Source: Methanospirillum hungatei
Lineage (GTDB): Archaea > Halobacteriota > Methanomicrobia > Methanomicrobiales > Methanospirillaceae
DNA length: 64,000 nucleotides
Assembly (NCBI RefSeq): GCF_019263745.1
Contig: NZ_CP077107.1
Location: 868,001 to 932,000 of the forward strand
Direction of reading: 5' to 3'
The notes under the pieces were generated by a model. It had not been told where the DNA came from. It worked only from the letters and a program-made list of their open reading frames with translations, and searched no databases. Shown piece by piece: positions 1-64,000 of this stretch. Position numbers and translations under genes: made by a program. The number at the start of each line of letters is the position of its first letter. Position 1 is the first letter of the stretch.

Positions 1-10
1 TAATAGTGCT

Positions 11-808
11 ATGAAAGAATACCGGCTATTTTCATGGAATGTAAATGGAATACGGGCAGTTAGTGGAAAAGAAGTACTTCCTGGTGTTCTGTTTCATGAT
101 TTTTTGAAAACTGAAAAACCAGACATTCTCTGTCTTCAGGAGACAAAGGTAGATTCACATACCATACCATCTGACCTGACCAGAATACCAGGGTACTTTT
201 TTTACCTGAATCCGGCAGAGCGGAAAGGTTATAGCGGTGTTGCCATGTATTCCCGGATTGAACCTGAATCAGTTGAATATGGAGGTCTTGGCAAAGAATT
301 TGATACTGAAGGGAGACTCATCACGGCACGATTTCCTGAGTTTACCATCATGAATGTCTATTTTCCGAACGGGGGAGCATCTGATGAACGGCTTGCATTT
401 AAACTCAGGTTTTATGATTCATTTCTAGAAAAGATAATAAAAATGAGTGCTGCAGGAGAACGAATCATATTTTGTGGTGATGTCAATACTGCCCATACCC
501 CGATTGATCTTGCAAGACCAAAAGAGAATGAACAGGTGTCAGGATTCATGCCAATAGAACGGGAATGGATTGACAGGGTTATACAAGCTGGTTTTTTTGA
601 CAGTTTAAGACTCTTTTCAGAGGAAAAGGACCAATACAGCTGGTGGGATTACAAAACACGGGCACGGACGAGAAATGTTGGCTGGAGAATAGATTACTTC
701 TTTATCAATGAAGCCATGAAATCATTTATCACCGGTGCCGGAATCAGACAGGATATAATGGGTTCTGATCACTGCCCGGTTACCCTGACTGCTGCATTTC
801 CTGAATAA
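11..808 (+). CDS. xthA: Exodeoxyribonuclease III (AP endonuclease, ExoIII/APE1 family)
   Basis: 265 residues, the usual length of the family. It should cleave DNA on the 5' side of abasic sites and trim 3' ends during base excision repair in the cytoplasm. The metal and catalytic motifs of the endonuclease/exonuclease/phosphatase fold are present in order: NVNGIRA near residue 10, LQETK near 42, GDVNTAH near 155, GWRIDYFF near 225 and the terminal SDHCPV. Only ten bases precede the ATG in the window, so its promoter and ribosome site cannot be judged. It faces the PAS sensor gene tail to tail and there is no sign of an operon. Family assignment is secure; the exact substrate preference is not visible. 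Confidence 0.95.
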   Translation: MKEYRLFSWNVNGIRAVSGKEVLPGVLFHDFLKTEKPDILCLQETKVDSHTIPSDLTRIPGYFFYLNPAERKGYSGVAMYSRIEPESVEYGGLGKEFDTEGRLITARFPEFTIMNVYFPNGGASDERLAFKLRFYDSFLEKIIKMSAAGERIIFCGDVNTAHTPIDLARPKENEQVSGFMPIEREWIDRVIQAGFFDSLRLFSEEKDQYSWWDYKTRARTRNVGWRIDYFFINEAMKSFITGAGIRQDIMGSDHCPVTLTAAFPE

Positions 809-843
809 GGTCTTTTGAATCCAATTTTTTTTTCGAAAGTCGA

Positions 844-2967
844 TCATTCATTCTCTAACAACCCATAATGACGACGGAGGAAATCCCTGATACTTTCAGA
901 TTCAATCCATCCCCGATCTAATTGATCCACGATCTTATTGACATGGTTAATTTGATCAGCTATCTTTTCTGCATATGCACCAGACTGAAGATCATTATAT
1001 CCGGCAATCACCTGCAACGGGTTTCTGATGTGATCACCAAGAATTGCAAACTGCTCGATGTATTTTTCTATCGCTACAAGTGCTTTCTTTTTTGCCTCTT
1101 CATTCGCCCGCATTTCACTAATATCTGAAACAATCCCAACGGTTTTGATCTGCTGGAAATTTGCGTTATAAAGAGCAACTGCCTTAATTATCCAGGTCTG
1201 ATAAAGGCCGTTCCGATGTTTAATCCGAAGTTCTTCAGTGATTGGATCTCCGGTGAGAACATGATTGATAAAGGATCTCTTGATTCTATTGACGTCATCT
1301 TCGTGAATAAGGGTTGCCCAGCCGGTCAGGGAACTAACAAGACCTGATGATTCAAGGCCAAGCCATCGTTCAATATCACCAAACCACAATATCCGGTCGG
1401 ATTTCTGATCATATTCAAAGATGAGATCAGTTGCAATCTGTGAAGCTATCTTAAACCGTTCCTCACTGATTCGAATAGCATCTTCAGCAGCCTTCTGGGT
1501 GGAAAAATCTTCAAATGTCTCAATTGCACCAATTGTTTCTCCTTGTTCATTCACTAGCCTGGCAGCTGTGCTTCGGATCCATTTCCCACCTTCACCGATA
1601 TGGGGGTAAAAATCAATCACTTCATATGCTCCCGGAACGGTAGGAGATGGAGAATATAACCCCTCAAATGAATTTTCTAAAAGAACATCGACATCTTCTC
1701 CGACCATAAGATCACAGAGCATCCGGCGTTCACCGGCAGGATAGAGAAGGTTGCCATGAGACTGAGTACCAATGAGATCTTCAACTTCCCGTTCAAAGAG
1801 CATTGCAAGTGCCTGATTAACTGACAGAACATGTAAGGCAGGATCGACAACGATCGTCGCAAGAGGAAGACCACCAAGTACCATCCGAAGGTATTCTTCG
1901 CGTTCTCTTATCTGTTGCAGGTAATTTTCACGGGCAGTTATATCATGGATTACTCCTGCAATCCGGGTGATAGTATTGGTATCATCATTCACCGGTGTCA
2001 GTGAGACCTCGTAATGGCTGGAATCAGAATCAGAAGTCGCATCCAGATGCAGAATTACCGGGTTTTTTTCTCGCACGACCTTGAGAATAGCATTTTTAAT
2101 TTTTTCTGTAGTATCACTATTGAAAATGGGATTACCAGAGACTGACATCTCCATTCCTTCACGAAACCCGGTCAATTCCCTACAGGCTTTATTGACCTCA
2201 ATGACCGTACCTCTGGTATCTGAAAGAAACACCCCTTCCGGTATCGCATCTATAAGAGTGTTCATGACGATCTTTCCGGTAGCCAGTTCATGAGCCATCC
2301 ATTTCTCTTCTGACAAGTCAGTGAGTGTCAGAATGAGATCTTCTCCTTTCGAATAACCAGTTAATAAAACCGGGACAGGATACCCGTCTTTTCGTTTTAA
2401 AAGAAGCTCCATTGACGAATCGACATTGTCATGAGTAATACATCGAGTAAAGTATTCGATCAGTTCTTCATGTTTTTTTGCATACTCAAATATTGAAGTT
2501 CCATTAAGGGGCTCATCTTTTCGGTCCAGAACATGGATTGCATACGGATTTGCATATAATATCGTCCCTTCCCTGTCAGTTACAATAACCCCCGTGTCGA
2601 TAACAGAAAGAAGACGACGGTAACTATCTTCCCTGGAATGAAGAGTAATTGACAGATAAGTTACCACGCATCCGATTAAAATTATAATAAGCGCCCGTAT
2701 GAGAAAATCCGGGTCAGTAATAATCCATTGCTGGTAGAGGGCCTCAAGACCAAGATAGGCAGCAACAATACCGATTGTAAATAATACTCCGATTTTAGGA
2801 AATCTCCAACAGGCAAGAATTACAGGAATATAAAAGAGGTGTGAGATGACCGTATGAATATCATGTGAAATAGCAAGCCAGCTGATAAAAAAAGTCACAC
2901 CGGTTACTATGAGGATGAACGCTATCCAACGCTCCTGATCATGTGCATCGGTCACCAGACGCCGCAT
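844..2967 (-). CDS. Membrane PAS sensor protein with orphan phosphoacceptor-like C-terminus
   Basis: 707 residues. Four hydrophobic segments lie near residues 14-32, 40-55, 60-76 and 88-107, followed by four PAS domains at roughly 115-230, 236-350, 360-490 and 500-630 (each with the 'LDAIPEGVFLSD'-like opening or a variant). The last ~70 residues resemble a histidine-kinase dimerisation helix pair (GDHIRNPLQVI, with a His) and end RDFLRRHYG. No HATPase motifs (N box, DxGxG, GLGL) follow, so by sequence it cannot be a complete kinase. The same tail closes the large sensor at 57292-60423, there without the His. It probably senses a ligand or redox state and signals through another protein; that is inference. 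No clear ribosome site precedes the ATG. Confidence 0.85.
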   Translation of the reverse strand: MRRLVTDAHDQERWIAFILIVTGVTFFISWLAISHDIHTVISHLFYIPVILACWRFPKIGVLFTIGIVAAYLGLEALYQQWIITDPDFLIRALIIILIGCVVTYLSITLHSREDSYRRLLSVIDTGVIVTDREGTILYANPYAIHVLDRKDEPLNGTSIFEYAKKHEELIEYFTRCITHDNVDSSMELLLKRKDGYPVPVLLTGYSKGEDLILTLTDLSEEKWMAHELATGKIVMNTLIDAIPEGVFLSDTRGTVIEVNKACRELTGFREGMEMSVSGNPIFNSDTTEKIKNAILKVVREKNPVILHLDATSDSDSSHYEVSLTPVNDDTNTITRIAGVIHDITARENYLQQIREREEYLRMVLGGLPLATIVVDPALHVLSVNQALAMLFEREVEDLIGTQSHGNLLYPAGERRMLCDLMVGEDVDVLLENSFEGLYSPSPTVPGAYEVIDFYPHIGEGGKWIRSTAARLVNEQGETIGAIETFEDFSTQKAAEDAIRISEERFKIASQIATDLIFEYDQKSDRILWFGDIERWLGLESSGLVSSLTGWATLIHEDDVNRIKRSFINHVLTGDPITEELRIKHRNGLYQTWIIKAVALYNANFQQIKTVGIVSDISEMRANEEAKKKALVAIEKYIEQFAILGDHIRNPLQVIAGYNDLQSGAYAEKIADQINHVNKIVDQLDRGWIESESIRDFLRRHYGLLENE

Positions 2968-3076
2968 ATGAATATATATGATAATCGGAAATAAACATCA
3001 ACCGGTTTATTCAAAAAAGATATGGGTACCTATTTTTAAAAAACCTATCAATAAACTAGTTTAATTAAGAAAAAGA

Positions 3077-4102
3077 TTACTTTATTGCATATCTGAGCAA
3101 AGCAGCGACACCACCAAGACCGGTCAGTCGATCACCTGGTTCAAACCTGGATGAGAAGATCACTACTTCTGATCGCATCTCCTCTGCCTGTTTGATAATC
3201 GTCGCAGCACGTGGTTCATGAAGAAGCGTATCGACAACCAAAAGAGTCTGAACTGCACCAAGGGAAATTGCCTCTCCCACTTCCTCAATGCCATATGCAA
3301 CCGGCTCATCCTTTCCAATCCGGCGCATCAACTCATCAAGACATGTAACTTCTCTTGCAAGTTGTAGATCTCCACTCAGTTTTTCTAAAATACCCTGACC
3401 GATTACTTCCTGAACTGCTCGTCTTCCCCCTGTTCGTGTATCACCAATGACGAGTGGGGCTGTACGTGACGGATTTTGTCGCTTGAACTTCGCAACAATC
3501 TCTTCTTTTACAAAACCCGGACCAGCGATTACAAGCGGGCTTGTAAGGGTAGAAACCTGAGAAACGACTGTATTGGCAAATTCTTCCCTGCAACTCACTT
3601 CAGCCGTCTTCCCACTTCCAGCGGCAAGTGTCCAGACCAGTTTTGGTCCATAACTCTGTATCCGGTAGAGTTCTGCCTCTCCTTCTTCCACAACTAGAAT
3701 GTGAATAGATTCTGCAGTTGAGCCTTTGACTGCCCGGTCAACTCGCTCAAGATCACTCCCGGTCCATGACTTCAATACAGAAATCTCATAACCAGGTTCA
3801 AGATTGAGTGTATGGTGGGCGCCAATATCAACTCCTGACTCAATTATCCCAAAAACCCGGAGCCGTATTGAATACTCGTGAAATTCAACATCCTGGACAC
3901 GGATACCCAGTCTGACCGGACGCTTTTCCTGTTTTTCCGGCCGTATCTTATCCTGTGAACCTTCAACACTCCGTAGAGTGGTTGCATATACAAGACACCC
4001 GGGTGTGATGAGGTGATGTAAATGCCAGAGATCATCAATGTTCTCTGGGAAAAGCTGGATTTCTCCAAATGAACGCTGAAGTTCTCCAATCTCTGCTTTC
4101 AT
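3077..4102 (-). CDS. pelA: mRNA surveillance protein Pelota (Dom34 homologue)
   Basis: 341 residues, close to the ~350 of archaeal Pelota. It is related to release factor 1 in its central and C-terminal domains but lacks the GGQ peptide-release motif, as Pelota does. Known role: it enters the empty A site of stalled ribosomes and, with ABCE1, splits them. The N-terminal Sm-like part covers about residues 1-130 and the eRF1-like domains 2 and 3 follow; VRLGIRVQDVEFHEY and the final FEPGDRLTGLGGVAALLRY are typical. The start overlaps the stop of the upstream Rqc2-type gene by four bases (ATGA), and GGTGGAAGG lies just upstream, so translation is probably coupled. ABCE1, its functional partner, lies 2.3 kb away. 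Confidence 0.95.
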   Translation of the reverse strand: MKAEIGELQRSFGEIQLFPENIDDLWHLHHLITPGCLVYATTLRSVEGSQDKIRPEKQEKRPVRLGIRVQDVEFHEYSIRLRVFGIIESGVDIGAHHTLNLEPGYEISVLKSWTGSDLERVDRAVKGSTAESIHILVVEEGEAELYRIQSYGPKLVWTLAAGSGKTAEVSCREEFANTVVSQVSTLTSPLVIAGPGFVKEEIVAKFKRQNPSRTAPLVIGDTRTGGRRAVQEVIGQGILEKLSGDLQLAREVTCLDELMRRIGKDEPVAYGIEEVGEAISLGAVQTLLVVDTLLHEPRAATIIKQAEEMRSEVVIFSSRFEPGDRLTGLGGVAALLRYAIK

Positions 4103-5982
4103 CCTTCCACCAGGTCAGAACCACCGGGAGGCACAAACCCTGCTACCGCCTCTGTATTGAGAGCAAATTTTAATGCTTTCTGATCATCGGCAGATAACCG
4201 ATCACGAAGAGATCTGACCACTTTTTTCGCAATATCATTCGGTTCAAAGGTACCTGGTCGAAGGGCAACATACAAATCACATATACGGGTGATTGATGAT
4301 GCCGGTCCACCAATGATTCGTGTTAACGGTGTTTTCTGCAGACCGATGACAACTTCAAGTGGTACATCACGATACCATTGACGCTCTCCCCTGACGACAA
4401 ATGAACCCCGGGAGAGGTACTCTCCGGATTCTGCGGTCTTGGATACCTGATCTGGCCGGGCAGCATACACATCAGCGGATGCAAACCCTGCTCGCCAGGC
4501 TCCAGAATAAACAGCAGCAAATTGTGCTACCTCTTCCATTACATCTGTCTTTCCCTTCACTACAACGACACTGGCTCCATGAACATCTGCATGGACAAAT
4601 GTATCACCACCTTCCAGATACTTCCGGATAAGTTCCTCATTTTGACCGGCATCCCGACCACCGATAACAAGAACCTGATCTGACGTGTAAAACCATCGAA
4701 ACCGATCAAACCAACGTTTCTTTGGCCGCTGGTATTGGACCTTTCTGGTTCTGACCTGCTGGACTTCTCGTTCCATTGCAGCCCTTGCTCCAGTCAGTTT
4801 TTTCTTAAATTTTTTTACCTGGTCGTAATATCTGCCGGCATTCTGATCAATACTTTCATGAACAAAAATCTTCACCGGCCTTGAAAGATCAAGCTCAACC
4901 GCTGCATCTGCTGGAAAAACACGAATAATTTTTTTGCCTGAACCAGTGGTATCTTTTTTCAGGATTTCTTCAATATCCTGCCATGACCGTGACTCAGAGG
5001 CTTTTGATAATGTTGTAATAATCTCTGATACAAACCCATAATTCTCATATATTAATGCAGCAAGTTCTTCATTCCGGGTAATATTCTTTTTAAATTTTTC
5101 AATTGCCTCTTCCTGCTGATGACGTATCCGGTCTTCCCTCGATACCCGTTTCTTCTCTTCCTGTTTTTTTACCGGAGGGGCAAGGGGGTAAAAAGCTGCA
5201 AGGGCAGCATTAAATGAATCAAATGAACCTTCTTCCTCATTCCCAAAGGGGATCGGATGACATCCTGATTTGGAAAGAACCGGGCGTGGATGAGTACGGA
5301 CTGTATCAAGGAGTGTATGAATCGCATTATAGACAACTGATGCATCAACATCCTTTGCAAGTATATTTTTATCAACACCGGTTGTAGAAACAATATATTC
5401 TGCATATCGTCCTCCAAGAAAAGAGCCAACAGCAAGTGATCTGACAATATCCCGATCATCTCCAGCGAGTCGTTCTGCAAACTCTTCTTTCGAAAGTGAA
5501 CTGACATCCGGTGGCTGGAAAACATAAACTGCACCGGGAAGAACATCACGATCTTTAAACCGCTGCCTGGTCAGGGGCTGGATAATAGACAGATCTTCAT
5601 TGCAGAGGATAATGTTTCCTTCATCAAATACCTCGATTATTATATGAAAGAGTTGCTCTGATTTTCTGACATCAATAATTATTGTGCGTTGGAGTCCCTG
5701 TTGCCTGATATCAGTGATTCTCCCTCCGGCCAGGTACTTACGCAGAAGCATTGCAAATGCAGGAGGGATCTGTGGCATCTCCGGAAGTATTGGAATCATA
5801 TGAAGTCGTCTTCCGGGTTCGATGAGAAGATTGAATTTTCCCTGCTCTTTACTATTCAGCCTGATGACACAGAGCCGCTTTTCATCCAGGTACACCTTAT
5901 GAACCCAGAGGGGGAGCAGCCGTGAAATCTCGTCTGTTACTGTGATGAGGTCAAGTCCACTCATCCCCTGTGCAGTAGCCAT
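4099..5982 (-). CDS. NFACT family protein (Rqc2/NEMF/RqcH homologue)
   Basis: 627 residues, in the range of archaeal NFACT proteins. The family binds split large ribosomal subunits carrying stalled peptidyl-tRNA; eukaryotic Rqc2/NEMF and bacterial RqcH recruit tRNA to add C-terminal tails. NFACT-N spans roughly residues 1-230, a charged coiled-coil middle about 270-420 (QEEKKRVSREDRIRHQQEE), and an NFACT-R (DUF814-type) domain about 430-560 with WFYTSDQVLVIGGRDAGQNE and HADVHGAS. It is the first gene of a two-gene unit with pelota, joined by a four-base ATGA overlap. Older annotation would call it fibronectin-binding protein A. Whether the archaeal protein adds tails is not known from sequence. 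Confidence 0.92.
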   Translation of the reverse strand: MATAQGMSGLDLITVTDEISRLLPLWVHKVYLDEKRLCVIRLNSKEQGKFNLLIEPGRRLHMIPILPEMPQIPPAFAMLLRKYLAGGRITDIRQQGLQRTIIIDVRKSEQLFHIIIEVFDEGNIILCNEDLSIIQPLTRQRFKDRDVLPGAVYVFQPPDVSSLSKEEFAERLAGDDRDIVRSLAVGSFLGGRYAEYIVSTTGVDKNILAKDVDASVVYNAIHTLLDTVRTHPRPVLSKSGCHPIPFGNEEEGSFDSFNAALAAFYPLAPPVKKQEEKKRVSREDRIRHQQEEAIEKFKKNITRNEELAALIYENYGFVSEIITTLSKASESRSWQDIEEILKKDTTGSGKKIIRVFPADAAVELDLSRPVKIFVHESIDQNAGRYYDQVKKFKKKLTGARAAMEREVQQVRTRKVQYQRPKKRWFDRFRWFYTSDQVLVIGGRDAGQNEELIRKYLEGGDTFVHADVHGASVVVVKGKTDVMEEVAQFAAVYSGAWRAGFASADVYAARPDQVSKTAESGEYLSRGSFVVRGERQWYRDVPLEVVIGLQKTPLTRIIGGPASSITRICDLYVALRPGTFEPNDIAKKVVRSLRDRLSADDQKALKFALNTEAVAGFVPPGGSDLVEG

Positions 5983-6037
5983 GATACCAAATTACATATG
6001 GCCTCATGACTAAAAAAATAAGACAACTGGTGCCCCA

Positions 6038-6406
6038 ATGACAGAAGAACCGGTCCCGATAATTCCTGAAGAAAAAACGCCTGCACCTCTTCCCGTTGAT
6101 GAAGCGGCAGAATATACAAAGCGCATTACGCGCACCCTCATTGCCGTAGGTGCCGGGTGCATCGCCGGAATAATTTGTTTTTTTACTGACAAGGCAACAA
6201 CATCATCAGGGGCAGGAAGCTCTTTTCTATTTCCTATCCTGGTAATGATCGCCTCAATCATCATACAGAAACATATTTTCATGCTGATTCGGATAGATAC
6301 AACGAAACTAGAGAAGAAAGACTGGTTTTACCAGGGTTTTATTACCTTTGCATTCTGGTACGTCACCTGGACCATTCTGCTCTCCGAAACAACCATTTCT
6401 TCCTGA
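6038..6406 (+). CDS. Small membrane protein, EMC6-like
   Basis: 122 residues: an acidic, proline-rich N-terminus (about 1-25), then three hydrophobic segments near residues 36-55, 61-82 and 96-115. Size and layout fit the archaeal EMC6-like family, relatives of a subunit of the eukaryotic ER membrane protein complex; I infer this from topology and length and cannot confirm it without a profile search. It is divergent from the Rqc2/pelota pair across a 55-base gap, and its TGA is directly followed by the start region of ABCE1, so the two are almost certainly one transcript. If the EMC6 relation holds, a role in membrane protein insertion or quality control is plausible. Confidence 0.6.
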   Translation: MTEEPVPIIPEEKTPAPLPVDEAAEYTKRITRTLIAVGAGCIAGIICFFTDKATTSSGAGSSFLFPILVMIASIIIQKHIFMLIRIDTTKLEKKDWFYQGFITFAFWYVTWTILLSETTISS

Positions 6407-6412
6407 GTGACT

Positions 6413-8179
6413 ATGCGAATAGCCATTGTCCATAAAGATCTCTGTCATTCACGAAAATGTGGTACAGAATGTATTCTGTATTGTCCACGTGTTCGAACCG
6501 GAGATGAAACCGTTCTCCTCGATGAACAAGGGAAAGCTGTAATTTCAGAAGAACTCTGTGTTGGATGTGGCATCTGTGTGAAAAAATGCCCATTCGAAGC
6601 GATAGATATCATCACCCTGCCAGAAGAACTTGAACATCCGACTCACCGGTATGGACCAAACAGTTTTGTTCTTTATGGTCTGCCTGCTCCAATTGAAGGA
6701 AAAGTAACCGGAGTCATCGGCGCGAACGGTATTGGTAAATCCACCTCAATGAAGATCCTGTCCGGACAGATAAGTCCAAACCTTGGAATATTTGATATTG
6801 AGGTGAAATGGGAAGAGGTTCTGAAAAAATATACAGGTACTGAACTTTTTGATTATCTTCAAAGACTTTCAAAAGGGACAGTCAAAGCATCAGTAAAGCC
6901 ACAATATATTGATGTCATCCCAAAAGTCTTTCAGGGAAAGGTCTGGGATCTGTTAAAAACGACTGACGAACGGGGGGCTCTTGACCGGTACCTTGAGATT
7001 CTTTCTATTCGTCAGATTCTCGACCAGGATATCAAAAACCTCTCTGGTGGAGAATTACAACGGGTTGCTCTTGCTGCAGCACTTGCACGGGATGCTGATT
7101 TTTATTTCCTGGATGAAGTAACACCATATCTTGATATCTACCAGAGAATGGCTGCTGCTTCAGCGATCAGAGAACTTGCGACAGAAAAACCTGTTGTTTT
7201 AATCGAACATGATATTGCAATTCTTGATATGCTCGCAGACACGGTTCATATCGCGTATGGAAAACCAGCAGTTTTTGGTATTATTACCAGACCAAAAGGT
7301 GTCAGGATTGGTATTAACCAGTACCTTGATGGATTCCTGCCTGAGGAGAATGTCCGGTTCCGTGATTATCAGGTGACATTTGAAGTCCGTGCTCATAAAG
7401 ATGGCTCTCAGCGGGAACCACTCCTTGTTATACCGGAGATGAAACGGTCTTTTGACCGGTTCTCTCTGACAGTTCAACCAGGAGAAATTTTTGCCGGAGA
7501 AGTCATAGGAGTCGTCGGGCAGAATGGTATCGGGAAATCAACATTTGCAAAACTTCTGGCCGGGGTAGAAAAACCTGATTCAGGCTCGATGGAAACGTCG
7601 GTCCGCATATCCTACAAACCGCAGTACCTGAAAGGTGACTCATCAGATACTGTCGAATTTTTCCTGCGGCAGATCACACGTAATTTTGATTCTGCTCAGT
7701 ATCAACATGATATCATTGAAGGACTTACCCTTGGCCCAATCCTACAGCTCGCAGTAAATACGCTCTCTGGAGGAGAACTGCAGCGGGTCGCAATAGCTGC
7801 CTGTCTTTCTCAGCCTGCTGACCTGTATGTGCTTGATGAACCCAGTGCCCACCTCGATGTTGAACAACGGGTCAGACTGACCAAAGTATTCAGAAACCAG
7901 GTAGAGGGGAGAGATGCTGCCATCCTCGTCATTGACCATGATATTTATGTGATAGATATCATCAGTGAACGGCTGTTAGTCTTTGACGGAGATCCCGGAG
8001 TCCATGGTGAAGCAAAAGGACCCTTTGACATGCGGACCGGGATGAATATGTTCCTATCTCAGCTTGGAGTAACATTCAGAAGAGATATGAGCGGCAGACC
8101 TCGGATCAATAAGCCAGAGTCATACCTTGACAGAGAACAGAAGAGCAAAGGAGAGTATTATTATCAGGATGTTGAATAA
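6413..8179 (+). CDS. abcE1: Ribosome recycling ATPase ABCE1 (Rli1)
   Basis: About 588 residues. The N-terminus carries two 4Fe-4S sites (C-x4-C-x3-C-x3-CP near residues 12-24 and C-x2-C-x2-C-x3-CP near 50-60). Two ABC ATPase domains follow: Walker A GANGIGKS and GQNGIGKS, signatures LSGGELQRVA in both halves, and Walker B DEVTPYLD in the first half and DEPSAHLD in the second. Known role: with aRF1 or Pelota it splits 70S ribosomes after termination or rescue. I choose the ATG at 6413 (MRIAIVHKD), which matches the usual family N-terminus; an in-frame GTG at 6407, immediately after the upstream stop codon, is the alternative. Probably translated by coupling to the EMC6-like gene. Confidence 0.96.
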   Translation: MRIAIVHKDLCHSRKCGTECILYCPRVRTGDETVLLDEQGKAVISEELCVGCGICVKKCPFEAIDIITLPEELEHPTHRYGPNSFVLYGLPAPIEGKVTGVIGANGIGKSTSMKILSGQISPNLGIFDIEVKWEEVLKKYTGTELFDYLQRLSKGTVKASVKPQYIDVIPKVFQGKVWDLLKTTDERGALDRYLEILSIRQILDQDIKNLSGGELQRVALAAALARDADFYFLDEVTPYLDIYQRMAAASAIRELATEKPVVLIEHDIAILDMLADTVHIAYGKPAVFGIITRPKGVRIGINQYLDGFLPEENVRFRDYQVTFEVRAHKDGSQREPLLVIPEMKRSFDRFSLTVQPGEIFAGEVIGVVGQNGIGKSTFAKLLAGVEKPDSGSMETSVRISYKPQYLKGDSSDTVEFFLRQITRNFDSAQYQHDIIEGLTLGPILQLAVNTLSGGELQRVAIAACLSQPADLYVLDEPSAHLDVEQRVRLTKVFRNQVEGRDAAILVIDHDIYVIDIISERLLVFDGDPGVHGEAKGPFDMRTGMNMFLSQLGVTFRRDMSGRPRINKPESYLDREQKSKGEYYYQDVE

Positions 8180-8212
8180 TCTACAGATTTAAATCCAATT
8201 TCTTTTTTAATA

Positions 8213-8224
8213 ACTAATATATTC
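8213..8224 (+). promoter_or_regulatory. TATA-like element for the C39/IPT gene, suggesting a leaderless mRNA
   Basis: TAATATAT is centred about 28 bases before the ATG at 8247, the spacing at which archaeal transcription would start at or next to the start codon. No Shine-Dalgarno sequence is visible before that ATG, which fits leaderless translation. Inferred from spacing only. Confidence 0.4.
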
Positions 8225-8246
8225 TTTTAATAATAACATATCCTTT

Positions 8247-10703
8247 ATGAAATATCGCTCTTTTTTTGTGAATCACAGATGTTTTCTGGTTCTTGTCATA
8301 TTCTGTATAGGGATCTTTCATGGGGGAACAATAGCAGAATCAACTTTGGTCAATATTACTGATACAAACGATTCGACGCTCAAACTTCTGTCATATGAAG
8401 ATGGAAAAATTATTGAAGGTCGACTCATTGGTCCAGGATTGCCACCTGAAAACTGGGATCCTAATTCAAACCTAGCGGACATCAATGACGTTTCAGCACA
8501 ATATTTAGACAAAAATGAGGTTCCGGCACTGTCCTGGTCATATGGATGCAGCCCAACCTCAGCAACCATGTTCTTTGGATATCTGGACAGGAATGGATAT
8601 CCAAACATGTATACCGGGCCGACAAACGGAGGAGTATTCCCTCTTACGAATGCAGTGTGGGGACCCTCATTTGAGAGACAAGGTCAGTGTCCACTTACCG
8701 CTTCCCAGTACGGACTTGACGGGCGAACAACAAAGGGCCATAAGGATGACTACTATCATGCCTACGGCTCAAACATTGACCCGTATTTTGATTCATGGAA
8801 TGAACATGCCCCACATGATTCTGTTGGGGATTTTATGGGCACCAGTATGTATCATAAATATGGATCAACCGATGGTAGCACGTGGGTTTGGACCAATCCT
8901 GAAGGTTTCCCCCTCTATGATTACACATTACATGATGATACCCAACGAGATGGTATGCATGGTATGAAATTATTTGTTGAATCACGAGGTTATTCCGTCG
9001 CAAAAGATGGCGAACATTCAATGAATTATAACCAGGTGATCTATGGGTATAACGGGAATACCAATGGTTTTACCTACGACCAGTATAAAGAAGAAATTGA
9101 CGCAGGATATCCAGTCATAATACAGGTTCGTGGTCATACCATGCTGGGTGTGGGATATACCGGAACCGATCAGATTATCATTCATAATACCTGGGATTAC
9201 AATAAGCACACCATGACCTGGGGAGGATCCTATGAAGGAATGCAACATTACGCTGTCGGAGTCATTCACCTCAATCCTGCACCGACTCCACAGCCAACTC
9301 CGGTTGTTACATCAATAAAACCAGAGTCCGGACAGGCCGGATCTGAGGTTCCCTACACAATAACCGGTACCAACTTCCAACCTATAGCAATCGTCAACCT
9401 GACCAAGACCGAAGAGACAAATATTACTTCAGATGCTTCTTTAAACGGTAAAGATCTCATCGGAACTTTAACACTTCCAGCTGATGCCAGTACCGGATTA
9501 TGGAACGTATCTGTAAATCAGGACGGGCAATATAGTAATGATGATGTATGTTTCACCATAACTGCCCCACCGGTTCCGATCCCTGTTGTGACCGGAATTA
9601 CGCCTGAATCAGGTCATGCCGGATCTATCGTGAACTATGCTATTACTGGATCCAATTTCATGAATGTTGCATGGGTCAATCTTACAATGGAAGGACAAAC
9701 CAATATCGCATCATTCGGAACCCTGAAAAATGGAACCCTGACCGGAACATTTTACATACCAGTGAATACCCTCACCGGATCCTGGAATGTATCAGTAAAT
9801 CAGAACGGACAGTTCAGTAATGATAACATAATATTCACCATTACTCCGGCCCCGGCAGATTACCCGGTCGTACACTCGATAAATCCAAACTCTGGAGAGA
9901 AAGGAACAGAAGTTATCTATTCAATAATGGGTGAGCACCTCCTCTATGGTGCAATAATCAACCTAACCCATGAGGGTGAGGAAAATATCACCTCTTTCGG
10001 ATACATTCCCGGCCCCCCACTCCTCGGATCATTCGAAATACCTCCGGATGTTCTCACTGGACCATGGAATGTATCAGTGAACCAGAACGGACAGTTCAGT
10101 AACGATAACATCCAGTTCACCATCATGGACAGCCCGATTCATGTCCCGGTTATCCATAATATTACCCCTAATTCAGGAATGCAGGGTGAATTAACCGATT
10201 ATCTTCTTCAGGGTGAAAACCTCATGGATGGTGCTCTCATAAACCTCTCACATCCAGAACAGGTAACCATTTCATCAACCGGAAATCTCACCGAAGGAAA
10301 CCTGACCGGGACCTTAGCAATCCCTGATGATTCACATATCGGACCATGGAATGTGTCGGTGAACCAGAGTGGTCTTCGGAGTAATGACGATGTTCAGTTC
10401 ATTGTGCTGCCATCCGGACCATTCCCAGTCGTTCGTTCTATTGCCATGTCATTTGCATCACCAGGTAAGGGGAGTGGGTTTGTTGTCTCTGGTGATAACT
10501 TTGAGAACGGGGCTATGGTGAACCTTTCACATCCGGGTGAAAAGAATATCACAGCAATTGGTGAGTTCGAGAATGGAACTCTAACTGGAACCTTTAATAT
10601 TCCGGCATCATGTACACCAGGTCAATGGAATGTGACCGTCAATATAAAGGGAAAATACAGTAATGATAATATCCAGTATCCCATAAAAGGGAAGTCCTGG
10701 TAA
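8247..10703 (+). CDS. Secreted C39-type papain-like peptidase with five IPT/TIG repeats
   Basis: 818 residues with a signal peptide (hydrophobic about residues 12-28, cleavage near TIAES). Residues ~90-345 look like a C39-type papain fold: a nucleophile-like Cys101 in SYGCSPTSATM, His297 in RGHTMLGVGYTG and Asn314 in IIHNTWDY. A Pro/Thr linker (PAPTPQPTP) leads to five ~97-residue IPT/TIG-type beta repeats to the end, each opening like 'PVVxSIxPxSGxxG' and containing WNVSVNQ or WNVTVN, which are also N-glycosylation sequons. No membrane anchor is seen. I infer an extracellular protease or peptide-binding surface protein; the substrate is unknown. No neighbour appears co-transcribed. Confidence 0.8.
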   Translation: MKYRSFFVNHRCFLVLVIFCIGIFHGGTIAESTLVNITDTNDSTLKLLSYEDGKIIEGRLIGPGLPPENWDPNSNLADINDVSAQYLDKNEVPALSWSYGCSPTSATMFFGYLDRNGYPNMYTGPTNGGVFPLTNAVWGPSFERQGQCPLTASQYGLDGRTTKGHKDDYYHAYGSNIDPYFDSWNEHAPHDSVGDFMGTSMYHKYGSTDGSTWVWTNPEGFPLYDYTLHDDTQRDGMHGMKLFVESRGYSVAKDGEHSMNYNQVIYGYNGNTNGFTYDQYKEEIDAGYPVIIQVRGHTMLGVGYTGTDQIIIHNTWDYNKHTMTWGGSYEGMQHYAVGVIHLNPAPTPQPTPVVTSIKPESGQAGSEVPYTITGTNFQPIAIVNLTKTEETNITSDASLNGKDLIGTLTLPADASTGLWNVSVNQDGQYSNDDVCFTITAPPVPIPVVTGITPESGHAGSIVNYAITGSNFMNVAWVNLTMEGQTNIASFGTLKNGTLTGTFYIPVNTLTGSWNVSVNQNGQFSNDNIIFTITPAPADYPVVHSINPNSGEKGTEVIYSIMGEHLLYGAIINLTHEGEENITSFGYIPGPPLLGSFEIPPDVLTGPWNVSVNQNGQFSNDNIQFTIMDSPIHVPVIHNITPNSGMQGELTDYLLQGENLMDGALINLSHPEQVTISSTGNLTEGNLTGTLAIPDDSHIGPWNVSVNQSGLRSNDDVQFIVLPSGPFPVVRSIAMSFASPGKGSGFVVSGDNFENGAMVNLSHPGEKNITAIGEFENGTLTGTFNIPASCTPGQWNVTVNIKGKYSNDNIQYPIKGKSW

Positions 10704-10776
10704 ATTTTATCCTTTTTTGGAAAATTTGAGGATCTGTTCTGGTGAGTGTTTTGTAGTATGATCTGGTCCAACAAGA

Positions 10777-10790
10777 ACCGATAAATAATA
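10777..10790 (+). promoter_or_regulatory. TATA-like element for the alpha/beta hydrolase gene
   Basis: GATAAATAATA is centred about 27 bases before the ATG at 10811, preceded by a purine-containing BRE-like AACC. As for the gene before it, no ribosome binding site is seen at the ATG, so a leaderless transcript is plausible. Confidence 0.4.
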
Positions 10791-10810
10791 ACTACGATTG
10801 ATATCTCACC

Positions 10811-11833
10811 ATGCAAACGACTACCATCAGTATCCTTTTCATTACCATATGCGTCATCTTCATCTATATGTCAGGTTGTATCGATGACAAGAGAGCCCAG
10901 GAACCTAATTTGGAAGAATCATCTGAAAAAATAAATATCTCCACCGAAGAGAAGGGATCATCATATATCACAACCAGGGACGGAATACCCCTTCGATATG
11001 TCATTTATGGACACGGTTCTCCGGTTGTTTTTGTCCTCGGGTATGGGATGACCATCGATGAATGGCCGCACCAAATGATATCGAATCTCGCACGTAACCA
11101 TACCGTCATAGTGTACAACCATCGTGGAATTTCAGGAGTCAATAATCCGGAGGTCCCATTTACCATTCCTCAGGGGGCCATGGATCTGCATGATGTTATT
11201 ACTCAATTCGCAGCAAGCGGTGAACTGTGTAGAGATTCAAATGATGGATTAAATTCTGATAAATTAGTTGTGCTCGAAATGGGAAATTGTTCAGATCTGC
11301 CGGTAGATATCGTCGGATACTCAATGGGCGGTATGGTCGCTCTTGAATATGCGAAAACATATCCCGATTCAGTAAAACACCTTGTTCTCATCAGTACCGA
11401 TTGCGGGGGTCCTGAAAAAGTGCCTGCCAAGGACTGGGTGATTGAAGAGATGAGTCGAACGTATAACACTCCGAAAGAAAATCTTGAACGGGCAGGAAGA
11501 ATTCTCCTAACTGAGGAATTCCGCACGAGCAACCCGGATCCATACACCTGGTTTGTAGATTATGGGGAAGTTGCCGATCCTGGTGCAGTACAGGAACAGT
11601 ATGAATCCTTCATCTCATGGAAGGGAGTATATGCAGACCTTCCTACCATCCGAAACAGAACGCTTGTCATCACCGGGGATCAGGATATTGTCATTCCTCC
11701 GGAGAATGGAGTGATCATCGCCGATGCCATCCCAAATGCAACACTCATAATCAGACAAGGACAGGGGCATGGGATGATCTTCGTTGAGCCGGTAGAGATT
11801 GCAGGAATTATCGGAGAATTTTTGAATAATTAA
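10811..11833 (+). CDS. Lipoprotein alpha/beta hydrolase
   Basis: 340 residues. The N-terminus is a short hydrophobic signal ending in a lipobox-like MSGC near residues 20-23, so the protein is probably lipid-anchored outside the membrane. The alpha/beta-hydrolase core shows the oxyanion region HGSPVVFVLGYGM, the nucleophile elbow GYSMGG (Ser near 168), the acid in ITGDQDIVIPP and the catalytic His in GQGHGMIF. About 25 residues between the cap and the nucleophile (DSNDGLNSDKLVVLEMGNC) look like an insertion. Family members include esterases, peptidases and lactonases; nothing here decides among them. It stands alone between two promoters and faces the PKD island tail to tail. Confidence 0.85.
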   Translation: MQTTTISILFITICVIFIYMSGCIDDKRAQEPNLEESSEKINISTEEKGSSYITTRDGIPLRYVIYGHGSPVVFVLGYGMTIDEWPHQMISNLARNHTVIVYNHRGISGVNNPEVPFTIPQGAMDLHDVITQFAASGELCRDSNDGLNSDKLVVLEMGNCSDLPVDIVGYSMGGMVALEYAKTYPDSVKHLVLISTDCGGPEKVPAKDWVIEEMSRTYNTPKENLERAGRILLTEEFRTSNPDPYTWFVDYGEVADPGAVQEQYESFISWKGVYADLPTIRNRTLVITGDQDIVIPPENGVIIADAIPNATLIIRQGQGHGMIFVEPVEIAGIIGEFLNN

Positions 11834-11977
11834 ACGATATTTGTCAGCTAAAGAAGAGAGTACGCACATCTGACATTCTATCTGACCAACTGGACGAAAT
11901 AAATATCTTCTCCAAATGAAATGAACACTTCAATTGGAAAAACAAAACGGTATATCAAATAATAAAGCACAAAAAAA

Positions 11978-12541
11978 TTACTGTGTTAGAGCAGTTACAT
12001 TCACATTTTGAACGGTCTGTGAACACGAGCTCTGCACTGGCGTCACAACAGGGGTTGGTGACGGATTGGAAACCTGGGCAACAATAACCGGAACCTGGGT
12101 TGAATTATTACCCTGAGTAACAGGTTGCACTGGGGCAGGGGCAGGAACCGCTGATTGTCCGCCAACCGTAAGATTTACCTGAGTGCTGGCTCCTGGCTGA
12201 TAGGGTGCAGTCTGATCTGCTGGTTGATCATTGATCTTAAAGGAAATTGTTGGAACACCATTTGCAAAATCATTATCTCCAGCCATTACAATAAGACGCT
12301 CATCAAAAGTTCCAAGACCGCCAAATTTGCCCGCTTCTACTACTGTGATAGAGCCCTGAAGAGTGCCATTCACATATGCTGAAATAACTGATCCAACCGG
12401 AACAGGAGATCCTTGCACCAATGCACTCCCATAAAATTCACATGGAAGTTGTGGTGATGCAGCGAAAACTATTCCACTCATTGCTATACATACACAGGCT
12501 GCAAGAAGAGCCGAAATCCAGATAGAATATTTGTTTGTCAT
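11978..12541 (-). CDS. Small secreted protein with one 'GTFD-RL' beta domain
   Basis: 187 residues if started at the ATG at 12541 (MTNKYSIW), which gives a clean signal peptide ending ...IVFAA. An upstream in-frame TTG at 12616 is preceded by nothing convincing and would put 25 non-signal residues ahead. The mature part, roughly residues 30-125, is one copy of a domain that also opens the neighbouring 808-residue protein (PCEFYGSAL, GTFDERLIV, INDQPADQT, VNLTVGG). A Pro/Val/Thr-rich tail follows. It is the last gene of the operon read leftwards from 22.6 kb, and the preceding stop codon lies ~40 bases upstream of its ATG. Function unknown; presumably a surface or matrix protein. Confidence 0.7.
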   Translation of the reverse strand: MTNKYSIWISALLAACVCIAMSGIVFAASPQLPCEFYGSALVQGSPVPVGSVISAYVNGTLQGSITVVEAGKFGGLGTFDERLIVMAGDNDFANGVPTISFKINDQPADQTAPYQPGASTQVNLTVGGQSAVPAPAPVQPVTQGNNSTQVPVIVAQVSNPSPTPVVTPVQSSCSQTVQNVNVTALTQ

Positions 12542-12582
12542 CGTATCATAAAATTTCAGGAGGAGGATTTTCTCCACCTTTT

Positions 12583-15009
12583 TTACCAGCCGGAATAATC
12601 CTCCGGCAGTATACAATTGCTTATTGTGTCAACAATGTCGTAGAAATACATGAAGTCTGCACGATCTGAAGATCGGAGATCCACGTTGGTTATCGAACCT
12701 GGAGTGAATGGATATGTGTCACCCCAATCTGAACTGGACAACGGATTTTTAACCTCTGCTTTATACCAATATTCAAAGTCCTGAGGTTTAATCCAGAAGG
12801 TAATCGGATCACGCTGCTCAATTGATTCATATGGCACATCAACTGCCAGCATCTCTTTTCCGACTGGATCACCATATTGCCCAAAGGTTAATACCGAAAC
12901 AGGATTTGTCGGATTCGAGAGGTCAATACCTTCCCTGGTTGCCATCACCCTATCTCCTACCCTGAGTGGATACCCATTGAATTCAGCCTTTCCGTAGAAA
13001 TACTGGGGCTCCCATGCTGAAGGTTCTGGAGTCGGGGTTGGAGTCGGTGGCACAGTTGGTAATGGTCCGGCCCAGAGGTGAACAGTTCTGGATTTTCCAC
13101 CTTCATATGGAACTTCATGGGTTTCTCCATGAACTGTAATGGTCTCATTTGCATCAATGTCTTCATTAATAAGCCAGGCTTGAGTATACCGTGGCCAGCC
13201 ATCATCTTTTACCCAGAAAGAGATGTTGGCATTTTCAGGGAGACAATTCCCCTGGACGGTGAGTTTATCTGCCCAACTGCTGTTACCACTTCCGAAATAC
13301 CCGGCATTAACCATCGTGAAGGGATTTTCAGGTCCTGACACATCATACCCCTCAATCCGGGCTTCAATCATTCCTCCTACCTTGATGTTGGGCTGACAGT
13401 TATGACAAACTCCTTCTGAATCCAGGTATTCAGTTCCATCAGTGATATGAACATCGCCCTGAATACTCATCGGAATAGAAGGAACACCTGCACAGCCGGT
13501 TGGAACAGGAGTAACCGGAATAGGTGGTATTTCATTTGGTGGATTTTTCAGAACAACAAGTCTGACTTGTGTTTCCTGGCCTGGCTTATAGGGGACAGTC
13601 CAGAGATATGAACCATCATCCTGAAGGATGTACGCCCTGACCAGCCGGTTCATTTCATCAGCAACCCAGAACTCGATCTCTGAATCTGCAGGAACACCTT
13701 GAACCTGAAGTTTCGGAGAGAAGGTACCGCTTTTTCCAAATACTCCTTTTGCAGTTTTAATTGGATTATATTGACCCTTTATGTCATGACCCGGAACACG
13801 TGCTTCAACAGTTCCACCACTCTGAATTGGTTTGCCATACAGCTCGACTGTTCCCACAAATGTCTGTGGGACGGATGGTACTGCAATTGGTGTAATCGTA
13901 GGAACAGGTGTTTCTGCACCTTCGATAAGGATCAGATCCTTTTTGGATGAGGTGGAACTCTGACCAGTTGCATCTGCTATAGTCAGATTAACCGTGTATT
14001 TTCCAGCAGTTGCATACGTATGTCCTGGATTTGCAACCATATCTCCGGTTCCGTCACCAAAAGTCCAGGCCCACATAGTCGGACTTCCTGTTGACTTATC
14101 TGTGAACTGTACCGAGAGAGGTGGTTTTCCAGAGGTTGGTGATGCAGTAAAGTCAGCATGAAGAATACTAGTATCAGTCACTGAAATGTACCCTTCTTTT
14201 ATCTGAGTTGAACTGGATTCCTGATTTGAGACGGTAAGTCTTACCGTATAAGTTCCAGGCATCATGTACTGGTGAACCGGATTAGCAATCATATCCGTTG
14301 TACCATCACCAAAGTCCCAGGCCCACATGGTCGGACTCCCAGTTGAGAGATCAGTAAAGGTAACAGTAAGCGGAACTGTTCCAGAAACCGGATCCCCGAT
14401 GAAATCAGCAACCATGGCCTCACCAGATGAGATTGGAAGAGGATTTTCCATCTCAGGAAGCTGTGGTGGCATATCACTGACTATCGGTTTATCTGATATC
14501 AACTGTTCCTCTGTCGGAACTTCTACCTCCGGTTCCAGAATGGCAGTTTCTACTGATTCTTCTCCGGTTTCAGTCTTTGCAATAATTACCGGTGTATCGA
14601 CAGGAACATTGGTCACAGCAGGTGCATCTCCACCAATTGAGAGATCCAGATTCATACTCACTCCTGGCTGAAATGCTGTCTCCTGCCATGCTTTCTGTCC
14701 ATTTATCCAGAATGTAATCTGTGCACTCCCTGTACCCAGATCATTCTCCTCAGCGACTACTTTCAGCCGCTGGTCAAACGTTCCCGGACCTCCGTACTTA
14801 CCAGCTTCCTCAAGAACATATTGTCCTCGTTCTGCATCATTGATTTTGGCTGATAAAATAGTCCCTACTGGTGCAGGGGAGCCATCAATGGTTACGGTTC
14901 CGTAGAACTCACAGGGAAGTGCCGGAGCCCCGGCAGAACAGATAAGTACAAAGGAAAACAGGAGGAGTGTAGCCAGTGCCGTCCGGGCGGCTACGGTTCC
15001 TGTAATCAT
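12583..15009 (-). CDS. Secreted surface protein: four 'GTFD-RL' beta domains and two PKD domains
   Basis: 808 residues with a signal peptide (residues ~8-27, cleavage after CSAGA). Order: beta domain 1 (~30-130), a linker rich in V/E/P/T, PKD 1 (~198-280, WAWDFGDGTTD), PKD 2 (~283-365, WAWTFGDGTGD), then three longer copies of the beta domain (~380-490, ~500-650, ~660-790) marked by 'GTFSPKLQV', 'SSWADKLTV' and 'EMLAVDV' at equivalent places, each with an xFWI/V strand. A good ribosome site (GAGGAA) precedes the ATG, six bases after the stop of the previous gene. No transmembrane or PGF-CTERM anchor is present. I read it as a structural cell-surface protein; the beta domain is not one I can name. 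Confidence 0.8.
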   Translation of the reverse strand: MITGTVAARTALATLLLFSFVLICSAGAPALPCEFYGTVTIDGSPAPVGTILSAKINDAERGQYVLEEAGKYGGPGTFDQRLKVVAEENDLGTGSAQITFWINGQKAWQETAFQPGVSMNLDLSIGGDAPAVTNVPVDTPVIIAKTETGEESVETAILEPEVEVPTEEQLISDKPIVSDMPPQLPEMENPLPISSGEAMVADFIGDPVSGTVPLTVTFTDLSTGSPTMWAWDFGDGTTDMIANPVHQYMMPGTYTVRLTVSNQESSSTQIKEGYISVTDTSILHADFTASPTSGKPPLSVQFTDKSTGSPTMWAWTFGDGTGDMVANPGHTYATAGKYTVNLTIADATGQSSTSSKKDLILIEGAETPVPTITPIAVPSVPQTFVGTVELYGKPIQSGGTVEARVPGHDIKGQYNPIKTAKGVFGKSGTFSPKLQVQGVPADSEIEFWVADEMNRLVRAYILQDDGSYLWTVPYKPGQETQVRLVVLKNPPNEIPPIPVTPVPTGCAGVPSIPMSIQGDVHITDGTEYLDSEGVCHNCQPNIKVGGMIEARIEGYDVSGPENPFTMVNAGYFGSGNSSWADKLTVQGNCLPENANISFWVKDDGWPRYTQAWLINEDIDANETITVHGETHEVPYEGGKSRTVHLWAGPLPTVPPTPTPTPEPSAWEPQYFYGKAEFNGYPLRVGDRVMATREGIDLSNPTNPVSVLTFGQYGDPVGKEMLAVDVPYESIEQRDPITFWIKPQDFEYWYKAEVKNPLSSSDWGDTYPFTPGSITNVDLRSSDRADFMYFYDIVDTISNCILPEDYSGW

Positions 15010-15015
15010 GATTCC

Positions 15016-18000
15016 TCACACACCAATGGCAGCCAGTGTTCCAGGCTTTTCCATATAGAGCCAGTATCCCCTCGATGGGAAGAGATATGTGTTCTCACCC
15101 TGTCCACCGTTTACAATGGTTGATTCCCACTGCTGGTGCTGTGCATCATAGCCACGGGCATAAATCCATGCATCCTTGACTGATTTCAGGGTATCCTTTG
15201 CTGTTGCCGGATTGCCTCCGGTAAATCCGATTGCTGCCCATCCATTTGGAAGGTTCCGGGTGATTGGCGCACTAATCGGATCATTCTTGAAGGTCAGATT
15301 GATGGTATACGGGTTAACTGAATAAATCCAGTATCCGTTCAATGGGGCAATGGTTGTTCCCGTAAGAACCTGATCCCAGTACTGCCGTGCCGGATCATAT
15401 GCCCAGATTGCATGCCCACCAGTTGGAACTTCCCTAAAGACGACACCTGCAGTGTTATATCCATCTGCAAGGGTTCGTGCAACTGATATAAAGTTCCAGC
15501 CACTGTAGAGATGAACCTTGGTTGGGTCATATGGTCCGATGGTCGGAGTTGGCTGTGGCCCACCAATGACAGTAATATAGTCTTTCTTGATTACCCGGTC
15601 AATTTCCTCACCAAGAGTAATGGTCAGGGTAACGGTATACTTTCCTCCATACTGGTAGGTATGAGATGGATCTTTTACACCAGCAGAGGTGAATCCATCA
15701 CCAAAGTCCCAGAACCAGTTAGTCGGTGATCCTGTCGACTTGTCAGAGAACTTAACAGAAAGAGGTGCTGCCCCTGAGGTGGGGCTTGCAACAAAGTCTG
15801 CCTTAATACGAGGCTCACGAACGGTTATGTAGTCCGGCTTGGTTGCAGTGTCTTTTACACCGTCTTTGTTCATAACAGTCAGTGAAACGGTATAAACACC
15901 TGCTTCACTATAGCTGTGCTTTGGATTGACTTCAGTTGAAGTAGTGCCATCTCCAAACTCCCAGTATCGCTCGGTCAGATTCTTTCCGGTTGATTCATCT
16001 TTGAACTGAACTTCAAGCGGTCTGCTTCCCTGAGTCGGGTCAGCACTGAATGCTGCTGTCGGAACACGGTCATCAACAATTCTCAAGGTGAGGATGATAT
16101 ATTTGTCATCAACCAGCCGCTGGTCAAGGAAGTTCTTGATTGCAGAGACTGCCTGTTCACCCTGGTAGTATCCCGGACCGTCGAGTGGGAAGAGCTTGCT
16201 CCACTCATCTGGATAGGAAGTGACCATCCAGATCCGGTTTGCCTCTATTGGTTCACGGACATCAGTCTCCTCTACCATGTCAAACTTGTGGTTATACATG
16301 GGGTGCTGCAATATGATGCTGTATGCACCAGGTTTGAGATCACAGAGACTGATGTAGTTGAGCAGGTTCACCTCAAAGGTATCATCACAGAAGACAGGGA
16401 TTCTTGCATTGACATATTTGTCATTGCCTACCTTCTCTTCTCCGAATATCCACAGGTTAATCTCTTTGGTGACATTCTCTCCTTCTCCGGTGTGTGGGAA
16501 TCCACATGCCTTTCCAGTCAGAAGAATCTCATCCATTGAAGTCCAGCTGCAACCATCAGGACAACATTCAATCGGTTTTGTAATGATATCCGGTTCGAGG
16601 ATTGCGTCAAAGCATGGTTCCTCGAGAATTATATCTCTGGAAGCAGTTACAGCACAGGCACAATCCAGACAACACCCATTAATTGGCTGGCTGGATGCAT
16701 AGACAGTATACGTTCCTGGATTAATTGGAGCCTTCTGGGTCTTCCACGTGTATGTCCAGGTTCCGTCACTCTTCACTGGCACAACAATGGTCGTGAACTG
16801 GTCAGATTCTTCCTTACAACCAAGCTCAATCATGTCAAGACCTGGCTGGATGATATTTTCAGTCTCATCAGGACGTTTCCATCCAAGGAGATCATTACCA
16901 CACTTGTTCTGGCACTGGCTACCAGTCATGAACAGGTAGACAACATTGCTGTCAGTGTTCGTGCCGGAGAGGGTTATGTCATTACCAAGGTAATATGGCG
17001 GTTCTTCCTTTATGTCAAGAGTGACTACTCCCTTATTCACCTGAACAAGAGCATCTCCATCAATGACTTGAGAGATGTCTGGTTCAACACTCTGAACATG
17101 AATCCGATATGGACGGTCAGGTGCTACATCCGGTCCGACTGTGAATTCTACGGTCTTATATCCTGGTGTTGGCTCATTATCACCGTCTGTGGTGACCTGA
17201 GCATAATAATATACACCATTCTCATAGACATCACGTGCATTTGGCTTATCATCAGTTGGAACTACTGATCGGATATCTCCAGATTTTTCACAACAATCTG
17301 GTGAAAGTTTGGTCGAACCAATCGTGAAGGGGCCTTCTTTGTTATCAAATGCGATGTCTCCGTCTGCTACACCACTCTGATCAGGCCTGATCATCGGTGG
17401 ACGCTCACAGGGTGCACCACTCATCTTGAGAGCACAGCAATCCGTCGGATCATCCTCACCCGGAGCACATTCCATAATGACAACGATGTAATCCTTGCCA
17501 GGTTTTCCTCCGATAGTTACGAAGAATGACGAGTTACGGGTTACAGTTCCCGGATTAATGATGACATCAATTGAGTCATCTGCGATGAATGCTGGAATCA
17601 CCTTGGTAATTGCCTTACCAGTCTGATCACCTGGATAATTATTTCTGATATTGTTCAGATCAACTTCAGCATAGAAATTATACTCACCATTCGGATAGAG
17701 ACGGCTTTTGTCAGTACCTAATGCACCAGTGTTCCATCCAGAGGTGGTTTTATCATTATCAGGCCAGAACCAGGGATTTGCATCAACTACAAGTTCTCGC
17801 AGAGCAATATCAGAGTCCGGAACTCCATTAAGGGTTCCACGGAGGAATTTGTAGGAAACCTGGGTCACATTGGATGACCCGACTGTGTTAATGATTCCTA
17901 ATTCTTCTGGAGCAAGTCCTTTACCACGCTGAATGATCGCAGAGTAAAGGTTTGATTCAATCCGGAAGTTGACGAAATTTCCTGCAGTTATTTTACCGCC

Positions 18001-18711
18001 ATCTTCATTAATATCCTGGTCTTCATTCTGATTCCAGATACGAAGAGCAATAGATGGATCTTTGACAATAAATCCGAGTTGCTTGGATTTTTCTCCGGAC
18101 CATATCCACCACCGGCCGGTACGGTTCATAAACTGTGCTGGATCAATGAAGAATTTCTTTGGATTATCAATGACAATTGATCCGACAGGTTCGGTAAGAT
18201 ATGCTTCTGAAGTAGGATCAAACCAGGCAATGGTATCTCCGCTTTTCAGGAACAAGGATACATCAAGTCCTTCCTCACCGATGAAGACATCTCCACCCTG
18301 AGGAATGACAGTTAATTTATTCTCGGCTGCACTTGAAAAATGCAGATCCAAATCCAAATTAACACCTGGTTCATACAGAATGGTCTCTTCAGCTTTCACA
18401 CCATTCAACCAGAAGGTTACCGGTTCACCTTTCAGTGTCTCGTTTGCTCCTGCCTGGACCATCATCGGTTGAGATGCAGTTCCGTATGTTCCGTTCGACA
18501 TTGTAACAGCAGAACCACCCCAGAATCCAAGAATATCAGATTCAACTGTGATTCCGGGCTTTGCAGGCGTATCTCCGATATATACCGTTCCTTTCAGAAA
18601 CATCGGGACCAGCTGCTTAATCTCCACATCCTCTGCTAATGCAGGTGCAATACCTGCAAGAAGGAGAAGGATGAGAAGACAGGCTCCGATTCCTTTCATC
18701 ACCTTACTCAT
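15016..18711 (-). CDS. Giant secreted DUF3821/PKD surface protein with C-terminal 'GWNFISV' modules
   Basis: About 1231 residues from the ATG at 18711 (MSKVMKGIG), which has GGTGGTGAG just upstream; an in-frame GTG at 18723 is the alternative. After the signal peptide come a 'GTFD-RL'-like beta domain (~30-125), a DUF3821-type region opening VFIGEEGLDVS (~140-260, ending with a D-x-N-x-D-G loop, QDINEDGG), a CxRPP-containing domain (~400-520), a 'GTNTDSN' beta domain (~575-700), a Cys-rich stretch (CCLDCAC, ECCPDGC), a 'FPLDGPGYYQG' module (~870-930), two PKD domains (~935-1095) and a C-terminal pair opening SGWNFISVA. The previous gene's stop is one base away. Same architecture as the products at 18713, 23163 and partly 27019. 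Confidence 0.82.
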   Translation of the reverse strand: MSKVMKGIGACLLILLLLAGIAPALAEDVEIKQLVPMFLKGTVYIGDTPAKPGITVESDILGFWGGSAVTMSNGTYGTASQPMMVQAGANETLKGEPVTFWLNGVKAEETILYEPGVNLDLDLHFSSAAENKLTVIPQGGDVFIGEEGLDVSLFLKSGDTIAWFDPTSEAYLTEPVGSIVIDNPKKFFIDPAQFMNRTGRWWIWSGEKSKQLGFIVKDPSIALRIWNQNEDQDINEDGGKITAGNFVNFRIESNLYSAIIQRGKGLAPEELGIINTVGSSNVTQVSYKFLRGTLNGVPDSDIALRELVVDANPWFWPDNDKTTSGWNTGALGTDKSRLYPNGEYNFYAEVDLNNIRNNYPGDQTGKAITKVIPAFIADDSIDVIINPGTVTRNSSFFVTIGGKPGKDYIVVIMECAPGEDDPTDCCALKMSGAPCERPPMIRPDQSGVADGDIAFDNKEGPFTIGSTKLSPDCCEKSGDIRSVVPTDDKPNARDVYENGVYYYAQVTTDGDNEPTPGYKTVEFTVGPDVAPDRPYRIHVQSVEPDISQVIDGDALVQVNKGVVTLDIKEEPPYYLGNDITLSGTNTDSNVVYLFMTGSQCQNKCGNDLLGWKRPDETENIIQPGLDMIELGCKEESDQFTTIVVPVKSDGTWTYTWKTQKAPINPGTYTVYASSQPINGCCLDCACAVTASRDIILEEPCFDAILEPDIITKPIECCPDGCSWTSMDEILLTGKACGFPHTGEGENVTKEINLWIFGEEKVGNDKYVNARIPVFCDDTFEVNLLNYISLCDLKPGAYSIILQHPMYNHKFDMVEETDVREPIEANRIWMVTSYPDEWSKLFPLDGPGYYQGEQAVSAIKNFLDQRLVDDKYIILTLRIVDDRVPTAAFSADPTQGSRPLEVQFKDESTGKNLTERYWEFGDGTTSTEVNPKHSYSEAGVYTVSLTVMNKDGVKDTATKPDYITVREPRIKADFVASPTSGAAPLSVKFSDKSTGSPTNWFWDFGDGFTSAGVKDPSHTYQYGGKYTVTLTITLGEEIDRVIKKDYITVIGGPQPTPTIGPYDPTKVHLYSGWNFISVARTLADGYNTAGVVFREVPTGGHAIWAYDPARQYWDQVLTGTTIAPLNGYWIYSVNPYTINLTFKNDPISAPITRNLPNGWAAIGFTGGNPATAKDTLKSVKDAWIYARGYDAQHQQWESTIVNGGQGENTYLFPSRGYWLYMEKPGTLAAIGV

Positions 18712-18712
18712 C

Positions 18713-21700
18713 TTACTCACCACCGATCAATATCCCGTCAGTATTCATTTCGATGAGATACCCGACTGTTGGATACATGAATTTATCATCATCCACTCCT
18801 CTGATAATCGGATACTCCCACCGCTGAGTCAATGGATTGAACATGAGGGTCTTGTTCCAGGCCTCACCCAGAGATGCAAGAGCTACACTGGCAGGAGTCG
18901 GCTGCATTGCCATGATACCAATACCATTCCAGCCGGTCTTGAGATCACGGGTAAATATTCCTCCTTTTGTATAATCAGGAGTAATCACAATTGACCCGGG
19001 ATCTTCTTTCCAGACCCTAAGTGCTTCAAGTGGCTTAACCGGGTAATCATCGGTGACATTTACCCATTCATTTGCAGCATTGTTAAAGACTGCATACGGA
19101 ACTCCTCCGGTTTGAATTCCATTGAATAACTTACTAACGGTGTTATAGTTATCAGTTACTGCCATCGGGACAGATACATGGTTCCATCCCTGTTCAACAA
19201 CAAACTGGCTCCCAGTTCCGATGGTAATGTAATTGTCCTTTGTTGTTGAATTTGAACCACCATTGTTCTTCACAGTCAGGGTTACGGTGTAAATACCTGG
19301 TATTGTGAATGTAATTGTTGGATTTTCTTCCGAAGAGGTAGCAACAGTCTGTCCTTCCCGAACAAGCTGCCAGTTCCATTCGTCGACAACACCTGTTGAT
19401 TCATCAGTAAATTCCACCTGAACCGGGTAGAACTCTGATGATAAAGGTTCAGCAGAGAAAGCTGCTACTGGTGCATCATTCATTACCAGATAATCAACTA
19501 TCTTCGGAACTCCAACTCCTCTACTGTCTCCAACGTTCAGGATAACCTGGTATGTCCCTGCTTTTTGATAAACATGAACCGGACTCTGGAGTGATGATGT
19601 GGAATTGTCGCCAAACTCCCATTGCCATGAAGTTGGTGTTCCACCAGTAGACTTGTCAGTGAACTGCACTTGGTCGCCAGCATATGCTGACGCCGGAGCA
19701 ACAGTGAAATCTGCAATTAATCCTGTTGATATCGGATTTCCTGTAACAGTTATAGATTTAGATGCAATTGAGCTTCCAAACTTGTCGCTTACCGTCAGGG
19801 TAACGTTATAGGTTCCTGGGAGGTAGTAGACATGAGCTGGACTCTGCACAGATGATGATGTTCCATCTCCAAACATCCATTCCCAAGATGCCGGGGATCC
19901 AAGTGATTCATCTGAGAACTGAACAGTTTCTCCGGTCAGTGGTGATGCTGGATTAAAACTGAAATCTGCAATCGGTCCGGATATCACATTGATGTAACTA
20001 TCCTTGGTTGCAGTATTACTGACACCCTCTGCATCAGTAACTGTCAGTTCAATGGTATATTTTCCAGTTTTATCAAAGACTTTCTTTGGATTCTGTTCAG
20101 TTGAGAACGGTTCCCCATTTGCAGTCCATGCCCAGCTTACACCTTTCATTACAGATTTGTCAGTGAACTGTACCGAAAGTGGTGCATTGCCTTGAGTTTT
20201 ATCTGCAGTGAAGTCCACATTGCCTTCACAAGCTTTGTCTTTTAACTCAAAGATGACATGAGCATACAAATCATCTATACCTGGTTGGTTGAATCCATCA
20301 ATCAGGGCTTTTACAGCAACTCCTGCATATAAAGAATCCTTTCCTTCAATCTTGAAGAGCTTGCTGTCATCAGTCGGCATAGTGGTCAAAACAAACCGAT
20401 CACCAGTGCTTTCTGGTTCTCCAAGCCGGATGTCGAAGTTGTTGTTTGTACCAGGTGCCTGCACTATTACATCATATTTACCTGTTGCAATACTGCAGAG
20501 ATCAATACCGTTGGCCTGAAGAAGTCCCTTATTCAGTTCGAACTTGTACGTTCCATCGCAGTAAATGGGAGTTACCGCCATCAGATAGTTTTTCAGACCA
20601 AACTGACTCTGCCCAAAGAGCCAGACCTGGAGCTGTTTGCATGAATTGCCTCCAGAGCTTCCCTGTACCCAGATCTCCTGAACTCCTCCCAGTTGACCAC
20701 AGGGATATCCTGGGCAACAACACCGTGTTGTATCATTCACTGTTGCAGTCAGGTCGGGTTTTACCAGAGTAATATCGATGCTGGTTACGGCTGCACACTC
20801 CGGACAGTTCAGCAGACTACATACTCCTTCTTCACAGGCAACACCAAAGCAGTCGCCAAATCCGCAAGAACCTTCACCGGCACTGTCACATTGACAGAAT
20901 CTGCAGTCCGGATCAACGCTGGCCATCCAAATCGTGTATTTCCCCTCTCCAATTGGAACTGCCCCGGTGTCCCAGTTCGGTTCAACACGCCAATAGTTGG
21001 CAACGCCATCTTTCGTATCTAAAACAACAGCCTTGACAGGATCTTTACTATCAAGAGGGCTAAAGAGATTGACTCCACATGGATTAAGACCAGGTCCGGT
21101 CAGCCAGATATAAGTCATATTGCTGTCCGAATTAGTTCCGTCAATCCAAATTTCGTCTCCAAGGAAGAACTCAGTTTTTATTGCTCCACTCGGATCCTTC
21201 GTTGCACCAGTAATCGTACCCAATGGGACAGATATTGTTGCAGTAGACCTCATATTGTAGAGTATATCCTGTGCCTGAATGGTGAAAGTCCCAGGTTTTA
21301 CTGTGGTATCAATCCAGAAAGGCACAGTCACCGTTCCATCTGGTCCGGTTGTTACTTCAGCATAATACCGGGTTCCTTTCTCAAAGATATCCCAGTCTCC
21401 CTGTGATGGGAATGCATCTCCAGAGGGGACCGCCTGACGGATGAGCATCCCTTCAGTACAACAGTCAACTACCTTTCGGTTCCCAATGTCATATGATCCG
21501 TCAACCGGATCAAGCTTAATTCCCTGATTTGACAGTTCATCCCGGGTTCCATAGATAAACGGAGGTCTGTCACAAATCTTTCCAGTGATCTTTGGCGGAC
21601 ATTCGTCGTAAATGAAGACCTCATAGGATGAATTTGGCATTCCGGTAATGGTTGCTGTAAACTGAGCGTCACGGCTTTTTCCAGTAGTCGGAGGTGTAAC

Positions 21701-22627
21701 AGATACGGTTACTGATCTTGGTGTAAGTTCAACCTGATGTGAATCCCACGTGTATTTCTTCAATTCACGGTTTTTGAACATGTTGTTGACATTACAAACC
21801 GCTGTAACATCGTATGATCCAACCTTGTAGTGGTAATCAGTCTCCTGTCCAGTCCCAGCATCCCGCCAGCCGGTCATCCAGCCTTTTGGATTTGCCGTTT
21901 GTGAATTCCAGTTTTTCGGCCATACCCATGCAGGTGCCGGATTAATAGTGGTTGATTCACCAGGTAATGCACCAAGAACCAGATTCTTGGTAGACTCAAT
22001 CTTGGTAGAACCATCATTCATCGCCAGAGTCATTAATTCAAGAAGGCGCTGTCCATCTGGAGCAGTCAATCCAACATTAACATATCCGAGCGATTCATAC
22101 GGGGCCTCTCCCCGGTCTACTTTCTCTTTTTGAGCAATCCAATCAGTTCTGTTCGTAATATCTTCAAGGTTGGTACTTGTAGAGAATTTGAACTGGAGTA
22201 ATGTTCCACGCTGAACTTTTGAATCAGCCTTCATGTCAGCGTTTAAATTCCAGACTTCAAATTCAAGAACAGGCTCTTGAGTTGTGAATGCAAGAACCGG
22301 TTCTCCATTTACCATAACCGGTTCCTGAGGACCTACTGCCTGATACCAGAATGTTTCTTCTTTATCGGTTGGTAAAGAGAAATTCACTCTATCCGGTATT
22401 CGAATGTGGTCTGTTACATTATGTAATGCATTTAATGAAACTACATACTCGTAGCCATCCATGCATTCGGTAACATCCACATTTTCTTCTCCAAAGAAGA
22501 TAGTATGACCTTGCTGAATCTTCTTAAAAACAATATTTTCATCAATATTGTTGTACGATTCAGCAGACACTATCGTAACGCATGCTAAAAGGATAATGCA
22601 TGTCGCCATTAGTAGATATCTGTTCAT
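18713..22627 (-). CDS. Giant secreted DUF3821/PKD surface protein, Cys-rich, first gene of the operon
   Basis: About 1304 residues from the ATG at 22627 (MNRYLLMATC), which has GAGGGAG five bases upstream; ATG 22639 and GTG 22654 are alternatives. The signal peptide ends near VSAES. Then: DUF3821-type region (IFFGEENVDVT), CxRPP domain (KICDRPPFI), 'GTNSDSN' domain, a Cys cluster with about 20 Cys (for example CGFGDCFGVACEEGVC and CCCPGYPCG), a module ending LNNFDI-like (NNNFDIRL), the 'IEGKDSLYAG' module, four PKD domains (the first and fourth have degraded the FGDG turn) and a C-terminal pair opening QGWNHVSVP. No anchor is seen. Being first in a four-gene unit with a strong-looking promoter, it is a good candidate for an abundant envelope protein, but that is inference. 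Confidence 0.82.
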   Translation of the reverse strand: MNRYLLMATCIILLACVTIVSAESYNNIDENIVFKKIQQGHTIFFGEENVDVTECMDGYEYVVSLNALHNVTDHIRIPDRVNFSLPTDKEETFWYQAVGPQEPVMVNGEPVLAFTTQEPVLEFEVWNLNADMKADSKVQRGTLLQFKFSTSTNLEDITNRTDWIAQKEKVDRGEAPYESLGYVNVGLTAPDGQRLLELMTLAMNDGSTKIESTKNLVLGALPGESTTINPAPAWVWPKNWNSQTANPKGWMTGWRDAGTGQETDYHYKVGSYDVTAVCNVNNMFKNRELKKYTWDSHQVELTPRSVTVSVTPPTTGKSRDAQFTATITGMPNSSYEVFIYDECPPKITGKICDRPPFIYGTRDELSNQGIKLDPVDGSYDIGNRKVVDCCTEGMLIRQAVPSGDAFPSQGDWDIFEKGTRYYAEVTTGPDGTVTVPFWIDTTVKPGTFTIQAQDILYNMRSTATISVPLGTITGATKDPSGAIKTEFFLGDEIWIDGTNSDSNMTYIWLTGPGLNPCGVNLFSPLDSKDPVKAVVLDTKDGVANYWRVEPNWDTGAVPIGEGKYTIWMASVDPDCRFCQCDSAGEGSCGFGDCFGVACEEGVCSLLNCPECAAVTSIDITLVKPDLTATVNDTTRCCCPGYPCGQLGGVQEIWVQGSSGGNSCKQLQVWLFGQSQFGLKNYLMAVTPIYCDGTYKFELNKGLLQANGIDLCSIATGKYDVIVQAPGTNNNFDIRLGEPESTGDRFVLTTMPTDDSKLFKIEGKDSLYAGVAVKALIDGFNQPGIDDLYAHVIFELKDKACEGNVDFTADKTQGNAPLSVQFTDKSVMKGVSWAWTANGEPFSTEQNPKKVFDKTGKYTIELTVTDAEGVSNTATKDSYINVISGPIADFSFNPASPLTGETVQFSDESLGSPASWEWMFGDGTSSSVQSPAHVYYLPGTYNVTLTVSDKFGSSIASKSITVTGNPISTGLIADFTVAPASAYAGDQVQFTDKSTGGTPTSWQWEFGDNSTSSLQSPVHVYQKAGTYQVILNVGDSRGVGVPKIVDYLVMNDAPVAAFSAEPLSSEFYPVQVEFTDESTGVVDEWNWQLVREGQTVATSSEENPTITFTIPGIYTVTLTVKNNGGSNSTTKDNYITIGTGSQFVVEQGWNHVSVPMAVTDNYNTVSKLFNGIQTGGVPYAVFNNAANEWVNVTDDYPVKPLEALRVWKEDPGSIVITPDYTKGGIFTRDLKTGWNGIGIMAMQPTPASVALASLGEAWNKTLMFNPLTQRWEYPIIRGVDDDKFMYPTVGYLIEMNTDGILIGGE

Positions 22628-22654
22628 TTTCTCCCTCATCTGAAAACACCCCAC

Positions 22655-23162
22655 GTTCAGGCAGATCTCATATCATCCCCATATCAAAAATGATACAGGC
22701 ATGGCACTCACCGATCTGTCCATCACACCCCATGGTAGTTTCTGTGGCGTATTCAACTCCCATACGTAGATAATAAAATTCCTATATAATAATTGTAATA
22801 TAAATATTTCCATAAGTATCTGAAAATCAACGATTTTCTCATATTACTCTTTTTATACTGGTAATTATCCGGTTCAGAAACAAAAAAATTAGATTTAGAT
22901 AGTATTCATATTAGTATCTCTATAAAAATCAGCCGGGATATAAAATTTTTAGAGAATCGCTCGATTTCTAAAGAAAATCGTCAATCTGATTATTTGTGAA
23001 TCTAATAGAAATACTCAAAATCATATTACTTTTGTACTATGCTAAAATTATTAACGCGGAAAAAGAGTCGGTTTAAATTGCTCCTATTTAGCCCCCATTT
23101 TTGAGGTGCCACATTACAGAAAATATAAAGAAAAATTGTTAAAAAATGAGATGTATCAATAA
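22655..23162. other. Intergenic leader and promoter region upstream of the four-gene operon
   Basis: AT-rich and without a credible gene. It holds the minus-strand promoter at 22797-22811 and, between it and the start codon, a leader of roughly 150 bases. A small inverted repeat (CGATTT, 7-base loop, AAATCG) sits at 22963-22981. The stretch nearest 23162 is the 3' flank of the next gene; no strong terminator hairpin is visible there. Confidence 0.5.
22797..22811 (-). promoter_or_regulatory. BRE/TATA promoter of the four-gene PKD operon
   Basis: On the minus strand this reads GGAAATATTTATATT, a good archaeal BRE plus TATA box. The promoter of the next gene upstream (26667-26681) matches it at 14 of 15 bases. 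Transcription would start about 25 bases downstream, leaving a leader of roughly 145 bases before the ATG at 22627. Confidence 0.6.
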
Positions 23163-26100
23163 TTACCGAATACCAATTACTTTCGAGATAGTATCGGAAT
23201 ATATCTCATTTGATACTGATAACGTTACGTTGTAGGTACCTTCTTTCAGATAGGTATAGACAGGGAATTGCTCTGACGATACTGATCCATCACCAAAGTC
23301 CCAACTCCATGAAGTCGGTGATCCAGATGATTGGTCAATAAACGAAACTTTTGTTCCACCTTGGACTTTTGTTTCGAATTTTGCAGTTACCTGACCTACT
23401 GGTTCTCCCTCAACAGTGATCTCCTGGGTAGCACTCTCACTGCTGATACCATTTTCATCGCTCACTGTAAGCCGTACTGTGTAGACTCCAGGACGTGGAT
23501 AGGTATATACCGGGCTTTGTAGAGGAGAAGATGCTCCATCCCCAAACTGCCAGATCCAACTGGTTGGATTACCACTTGAGAGATCTGTGAACTGAATTTC
23601 AGATTCTCCGGCTTTAATTCCTGAATCCGGTGTGTAGGTAAACTTTGCAGTTGGTCCCTTTGCTACACGAATATAATCGTTTTTAACTGCTTTTGCTTTT
23701 GCATCACCGTTTGTTATGAGTGATACTGTATAACGACCTTCGTTTGTATAGGTGTGAACCGGATTCTGCTCTGTTGAAGTAGTTCCATCACCAAAGTCCC
23801 AACTCCATGATGTAGCCTGGTAACTCTTGTCAGTGAACCGAACTGTCAGAGGTTTATTACCATAGGTCCGATCTGCCTCGAAATCAGTACCAACTAGACA
23901 GGATTTGTCCTTGATAGTGAATTGAACATGGACATAGTTATCATCTACACTTGGATCATCAAGTCCCCTGATGAGAGCATAGAGGACTTCGGTGCCGAGT
24001 TTATAGCCAGGGCCTTCTACCTGAACGAGTTTCCGCCAGTCGTCGTCGTAGAACTTTTGAGAATCAGGATCTGGTATCACACCACGAACTGTTTCATCAA
24101 CATGAGTAAGAAAATCATTATTTGGATTGCTATTTCCTAAGTTAACTTCAGTATAGTTCTCAACCGGTGCAATGTCAGGATGACCTAAAAGAATCCATTT
24201 TTTATTAACTTCCACTGGTCGTGCCCACAGAGTTGGATCAAGATCGTCTTCATAAATTACATCATACTGATGATTATACCCCGAATCCTGGATAATCAGA
24301 TCATAGACACCAGAATCTATTCTACACAGAGGTTCTCCATATAATCCAAGTATGTCTTTTACAACATCAAATCTGTACGTGCCATCACAATTTACCGGCA
24401 CTTTAATGTTCATAAACTTGGTATCACCAATCTTGCCCTTTCCAAAAAGCCAAACATTCAACTCTTTTTCAGGATTACCAGTAGATAACCCACTGACATT
24501 AATTGGTTGACCATCGATGGTAATTCCACAGGGGTATCCAGGGCAACAACACCGCTCAATATCTTCGGTAATTGCAGTTAACTCTGGTGCCTTTAATTCA
24601 ATTGTTGCTACTGCATATACATCACAGTTCGGACAATCTTCAATGGAACAGACCTTTCCATTACAGCCAGGACAAGTTCCCTCATTGAAAGTACATGGAT
24701 GTCCACCGCAATCAAGGCAGTTTGGACAGTTTGGTGGCCAGTTGCTAATGGCATAGATAGTATAGTTTCCTGGATTAATTGGCAAATACGCTGTTTCCCA
24801 GAATCTTGGTTGTCCCAATGCACCATTATTCGTAAACATCCAATCAAAACCTTCGATTTGTGGTTGACTGATATCCACAATTTCAGGACCGTCACCAATA
24901 GGACCATGTGGATATGGAATCGGAATTAAACCTCCTCCACATTCTGGTTGACAGGGACCAACCATATAGAGATAAGTCCTTAAACTGTCAGTATTTGCTC
25001 CAGCAATTTTAAGGACATCTCCAAGATATGCCTCTGTGATTGGAGCATTAGCCTTATCGGAAGCTTGTGAGATTTGTATTGATATGTCACCTTTTCTAAC
25101 AGTCAACTCAGTCTCATCAAAAATATGAACACCATTACACTCAGGGTCACGTTTCTGAACATGGACTGTATAAACTGGATTATTATCTGCTTTCCATACT
25201 GTATTATCAACAAGAATGTCTATAGTCGCTCTTCCAAGACAATCGGTTGTTATACTTGCATAATAAAGCACTCCGTCATGGAATACCTTCGGTACTACAT
25301 CTCGGAAAGTCAGATCATCACAACATGCCGGATAGACAATTTCACTTCCGATTGGATATGGACCACCTTCAGGATCGAATAATAACGCAGTATTCAGTGG
25401 ATCCTTTTCAAACCATGGTGGACGATCACAAATCTCACCAGTCATCTTGAGTGGACATTCCATAAGAGCAATGATGTACTCCGTTTTCGGTTTTCCAACA
25501 ACAGTTGCAGTTGCAGATTCTGTTCGAAGGATTGAACCAGGATTTACCGTAACAGTCACTATTTCTGGAATCAATTCTAAATTTGTGGATTTAGACTGAA
25601 CTCCCCCGATTGTAAAATAATTGTCGATTATATTATTTGCCCAACAGATCGAATAAACAGAATATGCACCGCTTGGTGTATAAATCAGGCCTGTTTGAGG
25701 ATCAATCGCATCAGTATCCCATCTATTCCACTGATGTGTATTGGTTAGAATATCAATATCCTTGATACCAATTGCCGGGTAATTAGGATTACAATCCGGA
25801 CAATTACATCCTCCTGCATCCGGTCCTAATAAATAATCGTAATTTTTCCCATTTACACCAGTGACGTTAATGTCAAAAATATGGGCATTGGCACCACCTG
25901 GCAGATTCCGAGCAGGATTTGCATTACGCTGCTGAATCTTATATAAATTGGTCTTTATGTTAAAGTCCAGATTTGTACCGAGGAATATCTGACCACTCCG
26001 GTTGACATCAGGGCACACATCATCAGCTACAACCAATTCAAGATGGGGTAGTTCAACGTAGAATGCTACAACATATTTGCCATTGAACGAAATAGGTTGA

Positions 26101-26483
26101 CCATCTGCTCTATCACAAAGGTAAAACGCTCCTTCAGTATACCTCCCATTCATGATATACTCTATAGGATTAATATAATAATCCAACTCACTCCCAGGAG
26201 CAATTTCAATATACTTATCTGCAGACGTTCCGGGTTGAGCTAATACATCATCTCCCCACCATCCTAAGTATGTTACTTTCTGACCTGTGTTTGGATCTAT
26301 CAGCGCATCTAAAATATCTAGATGCTCTTCACCAACAAATACGGATTTCCCTTGTTCGACATAGGGAACCCAAATATTCTCTCCAGCTGCTGACACCGGA
26401 CTTGCGAGCACCAGAATGATGCCAAGCAGGGTCAAAAGCCAGACCATACCTTTTCGTTCAGATTTTTTGTTATCTGTTTTCAT
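23163..26483 (-). CDS. Large secreted DUF3821/PKD surface protein with Cys clusters
   Basis: 1106 residues; GGTGAG precedes the ATG and a signal peptide ends near VSAAGE. Order: DUF3821-type region (SVFVGEEHLDIL, ~20-170), CxRPP domain (GEICDRPPWF), 'GANTDS' domain (~470-590), Cys clusters (CPNCLDCGGHPC, CPGCNGKVCSIEDCPNC), CCCPGYPCG, a 'LFGKGKIGDTKF' module, the 'VEGPGYKLG' module and three PKD domains (~865-1106), each with FGDG. It ends at the last strand of the third PKD domain, so the C-terminal 'GWN' pair of its two downstream relatives is absent. It has its own promoter about 185 bases upstream and appears monocistronic. Confidence 0.82.
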   Translation of the reverse strand: MKTDNKKSERKGMVWLLTLLGIILVLASPVSAAGENIWVPYVEQGKSVFVGEEHLDILDALIDPNTGQKVTYLGWWGDDVLAQPGTSADKYIEIAPGSELDYYINPIEYIMNGRYTEGAFYLCDRADGQPISFNGKYVVAFYVELPHLELVVADDVCPDVNRSGQIFLGTNLDFNIKTNLYKIQQRNANPARNLPGGANAHIFDINVTGVNGKNYDYLLGPDAGGCNCPDCNPNYPAIGIKDIDILTNTHQWNRWDTDAIDPQTGLIYTPSGAYSVYSICWANNIIDNYFTIGGVQSKSTNLELIPEIVTVTVNPGSILRTESATATVVGKPKTEYIIALMECPLKMTGEICDRPPWFEKDPLNTALLFDPEGGPYPIGSEIVYPACCDDLTFRDVVPKVFHDGVLYYASITTDCLGRATIDILVDNTVWKADNNPVYTVHVQKRDPECNGVHIFDETELTVRKGDISIQISQASDKANAPITEAYLGDVLKIAGANTDSLRTYLYMVGPCQPECGGGLIPIPYPHGPIGDGPEIVDISQPQIEGFDWMFTNNGALGQPRFWETAYLPINPGNYTIYAISNWPPNCPNCLDCGGHPCTFNEGTCPGCNGKVCSIEDCPNCDVYAVATIELKAPELTAITEDIERCCCPGYPCGITIDGQPINVSGLSTGNPEKELNVWLFGKGKIGDTKFMNIKVPVNCDGTYRFDVVKDILGLYGEPLCRIDSGVYDLIIQDSGYNHQYDVIYEDDLDPTLWARPVEVNKKWILLGHPDIAPVENYTEVNLGNSNPNNDFLTHVDETVRGVIPDPDSQKFYDDDWRKLVQVEGPGYKLGTEVLYALIRGLDDPSVDDNYVHVQFTIKDKSCLVGTDFEADRTYGNKPLTVRFTDKSYQATSWSWDFGDGTTSTEQNPVHTYTNEGRYTVSLITNGDAKAKAVKNDYIRVAKGPTAKFTYTPDSGIKAGESEIQFTDLSSGNPTSWIWQFGDGASSPLQSPVYTYPRPGVYTVRLTVSDENGISSESATQEITVEGEPVGQVTAKFETKVQGGTKVSFIDQSSGSPTSWSWDFGDGSVSSEQFPVYTYLKEGTYNVTLSVSNEIYSDTISKVIGIR

Positions 26484-26666
26484 GTCTCACCACTCCATCC
26501 CACGGTTCTGTCCCAATGAAGGTTTATCAAAAATTTACTAGATTCGGTATGACGGGAATATCAAATCCCCCACATACCCGCAATCCTAATTTTCTCCTTC
26601 ACTAACAGAACAGTTAACGCTTTATGCCCCCGTTTCGTGATAATATACATCATATATATTATTACC

Positions 26667-26681
26667 AATATAAATATTTCT
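26667..26681 (-). promoter_or_regulatory. BRE/TATA promoter of the 1106-residue PKD protein gene
   Basis: Minus strand reads AGAAATATTTATATT, nearly identical to the promoter of the neighbouring operon. Expected start is about 25 bases downstream, giving a leader near 160 bases before the ATG at 26483. Confidence 0.6.
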
Positions 26682-26796
26682 ATTATTATTCAAAAACCAT
26701 TCAATTAAAAAAATTCACTGCACACAAATAACCCTTAAATAAGATACCATATTAAAAAATAGTTAATTTTAGTGCTATTTAATTAAATTAATTATC

Positions 26797-26927
26797 GAGG
26801 CTGTTGCAAAAACCTAAACAGTTAGTGCAATGAGTCAAAATCCAGAAATTTCATTAGCAATTTTGGTCCCACTAGGATGGAAATTGTTCTCTTGGGGAAA
26901 CGACATTTTAGTTATGCAACAGTTTCT
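26797..26927. mobile_element. Putative MITE or insertion-sequence remnant with ~17-base inverted ends
   Basis: The left end reads GAGGCTGTTGCAAAAAC and the right end, read inwards on the other strand, AGAAACTGTTGCATAAC; twelve inner positions agree and the similarity continues less well for another dozen bases. The core CTGTTGCA is common at ends of several transposon families. No transposase is encoded, so it would be a non-autonomous element or a deletion remnant. No clear target-site duplication is seen. Confidence 0.4.
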
Positions 26928-27018
26928 ATATAAAAGAAAGAAAAATCCTAATTATTCTGATATTAAACTAATGATAGAAAAACCGTGATAAAAATAGCGT
27001 ATTGGTATTAATCCAATG

Positions 27019-29751
27019 TTAAATAGGATTTGAACCATCATTTCTATAGAGCATTATTTGATTTGAATACGTATCCTTATTATATTCATTTTCTACAGTT
27101 AATTTTGCATAATAATTACCTAACTGTGAATATTTGTGATCGTAAACATTCCAATTTTGAACAAAATTTTGAATATTACCATCACCAAACTCTAAAGTCC
27201 AATTTGAGATTTTTCCTTGAGACGTATCAGTAAACCTAACAGTTCTATTTCCAATATTTGTCCATTTGAAACCCGCTGTTACAAGAGGGTTATCTATATT
27301 TAACTTTAGGGTTATAGAATTTGATCCCAGCCGGTTCCCTGCAGTCAATGTGACATCATAACTTCCATAATCATTATACAAATGTGTTGGACTTTGAGTT
27401 GAAGAACCAGTTCCATCTCCAAATGACCATTGCCATGAGCTTATATCACCTAATGATAAATCATTAAATTGAACCTGGAGAGGATTTACACTGTTTAAAT
27501 TATACTCAAAATTGGCTACAGGTGAATTCATTGGCGGTACAGGAACTACTCTTGATGTCCAATTTGATTTCGCATATTGATCAGTTACTGTCAAATTCAC
27601 TGCATATTTTCCAACTGAAGGGAAGGTATGTTGTGGTGACTTTTCAGTGGACATAGAATTATTACCAAATGACCATAAGTAAGTCAACGGGGTAGATCCG
27701 TAACTTTGATCTATAAACCTAATTGTTAAAGGTTCATTATCTAATTTTGCATAGGTAAAATCTGCAACTGGATCATAAAATTGTGGGGAAATCTCTTTTA
27801 CAATAATATAATTATATTTTCTTAAAGGATTCTTTTCTTTACCATCAGTGCCTGTTCCATTCACCGTAAACGTTACATCAAAGATTCCAGTTTTATTATA
27901 AACGTGGTTCGGATTTCTTTCATTTGAGGTTGTACCATCCCCAAAATCCCATAGAAAACCTGTTCCATTAAATGTGGAATTGTCAAAGAACTGAACAGTT
28001 AATGGAACATTTCCTTCCAATTGATTTGCAGTAAAACTCACAGAATCCTGTTTGCAGCGAATAGGTTCAAGGAAGAAGGAAGTAGTAATAAACCTATCTT
28101 CTACCCAACTTTGACTTAACTCTGAGACGAGAGCATCCATAGCTTTCTTTCCAGCATAGGCACCAGGGCCTTCAATAGGGAAAGCACGTGACCAATATAT
28201 AGGATCTGCTTTTACAACAAAAAGACTGTCTTTTGTGATATTTTTCGGCAATATAACACTTGATTCAATATTTTTAATTCTCCAGTATTCAGTAGAATTT
28301 TCAACAGTAATATCAAATCTTTGTCTTGTGATATTAGTTTGCCCCGGTAATTGGACCAACAAATAATATTCACCATTATCTAAATCACAGAGGTTTAAAT
28401 CATTTGGTTTTAATAAGTACTCATAAATGTCCAATTGGAAAGAGCCATCTTTGTCAAGGAATGTTTTGAAACTATCGTTAAAAAGATAATTTCGGTCATA
28501 TATTTGGTTATTACCAAACATCCATATTTGCATGGGTGTTCTCGAATCACCAAATATTCCGCTCATATTAATATTAACTAATGAAGAAGTATATCCACAT
28601 GGATAACCAGGACAGCAACAGGGTTCTATTTTCCCAATTCGATTAATCTCAGCAGGCAAATCAGTAATTATAATATCTTTTTTCTGGATTATTGCCCCAC
28701 ATACAGAACAATCCTGTAATGCACATAATCCTTTTTCAATAGACTTGCATGGTGATCCACATTCAGAAGGGCGATTATAGAATTCTTTGAGGATCTCTTC
28801 AGGATTCACTGAAGAGGCATAAATGGTGTACTTACCCTGACTTATTACAGTATTTGGAATATCCCAATCATAATCCCAATTCTGCTTAAATACCTCAACT
28901 TTAGTAGGTTCATTAGATTTCATTGGTAGAGATAAAACATCCAATTTAGATCCACATTTTGGAAGTCCTTCTCCCATTAACCATAGATAAGTGGCATTGC
29001 TATCAGTATTTGTACCATTCAAGTGAACTCTTTGACCTCTCGAAACCTCCTGAATTTCTTCTATCTCCTGTGGATCTTGATGAAATTTATAATAATTCAA
29101 AAGTCTCAAACTTAATTCACCTGGAGAAATTTGAACCTTATAATCAGAGTAATCAATTTTTGGTTTAGCCGACGTTAGGGATTGTGCACTAGATTTTTGA
29201 ATATGGAATTTATATTCACCAGTCTTCACAGTAGGATAATAGTCTCCATAATTTAATCCAATAGTTAAAGGATACATCCAATTCCCAGGAGTCGGTTCAT
29301 ACCATTTATTTGGATCCAATTCAGTCATATAATGAGTTCCACCCCATGGAACAATCCAGCAAGTACTATTGGACGGATATGTTATTCCATTTGGAACTAT
29401 CTCCCAAAATTGTTCATTTTTATCCTGCACTGGTATATAATACGCATTCCAAGAATTTAATGAAAAATTAGTGTACGAATTTTGAACTATAAATGGAGGT
29501 CTATCACCGATATCTCCCGTCATTACTTGAGGGCTGATAACAAGTCCAAAATAATAAGGTTCTGTTGGCTGCGAAGTTTCATTAATTTTAATTTCAAACG
29601 ATTCATTTCCCCTTAAAACAGAAGAAGGACCATTTATCGAAATTTCAGCTGATACAACCATTGTTAATAGAGCGAGAAAAATTCCGATAAATATTAAAAA
29701 ATTTACCCCATCCTTAATTTTCAACCCATCAAATACCATTTTTTTCACCAT
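27019..29751 (-). CDS. Large secreted PKD surface protein lacking the DUF3821 region
   Basis: 910 residues. Two starts are plausible: ATG 29751 (GGGGGAT immediately upstream) and ATG 29739 (GGTGA upstream, shorter basic region before the hydrophobic stretch). After the signal peptide (ending near VSAEI) it begins directly with the RPP domain, in which the Cys seen in relatives is Gly (GDIGDRPPF). Then come the 'GTNTDSN' domain with CGSKL, Cys cluster SPCKSIEKGLC...DCSVCG, CCCPGYPCG, a 'MFGNNQIYDRNY' module, 'IEGPGAYAG' module and four PKD domains (WDFGDG, WSFGNN, WSFGDG, LEFGDG). The coding sequence is clearly more AT-rich than the operon at 12-22 kb. Presumably an envelope protein. Confidence 0.8.
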   Translation of the reverse strand: MVKKMVFDGLKIKDGVNFLIFIGIFLALLTMVVSAEISINGPSSVLRGNESFEIKINETSQPTEPYYFGLVISPQVMTGDIGDRPPFIVQNSYTNFSLNSWNAYYIPVQDKNEQFWEIVPNGITYPSNSTCWIVPWGGTHYMTELDPNKWYEPTPGNWMYPLTIGLNYGDYYPTVKTGEYKFHIQKSSAQSLTSAKPKIDYSDYKVQISPGELSLRLLNYYKFHQDPQEIEEIQEVSRGQRVHLNGTNTDSNATYLWLMGEGLPKCGSKLDVLSLPMKSNEPTKVEVFKQNWDYDWDIPNTVISQGKYTIYASSVNPEEILKEFYNRPSECGSPCKSIEKGLCALQDCSVCGAIIQKKDIIITDLPAEINRIGKIEPCCCPGYPCGYTSSLVNINMSGIFGDSRTPMQIWMFGNNQIYDRNYLFNDSFKTFLDKDGSFQLDIYEYLLKPNDLNLCDLDNGEYYLLVQLPGQTNITRQRFDITVENSTEYWRIKNIESSVILPKNITKDSLFVVKADPIYWSRAFPIEGPGAYAGKKAMDALVSELSQSWVEDRFITTSFFLEPIRCKQDSVSFTANQLEGNVPLTVQFFDNSTFNGTGFLWDFGDGTTSNERNPNHVYNKTGIFDVTFTVNGTGTDGKEKNPLRKYNYIIVKEISPQFYDPVADFTYAKLDNEPLTIRFIDQSYGSTPLTYLWSFGNNSMSTEKSPQHTFPSVGKYAVNLTVTDQYAKSNWTSRVVPVPPMNSPVANFEYNLNSVNPLQVQFNDLSLGDISSWQWSFGDGTGSSTQSPTHLYNDYGSYDVTLTAGNRLGSNSITLKLNIDNPLVTAGFKWTNIGNRTVRFTDTSQGKISNWTLEFGDGNIQNFVQNWNVYDHKYSQLGNYYAKLTVENEYNKDTYSNQIMLYRNDGSNPI

Positions 29752-29856
29752 ATCCCCCTTAATTGATTAAGCATACTCCTTGTTTCAATAATTATCTCTA
29801 GTTCACCTATAATGAACCACTATCCATTGACAATAGTATTTGCTATATAATGAATA

Positions 29857-29872
29857 TTATATAAATATATCT
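29857..29872 (-). promoter_or_regulatory. TATA promoter of the 910-residue PKD protein gene
   Basis: Minus strand contains GATATATTTATATA, sharing the ATATTTATAT core with three other promoters of this island. It lies about 107 bases before the ATG at 29751, so a leader of roughly 80 bases is expected. Confidence 0.5.
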
Positions 29873-29918
29873 ATATTCATTCAATTCACAAAAAAAATTA
29901 TCAATTAATTAATTATCA

Positions 29919-32231
29919 CTAAACATTTACTACATAAGTATACGTTCCACTGCAATATCCATTTGAGACTACCAACTTAACATTGAAAGATCCACTTGTG
30001 GAAAATAAATGGATAGGATTTTGATTCGTAGAAAATGTGCCATCTCCAAAATCCCAATTCCATTCATTGATACCTACCCCTTTTGATCGATCAAAAAATT
30101 GAATTTGCCTTCCTTTCTGATTATTAATATAATGATAATTAAACAGCGCATCGATTTTTGAAGAGATTGCAGTAATATATTCATTTTTGGTAATTTTTGA
30201 TGCATCTGAAGTCTGATTATAAACCTTCAAAGTCACATTATAAACACCCGGTTGAGTAAAAGTATGATTTGGGCTTTGATCATATGATTCAGTGTTATCT
30301 CCAAAATCCCATTTCCATCCAATGGGTTTCCCTGTAGACTCATCAATGAAATGTACTTCTAATGGAGCAATCCCACGGGTTATTAGTGCGTTAAAATTTG
30401 CTACTAATAGTCCATAACGAAGATTCGGATCTAAAACTTTGACATCTACACCACCTATAGTATTTCCACTAACTCCCCATTCATCAGTTACCGTAAGATT
30501 CACGGTATAACTACCCGGAGTGACATATTCCCAAACAGGATTCTTTAAGATCGATGTATTACCATCACCAAATTCCCACAAATACCTAAACGAACAATTT
30601 CTATGACAAGTCTGATCAATGAAAGATACTTTTAAAGGTGCATATCCTTCAATTGGTGCCATACTGAATGAAACATTAGGTATTGGATAATCTGTAACGC
30701 GAATTATATCGGTCTGGTTAATAATATCATTCCCATTTTGCGCACGGATCATCAATGTAACATCATACACGCCAGGATTATTATAAACATGGATCGGATT
30801 CTGCTCATATACTTTCGGAGTATTATCTCCAAAATACCATTCATATCGGAACGGTTCTCTTCCTTCAGACTGGTCAATAAATGAGACATTAAGTGGTGCC
30901 TGACCATCACGTGGATATGCTGTAAATCGTGCACGGGGAGGGTTTTGCGCAAATATGGTTACATTTTGCGTATTTGATGCTGCGAATACATCACCATCAG
31001 AAAAAACACGATGGCTAATCGTATAATTTTTGGTTATTGTTGGATCAATAATTGCAGGATTATATGTATAAACATATGATGGCGTATCTGTAGTAATAAC
31101 AGTCCCATTCCCAAAATTCCACTCATATAATGGAGTATCATTCAACCCGGTTGCCTGTGAAATCACCGTAACATTGAATGGAATTTCTCCCCGCGTTGGG
31201 CTTACAGCAAAATCTACTGATGGAGATAATACCTGAATTGGGCCAATGGTTGTGCTCGCTCTTGAGAAACCGTCAGAAATTTCAAAACTTACATAATAGG
31301 TTCCAGGTTTGATATATTCATGGACTGGATTCTGATCTGATGATGTATGTGGTGTTTCCGGATCTACTTCTTCAACATCAAAATCCCAATTCCATATCAA
31401 ATTATCCCGCACAGGAAGATAATACATAGAGAGATCGATAAAACTAACATTCAATGGAACGGTTCCACGCATTGGGACAGCAACAATATTCGGAACGAGT
31501 CCTACATCATCAGGGGGTATTCCCACATGCCCAAGAATAGAAGCCAGATTTCCTTTGTTATCCTTCACAGTTAAATTTACAGAATATTGGGATGACCCGC
31601 TCAAACTAACCGTAAAATTATTACGAGCAGATGCATTTTTGGAAACACCAGAGTCATTTGTTGTCTGCCACCACCAATTCACCGTTTCATTCATCGGAAA
31701 ACCAAATACAGCAGAAGTATCATTGAAAGTTAGAGTCCCTTTGGGATATTCTGCCGAAACATTCCTATAATCTGCTTTCACCGAATAGCTCGGTCTGATA
31801 TGAGAGTAATTATCGACAACATAGTATTCTTTCTTAACTGGTGGCTGTAATCCTGTATCATTATCAACAATGAGATCTACCGTGAGATCAGCCGCACCTG
31901 TAAATGGTCCAAACACAGGATTCTTTTTTGAAGATGTAGTCGGGCCGGAAATCGAGCCAGATGGATTCACATCAACATTCCATGTATAACCAGTAATATT
32001 ATCTGATACTACTGTTGTGGTATCAAACAGATACAAATAATCCCCTTTTGCTAAGGTATTATTATCACCAACAAGAGTCATATTAGCCTGATTCATCCCA
32101 TAAAATGATGGATTTAACACAGCCAATCCAGGGACAGTAATCATCAAAAGTGAAAGAAACACCCCAAATATGAAAATTTTTCTTAGAAAATATGTCTTAA
32201 GAAACGAATTTCCCTTATCCTTTTCTAACAT
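29919..32231 (-). CDS. Secreted multi-PKD protein
   Basis: 770 residues; GAGGTG lies about ten bases before the ATG. A long basic N-region precedes the hydrophobic signal (residues ~16-38). The rest is a string of PKD or PKD-like beta domains: two divergent ones (~40-245), one with WNWDFDVEE at the turn (~248-340), one with WNFGNG (~342-440), then clear ones with WYFGDN (~445-530), WEFGDG (~535-620), WDFGDN (~630-710) and WDFGDG (~712-770). It ends on the last strand of the final PKD domain, with no anchor. Few Cys, unlike its right-hand neighbours. Likely an extracellular spacer, adhesion or matrix protein; partner unknown. Confidence 0.8.
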   Translation of the reverse strand: MLEKDKGNSFLKTYFLRKIFIFGVFLSLLMITVPGLAVLNPSFYGMNQANMTLVGDNNTLAKGDYLYLFDTTTVVSDNITGYTWNVDVNPSGSISGPTTSSKKNPVFGPFTGAADLTVDLIVDNDTGLQPPVKKEYYVVDNYSHIRPSYSVKADYRNVSAEYPKGTLTFNDTSAVFGFPMNETVNWWWQTTNDSGVSKNASARNNFTVSLSGSSQYSVNLTVKDNKGNLASILGHVGIPPDDVGLVPNIVAVPMRGTVPLNVSFIDLSMYYLPVRDNLIWNWDFDVEEVDPETPHTSSDQNPVHEYIKPGTYYVSFEISDGFSRASTTIGPIQVLSPSVDFAVSPTRGEIPFNVTVISQATGLNDTPLYEWNFGNGTVITTDTPSYVYTYNPAIIDPTITKNYTISHRVFSDGDVFAASNTQNVTIFAQNPPRARFTAYPRDGQAPLNVSFIDQSEGREPFRYEWYFGDNTPKVYEQNPIHVYNNPGVYDVTLMIRAQNGNDIINQTDIIRVTDYPIPNVSFSMAPIEGYAPLKVSFIDQTCHRNCSFRYLWEFGDGNTSILKNPVWEYVTPGSYTVNLTVTDEWGVSGNTIGGVDVKVLDPNLRYGLLVANFNALITRGIAPLEVHFIDESTGKPIGWKWDFGDNTESYDQSPNHTFTQPGVYNVTLKVYNQTSDASKITKNEYITAISSKIDALFNYHYINNQKGRQIQFFDRSKGVGINEWNWDFGDGTFSTNQNPIHLFSTSGSFNVKLVVSNGYCSGTYTYVVNV

Positions 32232-32702
32232 AATAACCCCACCTCAATATTGTACCAATCCTTTGATCAGGATAATAATAGTAATTATTGGATCTGTTAT
32301 ATAGATTACGGGATATATAGGAAATTGCATAAAGATAATTATTGTAAAAATGCAATAAAAATTACATAATCAGAAAAGAACTTTAATATTTTTTTTATTA
32401 TTAAAAAAAAAGATTCCTCTCTATTATTTTTATAATCAATAGTGATCCGTCATTATTATTGAACATAATTATCTCAATTGAGATTTAAAACAGAAAGATC
32501 TAAAGAATCATACTATGCGCCCATATAATCGATAAATGAAAACCATTTATTAACCAAAACGAGTAATGACTTTTAAAATCGTTAATTTTACGAATAATAC
32601 AAAACAGATCGTTTTTTTAAAAAAGGCATATTTATATTAACTGATCTTATGTCAATGATACTATAAGAAAAAAAATCAATAAAATTCTTGGATTTAAAAA
32701 AA
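32232..32702. other. AT-rich intergenic region
   Basis: No gene seen. It contains the upstream region of the 770-residue PKD gene, a perfect 14-base palindrome ATCTCAATTGAGAT at 32471-32484, and on the plus strand CATATTTATATT at 32627-32638, which resembles the island's promoter core but points away from any annotated start. The right end flanks the 3' end of the propeller gene. Confidence 0.45.
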
Positions 32703-34661
32703 TCAGATTGCATGAATACAATCTGTGCATACTGCATACCCAGTAGTATGACCATTATCCTCCCTCAGAGAGATGGTATATAGACCAGGGATTTTATATT
32801 CATGGTTTGGATTTTGCTCATTAGACGTTTCACCATCGCCAAACTGCCAATACCAGGAAGTTGGGTTACCAACAGAGAGATCATAAAACTGAACAGGGAG
32901 TGGGCAATTTCCGGATTCCGGGGTAAAATTAAACATCACATGAACCTGCCCAGGGATAGGACTTCCATTTGTACTTATGGTGTGATTTTTTTCTATTGAT
33001 GAAAAGGTATAGTTTAATAGCGGCCCTTGTGAAGTTCCATTAACTATCACATCATCAAGTATTGCACCTGGTTTTGCCTGAGTCAAATAATTCGCATCTG
33101 AATATTCAATATACGATTGATTTCCATATGGATGAACTAGCGACCATTCATCTGATGAAGATTCTATCGTATGGAGAGGAGTTACCATTACTACCCAGAA
33201 ATCTTCCCACCCATGATTTCCGGAAACATCACCATCATTGGAAAGGGAATCTCCTGCAATCAGATATCTTCCATCTGGTAAAGGTGTTAAACCATATGCA
33301 TCATCATAATCAGAACCTCCCAGACAATCCTGCCAGATAACATCACCAGTACTATCAAGTTTAACAATCCAGTAATCAGTTTCACCATGATTTCCGGAGA
33401 CATCACCATCAGTCGAAAACGAGTACCCGGCCACCATGTATCCCCCATCAGAAGTCTGAATGACAGAATATGATTGATCATCATCTGAACCTCCAAGACT
33501 CTTCTCCCAGAGCAAATTGCCGGAAATATCAAGTTTAATCACCCAGTAATCACTGTAGCCTTGATTTACGGAGACATTTCCATCATTTGAATACGAATAT
33601 CCGGCAACAAGATACCCACCGTCTGATGTTTCAATTACAGAATGTGCATAATCAAAATCTGAACCACCAAAACACTTCTGCCAGACAAGATTACCAGCGA
33701 TATCGGTTTTAACTACCCAGTAATCACTGTTTCCATGATTTCCGGAGACATTTCCATCATTTGAATACGTATATCCGGCAACAAGATACCCACCGTCTGA
33801 TGTCTCAAGGCCCGAATATGCATGGTCATAATCTGAACCCCCGAAACATTTTTGCCAGAGTAAATTGCCGGAAATATCAATTTTAACTATCCAGAAATCA
33901 CTGTCTCCATGATTACCTGAAACATCGCCATCGTCTGACCAGGTATATCCCGCAAGCAGATAACCGCCGTCAGAGGTTTCAATTACAGAGCGTGAACTTT
34001 CATCATCTGTTCCTCCCAGGCATTTCTGCCAGATAATATTCCCAGATGAATCAGTTTTCAAAGCCCACATGTCGGACCAGCCATGGTTACCAGAAACATC
34101 GCCATCATTTGAATCAGCAAATCCGGTAATCAGATATCCACCATCAGATGTCTGGATGGTGGAACGTGCACTATCAAAATCCGAGCCACCAAAGCATTTT
34201 TGCCACAATAGTATTCCCGAAGGGTTCAGTTTTACAATCCATGCATCGTCCCATCCATGATTCCCATTGACATCACCATCCGTTGAATATGTGTACCCCC
34301 CAATGAGATACCCATTATCAGCAGTCTGAAGAACTGACCAGACCCCATCAGTATCTGTTCCACCCAATGACCTCTGCCAGGTGCGTTCAACAACCGGGAT
34401 ACCTGCTGCAGAGAATATATCAGGATTTATTTGTTGATTCCTCAATTTTGAAAAATTATAACTCATTTCGGGGTGGAACCTCTCCCGGGAGAGGTTACCA
34501 TCTCTTTCTTCAAAAAAGAGTAAATTTTTGCCTCCTGAATCGAACATCCTGCTCTCCAGGGGGAGTTGTTCTTCAGCCATTACCGGAATGAACCCTCCAA
34601 GAAGAAGAACAAAACCCACACAGGTTATTATTTTGAAAAGTCCTGAATGTACCCCATCCAT
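32703..34661 (-). CDS. Secreted seven-repeat (propeller-like) protein with C-terminal PKD
   Basis: 652 residues. Signal peptide about residues 8-29 (ends VMAEE), a ~65-residue variable region, then seven consecutive repeats of ~58 residues (98-503) of the form LGGSDxDxAxSxIxTSDGG-Y-x-G-S-DGDVSGNHG-DYWVVKLD-G-W. The last repeat runs into a shared module (TIESSSDEWS, YGNQSYIE, NYTFSSIEKNHTIS), followed by one PKD domain (YWQFGDGETS) at the C-terminus. Seven four-stranded repeats fit a closed seven-bladed beta-propeller; that is inference. The acidic DGDVSGNHG turn could bind Ca2+. Paralogous with the genes at 36887-38875 and 38972-41032. Surface location and ligand are unproven. Confidence 0.82.
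   Translation of the reverse strand: MDGVHSGLFKIITCVGFVLLLGGFIPVMAEEQLPLESRMFDSGGKNLLFFEERDGNLSRERFHPEMSYNFSKLRNQQINPDIFSAAGIPVVERTWQRSLGGTDTDGVWSVLQTADNGYLIGGYTYSTDGDVNGNHGWDDAWIVKLNPSGILLWQKCFGGSDFDSARSTIQTSDGGYLITGFADSNDGDVSGNHGWSDMWALKTDSSGNIIWQKCLGGTDDESSRSVIETSDGGYLLAGYTWSDDGDVSGNHGDSDFWIVKIDISGNLLWQKCFGGSDYDHAYSGLETSDGGYLVAGYTYSNDGNVSGNHGNSDYWVVKTDIAGNLVWQKCFGGSDFDYAHSVIETSDGGYLVAGYSYSNDGNVSVNQGYSDYWVIKLDISGNLLWEKSLGGSDDDQSYSVIQTSDGGYMVAGYSFSTDGDVSGNHGETDYWIVKLDSTGDVIWQDCLGGSDYDDAYGLTPLPDGRYLIAGDSLSNDGDVSGNHGWEDFWVVMVTPLHTIESSSDEWSLVHPYGNQSYIEYSDANYLTQAKPGAILDDVIVNGTSQGPLLNYTFSSIEKNHTISTNGSPIPGQVHVMFNFTPESGNCPLPVQFYDLSVGNPTSWYWQFGDGETSNEQNPNHEYKIPGLYTISLREDNGHTTGYAVCTDCIHAI
32958..33342 (-). 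repeat. Near-identical segment shared with 37146-37526 (duplication or conversion tract)
   Basis: About 385 bases encoding the seventh repeat and the following NHTIS module align with 37146-37526 with few differences, including silent sites. The surrounding repeats are much less alike at the DNA level, so this part was copied or homogenised recently. Confidence 0.7.
33153..34370 (-). repeat. Seven tandem ~174-base coding repeats
   Basis: Each unit encodes one ~58-residue blade. The most constant DNA is the complement of the DGDVSGNHG turn, read on the plus strand as CCATGATTTCCGGAAACATC or close variants, recurring about every 174 bases. Confidence 0.75.
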
Positions 34662-34826
34662 ACTTTTTCTTCTATGTATTACATTATTATATTATCTATC
34701 ACATATCAGAATATCAATCTCTGAACAAATTATTACGGAGAAAAATGGTTTTTTTAATATTATGGACAAGATTCTAAAATCAATATGAGTGAAAATTTTA
34801 CACATCCAATTCTATGCATCATATTC

Positions 34827-36890
34827 CTATTGAACTGTAATACAATTATTACAGACTGAATACCCTCCGGTTCCATCATTATATACACGGAGTGAGACCG
34901 TAAACGTTCCCGGATTGGTATACTGGTGAACCGGATCCTTTTCAGTCGAACTCTCCCCGTCGCCAAACTGCCAGTACCAGGAGGTTGGATCCCCAACAGA
35001 TAAATCAATAAACTGTACTTTCTGGGGAGGATTACCATTCTTTGGAAACATATCAAATCGTGTATGAATTTGTCCCGGAATTGGACTTCCAATTGTCTGA
35101 ATCTCATGATTACCGTCAACATCAAAAAATGTCCAATTTAAAATCGGACCTTTCCAATCATGATCTACGGTAATATTTTCCAATTCGGCACCAGGTTTTG
35201 CAAAATTTAAGAATGATGCGTTTGAAAAACGAGGTGCTAATACTTCACCTGATGGTGAAGGATATGTCCAGGCATCACCCGAAGCAGATATGTCATAGAG
35301 GCTCCGGACAAGAGGAGCAATATCATAAACACCGGAGTTAGGAATTAATTCATACGAAGTCGACGAATATCCCTCTTTTATAGGTTCCTGCAAGTCAGAC
35401 CAGCCACTTCTCGTCAAGTTACTCCAGTAATTTCCAGCAATATTCGGTCCATTAATAATGTTCAATCCCGGTTCTGGCCCTTTGGGATTTGTCCAACCAT
35501 AATATGATAACGTCCCGGAGCCTCCAATATTCACTAAATTACCGAGATAATTATCATAAATAAAGCCCGAACCCTCATCCCATCCACCTGAATCAATAAA
35601 AATGCCGCAATCACCAGAAGACAGGATCTGATTTTGATTCACATGAATATTCACACTATTATCCGGAAGATAAATACCAATCCAATTATCATCAATGAAA
35701 TTTTTTGAAATGTTTGAATTACCCCATCCATTAATTCCACAATCACCATTATGGGTAATAGTATTATTGTGAATTTCTGATGAACGGAGTGTGAATATAC
35801 CAGAATATAGATTATTACTAACAGAATTATTAATAATAGTCACAAAATTCGAAAGATCTATGCCTATCCCCTGGTTTTCAAATACATTATTATCTCTGAC
35901 ATCCGCATTATTTCCTGCAATTAAACCGCCATATTGATTATTGTATATGGTACAATTTTTTACACTGACCATATTGCCTAACCAGATACCATATTTCTGA
36001 TTACCTGAAACAACATTATCTGCAAGAGTAGTTGTATGGCCGGTAAAAATTCCTGAACCTTTATTATTTAAGACAGTATTACCATGAATCGTCGAAAATC
36101 TCCCCGTTGATATGCCATCATTACCATTTGATTCAACTAAATTAGAGAAAAAATCCACATAGTTTGTTGCTTTAATTCCATACCTGATATTATGAGAGAT
36201 AATATTATCAGAAACCGTTGCATTATTCCATACTAAAACGCCATCTCTTCCATTTCCGAAAATTTCATTTCCTGTTATTTCAACAAAATCCTGACTATTA
36301 ATCCCGTTTCGTCCATTATCTGCAATCAGGTTATCAGAAAAGATGTGATAAATACTTGTTGTGTTGATTCCAGAATATGTATTTCCTTTGATAATATTGT
36401 TAGATATTGTATTATTATTCCCCTTTACATAAACTCCATTGCCGGAATTGAAGCTGACATTATTTTTTATAACATCACAATAATTACCATATAATATCAT
36501 TCCGGTTTCAAATCCGGAAATAGAAGTGAAATTTTCCACCCTTGCATAAGCTGCATGTGAGTTGGATATAATACCTGTACCGTCATTTCCGGATAATTCA
36601 GGCTCATTTCCATTCAAATGAATATCCGAGCCATTTATAATTATTGCAGCATCAGAACCGGAATATGCCAGATTATCTGAAAGAACATATGAACCAGCTC
36701 CGGAAATGATAATGTGACCGTTTTCATATGTTCCAGAAAAAATATAATCAGGTCCACTATGACCGGGAATGAGTTCAGTTCCATCTGCCTGAACTACATA
36801 CTCCGGATAGAGTGGTGTAGCACTTCCATTTAAGGAGATAAATGCGAAGAAGCTTATCAACAGCACAATCCATCCCTTTTTTTTTATCAT
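34827..36890 (-). CDS. Secreted NosD-like right-handed beta-helix protein with C-terminal PKD
   Basis: About 687 residues from the ATG at 36890 (MIKKKGW), which has GGTGAATCC upstream and overlaps the preceding stop as ATGA, so translation is coupled to the propeller gene. A signal peptide (~5-24) is followed by a beta-solenoid from about 60 to 430 of ~22-residue NosD/PbH1-type repeats rich in N and G (NTISNNIIKGN, NNSVSNNLYSGI). Then come a linker ending GVYDIAPL, the module also found in the propeller proteins (AKPGAELENITV, NHEIQTIGSPIPGQIH) and one PKD domain (YWQFGDGESS). Such solenoids often bind or cleave polysaccharide; no catalytic residues are evident. Longer in-frame start at 36908 is less likely. 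Confidence 0.8.
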   Translation of the reverse strand: MIKKKGWIVLLISFFAFISLNGSATPLYPEYVVQADGTELIPGHSGPDYIFSGTYENGHIIISGAGSYVLSDNLAYSGSDAAIIINGSDIHLNGNEPELSGNDGTGIISNSHAAYARVENFTSISGFETGMILYGNYCDVIKNNVSFNSGNGVYVKGNNNTISNNIIKGNTYSGINTTSIYHIFSDNLIADNGRNGINSQDFVEITGNEIFGNGRDGVLVWNNATVSDNIISHNIRYGIKATNYVDFFSNLVESNGNDGISTGRFSTIHGNTVLNNKGSGIFTGHTTTLADNVVSGNQKYGIWLGNMVSVKNCTIYNNQYGGLIAGNNADVRDNNVFENQGIGIDLSNFVTIINNSVSNNLYSGIFTLRSSEIHNNTITHNGDCGINGWGNSNISKNFIDDNWIGIYLPDNSVNIHVNQNQILSSGDCGIFIDSGGWDEGSGFIYDNYLGNLVNIGGSGTLSYYGWTNPKGPEPGLNIINGPNIAGNYWSNLTRSGWSDLQEPIKEGYSSTSYELIPNSGVYDIAPLVRSLYDISASGDAWTYPSPSGEVLAPRFSNASFLNFAKPGAELENITVDHDWKGPILNWTFFDVDGNHEIQTIGSPIPGQIHTRFDMFPKNGNPPQKVQFIDLSVGDPTSWYWQFGDGESSTEKDPVHQYTNPGTFTVSLRVYNDGTGGYSVCNNCITVQ

Positions 36891-37145
36891 GGATTCACCG
36901 TTACACACCCATTACAAACAGTATAACCTCCGGTTTTTTCATTAAAGGCACGAAGACTTACAGTATAGGTTCCCGGAACTTTATATTCATGTTCCGGATT
37001 TTGCTTATAAGATATCGAACCATCTCCAAACTGCCACTCCCAGGAAGTAGGGTTTCCCACCGATAAATCAATAAAAATTACATTTAATGGATTCGTCCCG
37101 ATAGGATTAGAAATTTGAAACATAGCATGAATCTGGCCGGGTATG

Positions 37146-37526
37146 GGACTTCCATTCGTGCTTATTGTGTGATTTTTTTCAATTGATGAAAAGGTATAGT
37201 TCAATAACGGCCCTTGTGAAGTTCCATTTACTATCACATCATCAAGTATTGCACCTGGTTTTCCCTGAGTCAAATAATTGGCATCTGAATTTTCGATATA
37301 CGACTGATTCCCATATGGATGAACTACCGACCATGAATCAGATGATGATTCTATCGTGTGGAGAGGAGTTACCATTACTACCCAGAAGTCTTCCCACCCA
37401 TGATTTCCGGAAACATCACCATCATTGGAAGAGGTATCTCCTGCAATCAGATATCTTCCATCTGATAAAGGTGTTATACTATATGCATCATCATAATATG
37501 AACCTCCCAAGCATTCCTGCCAGAGA
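37146..37526 (-). repeat. Near-identical segment shared with 32958-33342; inner 71 bases also shared with 39273-39343
   Basis: Second copy of the conversion tract. Bases 37191-37261 are identical to 39273-39343 at all 71 positions and differ at three from the corresponding stretch starting at 33004. They encode the AILDDVIVNGTSQGPLLNYT segment. Confidence 0.75.
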
Positions 37527-38557
37527 AGGTTTCCGTAATTATCAAGCTTTATTATCCAGTAATCACTCGAACCATGGTTTCCTGAGACATCATCATCATT
37601 GGACATAGTATACCCACAAACTAGAAATCCTTTATCAAACGTTTGAATAATTGACATAGGAACATCTAATGAAGTTCCTCCAAAAGATTTATCCCAAATT
37701 ATTGAACCATCAGAGTCCAATTTCACAAGCCAGTAATCAACAAAACCATGATTAGATGTGACATCACCATCAGTCGAAAGTGAGCCTCCAGCAACGATAT
37801 ATTTTTCATCAAAGGTTTCTATTATTTGAAATGCAGCATCACTCGATGAACCGCCAAATGATTTTTCCCAAAGAATATTACCGGATTGATCAATTTTTAC
37901 TATCCAGTAATCACTCCAACCATGATTATTGGTAACATCTCCGTCTGATGAATAAGTCATTCCTCCAATTAAATAATTTCCATCGTGCGTCTGATATACT
38001 GAATTCGCTTCATCATAATCAGATCCACCAAGACATTTTTGCCAGATGATATTACCGGTATTATCTAATTTTACTACCCAAAAGTCTTCTTCGCCATGAT
38101 TTCCAGAAACATCTCCATCATTGGACCGAGTATTCCCGGCAACTAAAAATCCTCCATCATTTGTTTCAACTACTGAAGATGCACTTTCATCATCTGTGCC
38201 ACCAAGACATTTCTGCCAGATAATATTGCCCATACTGTCAATCTTTACTACCCACAAGTCATCCCGACCATGGTTTCCAGATACATCACCATCATTGGAA
38301 CCTGTGGATCCAGTGAGTAAAAAACCTCCATCTGATGTCTGAATTATTGACAGGGTACCATCATAATCAGAGCCACCATAGCATTTCTGCCAGACAAGAG
38401 TACCGGCATCATTCAATTTAACGATCCATGCATCTACCTTTCCATGATTTCCGGAAACATCACCATCATTGGACCACGTATACCCACCAATTATAAATCC
38501 CCCGTCAATTGATTGGAGCGATGACCATACCTTGTCAGTATCTGTTCCACCAAGAGG
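37345..38557 (-). repeat. Seven tandem ~174-base coding repeats
   Basis: Blades of the interrupted propeller gene, with the same spacing and the same conserved turn as at 33153-34370; more divergent in blades 4-6. Confidence 0.7.
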
Positions 38558-38692
38558 TCTCTGCCAGGTTCGTTCAATAAACGGGCTCTGTATATGAGAG
38601 GCCATGGATGGAGAGGAAGTAGAATCATTTAATAACTTACTACGAATATTCAGACTTGTTGAGTTTAAGGATCTTTTCCAATATCGGGAACT

Positions 38693-38695
38693 CTA
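38693..38695 (-). other. In-frame amber (TAG) codon interrupting the propeller gene
   Basis: Plus-strand CTA at 38693-38695. The distance from the ATG at 38875 to the ATG at 38605 is 270 bases, exactly 90 codons, so there is no frameshift, and the only stop between them is this TAG. Confidence 0.85.
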
Positions 38696-38971
38696 ATTTT
38701 CAATGATTTTGTCTTTATCAAGAAAATATCCTGGGAAATCAGGAGTGAATCTAGAAAACTCACTCTGTCTGAAACCAATATTATCCTCTGCAACAACTGA
38801 TATTGCCCCACCAGATAAAAGGAGGAATCCTATGGTAACGGATAATAAAAGCATCCCTGACCGCACACCCTTCATACATTTCCTTTCATTTTTAAGATGA
38901 TTATATTTACGGAAACGGATATTAGCAATTTTGATTAAAAAATCTGAATCAACGATAAAATTTGAAAAAAA

Positions 38972-41032
38972 TTAATTTACTTCAATGCAACCAGTACAAG
39001 AGTTAAATCCGCTGGTTTGATTATTGAAAGCCTGAAGTGATACGGTATAAGATCCAGGATTTCTATACGTATGAGATGGCTCTTTTTCGATTGATGTTCC
39101 ACCATCACCAAACTGCCAAAACCAAGAAGTAGGATTTCCTAATGACATATCAGAGAATGTAACATCCAGGGGATGCATCCCGGAAGTAGGAGTAATATTA
39201 AACATTACATGGACTTGATCTTTTACAGGATTACCATATGTATGAATAGAGTGATTAGATGCAATAGATTGGAAGGTATAGTTCAATAACGGCCCTTGTG
39301 AAGTTCCATTTACTATCACATCATCAAGTATTGCACCTGGTTTCCCTTGAGTAATATATGCTGCATTACTTCCTTCAATATATGACAGGTTTCCATGGGG
39401 ATACACAATTGACCATTCATCTGAAGCAGATTCAACCGAGTACCAAACGCTTACCTGGACAAGCCAGTAATCCCACCAACCATGGTTTCCTGATACATCA
39501 CCATCAATGGATTCAGAGATACCAGTGATACAATAACTCTGATCTGTGTTCAGAATGAGATTAAAACCATAATCATAATTTGATCCTCCAAAACACTTTT
39601 CCCATTCCAGTGTTCCTAAAGAATTTATTGAAATTAGCCAGTAATCTTGGGCCCCATGATTTTCGCTCACGTCACCATCAGTTGAATGAGTGGACCCTGC
39701 CACAGCGTATCCCCCGGTAGGACTCATTACTGCTGAATAAGCCTTTTCATAAGATGAACCACCAAAACACTTCTGCCACTCAATCAATCCTGCTGAATCA
39801 AGTTTAACAATCCAGTAATCTAATCCTCCGTGGTTACCAGTTACATTGCCATCATTGGATTCTGTGCTCCCAATAAGCAAATATCCACCGTCACGTGTCT
39901 GGATCGCAGAGTTCAGTAGCTCATCCTTCGATCCCCCAAGAGATTTCTCAAAGACCAATTCACCCTGGCTATTCAGTTTCACCACCCAATAGTCAAATCC
40001 ACCATGATTTCCTGTAACATTTCCATTTCGCGATAGAGATTCTCCTCCAATAAAGTATCCCTTATCAACAGTTTCTATAGCAGAAACAGCATAATCCCAG
40101 CTTGACCCACCAAGACACTTATTCCAGAGAATCTTTCCCGATGAATTTAATTTCACTATCCAATAGTCATATGTACCGATATGTCCGGACACATCACCAT
40201 CATCAGACCAGGTGTATCCACCTATGAGGTATCCCCCATCTGAAGTCTGTTTTATAGATCTTGCCTCATCCGTTTTTGATCCACCAAGACATTTCTGCCA
40301 TATGAGATTACCATGAGTATCTAGTTTTATCACCCAATAGTCAAATCCACCATGGTTTGTAGTGATATCTCCATCTGTAGAGTCAGTATATCCGGCAATC
40401 AGATATTCACCCGCATTATTTTGAATAACTGACATCGCATAATCATCCCCGGAACCTCCGAGAGATTTTGCCCATTCAAGGTTTCTTGCAGAATCCAATT
40501 TTGCGATCCAAATATCCCATCCGCCAAAAAATTCTTTGATATCGCCATCTTCAGAATATGTGTATCCTGCAACAATGTAACCACCATCTGCAGTCTGTGC
40601 CGCTGAGTAGGTCATCTCATCTTTTGAACCACCTAAACTCCTATCCCAATCCACCTTAAATTCAGGCAACCGTGTCCCAGATCGCATATCCAAGTCGGAT
40701 AAAAAATTACTTGATATATTTGATGTTTTATTGCTATTCATCGACGGAGACAGAAGTGTTTCATGCAATAGAGAATCAGAATAAGCTGATTGCTCACTCC
40801 TCCATAATTCATTATTAATACCAGAATGAATTGATGAGTTATTCACCTCTGTACCCTGACTAATATTATCTGCAGATACAAATCCAAATCCTGCCATAAA
40901 AAAGCATATACAGACAATAACACAAGATAAGGAAATTCTCATATGATTTCGTAAAAAAATGGATCGAATATTGCTTTTACCAGCTTTTTGATCCATTGAG
41001 TCAAACAGACCCCCCCTTATATTATCCATCAT
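38972..41032 (-). CDS. Secreted seven-repeat (propeller-like) protein with C-terminal PKD
   Basis: 686 residues; AGGGGA precedes the ATG. An unusually long N-region (about 30 residues) leads to the hydrophobic signal (MRISLSCVIVCICFFMAGFG, ~31-50). A Ser/Asn-rich stretch is followed by seven ~58-residue repeats (~132-538), from LGGSKDEMTYS to FGGSNYDYGFN, the AILDDVIVNG/NHSIH module and one PKD domain (FWQFGDGGTS). Repeats are more divergent from the other two paralogues than those are from each other, with ITTNHGG or VTGNHGG replacing VSGNHG in several blades. Monocistronic, with about 290 bases of AT-rich sequence upstream. Predicted extracellular; ligand unknown. Confidence 0.82.
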   Translation of the reverse strand: MMDNIRGGLFDSMDQKAGKSNIRSIFLRNHMRISLSCVIVCICFFMAGFGFVSADNISQGTEVNNSSIHSGINNELWRSEQSAYSDSLLHETLLSPSMNSNKTSNISSNFLSDLDMRSGTRLPEFKVDWDRSLGGSKDEMTYSAAQTADGGYIVAGYTYSEDGDIKEFFGGWDIWIAKLDSARNLEWAKSLGGSGDDYAMSVIQNNAGEYLIAGYTDSTDGDITTNHGGFDYWVIKLDTHGNLIWQKCLGGSKTDEARSIKQTSDGGYLIGGYTWSDDGDVSGHIGTYDYWIVKLNSSGKILWNKCLGGSSWDYAVSAIETVDKGYFIGGESLSRNGNVTGNHGGFDYWVVKLNSQGELVFEKSLGGSKDELLNSAIQTRDGGYLLIGSTESNDGNVTGNHGGLDYWIVKLDSAGLIEWQKCFGGSSYEKAYSAVMSPTGGYAVAGSTHSTDGDVSENHGAQDYWLISINSLGTLEWEKCFGGSNYDYGFNLILNTDQSYCITGISESIDGDVSGNHGWWDYWLVQVSVWYSVESASDEWSIVYPHGNLSYIEGSNAAYITQGKPGAILDDVIVNGTSQGPLLNYTFQSIASNHSIHTYGNPVKDQVHVMFNITPTSGMHPLDVTFSDMSLGNPTSWFWQFGDGGTSIEKEPSHTYRNPGSYTVSLQAFNNQTSGFNSCTGCIEVN
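39418..40639 (-). repeat. Seven tandem ~174-base coding repeats
   Basis: Blades of the third propeller gene. The repeats are recognisable mainly in protein; the DNA is more diverged than in the other two arrays. Confidence 0.7.
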
Positions 41033-41321
41033 TTTTTCCCCTGAAAAAAAATTTGTAATCTATCAACCCCATTTGAATATTGGGGATAACCAAGTAATAG
41101 GCTTAATATTAAAGATATATTATAGTTACGATAAAACTTAGACCAGATATAAAATAAAAAACAGATCGTTACAACTCAATGAACTCAGTATAATGAACAC
41201 ATACACTCATGATGGGATGCAAGAAGTGCATATAATTAAAATTTAAAAAAAATGCCTCTGAAAAGGGGAGAGAAAAAAAGGAACATTCAAAAATATTAGA
41301 TAAAGTTGAATATTTCATTAT

Positions 41322-42749
41322 TTACGAAACTTTAACATAGTTGTATCGTATTGCACTCCGGATAACTCCATTAATTTCAGCGGTGGCTTTTACGGTATAT
41401 GTTCCTGCAGTTGTATATTCATGAGTCATATTCGGCTCATTTCCATTTTTGCCATCCCCGAAAGAATATTTCCAATTCGTTGAAACTTTATCTGTTGTCC
41501 CATTAAATGAGACTAGCAATGGTGCAGATCCAGTGGTGAGATTTGATTTAAACCAAATTGGAACCTGCTTAGACTCGATATATCCTGTTTTAGTTTTGGT
41601 ATCATTATCAGAAATCCGGTCTACGGTTAATGTTACATCATGAGAACCTGGGGTCCAATAGGTATGAACAGGATTTCTGACCGTAGCATTCGGTGTTCCA
41701 TCACCAAAACTCCAGTTAAATGAAACCGGAGAATCAGCCGGAAGGTATTGGAATGCTACATCAAACGGAACTATTCCCCTGGTTGGTGTTCCTATGAAAT
41801 CAATTTGTTGTGGTGGTGGTGGTGTAACCGTGAGTTTTCCAGAATAATCATCTCCAATCGGATAGTCATTCCCCTCACCATCTATGATCCGATTAATAGT
41901 CACATTTACTTGAGACGAACCCTGATTCAACCCAAGATAGGTAATATTAAGGATTTGAACATTATAAATGGGGTCTTTAAGTGAAGTTGTTGCATTCACC
42001 TGAATTGTATTACTTGCTATATTGGGTGTCCCGATAAATCCGGATGGTAACTGAGCATTGGTGAAATGCCCAATTGTCGGATCTTCCATAGAGATTGTGA
42101 CATTATACAGGGATATTCCCTGGCTTAAATCATAGAGATAAAGATCCCCTATTGCAGAATTCCCACTTTGAACCGTTACATCATCTAATTCTACATATGG
42201 GACATAAACATCCTGTTGGTAAGGTATCTCTTTTTCATAGTAATTATCCCCCAAATTGACAATCACATGTAATACACCTTTTTGTGGATGGAAGTCTGGC
42301 CACATCCGAATGACATCCTCTTGATTTCCGCTTTCTTTCATACCGTTTATCAAATATGCCATTGTGACCTCATCTCCCGGATTTGAAGCATTTTTAATTA
42401 ACTCAAATATTAAATACCCTTCATCAAATCCTGAAGGGTCCAATGTTCCAGAGACAAAATCAAATGAAAATTCAGTATATTTTCCATCAATAGAGAAAAA
42501 GGCTACATCTGAACTATTAAATGGTAATTCTAAATCACCCATTAAACCAGTGAATCTATCTCCTTCAGAGACATAAGTTGGTTGAAATGCTAAAAAGTAA
42601 TCTTCCTCATCTTCAAAACCGTCATAAGATATTGTAACCGGCATACTCCCATACAAAATATCCGGACCGATCTCTACCGATGCACCAAATGCTCCGGGAA
42701 ATATCAAACTAATAAAGAATAATATCCCAATTATTTTGTTTCGTTTCAT
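41322..42749 (-). CDS. Secreted protein with cohesin-like domain and two PKD domains
   Basis: About 475 residues from the ATG at 42749 (MKRNKIIG), with GGGTGG just upstream; a TTG at 42764 would add five residues. Signal peptide ends near GAFGAS. Residues ~20-180 are an unnamed beta-rich region. Residues ~185-310 (NSAIGDLYLYD, VTISMEDPTIGHF, VQILNITYLG, SSQVNVTI) have the strand pattern and length of a cohesin-type domain, but this is a fold guess. After a PPPP linker come two PKD domains (FNWSFGDGTPN and KYSFGDGKNG). No dockerin, enzyme or anchor is seen in it. It is the rightmost gene of the PKD island, with its own promoter. Confidence 0.75.
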   Translation of the reverse strand: MKRNKIIGILFFISLIFPGAFGASVEIGPDILYGSMPVTISYDGFEDEEDYFLAFQPTYVSEGDRFTGLMGDLELPFNSSDVAFFSIDGKYTEFSFDFVSGTLDPSGFDEGYLIFELIKNASNPGDEVTMAYLINGMKESGNQEDVIRMWPDFHPQKGVLHVIVNLGDNYYEKEIPYQQDVYVPYVELDDVTVQSGNSAIGDLYLYDLSQGISLYNVTISMEDPTIGHFTNAQLPSGFIGTPNIASNTIQVNATTSLKDPIYNVQILNITYLGLNQGSSQVNVTINRIIDGEGNDYPIGDDYSGKLTVTPPPPQQIDFIGTPTRGIVPFDVAFQYLPADSPVSFNWSFGDGTPNATVRNPVHTYWTPGSHDVTLTVDRISDNDTKTKTGYIESKQVPIWFKSNLTTGSAPLLVSFNGTTDKVSTNWKYSFGDGKNGNEPNMTHEYTTAGTYTVKATAEINGVIRSAIRYNYVKVS

Positions 42750-42764
42750 AAGCCACCCATCCAA

Positions 42765-43283
42765 ATATATATCGTATTAATTATTAAAGGATAAAAATTT
42801 AACTTATCTTCGCAGATTTTTATTTTTCACAAGTAAATATATAAATATTAATTCATCTTGTTAGATCTATAATCGTATGTAAGATAATTCTTCCAACAAC
42901 CCTTAAAAAGTACATCAGTGAAATTTATTTTCCCTATAAAATTTAAAAGGACTTCAAATATTTCAAATCTTAATTGAGATGTAATCCTCTTAAAAAAAGG
43001 TACATAACCAGAGGTTAAACTATACCCATTTAGTTCTGATACTGTCTGAACGAAATGAACACGAATGTTTCATTTAGATAACTGGTATAATATCCAAAAA
43101 ATTGTTATAAATATTGACTGGTTTCCGACAGTGCAATATTTTTTCCAACGACTAATTAAACTAGGTATTATTACATTGATATGAATCAGGGATATCTTTC
43201 AGTATACATTCAATCGATCTACTTTCAATATAATGAATACCCTTTGATGAAAAGCCCAAAAGAAAGAAAATAAAATATAAATA
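42765..43283. other. AT-rich intergenic region between the PKD island and tRNA-Leu
   Basis: No gene seen. Contains the minus-strand promoter at 42837-42851, a near-palindrome ATCTTAATTGAGAT at 42967-42980 that differs by one base from the one at 32471, and an imperfect inverted repeat AATGAA...TTCATT near 43054-43076. Confidence 0.45.
42837..42851 (-). promoter_or_regulatory. TATA promoter of the cohesin-like/PKD gene
   Basis: Minus strand reads TTAATATTTATATAT, again with the ATATTTATAT core. It is about 88 bases before the ATG at 42749, so a leader of roughly 60 bases is expected. Confidence 0.5.
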
Positions 43284-43368
43284 TGCGAGAGAAGGGATTT
43301 GAACCCTTGGATTCCTTCGAAACCGGATCTTAAGTCCGGCCCATTTGGCCAGGCTTTGGTACCCTCGC
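43284..43368 (-). tRNA. tRNA-Leu (anticodon UAA)
   Basis: The minus strand folds as a class II tRNA: a 7-bp acceptor stem of GCGAGGG with CTCTCGC (one G-U), an anticodon stem CCGGA/TCCGG around the loop CTTAAGA (anticodon TAA), a long variable arm and a T loop GTTCAAATC. The discriminator base is A, as expected for Leu. CCA is not encoded. No intron. Confidence 0.93.
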
Positions 43369-43558
43369 GCCTTATTACATTGGAAGCCCTGCTATTAGAA
43401 AGTATTCTGTCATCCCCTACGAAATCATCTAAAAACTCGAGACCCAAGAATTTGATCTTCTTTGTAAATCATATCGCGGAAAAAATCCCTCTTAATTCAC
43501 ATTTCAAAAAATGCGCAGCCATGAAAAATAATATCTGGGAATTTACACAAAAAAAGAC

Positions 43559-43765
43559 TCAAATTGACTTTAGAGCCATTTCAATATCTTCTTTTTTAAT
43601 TGTCTTTCTTCCCGCATGTAGCGCCAGTTTATTAGCTTCTTTAACAAGTTTTCCGAGATAGGTCTCGGTTTTTTCAACTAATACCGCTGCTGCATCGCTT
43701 CCTACACGTTCAGCCCCACTCGATTTTGCAATTCTTACAACTGCTGCAATTGGCAAATCTGTCAT
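43559..43765 (-). CDS. Archaeal histone (HMfB-type)
   Basis: 68 residues, the full length of a single archaeal histone fold. The opening LPIAAVVRIAKSSGAERVG, central VEKTETYLGKLVKEANKLA and ending RKTIKKEDIEMALK are diagnostic. It forms dimers that stack on DNA into hypernucleosomes. GGGGTAG lies a few bases before the ATG and a TATA box about 38 bases before it, giving a short leader. No stalk or tail extension is present. Confidence 0.96.
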   Translation of the reverse strand: MTDLPIAAVVRIAKSSGAERVGSDAAAVLVEKTETYLGKLVKEANKLALHAGRKTIKKEDIEMALKSI

Positions 43766-43796
43766 ACAACTACCCCAGAATTACATTTTCGGAGAA

Positions 43797-43810
43797 CTAT
43801 TTATAATGTC
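43797..43810 (-). promoter_or_regulatory. TATA promoter of the histone gene
   Basis: Minus strand GACATTATAAATAG, centred about 38 bases before the ATG at 43765; the transcript should start near 43777 and carry a short leader with the GGGGTAG ribosome site. Confidence 0.55.
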
Positions 43811-43855
43811 TGTTAACCTCAAATTACAAATAATACTATGAGTTAATAAAAATAT

Positions 43856-46831
43856 TTATCTGTGCAGATATTTTCCAGGCGGAATGAGAATTTCAAACCT
43901 GGCCCCTTTTCCATATAATCCGGTCTCCCTGATTTGCATGCCAGTAATTCCCAAAATTTCTCTAACAAGAAATAGCCCTAGTCCGGTCCCACTCCCATAC
44001 CCTTTTGTAAAAATGAGTTCCTTCTCACCTTCCGGAATACCTGGCCCATTATCCATGATAGTAAAGATAAGACCATCAACTGTTTCCTGACATTTCACAG
44101 AGATTTCCGGTGTTCTGGTTGCATATTTCACAGTATTATCAACGATATTAAAAAAAACCTTTTTTATTAATGGATCAGAGTAAACATACACATTCTTGCA
44201 TTTGCAGGTTCCCGGGTCACATGAGACGACGCAATTGAGGGATGATGCTACATCAAAAAAAGTTTGTAAAACTGGATTCCAAACAGGCTTTGATACTCCT
44301 ATCTCCTGATATTCACGAGCAAGATCTATAAAATTCTGAATTCTAACAGATGATTCTTCGATTTTTTTTATATATTCCTGGTTGAAGAGAGTCAAAGAAC
44401 CAGTGGAAATATTATCTATTGCAAGAAAAATAAGACTTAATTGATTTCTAATATCATGCCTCGTAATTGAACTGAAGAGATTTAATTTTTGGTTTACCAT
44501 CGTGAGGTTTTCTTCAATCATTTTTCGATCAGTAATATCACGAATTGATTCTATCGCACCAATGACCTCTCCCTTCTGGTTATAAAGAGGCCTCGCTTTC
44601 CCCCATAAATACTGCGGAGCTCCCTCAGGATTGACAATCATTACATCAGCAATAACCATGTCTTTTTCATGGCGGTGAATCTGATAATTATCAGGAATAT
44701 CAATACCCTCATTTTCTAGCAGGTCAACGAGAAGGGGGCGATGAACACCATACAATAATCTCGCCACTTCATTTTTATGATGACCAAGAATCTGGTTCCC
44801 AGAAGTGTGTAAAAACTCTTCAATAATCTGGTTCCAGACTATCACCTCTCCATTCTTGTTTACAGCAAATGTTGGATCTGGAAGAAAATTGAGGACAGAA
44901 GATAATCTTGACTCTGATTCTTTCAGAGCTTCCTGTGCCTGAATGAGCTCAGTAATTTCACTCAGCATATTCAGGGTTGCTGGTTTTCCTTCCCACACAA
45001 TCCTAATAGCATGAGTCTTTACCCAGTGAATGCCTCCCTCACGATCAATAAATCTGAAAAGATAATCTTCCTGGTACGTCGGATCATCAATTCTTCTTAC
45101 ATAATTTTCATAAACTAACTGCTTATCTTCAGGATGGATAAACTGACTAAACGGTTTTCCAATCAATTCATCAGGGCTGTATTTGGTGACCAAAGCACCA
45201 AGTGGATTTACAAATTGAATCGTTTCATCCTGCGAAACAATGATAATCTCTCTGGCATTTTCTATAAGTGTCCGGTACTTTTCTTCAAGCTCATGTCTCG
45301 CTTGTTCTTCCTGGCGAATTTCAGTAAGATCAATTACAATTCCCCTGATTCGGGTAATATCACCTTTTTCACGAATTGAAATCGTCTGAATAAATGCAGG
45401 GAAGATCTCTTGAGTGGCACGAAGGAGTTGAACCTCAACAGGCTCGCCATCTTTTCCAAGAAATGACTCATAAACATAATTTTGCAGAAATTCCCGATAC
45501 TGTTCGGGGATAAACTGCTCATAATGTATCCCTTGTGAGAGATCAGCATGTGTTACCTGAAAAACGGTTCTGCCATGTGGATTGAGATAGGCTATAGTTC
45601 CATCCCGGTTGATCTCAAACAATGACTGAGGTAAAAACTCTGCAAACTGGCGATACCGCTCCCTGCTGATTTCAAGTTCTTCCTTTATCTCATGAATTTC
45701 TGTAATATCACGACAAAAAAGAACAATTCTTCCTTCAAAAGATTTTCTTTCTTTTATGGGATGAACAGTCCACTCATACCTTTGATTCCCATTTACTGTG
45801 ATAACAGACTGATCTTCGCCAAGATGAAGTGCGAGGGAGAACCCTTTATTTAGAATCTTTTGATCAGATTCAGTGAGATAATCAAATAAGACCGTATGTC
45901 CAGAATCATTAGATATACCAAGAAAATCTGCTGCTTTGGTATTAAAATATAATATATTCCCGGAAAGATCTAATAACAGCCCACAATCATCCAAAGCATT
46001 CAAAACCGTCCGTATACTGTTCTCATGTTCACTCACTACCGTCCTGCTTTCCACTAGTTCCTCATATCGCTCTTTCAATTCATATTCTGCATTGATGTTG
46101 CTTATTAAAAGACTATATCCGGATATTTTTGTATCCTCGAGGATAGGGGAAAGAGCGATTCGAAGAGCAATAAAAGTACCATCAGGTTTTTGATACAACG
46201 TATCATACTGCCCGGTCCTGATCCCTTTGAAATTCCTTTTTTCCTCACCAGCATCACGGTCCATCCCTTTGTTGAACAGATCCGGCCAGTATGTACCCAC
46301 CAGATCAGTTTTATCATACCCTAACAGACAACACAGATACTCATTCGCTTCGATAATTCGTGCATCCGCATCGAGAATTGCACTTCCTAACAAGGTGTGG
46401 GTGAAAAAACTGCGAAATCTCTGTTCACTCTCAATTAATTTCTTCCGTGTCCGATTTCGGTCAACGCCAATTCGAATTTTATGAATCAGTTCCTGAAACT
46501 GAACCGTTACCGGATCACCTTTCTGGACATAAAATGTTGCTCCAAGGTTGAATGCTTCGATGGCTACCTCCTCTCGTCCGCGCCCGGTGAACAGGATCAC
46601 AGGAATATCAATATTGCGGATAGATAATTCCTTGAGTAAACAAAGACCATCCATTCCGGGCATTTGATAATCGGTTACAATGATATCATATTGCTCGAAT
46701 TGAAGAGACTTAAGGGCTTTTTTCGCTGAAGTAACACTAACACAAGAGATATCAGGTTCCTTATTCAAAAACCGGGTTGCCAGATCACAGAGTGCTTCCT
46801 CATCATCTACATAGAGAACAGAAATCACCAT
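43856..46831 (-). CDS. Hybrid REC-PAS(x5)-histidine kinase
   Basis: 991 residues, cytoplasmic (no membrane segment). An N-terminal receiver domain (~1-120) has the acidic pair VDDEE, the phospho-Asp in TDYQMPGMDG (~55) and the Lys in VQKGD. Five PAS domains follow (~130-250, 275-385, 393-510, 520-640, 648-770), then a dimerisation helix with ITRHDIRNQL (~790) and an HATPase domain with N box FFNIVDNTVKYA, DNGPGIPEGE and GSGTGLGLFLVRE (~875-985). It should autophosphorylate and relay to a response regulator; none is adjacent. The REC part resembles that of the incomplete gene at 63042. Starts at ATG 46831 with GAGGCC upstream. Confidence 0.9.
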   Translation of the reverse strand: MVISVLYVDDEEALCDLATRFLNKEPDISCVSVTSAKKALKSLQFEQYDIIVTDYQMPGMDGLCLLKELSIRNIDIPVILFTGRGREEVAIEAFNLGATFYVQKGDPVTVQFQELIHKIRIGVDRNRTRKKLIESEQRFRSFFTHTLLGSAILDADARIIEANEYLCCLLGYDKTDLVGTYWPDLFNKGMDRDAGEEKRNFKGIRTGQYDTLYQKPDGTFIALRIALSPILEDTKISGYSLLISNINAEYELKERYEELVESRTVVSEHENSIRTVLNALDDCGLLLDLSGNILYFNTKAADFLGISNDSGHTVLFDYLTESDQKILNKGFSLALHLGEDQSVITVNGNQRYEWTVHPIKERKSFEGRIVLFCRDITEIHEIKEELEISRERYRQFAEFLPQSLFEINRDGTIAYLNPHGRTVFQVTHADLSQGIHYEQFIPEQYREFLQNYVYESFLGKDGEPVEVQLLRATQEIFPAFIQTISIREKGDITRIRGIVIDLTEIRQEEQARHELEEKYRTLIENAREIIIVSQDETIQFVNPLGALVTKYSPDELIGKPFSQFIHPEDKQLVYENYVRRIDDPTYQEDYLFRFIDREGGIHWVKTHAIRIVWEGKPATLNMLSEITELIQAQEALKESESRLSSVLNFLPDPTFAVNKNGEVIVWNQIIEEFLHTSGNQILGHHKNEVARLLYGVHRPLLVDLLENEGIDIPDNYQIHRHEKDMVIADVMIVNPEGAPQYLWGKARPLYNQKGEVIGAIESIRDITDRKMIEENLTMVNQKLNLFSSITRHDIRNQLSLIFLAIDNISTGSLTLFNQEYIKKIEESSVRIQNFIDLAREYQEIGVSKPVWNPVLQTFFDVASSLNCVVSCDPGTCKCKNVYVYSDPLIKKVFFNIVDNTVKYATRTPEISVKCQETVDGLIFTIMDNGPGIPEGEKELIFTKGYGSGTGLGLFLVREILGITGMQIRETGLYGKGARFEILIPPGKYLHR

Positions 46832-47048
46832 GGCCTCATATCAACAACGATCTTATCCATCATAAAACCGGCTGATAGCCAATAATCATGATATTTCGAA
46901 CTTTGATAGAAAAATCCGAAAATTAAAATCAATGGACCGAAATTTTTCATATTTTATAAATCTTAAAAAATTGAGGGAGTCGGAAATTATGAAACACTTT
47001 TTGCATAACTATGTCAAACCAGCTAAAGTCATTATCAGAAGTACAGAT

Positions 47049-47064
47049 CCGAAAATTTATCTAG
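47049..47064 (+). promoter_or_regulatory. BRE/TATA promoter of the HTH regulator gene
   Basis: CCGAAAATTTATCTAG is a good BRE plus TATA match; transcription would begin near 47083, about 20 bases before the GAGGG ribosome site and ATG at 47106. Confidence 0.45.
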
Positions 47065-47105
47065 TATCTCATATATTATTCACATAATATAATATTGAGG
47101 GATTG

Positions 47106-47495
47106 ATGGGGGGCGACTATGGTCTGCACTTCTCCAGTGGGGATGAGGAGATTGCAGACTTATTTTGGGATATCGGGCTTAAGCGGAATAGTGCCCGGGT
47201 GCTGACAATTTTGATTAAGGATATTGATCTCACCTCCCGTGAGATTGAACGAATAACAGATCTCCGTCAGCCTGAAGTGAGTATCGCAATAACGGATCTG
47301 ATGAAAAGGAAATGGATTCACATCGTTCATCAGATAACAGAAAATAAAGGCAGACCCATGAAAGTATACCATCTGGCAAAAAATCTGGATGATATTCTTG
47401 ATGAACTGAAAGAGTCTATTGTCGGATCATATGAGAAAAAGTTCGGTGAGATAGAACGGGTCAGAGAATTACTCCAAAGCACTCGGATGCGATAA
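47106..47495 (+). CDS. Winged-helix transcriptional regulator
   Basis: 129 residues from the ATG at 47106, chosen because GAGGG lies just upstream; an adjacent in-frame TTG at 47103 is the alternative. Residues ~20-95 form a winged helix of the MarR/TrmB/ArsR kind: DIDLTSREIERITDLRQPEVSIAITDLMKRKWI is the recognition-helix region, followed by the wing ending GRPMKVYHLA. A charged helix at the C-terminus (EKKFGEIERVRELLQ) may dimerise. No metal-binding cysteines are present. It is convergent with an OsmC-family gene 65 bases away, a suggestive but unproven link. Confidence 0.8.
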   Translation: MGGDYGLHFSSGDEEIADLFWDIGLKRNSARVLTILIKDIDLTSREIERITDLRQPEVSIAITDLMKRKWIHIVHQITENKGRPMKVYHLAKNLDDILDELKESIVGSYEKKFGEIERVRELLQSTRMR

Positions 47496-47560
47496 TAAGA
47501 GAATAAAAAAATGGATCTTTGATCCGAATATCCGGATCACCATGATTCTCACCTTATGGA

Positions 47561-48016
47561 TTAGAGTATCCGATACTCCCAGGTCATCTTGGCAGTCTCT
47601 CCAAAAATGGCCGCTATCGGGCAAAGGAGTGTCATTGTCTTCTCAAGTGTATCGGAGATAATTTCATCAGAGAAAGCACCAGTAAGGGTGATAATATGAT
47701 GGACAAATTCAAAGGTTGCTGGAAGATCCTGTTTTCGTATCGCATTCGTCTCAATTTTTAATAATTCAGGGGCAAGTCCTTTATCACCCAGATCTAATAG
47801 AATCTTAATTCCAATGCATCCACCAAGTGAGGCAAAAAGATAATCTATTGGATTTGGAATTTTTCCTTTCCCTCCCAGATGAACATGAGCATCAATTGGA
47901 ATAGTAAGACCAGTGCTTGTTGTTGCAGAAAAACTCATCCCACCATCATGCACCACAGTCATCGTGACAGGTTTAAACTCCATTCTTGCTGGATCCCAGG
48001 AGATTTCTGTATTCAT
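47561..48016 (-). CDS. OsmC-family protein (thiol peroxide-type)
   Basis: 151 residues, the usual length. The family reduces organic hydroperoxides or other electrophiles using two cysteines; both are present, in LGGCIGIKILL (~74) and LLCPIAAIF (~131), with the expected spacing. The start ATG has GGAGAGGTG upstream. Conserved NPIDYLFASLGGC fits. In a strict anaerobe it is a plausible oxidative-stress defence, but substrate is not decided by sequence. Confidence 0.88.
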   Translation of the reverse strand: MNTEISWDPARMEFKPVTMTVVHDGGMSFSATTSTGLTIPIDAHVHLGGKGKIPNPIDYLFASLGGCIGIKILLDLGDKGLAPELLKIETNAIRKQDLPATFEFVHHIITLTGAFSDEIISDTLEKTMTLLCPIAAIFGETAKMTWEYRIL

Positions 48017-48077
48017 ACCTACACCTCTCCTGAAAGAGTAAAAAAGATGGCGATTCGTAAAAATGTATGAAATTCAA

Positions 48078-49142
48078 TTATTTTTGTATTGAACCATCAT
48101 CACCCGGACCAGTACCTATGATCATCGCAGCCCAACGGGTCTCCGGATAACTCTCAAGGATCATTTTTAGTAGAACGGTGAGTGGAATTGCGACCAAAAC
48201 TCCAGAACCTCCAAGAAAATACCCCCAGAACACCATAGAGATGAAGACTATTGCCGGAGATAGATCCATACCTCTTCCTGCAAGTTCGGGAAATATGATG
48301 TTTTCAGAGAAGAGATTGATAAGACTTGCAATTATCAGCACCAATATCGCAGTTATTGGATCTATATCCACCAATGCAAGAAATGTGGGAGGTAATACTG
48401 CAATAATGAAACCAAGATAAGGCACAAAATTTAATATAAACATCAGAATACCCCATAACCACGCATCCTGGACACCGAGAATGAAAAGTGCAATACCAAA
48501 TCCTGCACCGGTGACAAAGTTCACTTTGGTACGTATAATCACATACTCAATAACGACAGAGCCAAATTCTGTTATCCGGTCGGCTAACTCCTGTTTATAG
48601 GAACCGAGAACCGTATTTATCTTTTTTGAAAACAAGGTAGCTTCAAGAAGAAGGAAAAGGGTTGTAAAGAGCACAATAAAAAGAGTTGAGACCTGGCCGA
48701 TAATAGAATTTAATGCATCTGGCGAGAATGCCGATAAAGATCCGGTCATCTGAGTAGCCGGAATTATTGTGCCCAGATCAATGCCAAATTGTGAGAGATA
48801 TCCCTGCAGCATGTGCATATTTGATGATATCCCTTCAGAAATTTTCGGAATGTGCGAAATTAACGGAGAAAGAGAAAGAACAACCATCAGCCCTACTCCG
48901 ATAAGACAGGCAACAAAGAGTCCAAACGCAATATACCCGGACAAACGAGGGGAAAATCCCTTTTTCTGAAACCAGAGTGAAACAAATGAAAAGATAATCG
49001 CTGCAAATACAGACATGAGAAGCGGTCCAATAAATCCTCCTGCCATCTTAAGACCGGCCAGGATAATAAAACAACATGCTGCAAGAAAGAGAAGCCGATC
49101 AGCCTGGGGAAGATTATCAAGAGAAACCATATATGAGTACAT
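48078..49142 (-). CDS. AI-2E family transporter (PerM/TqsA type)
   Basis: 354 residues with about eight hydrophobic segments and the family signature toward the C-terminus (ILMFILNFVPYLGFIIAVLPP, GRGMDLSPAIVFISMVFWGYFLGGSGVLVAIPL). Members export autoinducer-like or other small molecules or act as Na+/H+ antiporters, so the substrate is open. Starts at 49142 and 49130 are both possible; neither has a clear ribosome site. It ends with a short polar tail (GPGDDGSIQK). Divergent from the 7TM kinase gene. Confidence 0.85.
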   Translation of the reverse strand: MYSYMVSLDNLPQADRLLFLAACCFIILAGLKMAGGFIGPLLMSVFAAIIFSFVSLWFQKKGFSPRLSGYIAFGLFVACLIGVGLMVVLSLSPLISHIPKISEGISSNMHMLQGYLSQFGIDLGTIIPATQMTGSLSAFSPDALNSIIGQVSTLFIVLFTTLFLLLEATLFSKKINTVLGSYKQELADRITEFGSVVIEYVIIRTKVNFVTGAGFGIALFILGVQDAWLWGILMFILNFVPYLGFIIAVLPPTFLALVDIDPITAILVLIIASLINLFSENIIFPELAGRGMDLSPAIVFISMVFWGYFLGGSGVLVAIPLTVLLKMILESYPETRWAAMIIGTGPGDDGSIQK

Positions 49143-49289
49143 GAGCGACAGGAATTAAATTTGGTGATGAAAAGGGTTATGTGATGAGAAAGTAATGTAT
49201 CTAGTTGAATTCTTATCTCTTTTTATACCTTGTGGGGAAGGGGAAAAAGGAGATTTATTATAAAATTACTGGTTTTGGGGGTGATAACC

Positions 49290-51062
49290 ATGGATGCTGT
49301 TTCCATACTTGGATCATTTTGCATACTATCTGCCATCATCACGTATGGTCTGGGAGTCTTTGTCTATGCAAAAAATCCAGGGTCCAAGGTAAACTTTCTG
49401 TTTCTCCTGGTAAACATTGGCGCATCCTACTGGGCCGTTGGAGAATTTTTGATATGGCACCAGAATAGTTATGAAAATGTCTTTTTCTGGTTAAAGGCAA
49501 GTTCTTTCTGGACTATTGTTATTGTTTTATGCATTCATTTTCTCCTGACTTTTGCAGATCATCCACTAACAAAATCAGGGAGATTTCATTATCTGGCACT
49601 GATTCTCTACATCCCTGCATTCATTCTGGCAATCGTCAATATCACCTCAGAACATATCTTTTCAGTTGACTATTCTCCTGAATCCCGGTATTATTATCTG
49701 CCGTCATTTGGGGATCCGATCTACATCTGTGCAACAGTATATTTCCTGATTATTCTTTTCTGGTCGGTCTATGTCGGATTTCAATCACGAAAATCAGCAG
49801 GAGATGACAAATTTAAAAGACAAGCCAGTTCAATCAGCACCGGTCTGCTCATCCTTATTGGATTTGGTTCACAATCAGTCATCATCCTTCCGATGTTTGG
49901 TATATATATCCCAAATCTTGTTTTTATTGGCATAGTCCTTTTTTCGATCGCTATTTCATATGCAATCTTAAAATACGGACTTTTCGTGCTCAGCCCGGAG
50001 ACTGTTGCAACAAACATCATCCAGACCATGCCTGACGGGCTAATCCTTACCGATATGAATGGCCGGGTGATTACAACAAATAAAAAGGCAACAATCCTTC
50101 TTTCCGGAACCTGGGAAGAAAATCCGGGAACGTTTCACGGGACTCCGATCCCTGAACCGGCATATTCAACAATCCTTGAAACAATTAAAACAAAAAAGGG
50201 TATTTCAGATTTTGAAGTAATTCCGGATAAAAATGAGATTACAACGATGAGTGTGTCAGGATCACTCGTCACTGATCCCTATGATAAACCCGCAGGGATG
50301 ATCCTGATCATTCGTGACATAACCGAGAGAAAATTTTCAGAGAAAGCTTTGAAACTGGCAAATGAGAAGATATCACAATTAAACAAACTTACTCGTCATG
50401 ATATCAGTAACCTTGTGACCGCCATATCCGGTTATCTTGAAATTATCAAGCAAGAAAAAGATGAAGAGACCAGGAAGAAAGTCCTGAACACCTGTATTGA
50501 TCTCATTGGGAAAGTAACAAGGCATCTCCACTTTTCACGGGACTACCAAAATGTTGGTATTCATGAACCACGATGGCAATCGTTGAACCACATGATTTCA
50601 AAGGCTATCGAAGATATCAATCACGATGAAATTGAGATTACTGTTTCTCTCCTACCTGCAGATATTTTTGCTGATCCCCTCTCGGTTAAGGTAATATATA
50701 ACCTGCTTGAAAATGCCATTCGACATGCAACCGGTCTTACTCACATCTCAATTATCTCAAAAGAGCAGCAGGATGGAAGTCTGCTCATTATCATAGAAGA
50801 TAATGGACCGGGAATAAAACCAGAAGAAAAAGAGAAGATTTTCAAACAGGGATATGGAAAAAATACTGGTCTTGGTCTCACCCTTGCCCGGGAAATTCTT
50901 GCAGTTACGCAGATAACCATCACCGAGACGGGAACCTTTGGCATCGGAGCCAGATTTGAGATAACAATTCCATCCGGTACATGGAGATATGCTCATCTTC
51001 ACTCTCATGAAGGACATGGACCGGAACCATTCCAGATCATTCATAAAGGAAGCAACCCATGA
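49290..51062 (+). CDS. Membrane histidine kinase with N-terminal 7TM sensor and PAS domain
   Basis: About 590 residues from the ATG at 49290 (MDAVSILG), preceded by GGGGGTGAT; an upstream in-frame start at 49230 would place charged residues before the first membrane helix. Seven hydrophobic helices (~1-235) match the HisKA 7TM sensor type, followed by one PAS domain (~240-350), a dimerisation helix with LTRHDISNLVTAI (His) and an HATPase domain (VIYNLLENAIRHA, DNGPGIKPEEK, KNTGLGLTLARE). A Pro/His-rich tail follows. Its stop overlaps the start of the ABC ATPase gene by four bases (ATGA). No response regulator is adjacent. Confidence 0.9.
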   Translation: MDAVSILGSFCILSAIITYGLGVFVYAKNPGSKVNFLFLLVNIGASYWAVGEFLIWHQNSYENVFFWLKASSFWTIVIVLCIHFLLTFADHPLTKSGRFHYLALILYIPAFILAIVNITSEHIFSVDYSPESRYYYLPSFGDPIYICATVYFLIILFWSVYVGFQSRKSAGDDKFKRQASSISTGLLILIGFGSQSVIILPMFGIYIPNLVFIGIVLFSIAISYAILKYGLFVLSPETVATNIIQTMPDGLILTDMNGRVITTNKKATILLSGTWEENPGTFHGTPIPEPAYSTILETIKTKKGISDFEVIPDKNEITTMSVSGSLVTDPYDKPAGMILIIRDITERKFSEKALKLANEKISQLNKLTRHDISNLVTAISGYLEIIKQEKDEETRKKVLNTCIDLIGKVTRHLHFSRDYQNVGIHEPRWQSLNHMISKAIEDINHDEIEITVSLLPADIFADPLSVKVIYNLLENAIRHATGLTHISIISKEQQDGSLLIIIEDNGPGIKPEEKEKIFKQGYGKNTGLGLTLAREILAVTQITITETGTFGIGARFEITIPSGTWRYAHLHSHEGHGPEPFQIIHKGSNP

Positions 51063-51847
51063 ATCAACCAGCACCGTTTATAGATTTTCAAAATATTTCT
51101 GTCGCTGTTCAAGGCCATCTTGTATTGGATTCTCTCTCAATTCAGATACCTGATGGCGAACATATCGCCATTCTGGGTCCGAACGGATCAGGAAAATCAT
51201 CATTTGTAAAAACACTCCTTCGGGAGCATTATCCGGTTTATTCTGAATCAGGTACGGTCTTCAAAACATGGGGACAGGAACGATGGGATGTCTTTTCCTT
51301 GCGGTCTCAATTCGGATATGTATCTCAGGATCTGCAACATACCTTTACCAGATCCATATCAGGAATGGACGTAGTATTATCCGGATTTTTCAGTAGTATT
51401 GGTCTGTTCTTTCATACAATTACACCAGATATGAAAAAGAAAGCAGAAGATATTTGTACATTTCTGGAGATTATACATCTTGCAGACCGCTCATTTTCAG
51501 ACATGTCATCAGGAGAAGCAAGACGATTCCTCATTGGAAGAGCACTGGTCCATGATCCCCGCGTTTTAATTCTGGATGAGCCTTCAAACAGTCTTGACCT
51601 GCACGCTCTTCATATGCTTCGGACTACTATGAGAAAAATCGCAGGAAAGACGGTTATCATCCTCGTCACCCATTCCCTTCCGGATATAATTCCAGAGATC
51701 AAAAGGGTTGTATTATTTAAAGATGGAAAAATATTCCATGACGGCTCAAAAGAGGACGTTCTTATCGATGGTTACATTAGTTCTGTCTTCGAAGTCCAGG
51801 TAAAAATCCACAATGAAGACGGATTTTTTTATGCAACCGGGTATTAG
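51059..51847 (+). CDS. ABC transporter ATP-binding protein (orphan)
   Basis: 262 residues, one ATPase domain: Walker A GPNGSGKSS (~40), Q loop YVSQDLQHTF, signature SSGEARRFL (first residue Met-Ser-Ser rather than Leu-Ser-Gly), Walker B VLILDEPSNSLDL and switch His in THSLPDI. It resembles the ModF/metal-type single-domain ATPases. No permease or binding protein is next to it. Coupling by ATGA to the upstream kinase implies coordinated expression; whether the kinase senses something the ATPase handles is conjecture. Ends FYATGY. Confidence 0.85.
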   Translation: MNQPAPFIDFQNISVAVQGHLVLDSLSIQIPDGEHIAILGPNGSGKSSFVKTLLREHYPVYSESGTVFKTWGQERWDVFSLRSQFGYVSQDLQHTFTRSISGMDVVLSGFFSSIGLFFHTITPDMKKKAEDICTFLEIIHLADRSFSDMSSGEARRFLIGRALVHDPRVLILDEPSNSLDLHALHMLRTTMRKIAGKTVIILVTHSLPDIIPEIKRVVLFKDGKIFHDGSKEDVLIDGYISSVFEVQVKIHNEDGFFYATGY

Positions 51848-51931
51848 ACAGAGATAAAAAAACAAATTCTTTTCAATACAATATTTCAGAACGTTTCCTG
51901 AAATCCAGAAAAAAGGATGATATTGTTGGTA

Positions 51932-52243
51932 TTAGTAGCGTCTTCTGTTAAAGCCGCCGGATGAACCGCCAAAACCACCGCTTCGGTTTCCACCAAAGTC
52001 ACGGCGTGGCTGCATTGGGCGTGCTTCATCAATACGCATGGTTCTTCCGTCAAATTCGGTATCGTTCAGGGCATCAAGTGCTGCCTGGGCTTCTTCTGGT
52101 GTTCCCATCTCGACAAATCCAAAACCTTTGTTCTCAATGATTTTGGCGCTGACAACCTCTCCATAGGTAGAGAAAAGTTCGCTGAGCTGGCTCTCGTTAG
52201 TGGAGTAGGGCAGGTTGCCTACGTATAATTTCTTTCCTTCCAT
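51932..52243 (-). CDS. Small RRM-type RNA-binding protein
   Basis: 103 residues: one RRM (~4-78) with RNP2 LYVGNLPYS and RNP1 KGFGFVEM intact, then a glycine/arginine-rich tail (GGNRSGGFGGSSGG). This is the layout of cyanobacterial Rbp and plant GRP proteins. RRMs are uncommon in archaea; it may be an RNA chaperone. AAGGGA precedes the ATG. The likely promoter is far upstream (see the next entry). Confidence 0.92.
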   Translation of the reverse strand: MEGKKLYVGNLPYSTNESQLSELFSTYGEVVSAKIIENKGFGFVEMGTPEEAQAALDALNDTEFDGRTMRIDEARPMQPRRDFGGNRSGGFGGSSGGFNRRRY

Positions 52244-52598
52244 GATAGTCCCTTATGGGCTTTTGCATAACTGTTGGGGCCGCCGTGATCAAAATCACAT
52301 TGCGCCAGAGAATTACCAAGAATAGCAGTGAGATTACCTTTTCGAACCGAGCGATAAGTATCAAAAACTATTGTCAGAATTTACTCTTTCGTCTGCACAT
52401 AAACATGGTGAGAGTACCATATAAGGTTTGTCGTGACAATCCACCATAGGACAAAAATTAAGACTGATTTAATCGGTTCACAACCAGAGAATACAAAAAA
52501 TTCTCAGCAATGGCGATTCATTCCACATCCTTTTCAGGTGATGCCCATAGAATCGGAGTTCAATAATTGAAAAAAAATACGAATTTGGTATCAGCCAT
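52244..52598. other. Long upstream region of the RRM gene
   Basis: 355 bases without a gene. A minus-strand TATA-like ACCTTATATGG at about 52414-52425 would leave a leader of some 145 bases before the RRM start. The left part contains GC-rich TGTTGGGGCCGCC at 52271-52283. The right end is the 3' flank of the Fe-S gene. Confidence 0.4.
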
Positions 52599-53417
52599 CT
52601 ATGGTTCTCCTGGCTTCTCAGGAAGTCCGCCATATGATCGTACATGATCCCATCCCCTGTGATAACCCGGATAATTGGCCTTGTCCTCGTACATGCGTAT
52701 GTTGGTTCGATCGTATAACATTCGATCTTCTCCTACCGGGCAGACCTTTATACAGATTCCACACGGTGACAAGAAGTGCTTATTCAGATCCGCACTCCTA
52801 TTTGCACAAGCGGCTTTGTCAGTTAACGATTCGGGATAATCATCTTCTGAAAGAGCAAATACCGGACATGCACGGATACAGGCATTACACGTAGTGCAGA
52901 GTGAAGATGAGATGAGTGGATCAGACTCCATTTCTGCTCCGGTGAGAACTGTACCAAACCTGACACGTGGACCCCATTTTTTAGTCAGCACCATATTATT
53001 CCGGCCAAAAGTCCCAAGGCCTGCAAGAACAGCAGCATGACGATGAGAAAAGAATGCAAGGGGCTGTACGAGCAATGTCTTGATATCCCCATACCCGTCA
53101 CGGGGAATTGAAACCGAAGGATACCCGAGATCATTCAGAAAAGACGCAAGATGCCAGGTATATTGATCCAATAAGGCATTGACTGTTTTATATTCCTCTC
53201 TATACCAAATGGACGGAGCAGTTTCTATAGAGGGCAGGTGAATAGGAAGTCCTATGACAATTGCCGTATGTGCTTCAGGGCATATTGAATGGGGGTAGAA
53301 TTGTTTTGGAATCCAGGGCTCAAACAGAGGAGATTCCCATCTCTTCACATGTGCACACCCAACCATCGAAATACCTAGTGAGCTGCAATATTCAGCAATT
53401 CGATCCCGGATTTTCAT
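52599..53417 (-). CDS. QueG-like 4Fe-4S protein
   Basis: 272 residues. The C-terminal half has two ferredoxin-type clusters: CTTCNACIRACPVFA (~189-203) and CGICIKVCPVGE (~232-243), with a lone Cys at the break. The N-terminal half (MKIRDRIAEYCSSLGISMVGCA, HRHAAVLAGLGTFGRNNMVLT) resembles epoxyqueuosine reductase and reductive dehalogenases. Archaea do not make queuosine in the bacterial way and the family is shared with many anaerobe redox proteins, so true QueG function is doubtful. Isolated gene. Confidence 0.75.
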   Translation of the reverse strand: MKIRDRIAEYCSSLGISMVGCAHVKRWESPLFEPWIPKQFYPHSICPEAHTAIVIGLPIHLPSIETAPSIWYREEYKTVNALLDQYTWHLASFLNDLGYPSVSIPRDGYGDIKTLLVQPLAFFSHRHAAVLAGLGTFGRNNMVLTKKWGPRVRFGTVLTGAEMESDPLISSSLCTTCNACIRACPVFALSEDDYPESLTDKAACANRSADLNKHFLSPCGICIKVCPVGEDRMLYDRTNIRMYEDKANYPGYHRGWDHVRSYGGLPEKPGEP

Positions 53418-53548
53418 GATTGAGTGTAGGGCATAGGACCAGAAAAATCAGATAGACATACATCCTGAGAAATCAACCGCCTATCAAAAACCAGGCACAC
53501 CAAAAAAGGGAAAGAGGATCGTTCAGGTAAGAATCACAAAAAAATGAT

Positions 53549-55993
53549 CTATATTTTAAACTGTGTCATATCCCGGGATATTTTATCGATGAGATTTGTA
53601 GCTTCCTGAATTGACTGGGCAATGCAGTCTAGTGATACAGAATTCTCTTCTGTCAGTGCAGCAGTGTTTCCTAATTCGTTGATAGTTTTATGAAACGCTT
53701 CATTCAGGAGGGCAATATTTTCTTTGACCTTCTCATATGCTGCCATCTGGTTATGGCTTGCATTATCAATGGATACAATCCGCTTTGCGATATCGTCTAT
53801 TGAAAAGGCTAAATTTGAAAAGATCTGGAGCGTATCATGAACTGCGGTACTACCGTTTTCAATATTAAGCCGTGAAACGTTAATCGCCTGTTTCATCAGA
53901 TTGGATCGTCCCTGGAGAAGAGAAATAATACCGCTTATTTTTTCTGCTGATTTCTGTGATTCAAGTGCGAGGGCTTTTACCTCTCCGGCAACTACTGAAA
54001 ATCCTTTTCCTGCTTCTCCTGCCCGTGCAGCTTCTATTGCAGCATTGAGAGCAAGGAGATTTGTCTGGTCAGCAATATCTGTAATTATCCGAACAATATC
54101 CCCGATCTTATCCATTTCAGAAGTTATCTCTCCGATAATTCTCTCAGTTTCATCATGTGAGAGGACGATTGAACGCATTCCATCATCAGCCAGCTGACTG
54201 CTCTCTGATCCTTTTTCAGACAGTTGTTGAGATGTTGTTACCAGGGTCGATGCTTCTGCTGTTTGCCCTGCAATATCAGAACCAATCATCGTCACATCCA
54301 GAACAGTTTCCCGAATATGAGTAATGCCTTCCATAGAACGATTTGCCTGAATACTCAATTCATTCGTTCCCCGTGCAATCGCCTGTGAAGCAGATGCTAT
54401 CTCTTCAACACTGGCATTAGACTCTTCCATTTCAGTCATTAATGACTCGATTTGGGCGGATATATCACCAAAAAGTTGTCCAAGCTGAACGCCGATGGAA
54501 TCGAGTGCTGATCTGAAAGAAATAAAATCTCCACATACCCTGACATTCTGATCAAACCGTGCAGCAAAATTGCCAGTCGAATACTCAACTGCGAGTCGCA
54601 TCGCTTCAGTAACCGGATCCACAACTGCATCAAGGGTATTGTTTACTGCCTCGACAACATGCCGGTATTCCCCACCAAAACGACTGGTATCACCTCTTAT
54701 ATTCAGGTTTCCATTCGATGCAGCCTGTGCAATACCATTAATCTCACAGAGGACCGCAGCCTGATCTTCCCCATCACGAGTTACCTTTTCCATCGTCTCT
54801 TCAAGACGCGACGCCATGGTATCAAAGGTCTGTCCAAGAACAGCAACTTCATCATCACCTATCAGATGAGTACGACAGGAGAGATCCCCTTCAGCAAGTC
54901 TGGTTGCTGCAGTGGTTATTTGCTGAATAGGACGGGTAATTGATCGGGCTACAAAAAAGAGGAGAATAATTCCACCAGCAGATATCAAAATCCCAAAGAT
55001 GACCAGGATAATGGTCAGGGATATGGCTGATGCAGTTAGCACTCCGGATGGCACAAAGACGAATGCTTTCCATGACAAGGAGGGATCCCCAATACTGATC
55101 TCTGATTGATCTCCAACAAAGTGGCCAAGATGAAGTGTATTGCCTGTCGAGTCAGAGAGAAGCGTTGTCAATTCTTCTTCAGAGATCCCCAATGCAGGAG
55201 CAATTGATGTAAATGGCTCCCCCACCTTCCCGATATCACCGCTGATACCGGCAATGGTTCCGTCATTACTGATAATAGCAAGAATACCCTGGCCATCATA
55301 GAGATTACTTTCATCTGCTATTCTATCAATATCAGCCAGCGTAACATCTACTCCTGTAATCCCTAAGAATGTATCATTATACATTATCGGGACTATAGTG
55401 GATGCCATAAGTACCGGAGGATTGAGAGCCTCTTCAACGTAGGGATTTGTCAGTGTTTTCTGGTGGGATTTGGCAGGGATTGTATAGTAATCCAGTCCAT
55501 AATCAGTAACCACGTCATCAGAGGCCCCGTCGTATATCATCCGCTCAATTACGTCGCCTTCCCTGTACCAGTATACATTCATCCGACCAGAACCTGCATA
55601 TCCATCGATTCCGGCATACCGGGCATCTGCCTTATCATAGGCATCTGCTTCCCACATCGTATAGACTCCGTTATAAAGCGGATGGTTTTTCATAATGCCT
55701 CCAATGACAGAAATGACATCATTTCGGGATATTGGTTTACCAGAACTATATGGTCCGAGCATTACTTCAGATAACGCCTCTGCTGAACTCATGGGTTCAT
55801 CCAAAACAGAAATCACCTTCTCAGCCTCTGAATCTGCCAAAATTTGCAATTCTTTTTCTGCATCGTAAATTGATGAAGTATAGGTAGAAATTGCGGCAAA
55901 AAGGATAATAACGCCGGCAACGACAAGAAGAGAAAGAGATCCTGCATATAATATTTTTTTATTTATCGAATTAACTGAAAACCGGAACCCCAT
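53549..55993 (-). CDS. Methyl-accepting chemotaxis protein with dCache sensor
   Basis: About 814 residues from the ATG at 55993 (MGFRFSVNS); the upstream in-frame ATG at 56173 would overlap the divergent M24 gene and lead with non-signal residues. TM1 (~13-35), extracellular Cache-type region (~40-320, [20 protein letters not shown] and [14 protein letters not shown]), TM2 (~325-350), a HAMP domain ([19 protein letters not shown]), a second HAMP-like segment, and the signalling hairpin with the invariant [19 protein letters not shown] (~650). It feeds CheA and the archaellum; no che genes are in the window. Confidence 0.93.
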
Positions 55994-56059
55994 GTATGAT
56001 AATGAACGATTATGTAGATAAATGAAACGGATTAGCGGTTGATATGAATCATATGACCC

Positions 56060-57295
56060 ATGACAGATCCTATCATGGGGGACATCCAACCAATAGGTAT
56101 GGAAAGCCGGGTACCAGCTCCTGAACTTCAGGACAGGATGAGACGGTTCAAAGACAGGATGAGCAACAAACACCCGGATTGGGAATTCGCAGTCATTTTC
56201 GGAAATGTGAACCTGTATTATTTTACCGGGACAATGCAGGACAGTATGCTTTGTATTCCCAGGGATGATGAGCCTGTTCTCTGGGTCAGAAAAAGTTATG
56301 AGCGGGCTTGTGATGAATCAGACTTTCCCAGAATAGAAAAAATGGGGAGTTTTCGTGATGCAGCACGAGAATACAAACATCTTCCGGATATGGTTTTTCT
56401 CGAAACCGAACTAGTTCCACTTGCATTATATCAACGGTTTACAAAACACTTTCCCATCCCGAAGGTCACATCACTTGATAAAGAGGTTGGGATGGTCAGA
56501 TCGGTGAAAAGTCAATTTGAACTATCCCTGCTAAAAAAATCAGGACAGATCCATGCTCATGTTCTTGAAGATTCCGTTCCAGATATGCTATCTGAAGGCA
56601 TGAGCGAGACAGAATTTGCGGGGAAATTGTATGCACGTCTTGTCGATGAAGGACATCACGGGATTGCCAGATTTGGTATGTTTAACACAGAGATGCTCCT
56701 CGGACAGATCGGATTTGGAGAAAATACACTCTACCCTACCTACTTTGATGGACCAGGGGGATCACGGGGTATTTGTCCGGCAGTCCCTCTTCTGGGTGAT
56801 CGAAATAGAAAGTTAAAAAAAGGTGATCTTGTCTTTGTTGATGTCGGATGTGGGGTTGGAGGGTACCATACCGATAAGACCATGACATACATGTTTGGAT
56901 CAGAACTGCCAAAAGAGGCGATAGAGCACCATCACCGATGTGTTGAGATACAAAATTCCCTGGCATCCCTTCTGGTCCCAGGCAATATTCCCTCTGAGAT
57001 CTACCGGACTGTCATGGGTGGCCTGGAAGAATCATTTTTACAAAATTTCATGGGATATAAAGATCGAAGAGTAAAATTCCTCGGGCACGGAGTCGGTCTC
57101 CAGGTGGATGAAGTTCCAGTCATTGCCGAAGGGTTTGATGAACCGCTCATAGAAAACATGGTCTTTGCTCTTGAACCGAAAAAAGGAATACCCCATGTTG
57201 GAATGGTTGGAATTGAAAACACGTTTGTTGTTACAAAACAGGGGGGTATCTGTATCACCGGGAATAATCCGGGTCTTATCCCTGTCGGATATTAA
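56060..57295 (+). CDS. M24-family metallopeptidase (Xaa-Pro peptidase-like)
   Basis: 411 residues: an N-terminal creatinase-type domain (~25-155) and a C-terminal pita-bread domain with all five metal ligands: two Asp in [15 protein letters not shown], His in [10 protein letters not shown], Glu in FALEPKKG and Glu in IENTFVV. Members cleave Xaa-Pro peptides or act on other amides. The ATG at 56060 has no clear ribosome site; ATG 56099 (MESRVPAPE) is an alternative. Its stop overlaps the convergent PAS gene's stop within TTAA. Confidence 0.88.
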
Positions 57296-60200
57296 CGCTC
57301 AATATCTTTTTTGTAATGTACATTATGATATTTCTGGAGATATCGAAGAATTTTATCTGACTCCAGCCATCGTTTGTCCAGTTGGGAGACCAGTTCATCT
57401 ATAATCTGTACCTGATGTAAGACCGAGAATAATGTCTCATTTTCTAATTCATTCGCTACCATTGTGATTATGGTAAGCGGATTTCTGATGCCATCATTTA
57501 ATATTGCAAGTTCTGCAAGATTCTTTTCAATCTGAGCGATAAGATTTACCCTTTCTTCTTCATAGTGGCGTTTTTCAGTGATATCTTCAATAATTGCAAG
57601 GCCGACTACTTTGTCTGCCAACCGGTAAATATCCATGATTACATGAACGATGAGGTTTTTATTATCATCACGGTTTAAATCAGATTCAAATGCACAAATG
57701 TCTGAACTACTTACTTTCAGGTCTGAAATATGGATAGTATCACAGAATGGAATAAAGGATCGGATTTCTCCTTTCATCTCAAGAATTTCATTGAGCGATT
57801 TATGAATCATCTCTTCTGCTTTCGGATTTGCATCGATAATTAGTCCAGGAATCCCTTCAGGAGTAAATTCAAAGAGCACCAGTCCAAGTGAAACATTCGC
57901 AAACATCTGCCGGTATTTCAGCTCACTTTCACGAAGTGCCAGCTCAGAGAACTTGATGCTGGTGATATCATGAATAATCCCCACAGATTTTTGGGGAGTT
58001 CCATCTGGATAATAATCTGTCTTACTTACTTCTCGGACATATTTTATCCGGTTATCAGAGAGCAAAATCCGATGAACAACGTCAAAGGGTTCATGATTGT
58101 TGACATGTGACCAATATGCGTTATCCACCATGGTCCGATCACCCGGATGAACCAATGATAAAAAGGATGGATAGGAAGGGGTAAAATCGAATGGACTCTT
58201 CTCAAATATCTGGTATACCGATTCAGACCAGTATAATGAATTGGTCCGGTGATCAAGATCCCAATGACCAAGACTTGCAATTTTTTCTGCTTCCTTTAGC
58301 CGTCCTATCGCGATATTTCGTGCAATCTCTGCAATTTTTCTTTTTGTAATATCAGTAATGAGTACAAATAACCACCCCTCTCCTGATTCCTTGTTCGGAA
58401 CTGGAGTAATTATCATGTTGAAATATCCAATTCCGGTTATTGTTGCAGGGACTTCAAATTTTGATCTCAGGAGAGAGAAATCCATTTTTATATCCATACT
58501 CACAACTTTTCCTGCTTCCAAGTCTTCAGTTTGTGATGATGTGAGATACTCAAGATAAAACGGGGGATAGGATTCAGGGATACTATGCTCTGACAGACCA
58601 AACAGAGAGATAGCGGTGGAGTTTAGGTCGACCATCTCACCCCTGTTCGTATACACAATAATCGCTACCGGAGAGAAATAAAAAAGACTTTGAAATTTCT
58701 GCCTGCTTTCGATTAATTCTAATTCGATGATCTTCTTTTCACTGATGTCAATAGCTGTCCCGAAATAAGTTGCTGTTTTTTCATATATGTCTTTAATAGC
58801 AACAACATTACAATTCAGCCAGATAGGTGTGCCATCGGTTTTTTTAAGAGAGAACTCCATATTCCTGACTTCACCATGAATATTCAGGAGATTTACTAAC
58901 ATGGCATATTCATCTGGATCAAGATGCAGATCCTGGACAAGATCTGTTATCTCCTCTCTCATCTCCTCCGGACTTATAAATCCAAGCATTGAGGCAAGAG
59001 CCGGATTGACCAATAATACACCCCCTTGGGAGTTGGTCTGAAATAGGCCAATATTTGCACTTTCAAATATCAGACGATAAAATGATTCATTCTCCTGTGT
59101 AGCCTTTTTGACAAGCAAATTATCTGTATTATCATGAGCGATCCCTTCGATCCCAATGACATTATGCTGTTCATCATAGATCAGGTGCACATTTGCAGAG
59201 ATAAAAACCAATGACCCGTCTTTTCTCTTTAGTACCACAGGCTGATCCCGTAACTCTTCTTTTGAAAAAAGGAGCATACTCAGTTTGTTTCGATCATCAG
59301 GATTTTGGTACATTTCAAATATGTATCGCCCGACAAGTTCTGAAGCATCTGAATATCCAAGCATTTTCGCTGTACTTGGGCTGACAAACTGAATTTTTCC
59401 TTCAGGAGTTGTCTTAAAATAGGCATCCTCAATCTCCTCAATTATTTTCTGATAAGAATAATCTCTTTCTTTTGCCAATTTTGCTGAAGAATCAGCATGA
59501 CGGAAATAATATCTGATTCCAAGAACGGTCAGGATAGCAAAAACACCCATGAGTCCTATAATGAGCAGAAGATACGAGGATAAAGCGGAGAAACCTTCCT
59601 GATAGATGCTTCTCGGGTACGTGATCTTAAAAGTGGTATATTCCAGGCTTATCGGATCAATGACCCTTAGATATCCGGAAATTGTACTTTCATTCTCAAT
59701 ATGGACGGCAATTGAAGGCTGACCATTTTGAATTGTAGATGTTGGAAAAATAGAATCGGTTTCAGATGAATCAACAAGCTGAACAGGCTGGCTTAAAAAA
59801 ACAGATAGTTCATTCAGGTAGGTCTGGTTAAAATATCGTCCCAGAACAAGATACCCACTGACTTTTTTAGGTTCTGTATGATATGAAATAAGATGTGAAA
59901 CCAGGACACCTGATAGGTTATTCGTATGAAAAATTAAGTAATTCCTGGTTTTTGAATCATGTACATCAGTATCGTACTTTGGATAACTAGCATTAAAATA
60001 TGCCTCTAACTCGGGTCGAAAGAGGAATTTGCCAGATTTATGATTTGAATAATCTTCTAAAAATATAGGGTGACCAGATGAGTTAAAGAATTCAGCAATG
60101 TCAATGTTCATTGCCTGAAATGAATCACTAATTAATAACTGCTCTGGATAATCAATAAATTTTCCTTCACTGAACAGAGCCGTATCATCCCATTCCGAAT

Positions 60201-60423
60201 AATCACTAACCGTTCGTTCAATATTTCTGATGGAATTATTCAAATTTTCAGAAAAATGATTCATTCGGGATGTCATATCATTTATTTCAAATGACTGATA
60301 CGTATCCAGGATAAAAAACGTTAAAAAAACAGATATAACAGAGAAACAAAGGATGATAAGAAGTAAGGCCACAAGCAGGACGGAATTCATCTTTTTTAGA
60401 TCCTGCTGCCCTCCATCTTTCAT
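57292..60423 (-). CDS. CHASE4-PAS membrane sensor with orphan C-terminal helix domain
   Basis: 1043 residues; GGAG precedes the ATG. TM1 (~15-37), an extracellular CHASE4-type domain (~40-270, with [12 protein letters not shown]), TM2 (~283-306), then about five PAS domains to ~955. The last ~75 residues ([18 protein letters not shown]...[19 protein letters not shown]) match the tail of the 844-2967 sensor, but the position of the His is Gly (NDGIRNP versus GDHIRNP). No HATPase motifs. It therefore cannot autophosphorylate by sequence and probably acts through a partner. Monocistronic, with more than 500 bases upstream. Confidence 0.85.
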
Positions 60424-60816
60424 GATTGCTCCAGGCTCTGGGGCACGAAATTCAGATCAGTATTGTTTATTCTGTTCATGAGTTCCATCCTCTTCAAGCC
60501 ATACGGGTCTGAGACAAAATGGTGAACTATGTATTTGTATCAGAGCAATTGTAACCATTACATCTAATTATTAAAATTTATGCCTTCCGTTTTTGGAGAG
60601 TCCTGCAACATCAATACAGATTTTATTTTTTTCAATGTATACATAATTGAAATGACTGACATTGCGCGAAATACCGAAATGAAATATTACCTACTTTTTG
60701 AGATAAAGCATTAAGATAAATAGTATTGTTTATGAATCGTTCAATCTCATTCGATTCTAAAAATTCAACTCATTCTAGAGACTTCATTATGATCGACGTA
60801 ATTGTACGACAAATAC

Positions 60817-60834
60817 TATATTTTATAAATTTTA
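60817..60834 (+). promoter_or_regulatory. TATA promoter of acetyl-CoA synthetase
   Basis: CTATATTTTATAAATTTT. A start 25 bases downstream would fall at about 60850-60855, on the ATG of a short upstream open frame, and leave a ~95-base leader before the acs ATG. Confidence 0.5.
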
Positions 60835-60851
60835 ATTCTACACGATTGATC

Positions 60852-60899
60852 ATGCGATCAGCAATTATCTCATTGTTGATCATACCCGGACTGATGTAA
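60852..60899 (+). other. Possible 15-codon upstream open frame before acs
   Basis: ATG to TAA encodes MRSAIISLLIIPGLM. Because the TATA box lies about 27 bases upstream, it could be read as a leaderless frame. No ribosome site. It may be chance. Confidence 0.25.
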
Positions 60900-60947
60900 A
60901 ACATACGAAAAAGCCGGAAAGAAATTGGAAAGAAAAAAATTGGTGCA

Positions 60948-62840
60948 ATGATGGCTGAAAATTTCGATGTAAAACTGGACGCAAAAACCTACATCCCTGA
61001 TCCATCCTATCTGAAAAACTCAGCGCTTGGAGATTACAAGAAGGCGTATGAGAAATTTCTTTCAGATCCTGAAGGTTTCTGGGCAGAAAAAGCTCAGGAA
61101 TTAGATTGGATGAAACCATGGGACACAGTCAGGGATTGGAACTGGCCAAATGCCCGATGGTTTTGTGGAGGAAAAATAAATCTCTCTGCAAATTGTCTGG
61201 ATCGGCATGTAAAAAATGGCAGAAGAAATAAACTTGCCATCATCTGGAAAGGAGAACGGGGAAAAGAGGAGATCTACACCTACCGGCAGCTCTACCGGGC
61301 AGTAATGCGGTTTGCAAATGCCTTGAAAAAACTGGGCGTTCAAAAAGGAGACCGGATATGTCTGTATATGCCACTCGTTCCAGAACATGTCATAGCCATG
61401 CTTGCGTGTGCCCGTATCGGAGCTGTTCATTCCATCGTTTATGCCGGATTTGGAGCAGAAGCACTCCATGCACGAATCCGTGATGCTGAAGCAAAAATAG
61501 TCATAACTGCTGATGTGGGAGTTAGGCGGGGTAAATTTATCCCACTCCGGAGTATCGTGGATGATGCAGTCAAAAATTCACCATCCGTTGAAAAGATCAT
61601 CGTTCTCAGCCGAGAGAGATGTCCTGTCGAGCTCTACTCAGAGATGGAGGTGGATTATTATGCCATCCAGGAAGGAGTCAGTGACGAGTGCCCTCCAGAA
61701 GAGATGGACAGCGAAGATCCATTATTTATCCTCTACACCAGCGGGACAACCGGTCAGCCAAAAGGGATCGTTCACACAAATGGAGGATACATGGTGGGAG
61801 CCCATTACACCTGTAAATACATCTTCGACATGAAAGAGAACGATGTGCACTGGTGTACTGCAGATCCAGGCTGGATCACAGGACATAGTTACATTGTCTA
61901 CGGGCCACTGTCCGTCGGTGCAACGGTTCTCATCACAGAGACCACCCCGGATTACCCCGACCCAGGAATCTGGTGGAAACTAATCGAAGAGTTTGGTGTC
62001 ACAATCTTCTATACTGCACCTACAGCAATCCGGATGTTTATGCGGATAGGCGAACAATGGCCAGATAAATACAACCTGAGCTCGCTTCGGATAATCGGCT
62101 CAGTCGGTGAACCGCTCAATCCGGAAGCTTTTGAGTGGTACTACCGGGTCATTGGCAGAAACAAGTGCCCGGTCCTGGATACCTGGTGGCAGACAGAAAC
62201 CGGTATGCACATGATAACCACACCACTGGGTGAACCCATGAAACCAGGATTTGCCGGAGTTCCAATCCCTGGAGTTGTTGCAGATGTTGTTGACAAGCAG
62301 GGAAACCCGGTCCCACCCAGACAGGGAGGACTCCTTGTCATAAAAGAACCCTGGCCATCCATGATGAGAACCGTCTATAAGAATGAAGAACGGTACCAGC
62401 AATACTGGAACCAGATCAAAAACTGGTATACTGTCGGAGATCTTGCAGTGAAAGATGAAGACGGGTATATCATGGTCCTTGGCAGATCTGACGACATCAT
62501 CATCGTCTCCGGACATAACCTTGGAACAGCAGAAGTGGAATCAGCACTGGTCGCCCATGAAGCAGTTGCAGAAGCTGCCGTAATCGGTGTGCCAGATGAT
62601 CTGAAAGGACAGGCAGTAAAGGCATTTGTCATCCTTAGACAAGGGTATGAACCAAGCCAGAAACTGGTTTCAGAACTGACGTACCACGTGCGAATGACAA
62701 TCGGTCCGATAGCCATGCCTTCCGGAATAGAGTTCATGGATAAATTACCAAAGACACGAAGCGGAAAGATCATGAGACGAGTATTAAAAGCAAAAGAGAT
62801 GGGAGTAGATCCTGGAGACATATCAACTCTTGAGGAATAA
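60948..62840 (+). CDS. acs: Acetyl-CoA synthetase (AMP-forming)
   Basis: 630 residues, close to the usual ~650. It makes acetyl-CoA from acetate, ATP and CoA, the entry of acetate into biomass for methanogens that need acetate as carbon source. Adenylation motif LYTSGTTGQPKG (~265), DTWWQTETGMH (~410), LGRSDDIIIVSGHNLG (~517) and the acetyl-acceptor Lys in KTRSGKIMRR near the end are intact. The N-terminal extension (DPEGFWAEKAQELDWMKPWD) is typical of Acs. GGTG precedes two consecutive ATG codons (60948, 60951); either could start. Monocistronic, T-rich sequence follows the stop. Confidence 0.95.
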   Translation: MMAENFDVKLDAKTYIPDPSYLKNSALGDYKKAYEKFLSDPEGFWAEKAQELDWMKPWDTVRDWNWPNARWFCGGKINLSANCLDRHVKNGRRNKLAIIWKGERGKEEIYTYRQLYRAVMRFANALKKLGVQKGDRICLYMPLVPEHVIAMLACARIGAVHSIVYAGFGAEALHARIRDAEAKIVITADVGVRRGKFIPLRSIVDDAVKNSPSVEKIIVLSRERCPVELYSEMEVDYYAIQEGVSDECPPEEMDSEDPLFILYTSGTTGQPKGIVHTNGGYMVGAHYTCKYIFDMKENDVHWCTADPGWITGHSYIVYGPLSVGATVLITETTPDYPDPGIWWKLIEEFGVTIFYTAPTAIRMFMRIGEQWPDKYNLSSLRIIGSVGEPLNPEAFEWYYRVIGRNKCPVLDTWWQTETGMHMITTPLGEPMKPGFAGVPIPGVVADVVDKQGNPVPPRQGGLLVIKEPWPSMMRTVYKNEERYQQYWNQIKNWYTVGDLAVKDEDGYIMVLGRSDDIIIVSGHNLGTAEVESALVAHEAVAEAAVIGVPDDLKGQAVKAFVILRQGYEPSQKLVSELTYHVRMTIGPIAMPSGIEFMDKLPKTRSGKIMRRVLKAKEMGVDPGDISTLEE

Positions 62841-63041
62841 GTATACCATTTTCATCTCCCACACCTTTTTTCCCAACCATCAGAATTCACAAGAATCCAG
62901 GTTCATCCATTCATCACTCATAAGACATAATTCTTTGAAAAGATACTAATACATATGAGAATGAAGTAGTAATTCCAGGAATAGTATTCAAAGAATCTAT
63001 AATACACCAATCAGGCTCTGACTGGTATATCCCCCAATACC

Positions 63042-64000
63042 ATGACATATCCTACTGTACATACCCCGATTTTCGTTCTTTATGTTGATGATGAAGAATT
63101 TCTTCATGAACCAACGAAATTATTCCTTGAGAAGTTTCAGGATATTATCCTTGATACAGTAAAATCCGGACCAGAAGCTCTGGAGCTTTTAGAGAAAAAA
63201 AGATATGATGCCATTGTTGCCGATTATTCAATGGCCGGGATGGATGGAATAGAGCTCTTAAAGAGGATTCGTTCTTCAGGAAACCGGATACCATTTATTA
63301 TCTTCACCGGAAGAGGAAGAGAAGAAGTTGTTATTGATGCCCTCAACTCCGGGGCTGATTTTTACCTGCAAAAAGGCCGTGACGTAAAGGCTCAATATAC
63401 AGAACTCCATGCCAAAATATGTCAGGCTGTTCGGCAGAGACGAATAGAAGAAGAATTACGATTAAGTGAAGAACGACTTCGGCTCTCGCTCATGGCAACA
63501 AACCAGGGACTATGGGATGTTGATATTAAGACCGGTAATATTTCAGCAAATGAAGAGTACTACCATCTGTTCGGATACGAACCCGGAGAAGTTGACGTAT
63601 CATATGACTGGTGGCTTTCCACGGTGCACCCCGATGACAGGACGTTAATGAAGCAGGCTTACCATGATTATCTTACTGGGAAAAACGAAGCATACTCAAT
63701 AGAATACCGTTTTCGCACAAAACAGGGTTCATGGAAATGGATTCTTTCCAGAGGAAAAATTATCTCCTATGATGGAAGCGGCAAACCTGTCCGGATGATA
63801 GGAACCCATATCGATATTTCAGACCAAAAAAACCTGATTGAGCAGTTACAAACCAGTGAAAAACGGTTCAGACTTGTTCTTGAGACACTCCCTATCGGCT
63901 TATGGCTCGCTGATGAAAAAGGGCAACTTTTGTTTGGAAATCCTGCAGGTCAGAAGATATGGGCTGCTCATCCCCAGGTTGGACAAGACGAATATGGCAT
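63042..64000 (+). CDS. REC-PAS sensor protein, incomplete at the window end
   Basis: The reading frame is open from the ATG at 63042 to the last base, about 319 codons, so the C-terminus is not seen. A receiver domain covers ~10-130: VDDEE, the phospho-Asp in ADYSMAGMDGIELL, FTGRGREE and the Lys in YLQKGRD. A PAS domain with PAC follows (~145-265, RLRLSLMATNQGLWDVD... YRFRTKQGSWKWILSRG), then a second PAS opens at RFRLVLETLPIGLWLADEKG. The REC is close in sequence to that of the hybrid kinase at 43856-46831, so a histidine kinase end is likely. A near-palindrome (CCAATCAG, 3 bases, CTGACTGG) ends 17 bases upstream of the start. Confidence 0.88.
   Translation, partial: MTYPTVHTPIFVLYVDDEEFLHEPTKLFLEKFQDIILDTVKSGPEALELLEKKRYDAIVADYSMAGMDGIELLKRIRSSGNRIPFIIFTGRGREEVVIDALNSGADFYLQKGRDVKAQYTELHAKICQAVRQRRIEEELRLSEERLRLSLMATNQGLWDVDIKTGNISANEEYYHLFGYEPGEVDVSYDWWLSTVHPDDRTLMKQAYHDYLTGKNEAYSIEYRFRTKQGSWKWILSRGKIISYDGSGKPVRMIGTHIDISDQKNLIEQLQTSEKRFRLVLETLPIGLWLADEKGQLLFGNPAGQKIWAAHPQVGQDEYG

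Follow-up and report, generated by a model that had tools for sequence, protein, structure and literature searches.

A single in-frame TAG between the signal peptide and the propeller body of a PKD surface-protein gene in Methanospirillum hungatei

Gene A and its intact relatives

Within the stretch of Methanospirillum hungatei DNA analysed here as a whole (64,000 nucleotides, hereafter the window), a minus-strand gene that we call gene A is divided by one stop codon (Table 1). Sixty sense codons from ATG 38875 lead to the TAG, after which 29 open in-frame codons, ATG 38605 and an unbroken ORF of 572 codons follow as far as TGA 36889-36887. Sequence and translation bear out an earlier sequence-only reading in that the two ATGs lie 90 codons apart with this TAG as the only stop between them, and a frameshift could be rejected because both sides of the TAG share one frame. 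The leader has the basic start and long hydrophobic core of a Sec-type signal peptide, as judged by eye and by alignment, and is preceded by a region common to the compared B-type copies that may serve as promoter.

The body, which the same reading rightly described as well preserved, is one uninterrupted ORF with seven "NHG..D.W" repeats and a PKD domain. A predicted model from the three paralogues of the window shows 28 strands, or seven times four, ahead of the PKD part, at the modest confidence of a mean pLDDT of 62. Among solved structures, its best match in a fold search is the propeller enzyme CylK (PDB 7fh6, 7ron; 26% identity over the alignment), a cyanobacterial enzyme unlike gene A, for which no catalytic role is implied. 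The archaeal surface-layer protein of PDB 1l0q, at rank 8, shares with gene A a beta-propeller followed by PKD but differs in its YVTN-type repeats, with 13% identity over the alignment. Signal peptide (by eye and alignment), seven-bladed propeller (by model) and PKD domain thus place gene A among the propeller-PKD surface proteins; the evidence reaches as far as an exported protein of this kind and not to the adhesin that had been proposed.

Two paralogues in the window, B and C, are intact, as is a B-type copy in a congeneric genome (G002; 61% identity). Paralogue B and the G002 copy resemble gene A in upstream region, signal peptide, linker, seven repeats and PKD domain, and signal peptide, linker and body of A all align with both. 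They differ from it in a linker without stop, and in B, C and the G002 copy alike signal peptide, linker and body lie within one ORF. Because upstream region, signal peptide, linker position and body are homologous to those of intact relatives, leader and body of A can be taken as one ancestral gene, and we regard A as an interrupted gene, that is, an in-frame stop inside a gene whose relatives are uninterrupted. The TAG sits in the fast-evolving linker, which is less conserved than any other part (17% amino acid identity between A and B over that 40-column block). Of 12 genomes of the genus, only its own contains a match to the leader of gene A (0/11 others), and a plasmid collection yielded no match. 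A contig scan for strain relatives returned distant relatives only, from records among which near ones may be left out, and a search of the open-access literature found no paper on gene A. Among the matches listed, four relatives from other genomes carry premature stops, which are TGA or TAA and never TAG.

The sequence behind the TAG had been called coding-like. Its 29 codons have a codon-usage score of -0.186, which 99.8% of 648 in-frame pieces exceed and which is not above that of off-frame pieces. The linker of B, an intact gene, does equally poorly in its true frame (-0.20 to -0.15 vs. -0.16 for the stretch of A). Codon usage therefore says nothing either way on this stretch and lends no support to the coding-like label, for which homology of the flanks is the evidence; a run of about 30 open codons at 41% GC is in itself unsurprising. 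Two compensating frameshifts, considered for the poor in-frame score, were rejected since the other frames hold two to three stops and the linker of B scores as badly.

The next gene overlaps the stop of gene A by an ATGA, as expected from the earlier proposal that the two are coupled, and the coupling itself is plausible. Both genes belong to a minus-strand run of long ORFs (ca. 12583-42764), many with PKD domains and including propeller and beta-helix types, which is adjoined by an archaeal histone gene (43559-43765, minus strand). With 134 PKD_4 matches in the genome, the surface proteome of this organism seems to be PKD-rich.

Table 1. Features of gene A and its neighbourhood (positions in the window)
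Feature	Position	Strand	Basis
Intact paralogue B, with 68-69% identity to the body of A	32703..34661	-	alignment
Next gene, right-handed beta-helix (NosD-like) + PKD, intact	34827..36890	-	ORF, domain search
ATGA overlap of gene A stop and beta-helix gene start	36887..36890	-	sequence
Gene A body, seven-repeat beta-propeller + one PKD domain, without additional lesion	36887..38605	-	ORF, repeats, predicted model
A/B gene-conversion tract of 379 nt with 91.8% identity to B 32959-33337	A 37146..37524	-	alignment, segment score
80-bp piece of A, 97.5% identical to C 39273-39352	A 37191..37270	-	alignment
Remainder of gene A linker (signal peptide to propeller), 29 open in-frame codons	38606..38692	-	translation, alignment, codon usage
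Sole in-frame TAG, codon 61 of gene A	38693..38695	-	sequence, translation
Gene A leader ORF of 60 codons with Sec-type signal peptide + linker start	38696..38875	-	translation; aligned with signal peptides of B and G002 copy
Conserved upstream region, TATAAT-rich stretch + purine-rich AAGGA-like ribosome site	38876..38920	-	alignment
Intact paralogue C, with 51% identity to A across the aligned length	38972..41032	-	alignment

Gene conversion and selection along the body

A short tract of the body is far more similar between A and B than its surroundings, with a maximal-segment score of 255 vs. a highest value of 75 in 1000 codon-column shuffles, while nucleotide identity outside the tract is 28-73% per 40-codon block. 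Site patterns inside the tract group A with B (A=B 106 vs. B=G002 14), whereas B=G002 prevails over A=B in the leader (102/19) and in two body blocks (94/45 and 133/44); the stretch beyond the tract is flat at 36/42/34 and thus uninformative. These patterns support an exchange between A and B by recent gene conversion. Between B and the G002 copy, dN is 0.146 for the body but 0.296 for the tract, whereas A and the G002 copy give similar values for both (0.328 and 0.305), suggesting that the conversion ran from A to B. The 80-bp piece of A in Table 1 marks a second recent conversion tract, shared with C.

Selection on gene A was estimated as NG86 dN/dS against B, which is 0.209 over the body, where dS is near saturation at 1.5, and 0.205 within the tract (19 synonymous and 14 non-synonymous differences). 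An unconstrained copy would be expected to show a much higher value in the tract, so that constraint on A seems to have persisted through most of the period after the exchange. No second lesion is present across the ca. 600 codons of the gene, and a simple calculation limits the age of a neutral inactivation to at most ca. 1.3-3.5% divergence at the 95% level, a range that depends on the assumed transition bias and indel rate. In Tajima relative-rate comparisons with C as outgroup, 50 changes fell to A vs. 32 to B (chi-square 3.95) and 48 to A vs. 34 to the G002 copy (chi-square 2.39), both marginal. This slight excess adds no clear independent evidence for relaxed selection and fits a stop that is very young or not real, the same two options to which the absence of a second lesion and a dN/dS of about 0.2 even inside the conversion tract point.

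Other explanations for the TAG

An error of sequencing or assembly consensus, which would leave gene A intact and ordinary, is unlikely but deserves serious weight, given that one substitution suffices and would look identical, and that the body is free of additional lesions and its selection not clearly relaxed. Against it stands the quality of the record, a genome in one contig at 99.3% completeness in which all 134 PKD-domain matches and all 119 body matches lack internal stops, so that genes of this type are not broadly affected by errors in the record; moreover, the commonest long-read errors are of another kind than substitutions outside homopolymers.

Low-level readthrough by a near-cognate tRNA, with some full-length protein exported and the TAG acting as a dampener, would explain the purifying-selection signature kept in the body and the frame that is open on both sides of the stop. 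A role of this kind has been put forward as a general idea for bacterial in-frame stops that are conserved, in the part of the paper available to us (PMC7918605). The stop of gene A, however, shows no conservation among B, C, the G002 copy and the other 11 genomes of the genus: the three copies have no stop at this place and those 11 genomes no match to the leader. The RNA 3' of the TAG folds no better than shuffled sequences (z 1.09 and 1.04) and thus offers neither unusual stability nor a stimulatory structure, no slippage tract was seen at the TAG, and the genome has no CUA tRNA (see below). We therefore consider readthrough improbable. Phase-variable-like loss, another option raised in the sequence-only reading, has no basis in the sequence, as no repeat or homopolymer tract was found by eye around the TAG and no length change is involved.

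It is even harder to believe that the body is deliberately made as a cytoplasmic protein starting at ATG 38605 and that the signal-peptide ORF is a separate entity. A complete propeller-PKD frame does begin at this ATG, but the bases 5' of it are pyrimidine-rich with no purine-rich ribosome site, signal peptide and body share one ORF in the compared relatives, and PKD domains are typically extracellular.

Of the features at this locus, only gene conversion could carry a more interesting story, in which A would be a silenced, non-exported donor whose segments are copied into the expressed and exported B and C to diversify surface proteins, somewhat like silent cassettes. Nothing links the TAG to gene conversion at the A/B/C locus, a silencing of A as part of such a donor scheme is unsupported, and we rate this scenario as very unlikely.

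Insertion of pyrrolysine is suggested by little more than an in-frame TAG in a methanogen, and the sequence-only reading had seen no pyrrolysine machinery in the window, a picture that now extends to the entire genome. PylS gave four sub-threshold matches there (19-35 bits vs. a cut-off of 178) and exceeded the cut-off in none of the 12 genomes of the genus, its own included, while one of 14 control genomes, presumably Methanosarcina acetivorans, did so; PylD had no match in the genome. The tRNA search, in which 150 of 185 first-look candidates were scored, returned 52 matches, all above the gathering score. ARAGORN made 56 detections on 49 tRNA-bearing loci, or 52 after removal of four double detections in overlapping loci, and none of these 52 distinct tRNA genes has a CUA, UUA or UCA anticodon. 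The same search revealed four tRNA-Ala(UGC)/tRNA-Cys(GCA) pairs, each ca. 3.2 kb apart (G000:C1 6183-9476, 1356200-1359493, 1362140-1365433 and 1982658-1985951), which probably mark as many rRNA operons, including two arranged in close tandem. TAG is also the ordinary stop of 6 of the 33 selected ORFs of at least 100 amino acids in the window, although the ORF at 43299-43661, counted among these six, overlaps the histone gene and is unlikely to be a real gene. A 2011 survey table, in the part available to us, gives Methanospirillum hungatei and the other Methanomicrobiales as lacking pylS (PMC3037878). Given further that methylamine methyltransferases are a different class from propeller surface proteins, pyrrolysine at this TAG can practically be dismissed. 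Selenocysteine, which pertains to TGA and not TAG, is not applicable to gene A because of the identity of its stop.

A recent nonsense mutation as the favored reading

Recent nonsense mutation has the strongest support among the options of the sequence-only reading, while readthrough, with or without pyrrolysine, found no support genome-wide and phase variation none at the locus. We thus think it probable that the TAG is a recent nonsense mutation which stops the export of one member of a redundant family of exported propeller-PKD proteins. According to this model, A would be one of three neighboring paralogues (C, A, B) for secreted seven-bladed propeller-PKD proteins in which codon 61, part of the variable linker, became TAG by a recent point mutation. 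Ribosomes that begin at the normal start would make no more than a 60-residue signal-peptide fragment. Any propeller body made from the internal ATG would lack a signal peptide and stay in the cytoplasm, so that little or none of the protein should be exported. The loss would be tolerable thanks to the redundancy of A with B and C. The correct base call, the lost expression, the buffering by redundancy and a possible polarity on the overlapping beta-helix gene are what we infer as parts of this model.

By itself gene A is of little weight, as one interrupted gene in a redundant family of surface proteins. Its TAG is a useful negative for those who seek TAG recoding in lineages not known to use pyrrolysine. 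How surface proteins of this group of methanogens may diversify is indicated by the recent segmental conversion among adjacent propeller genes. The nearest comparison is with the nonsense-interrupted prokaryotic genes of Belinky et al. 2021, who, in the part of their paper available to us, argue for a function of in-frame stops from their evolutionary conservation (PMC7918605). Unlike those conserved stops, that of gene A is seen in one genome only, but gene A shares with the genes described there a single in-frame stop and a body with dN/dS well below 1.
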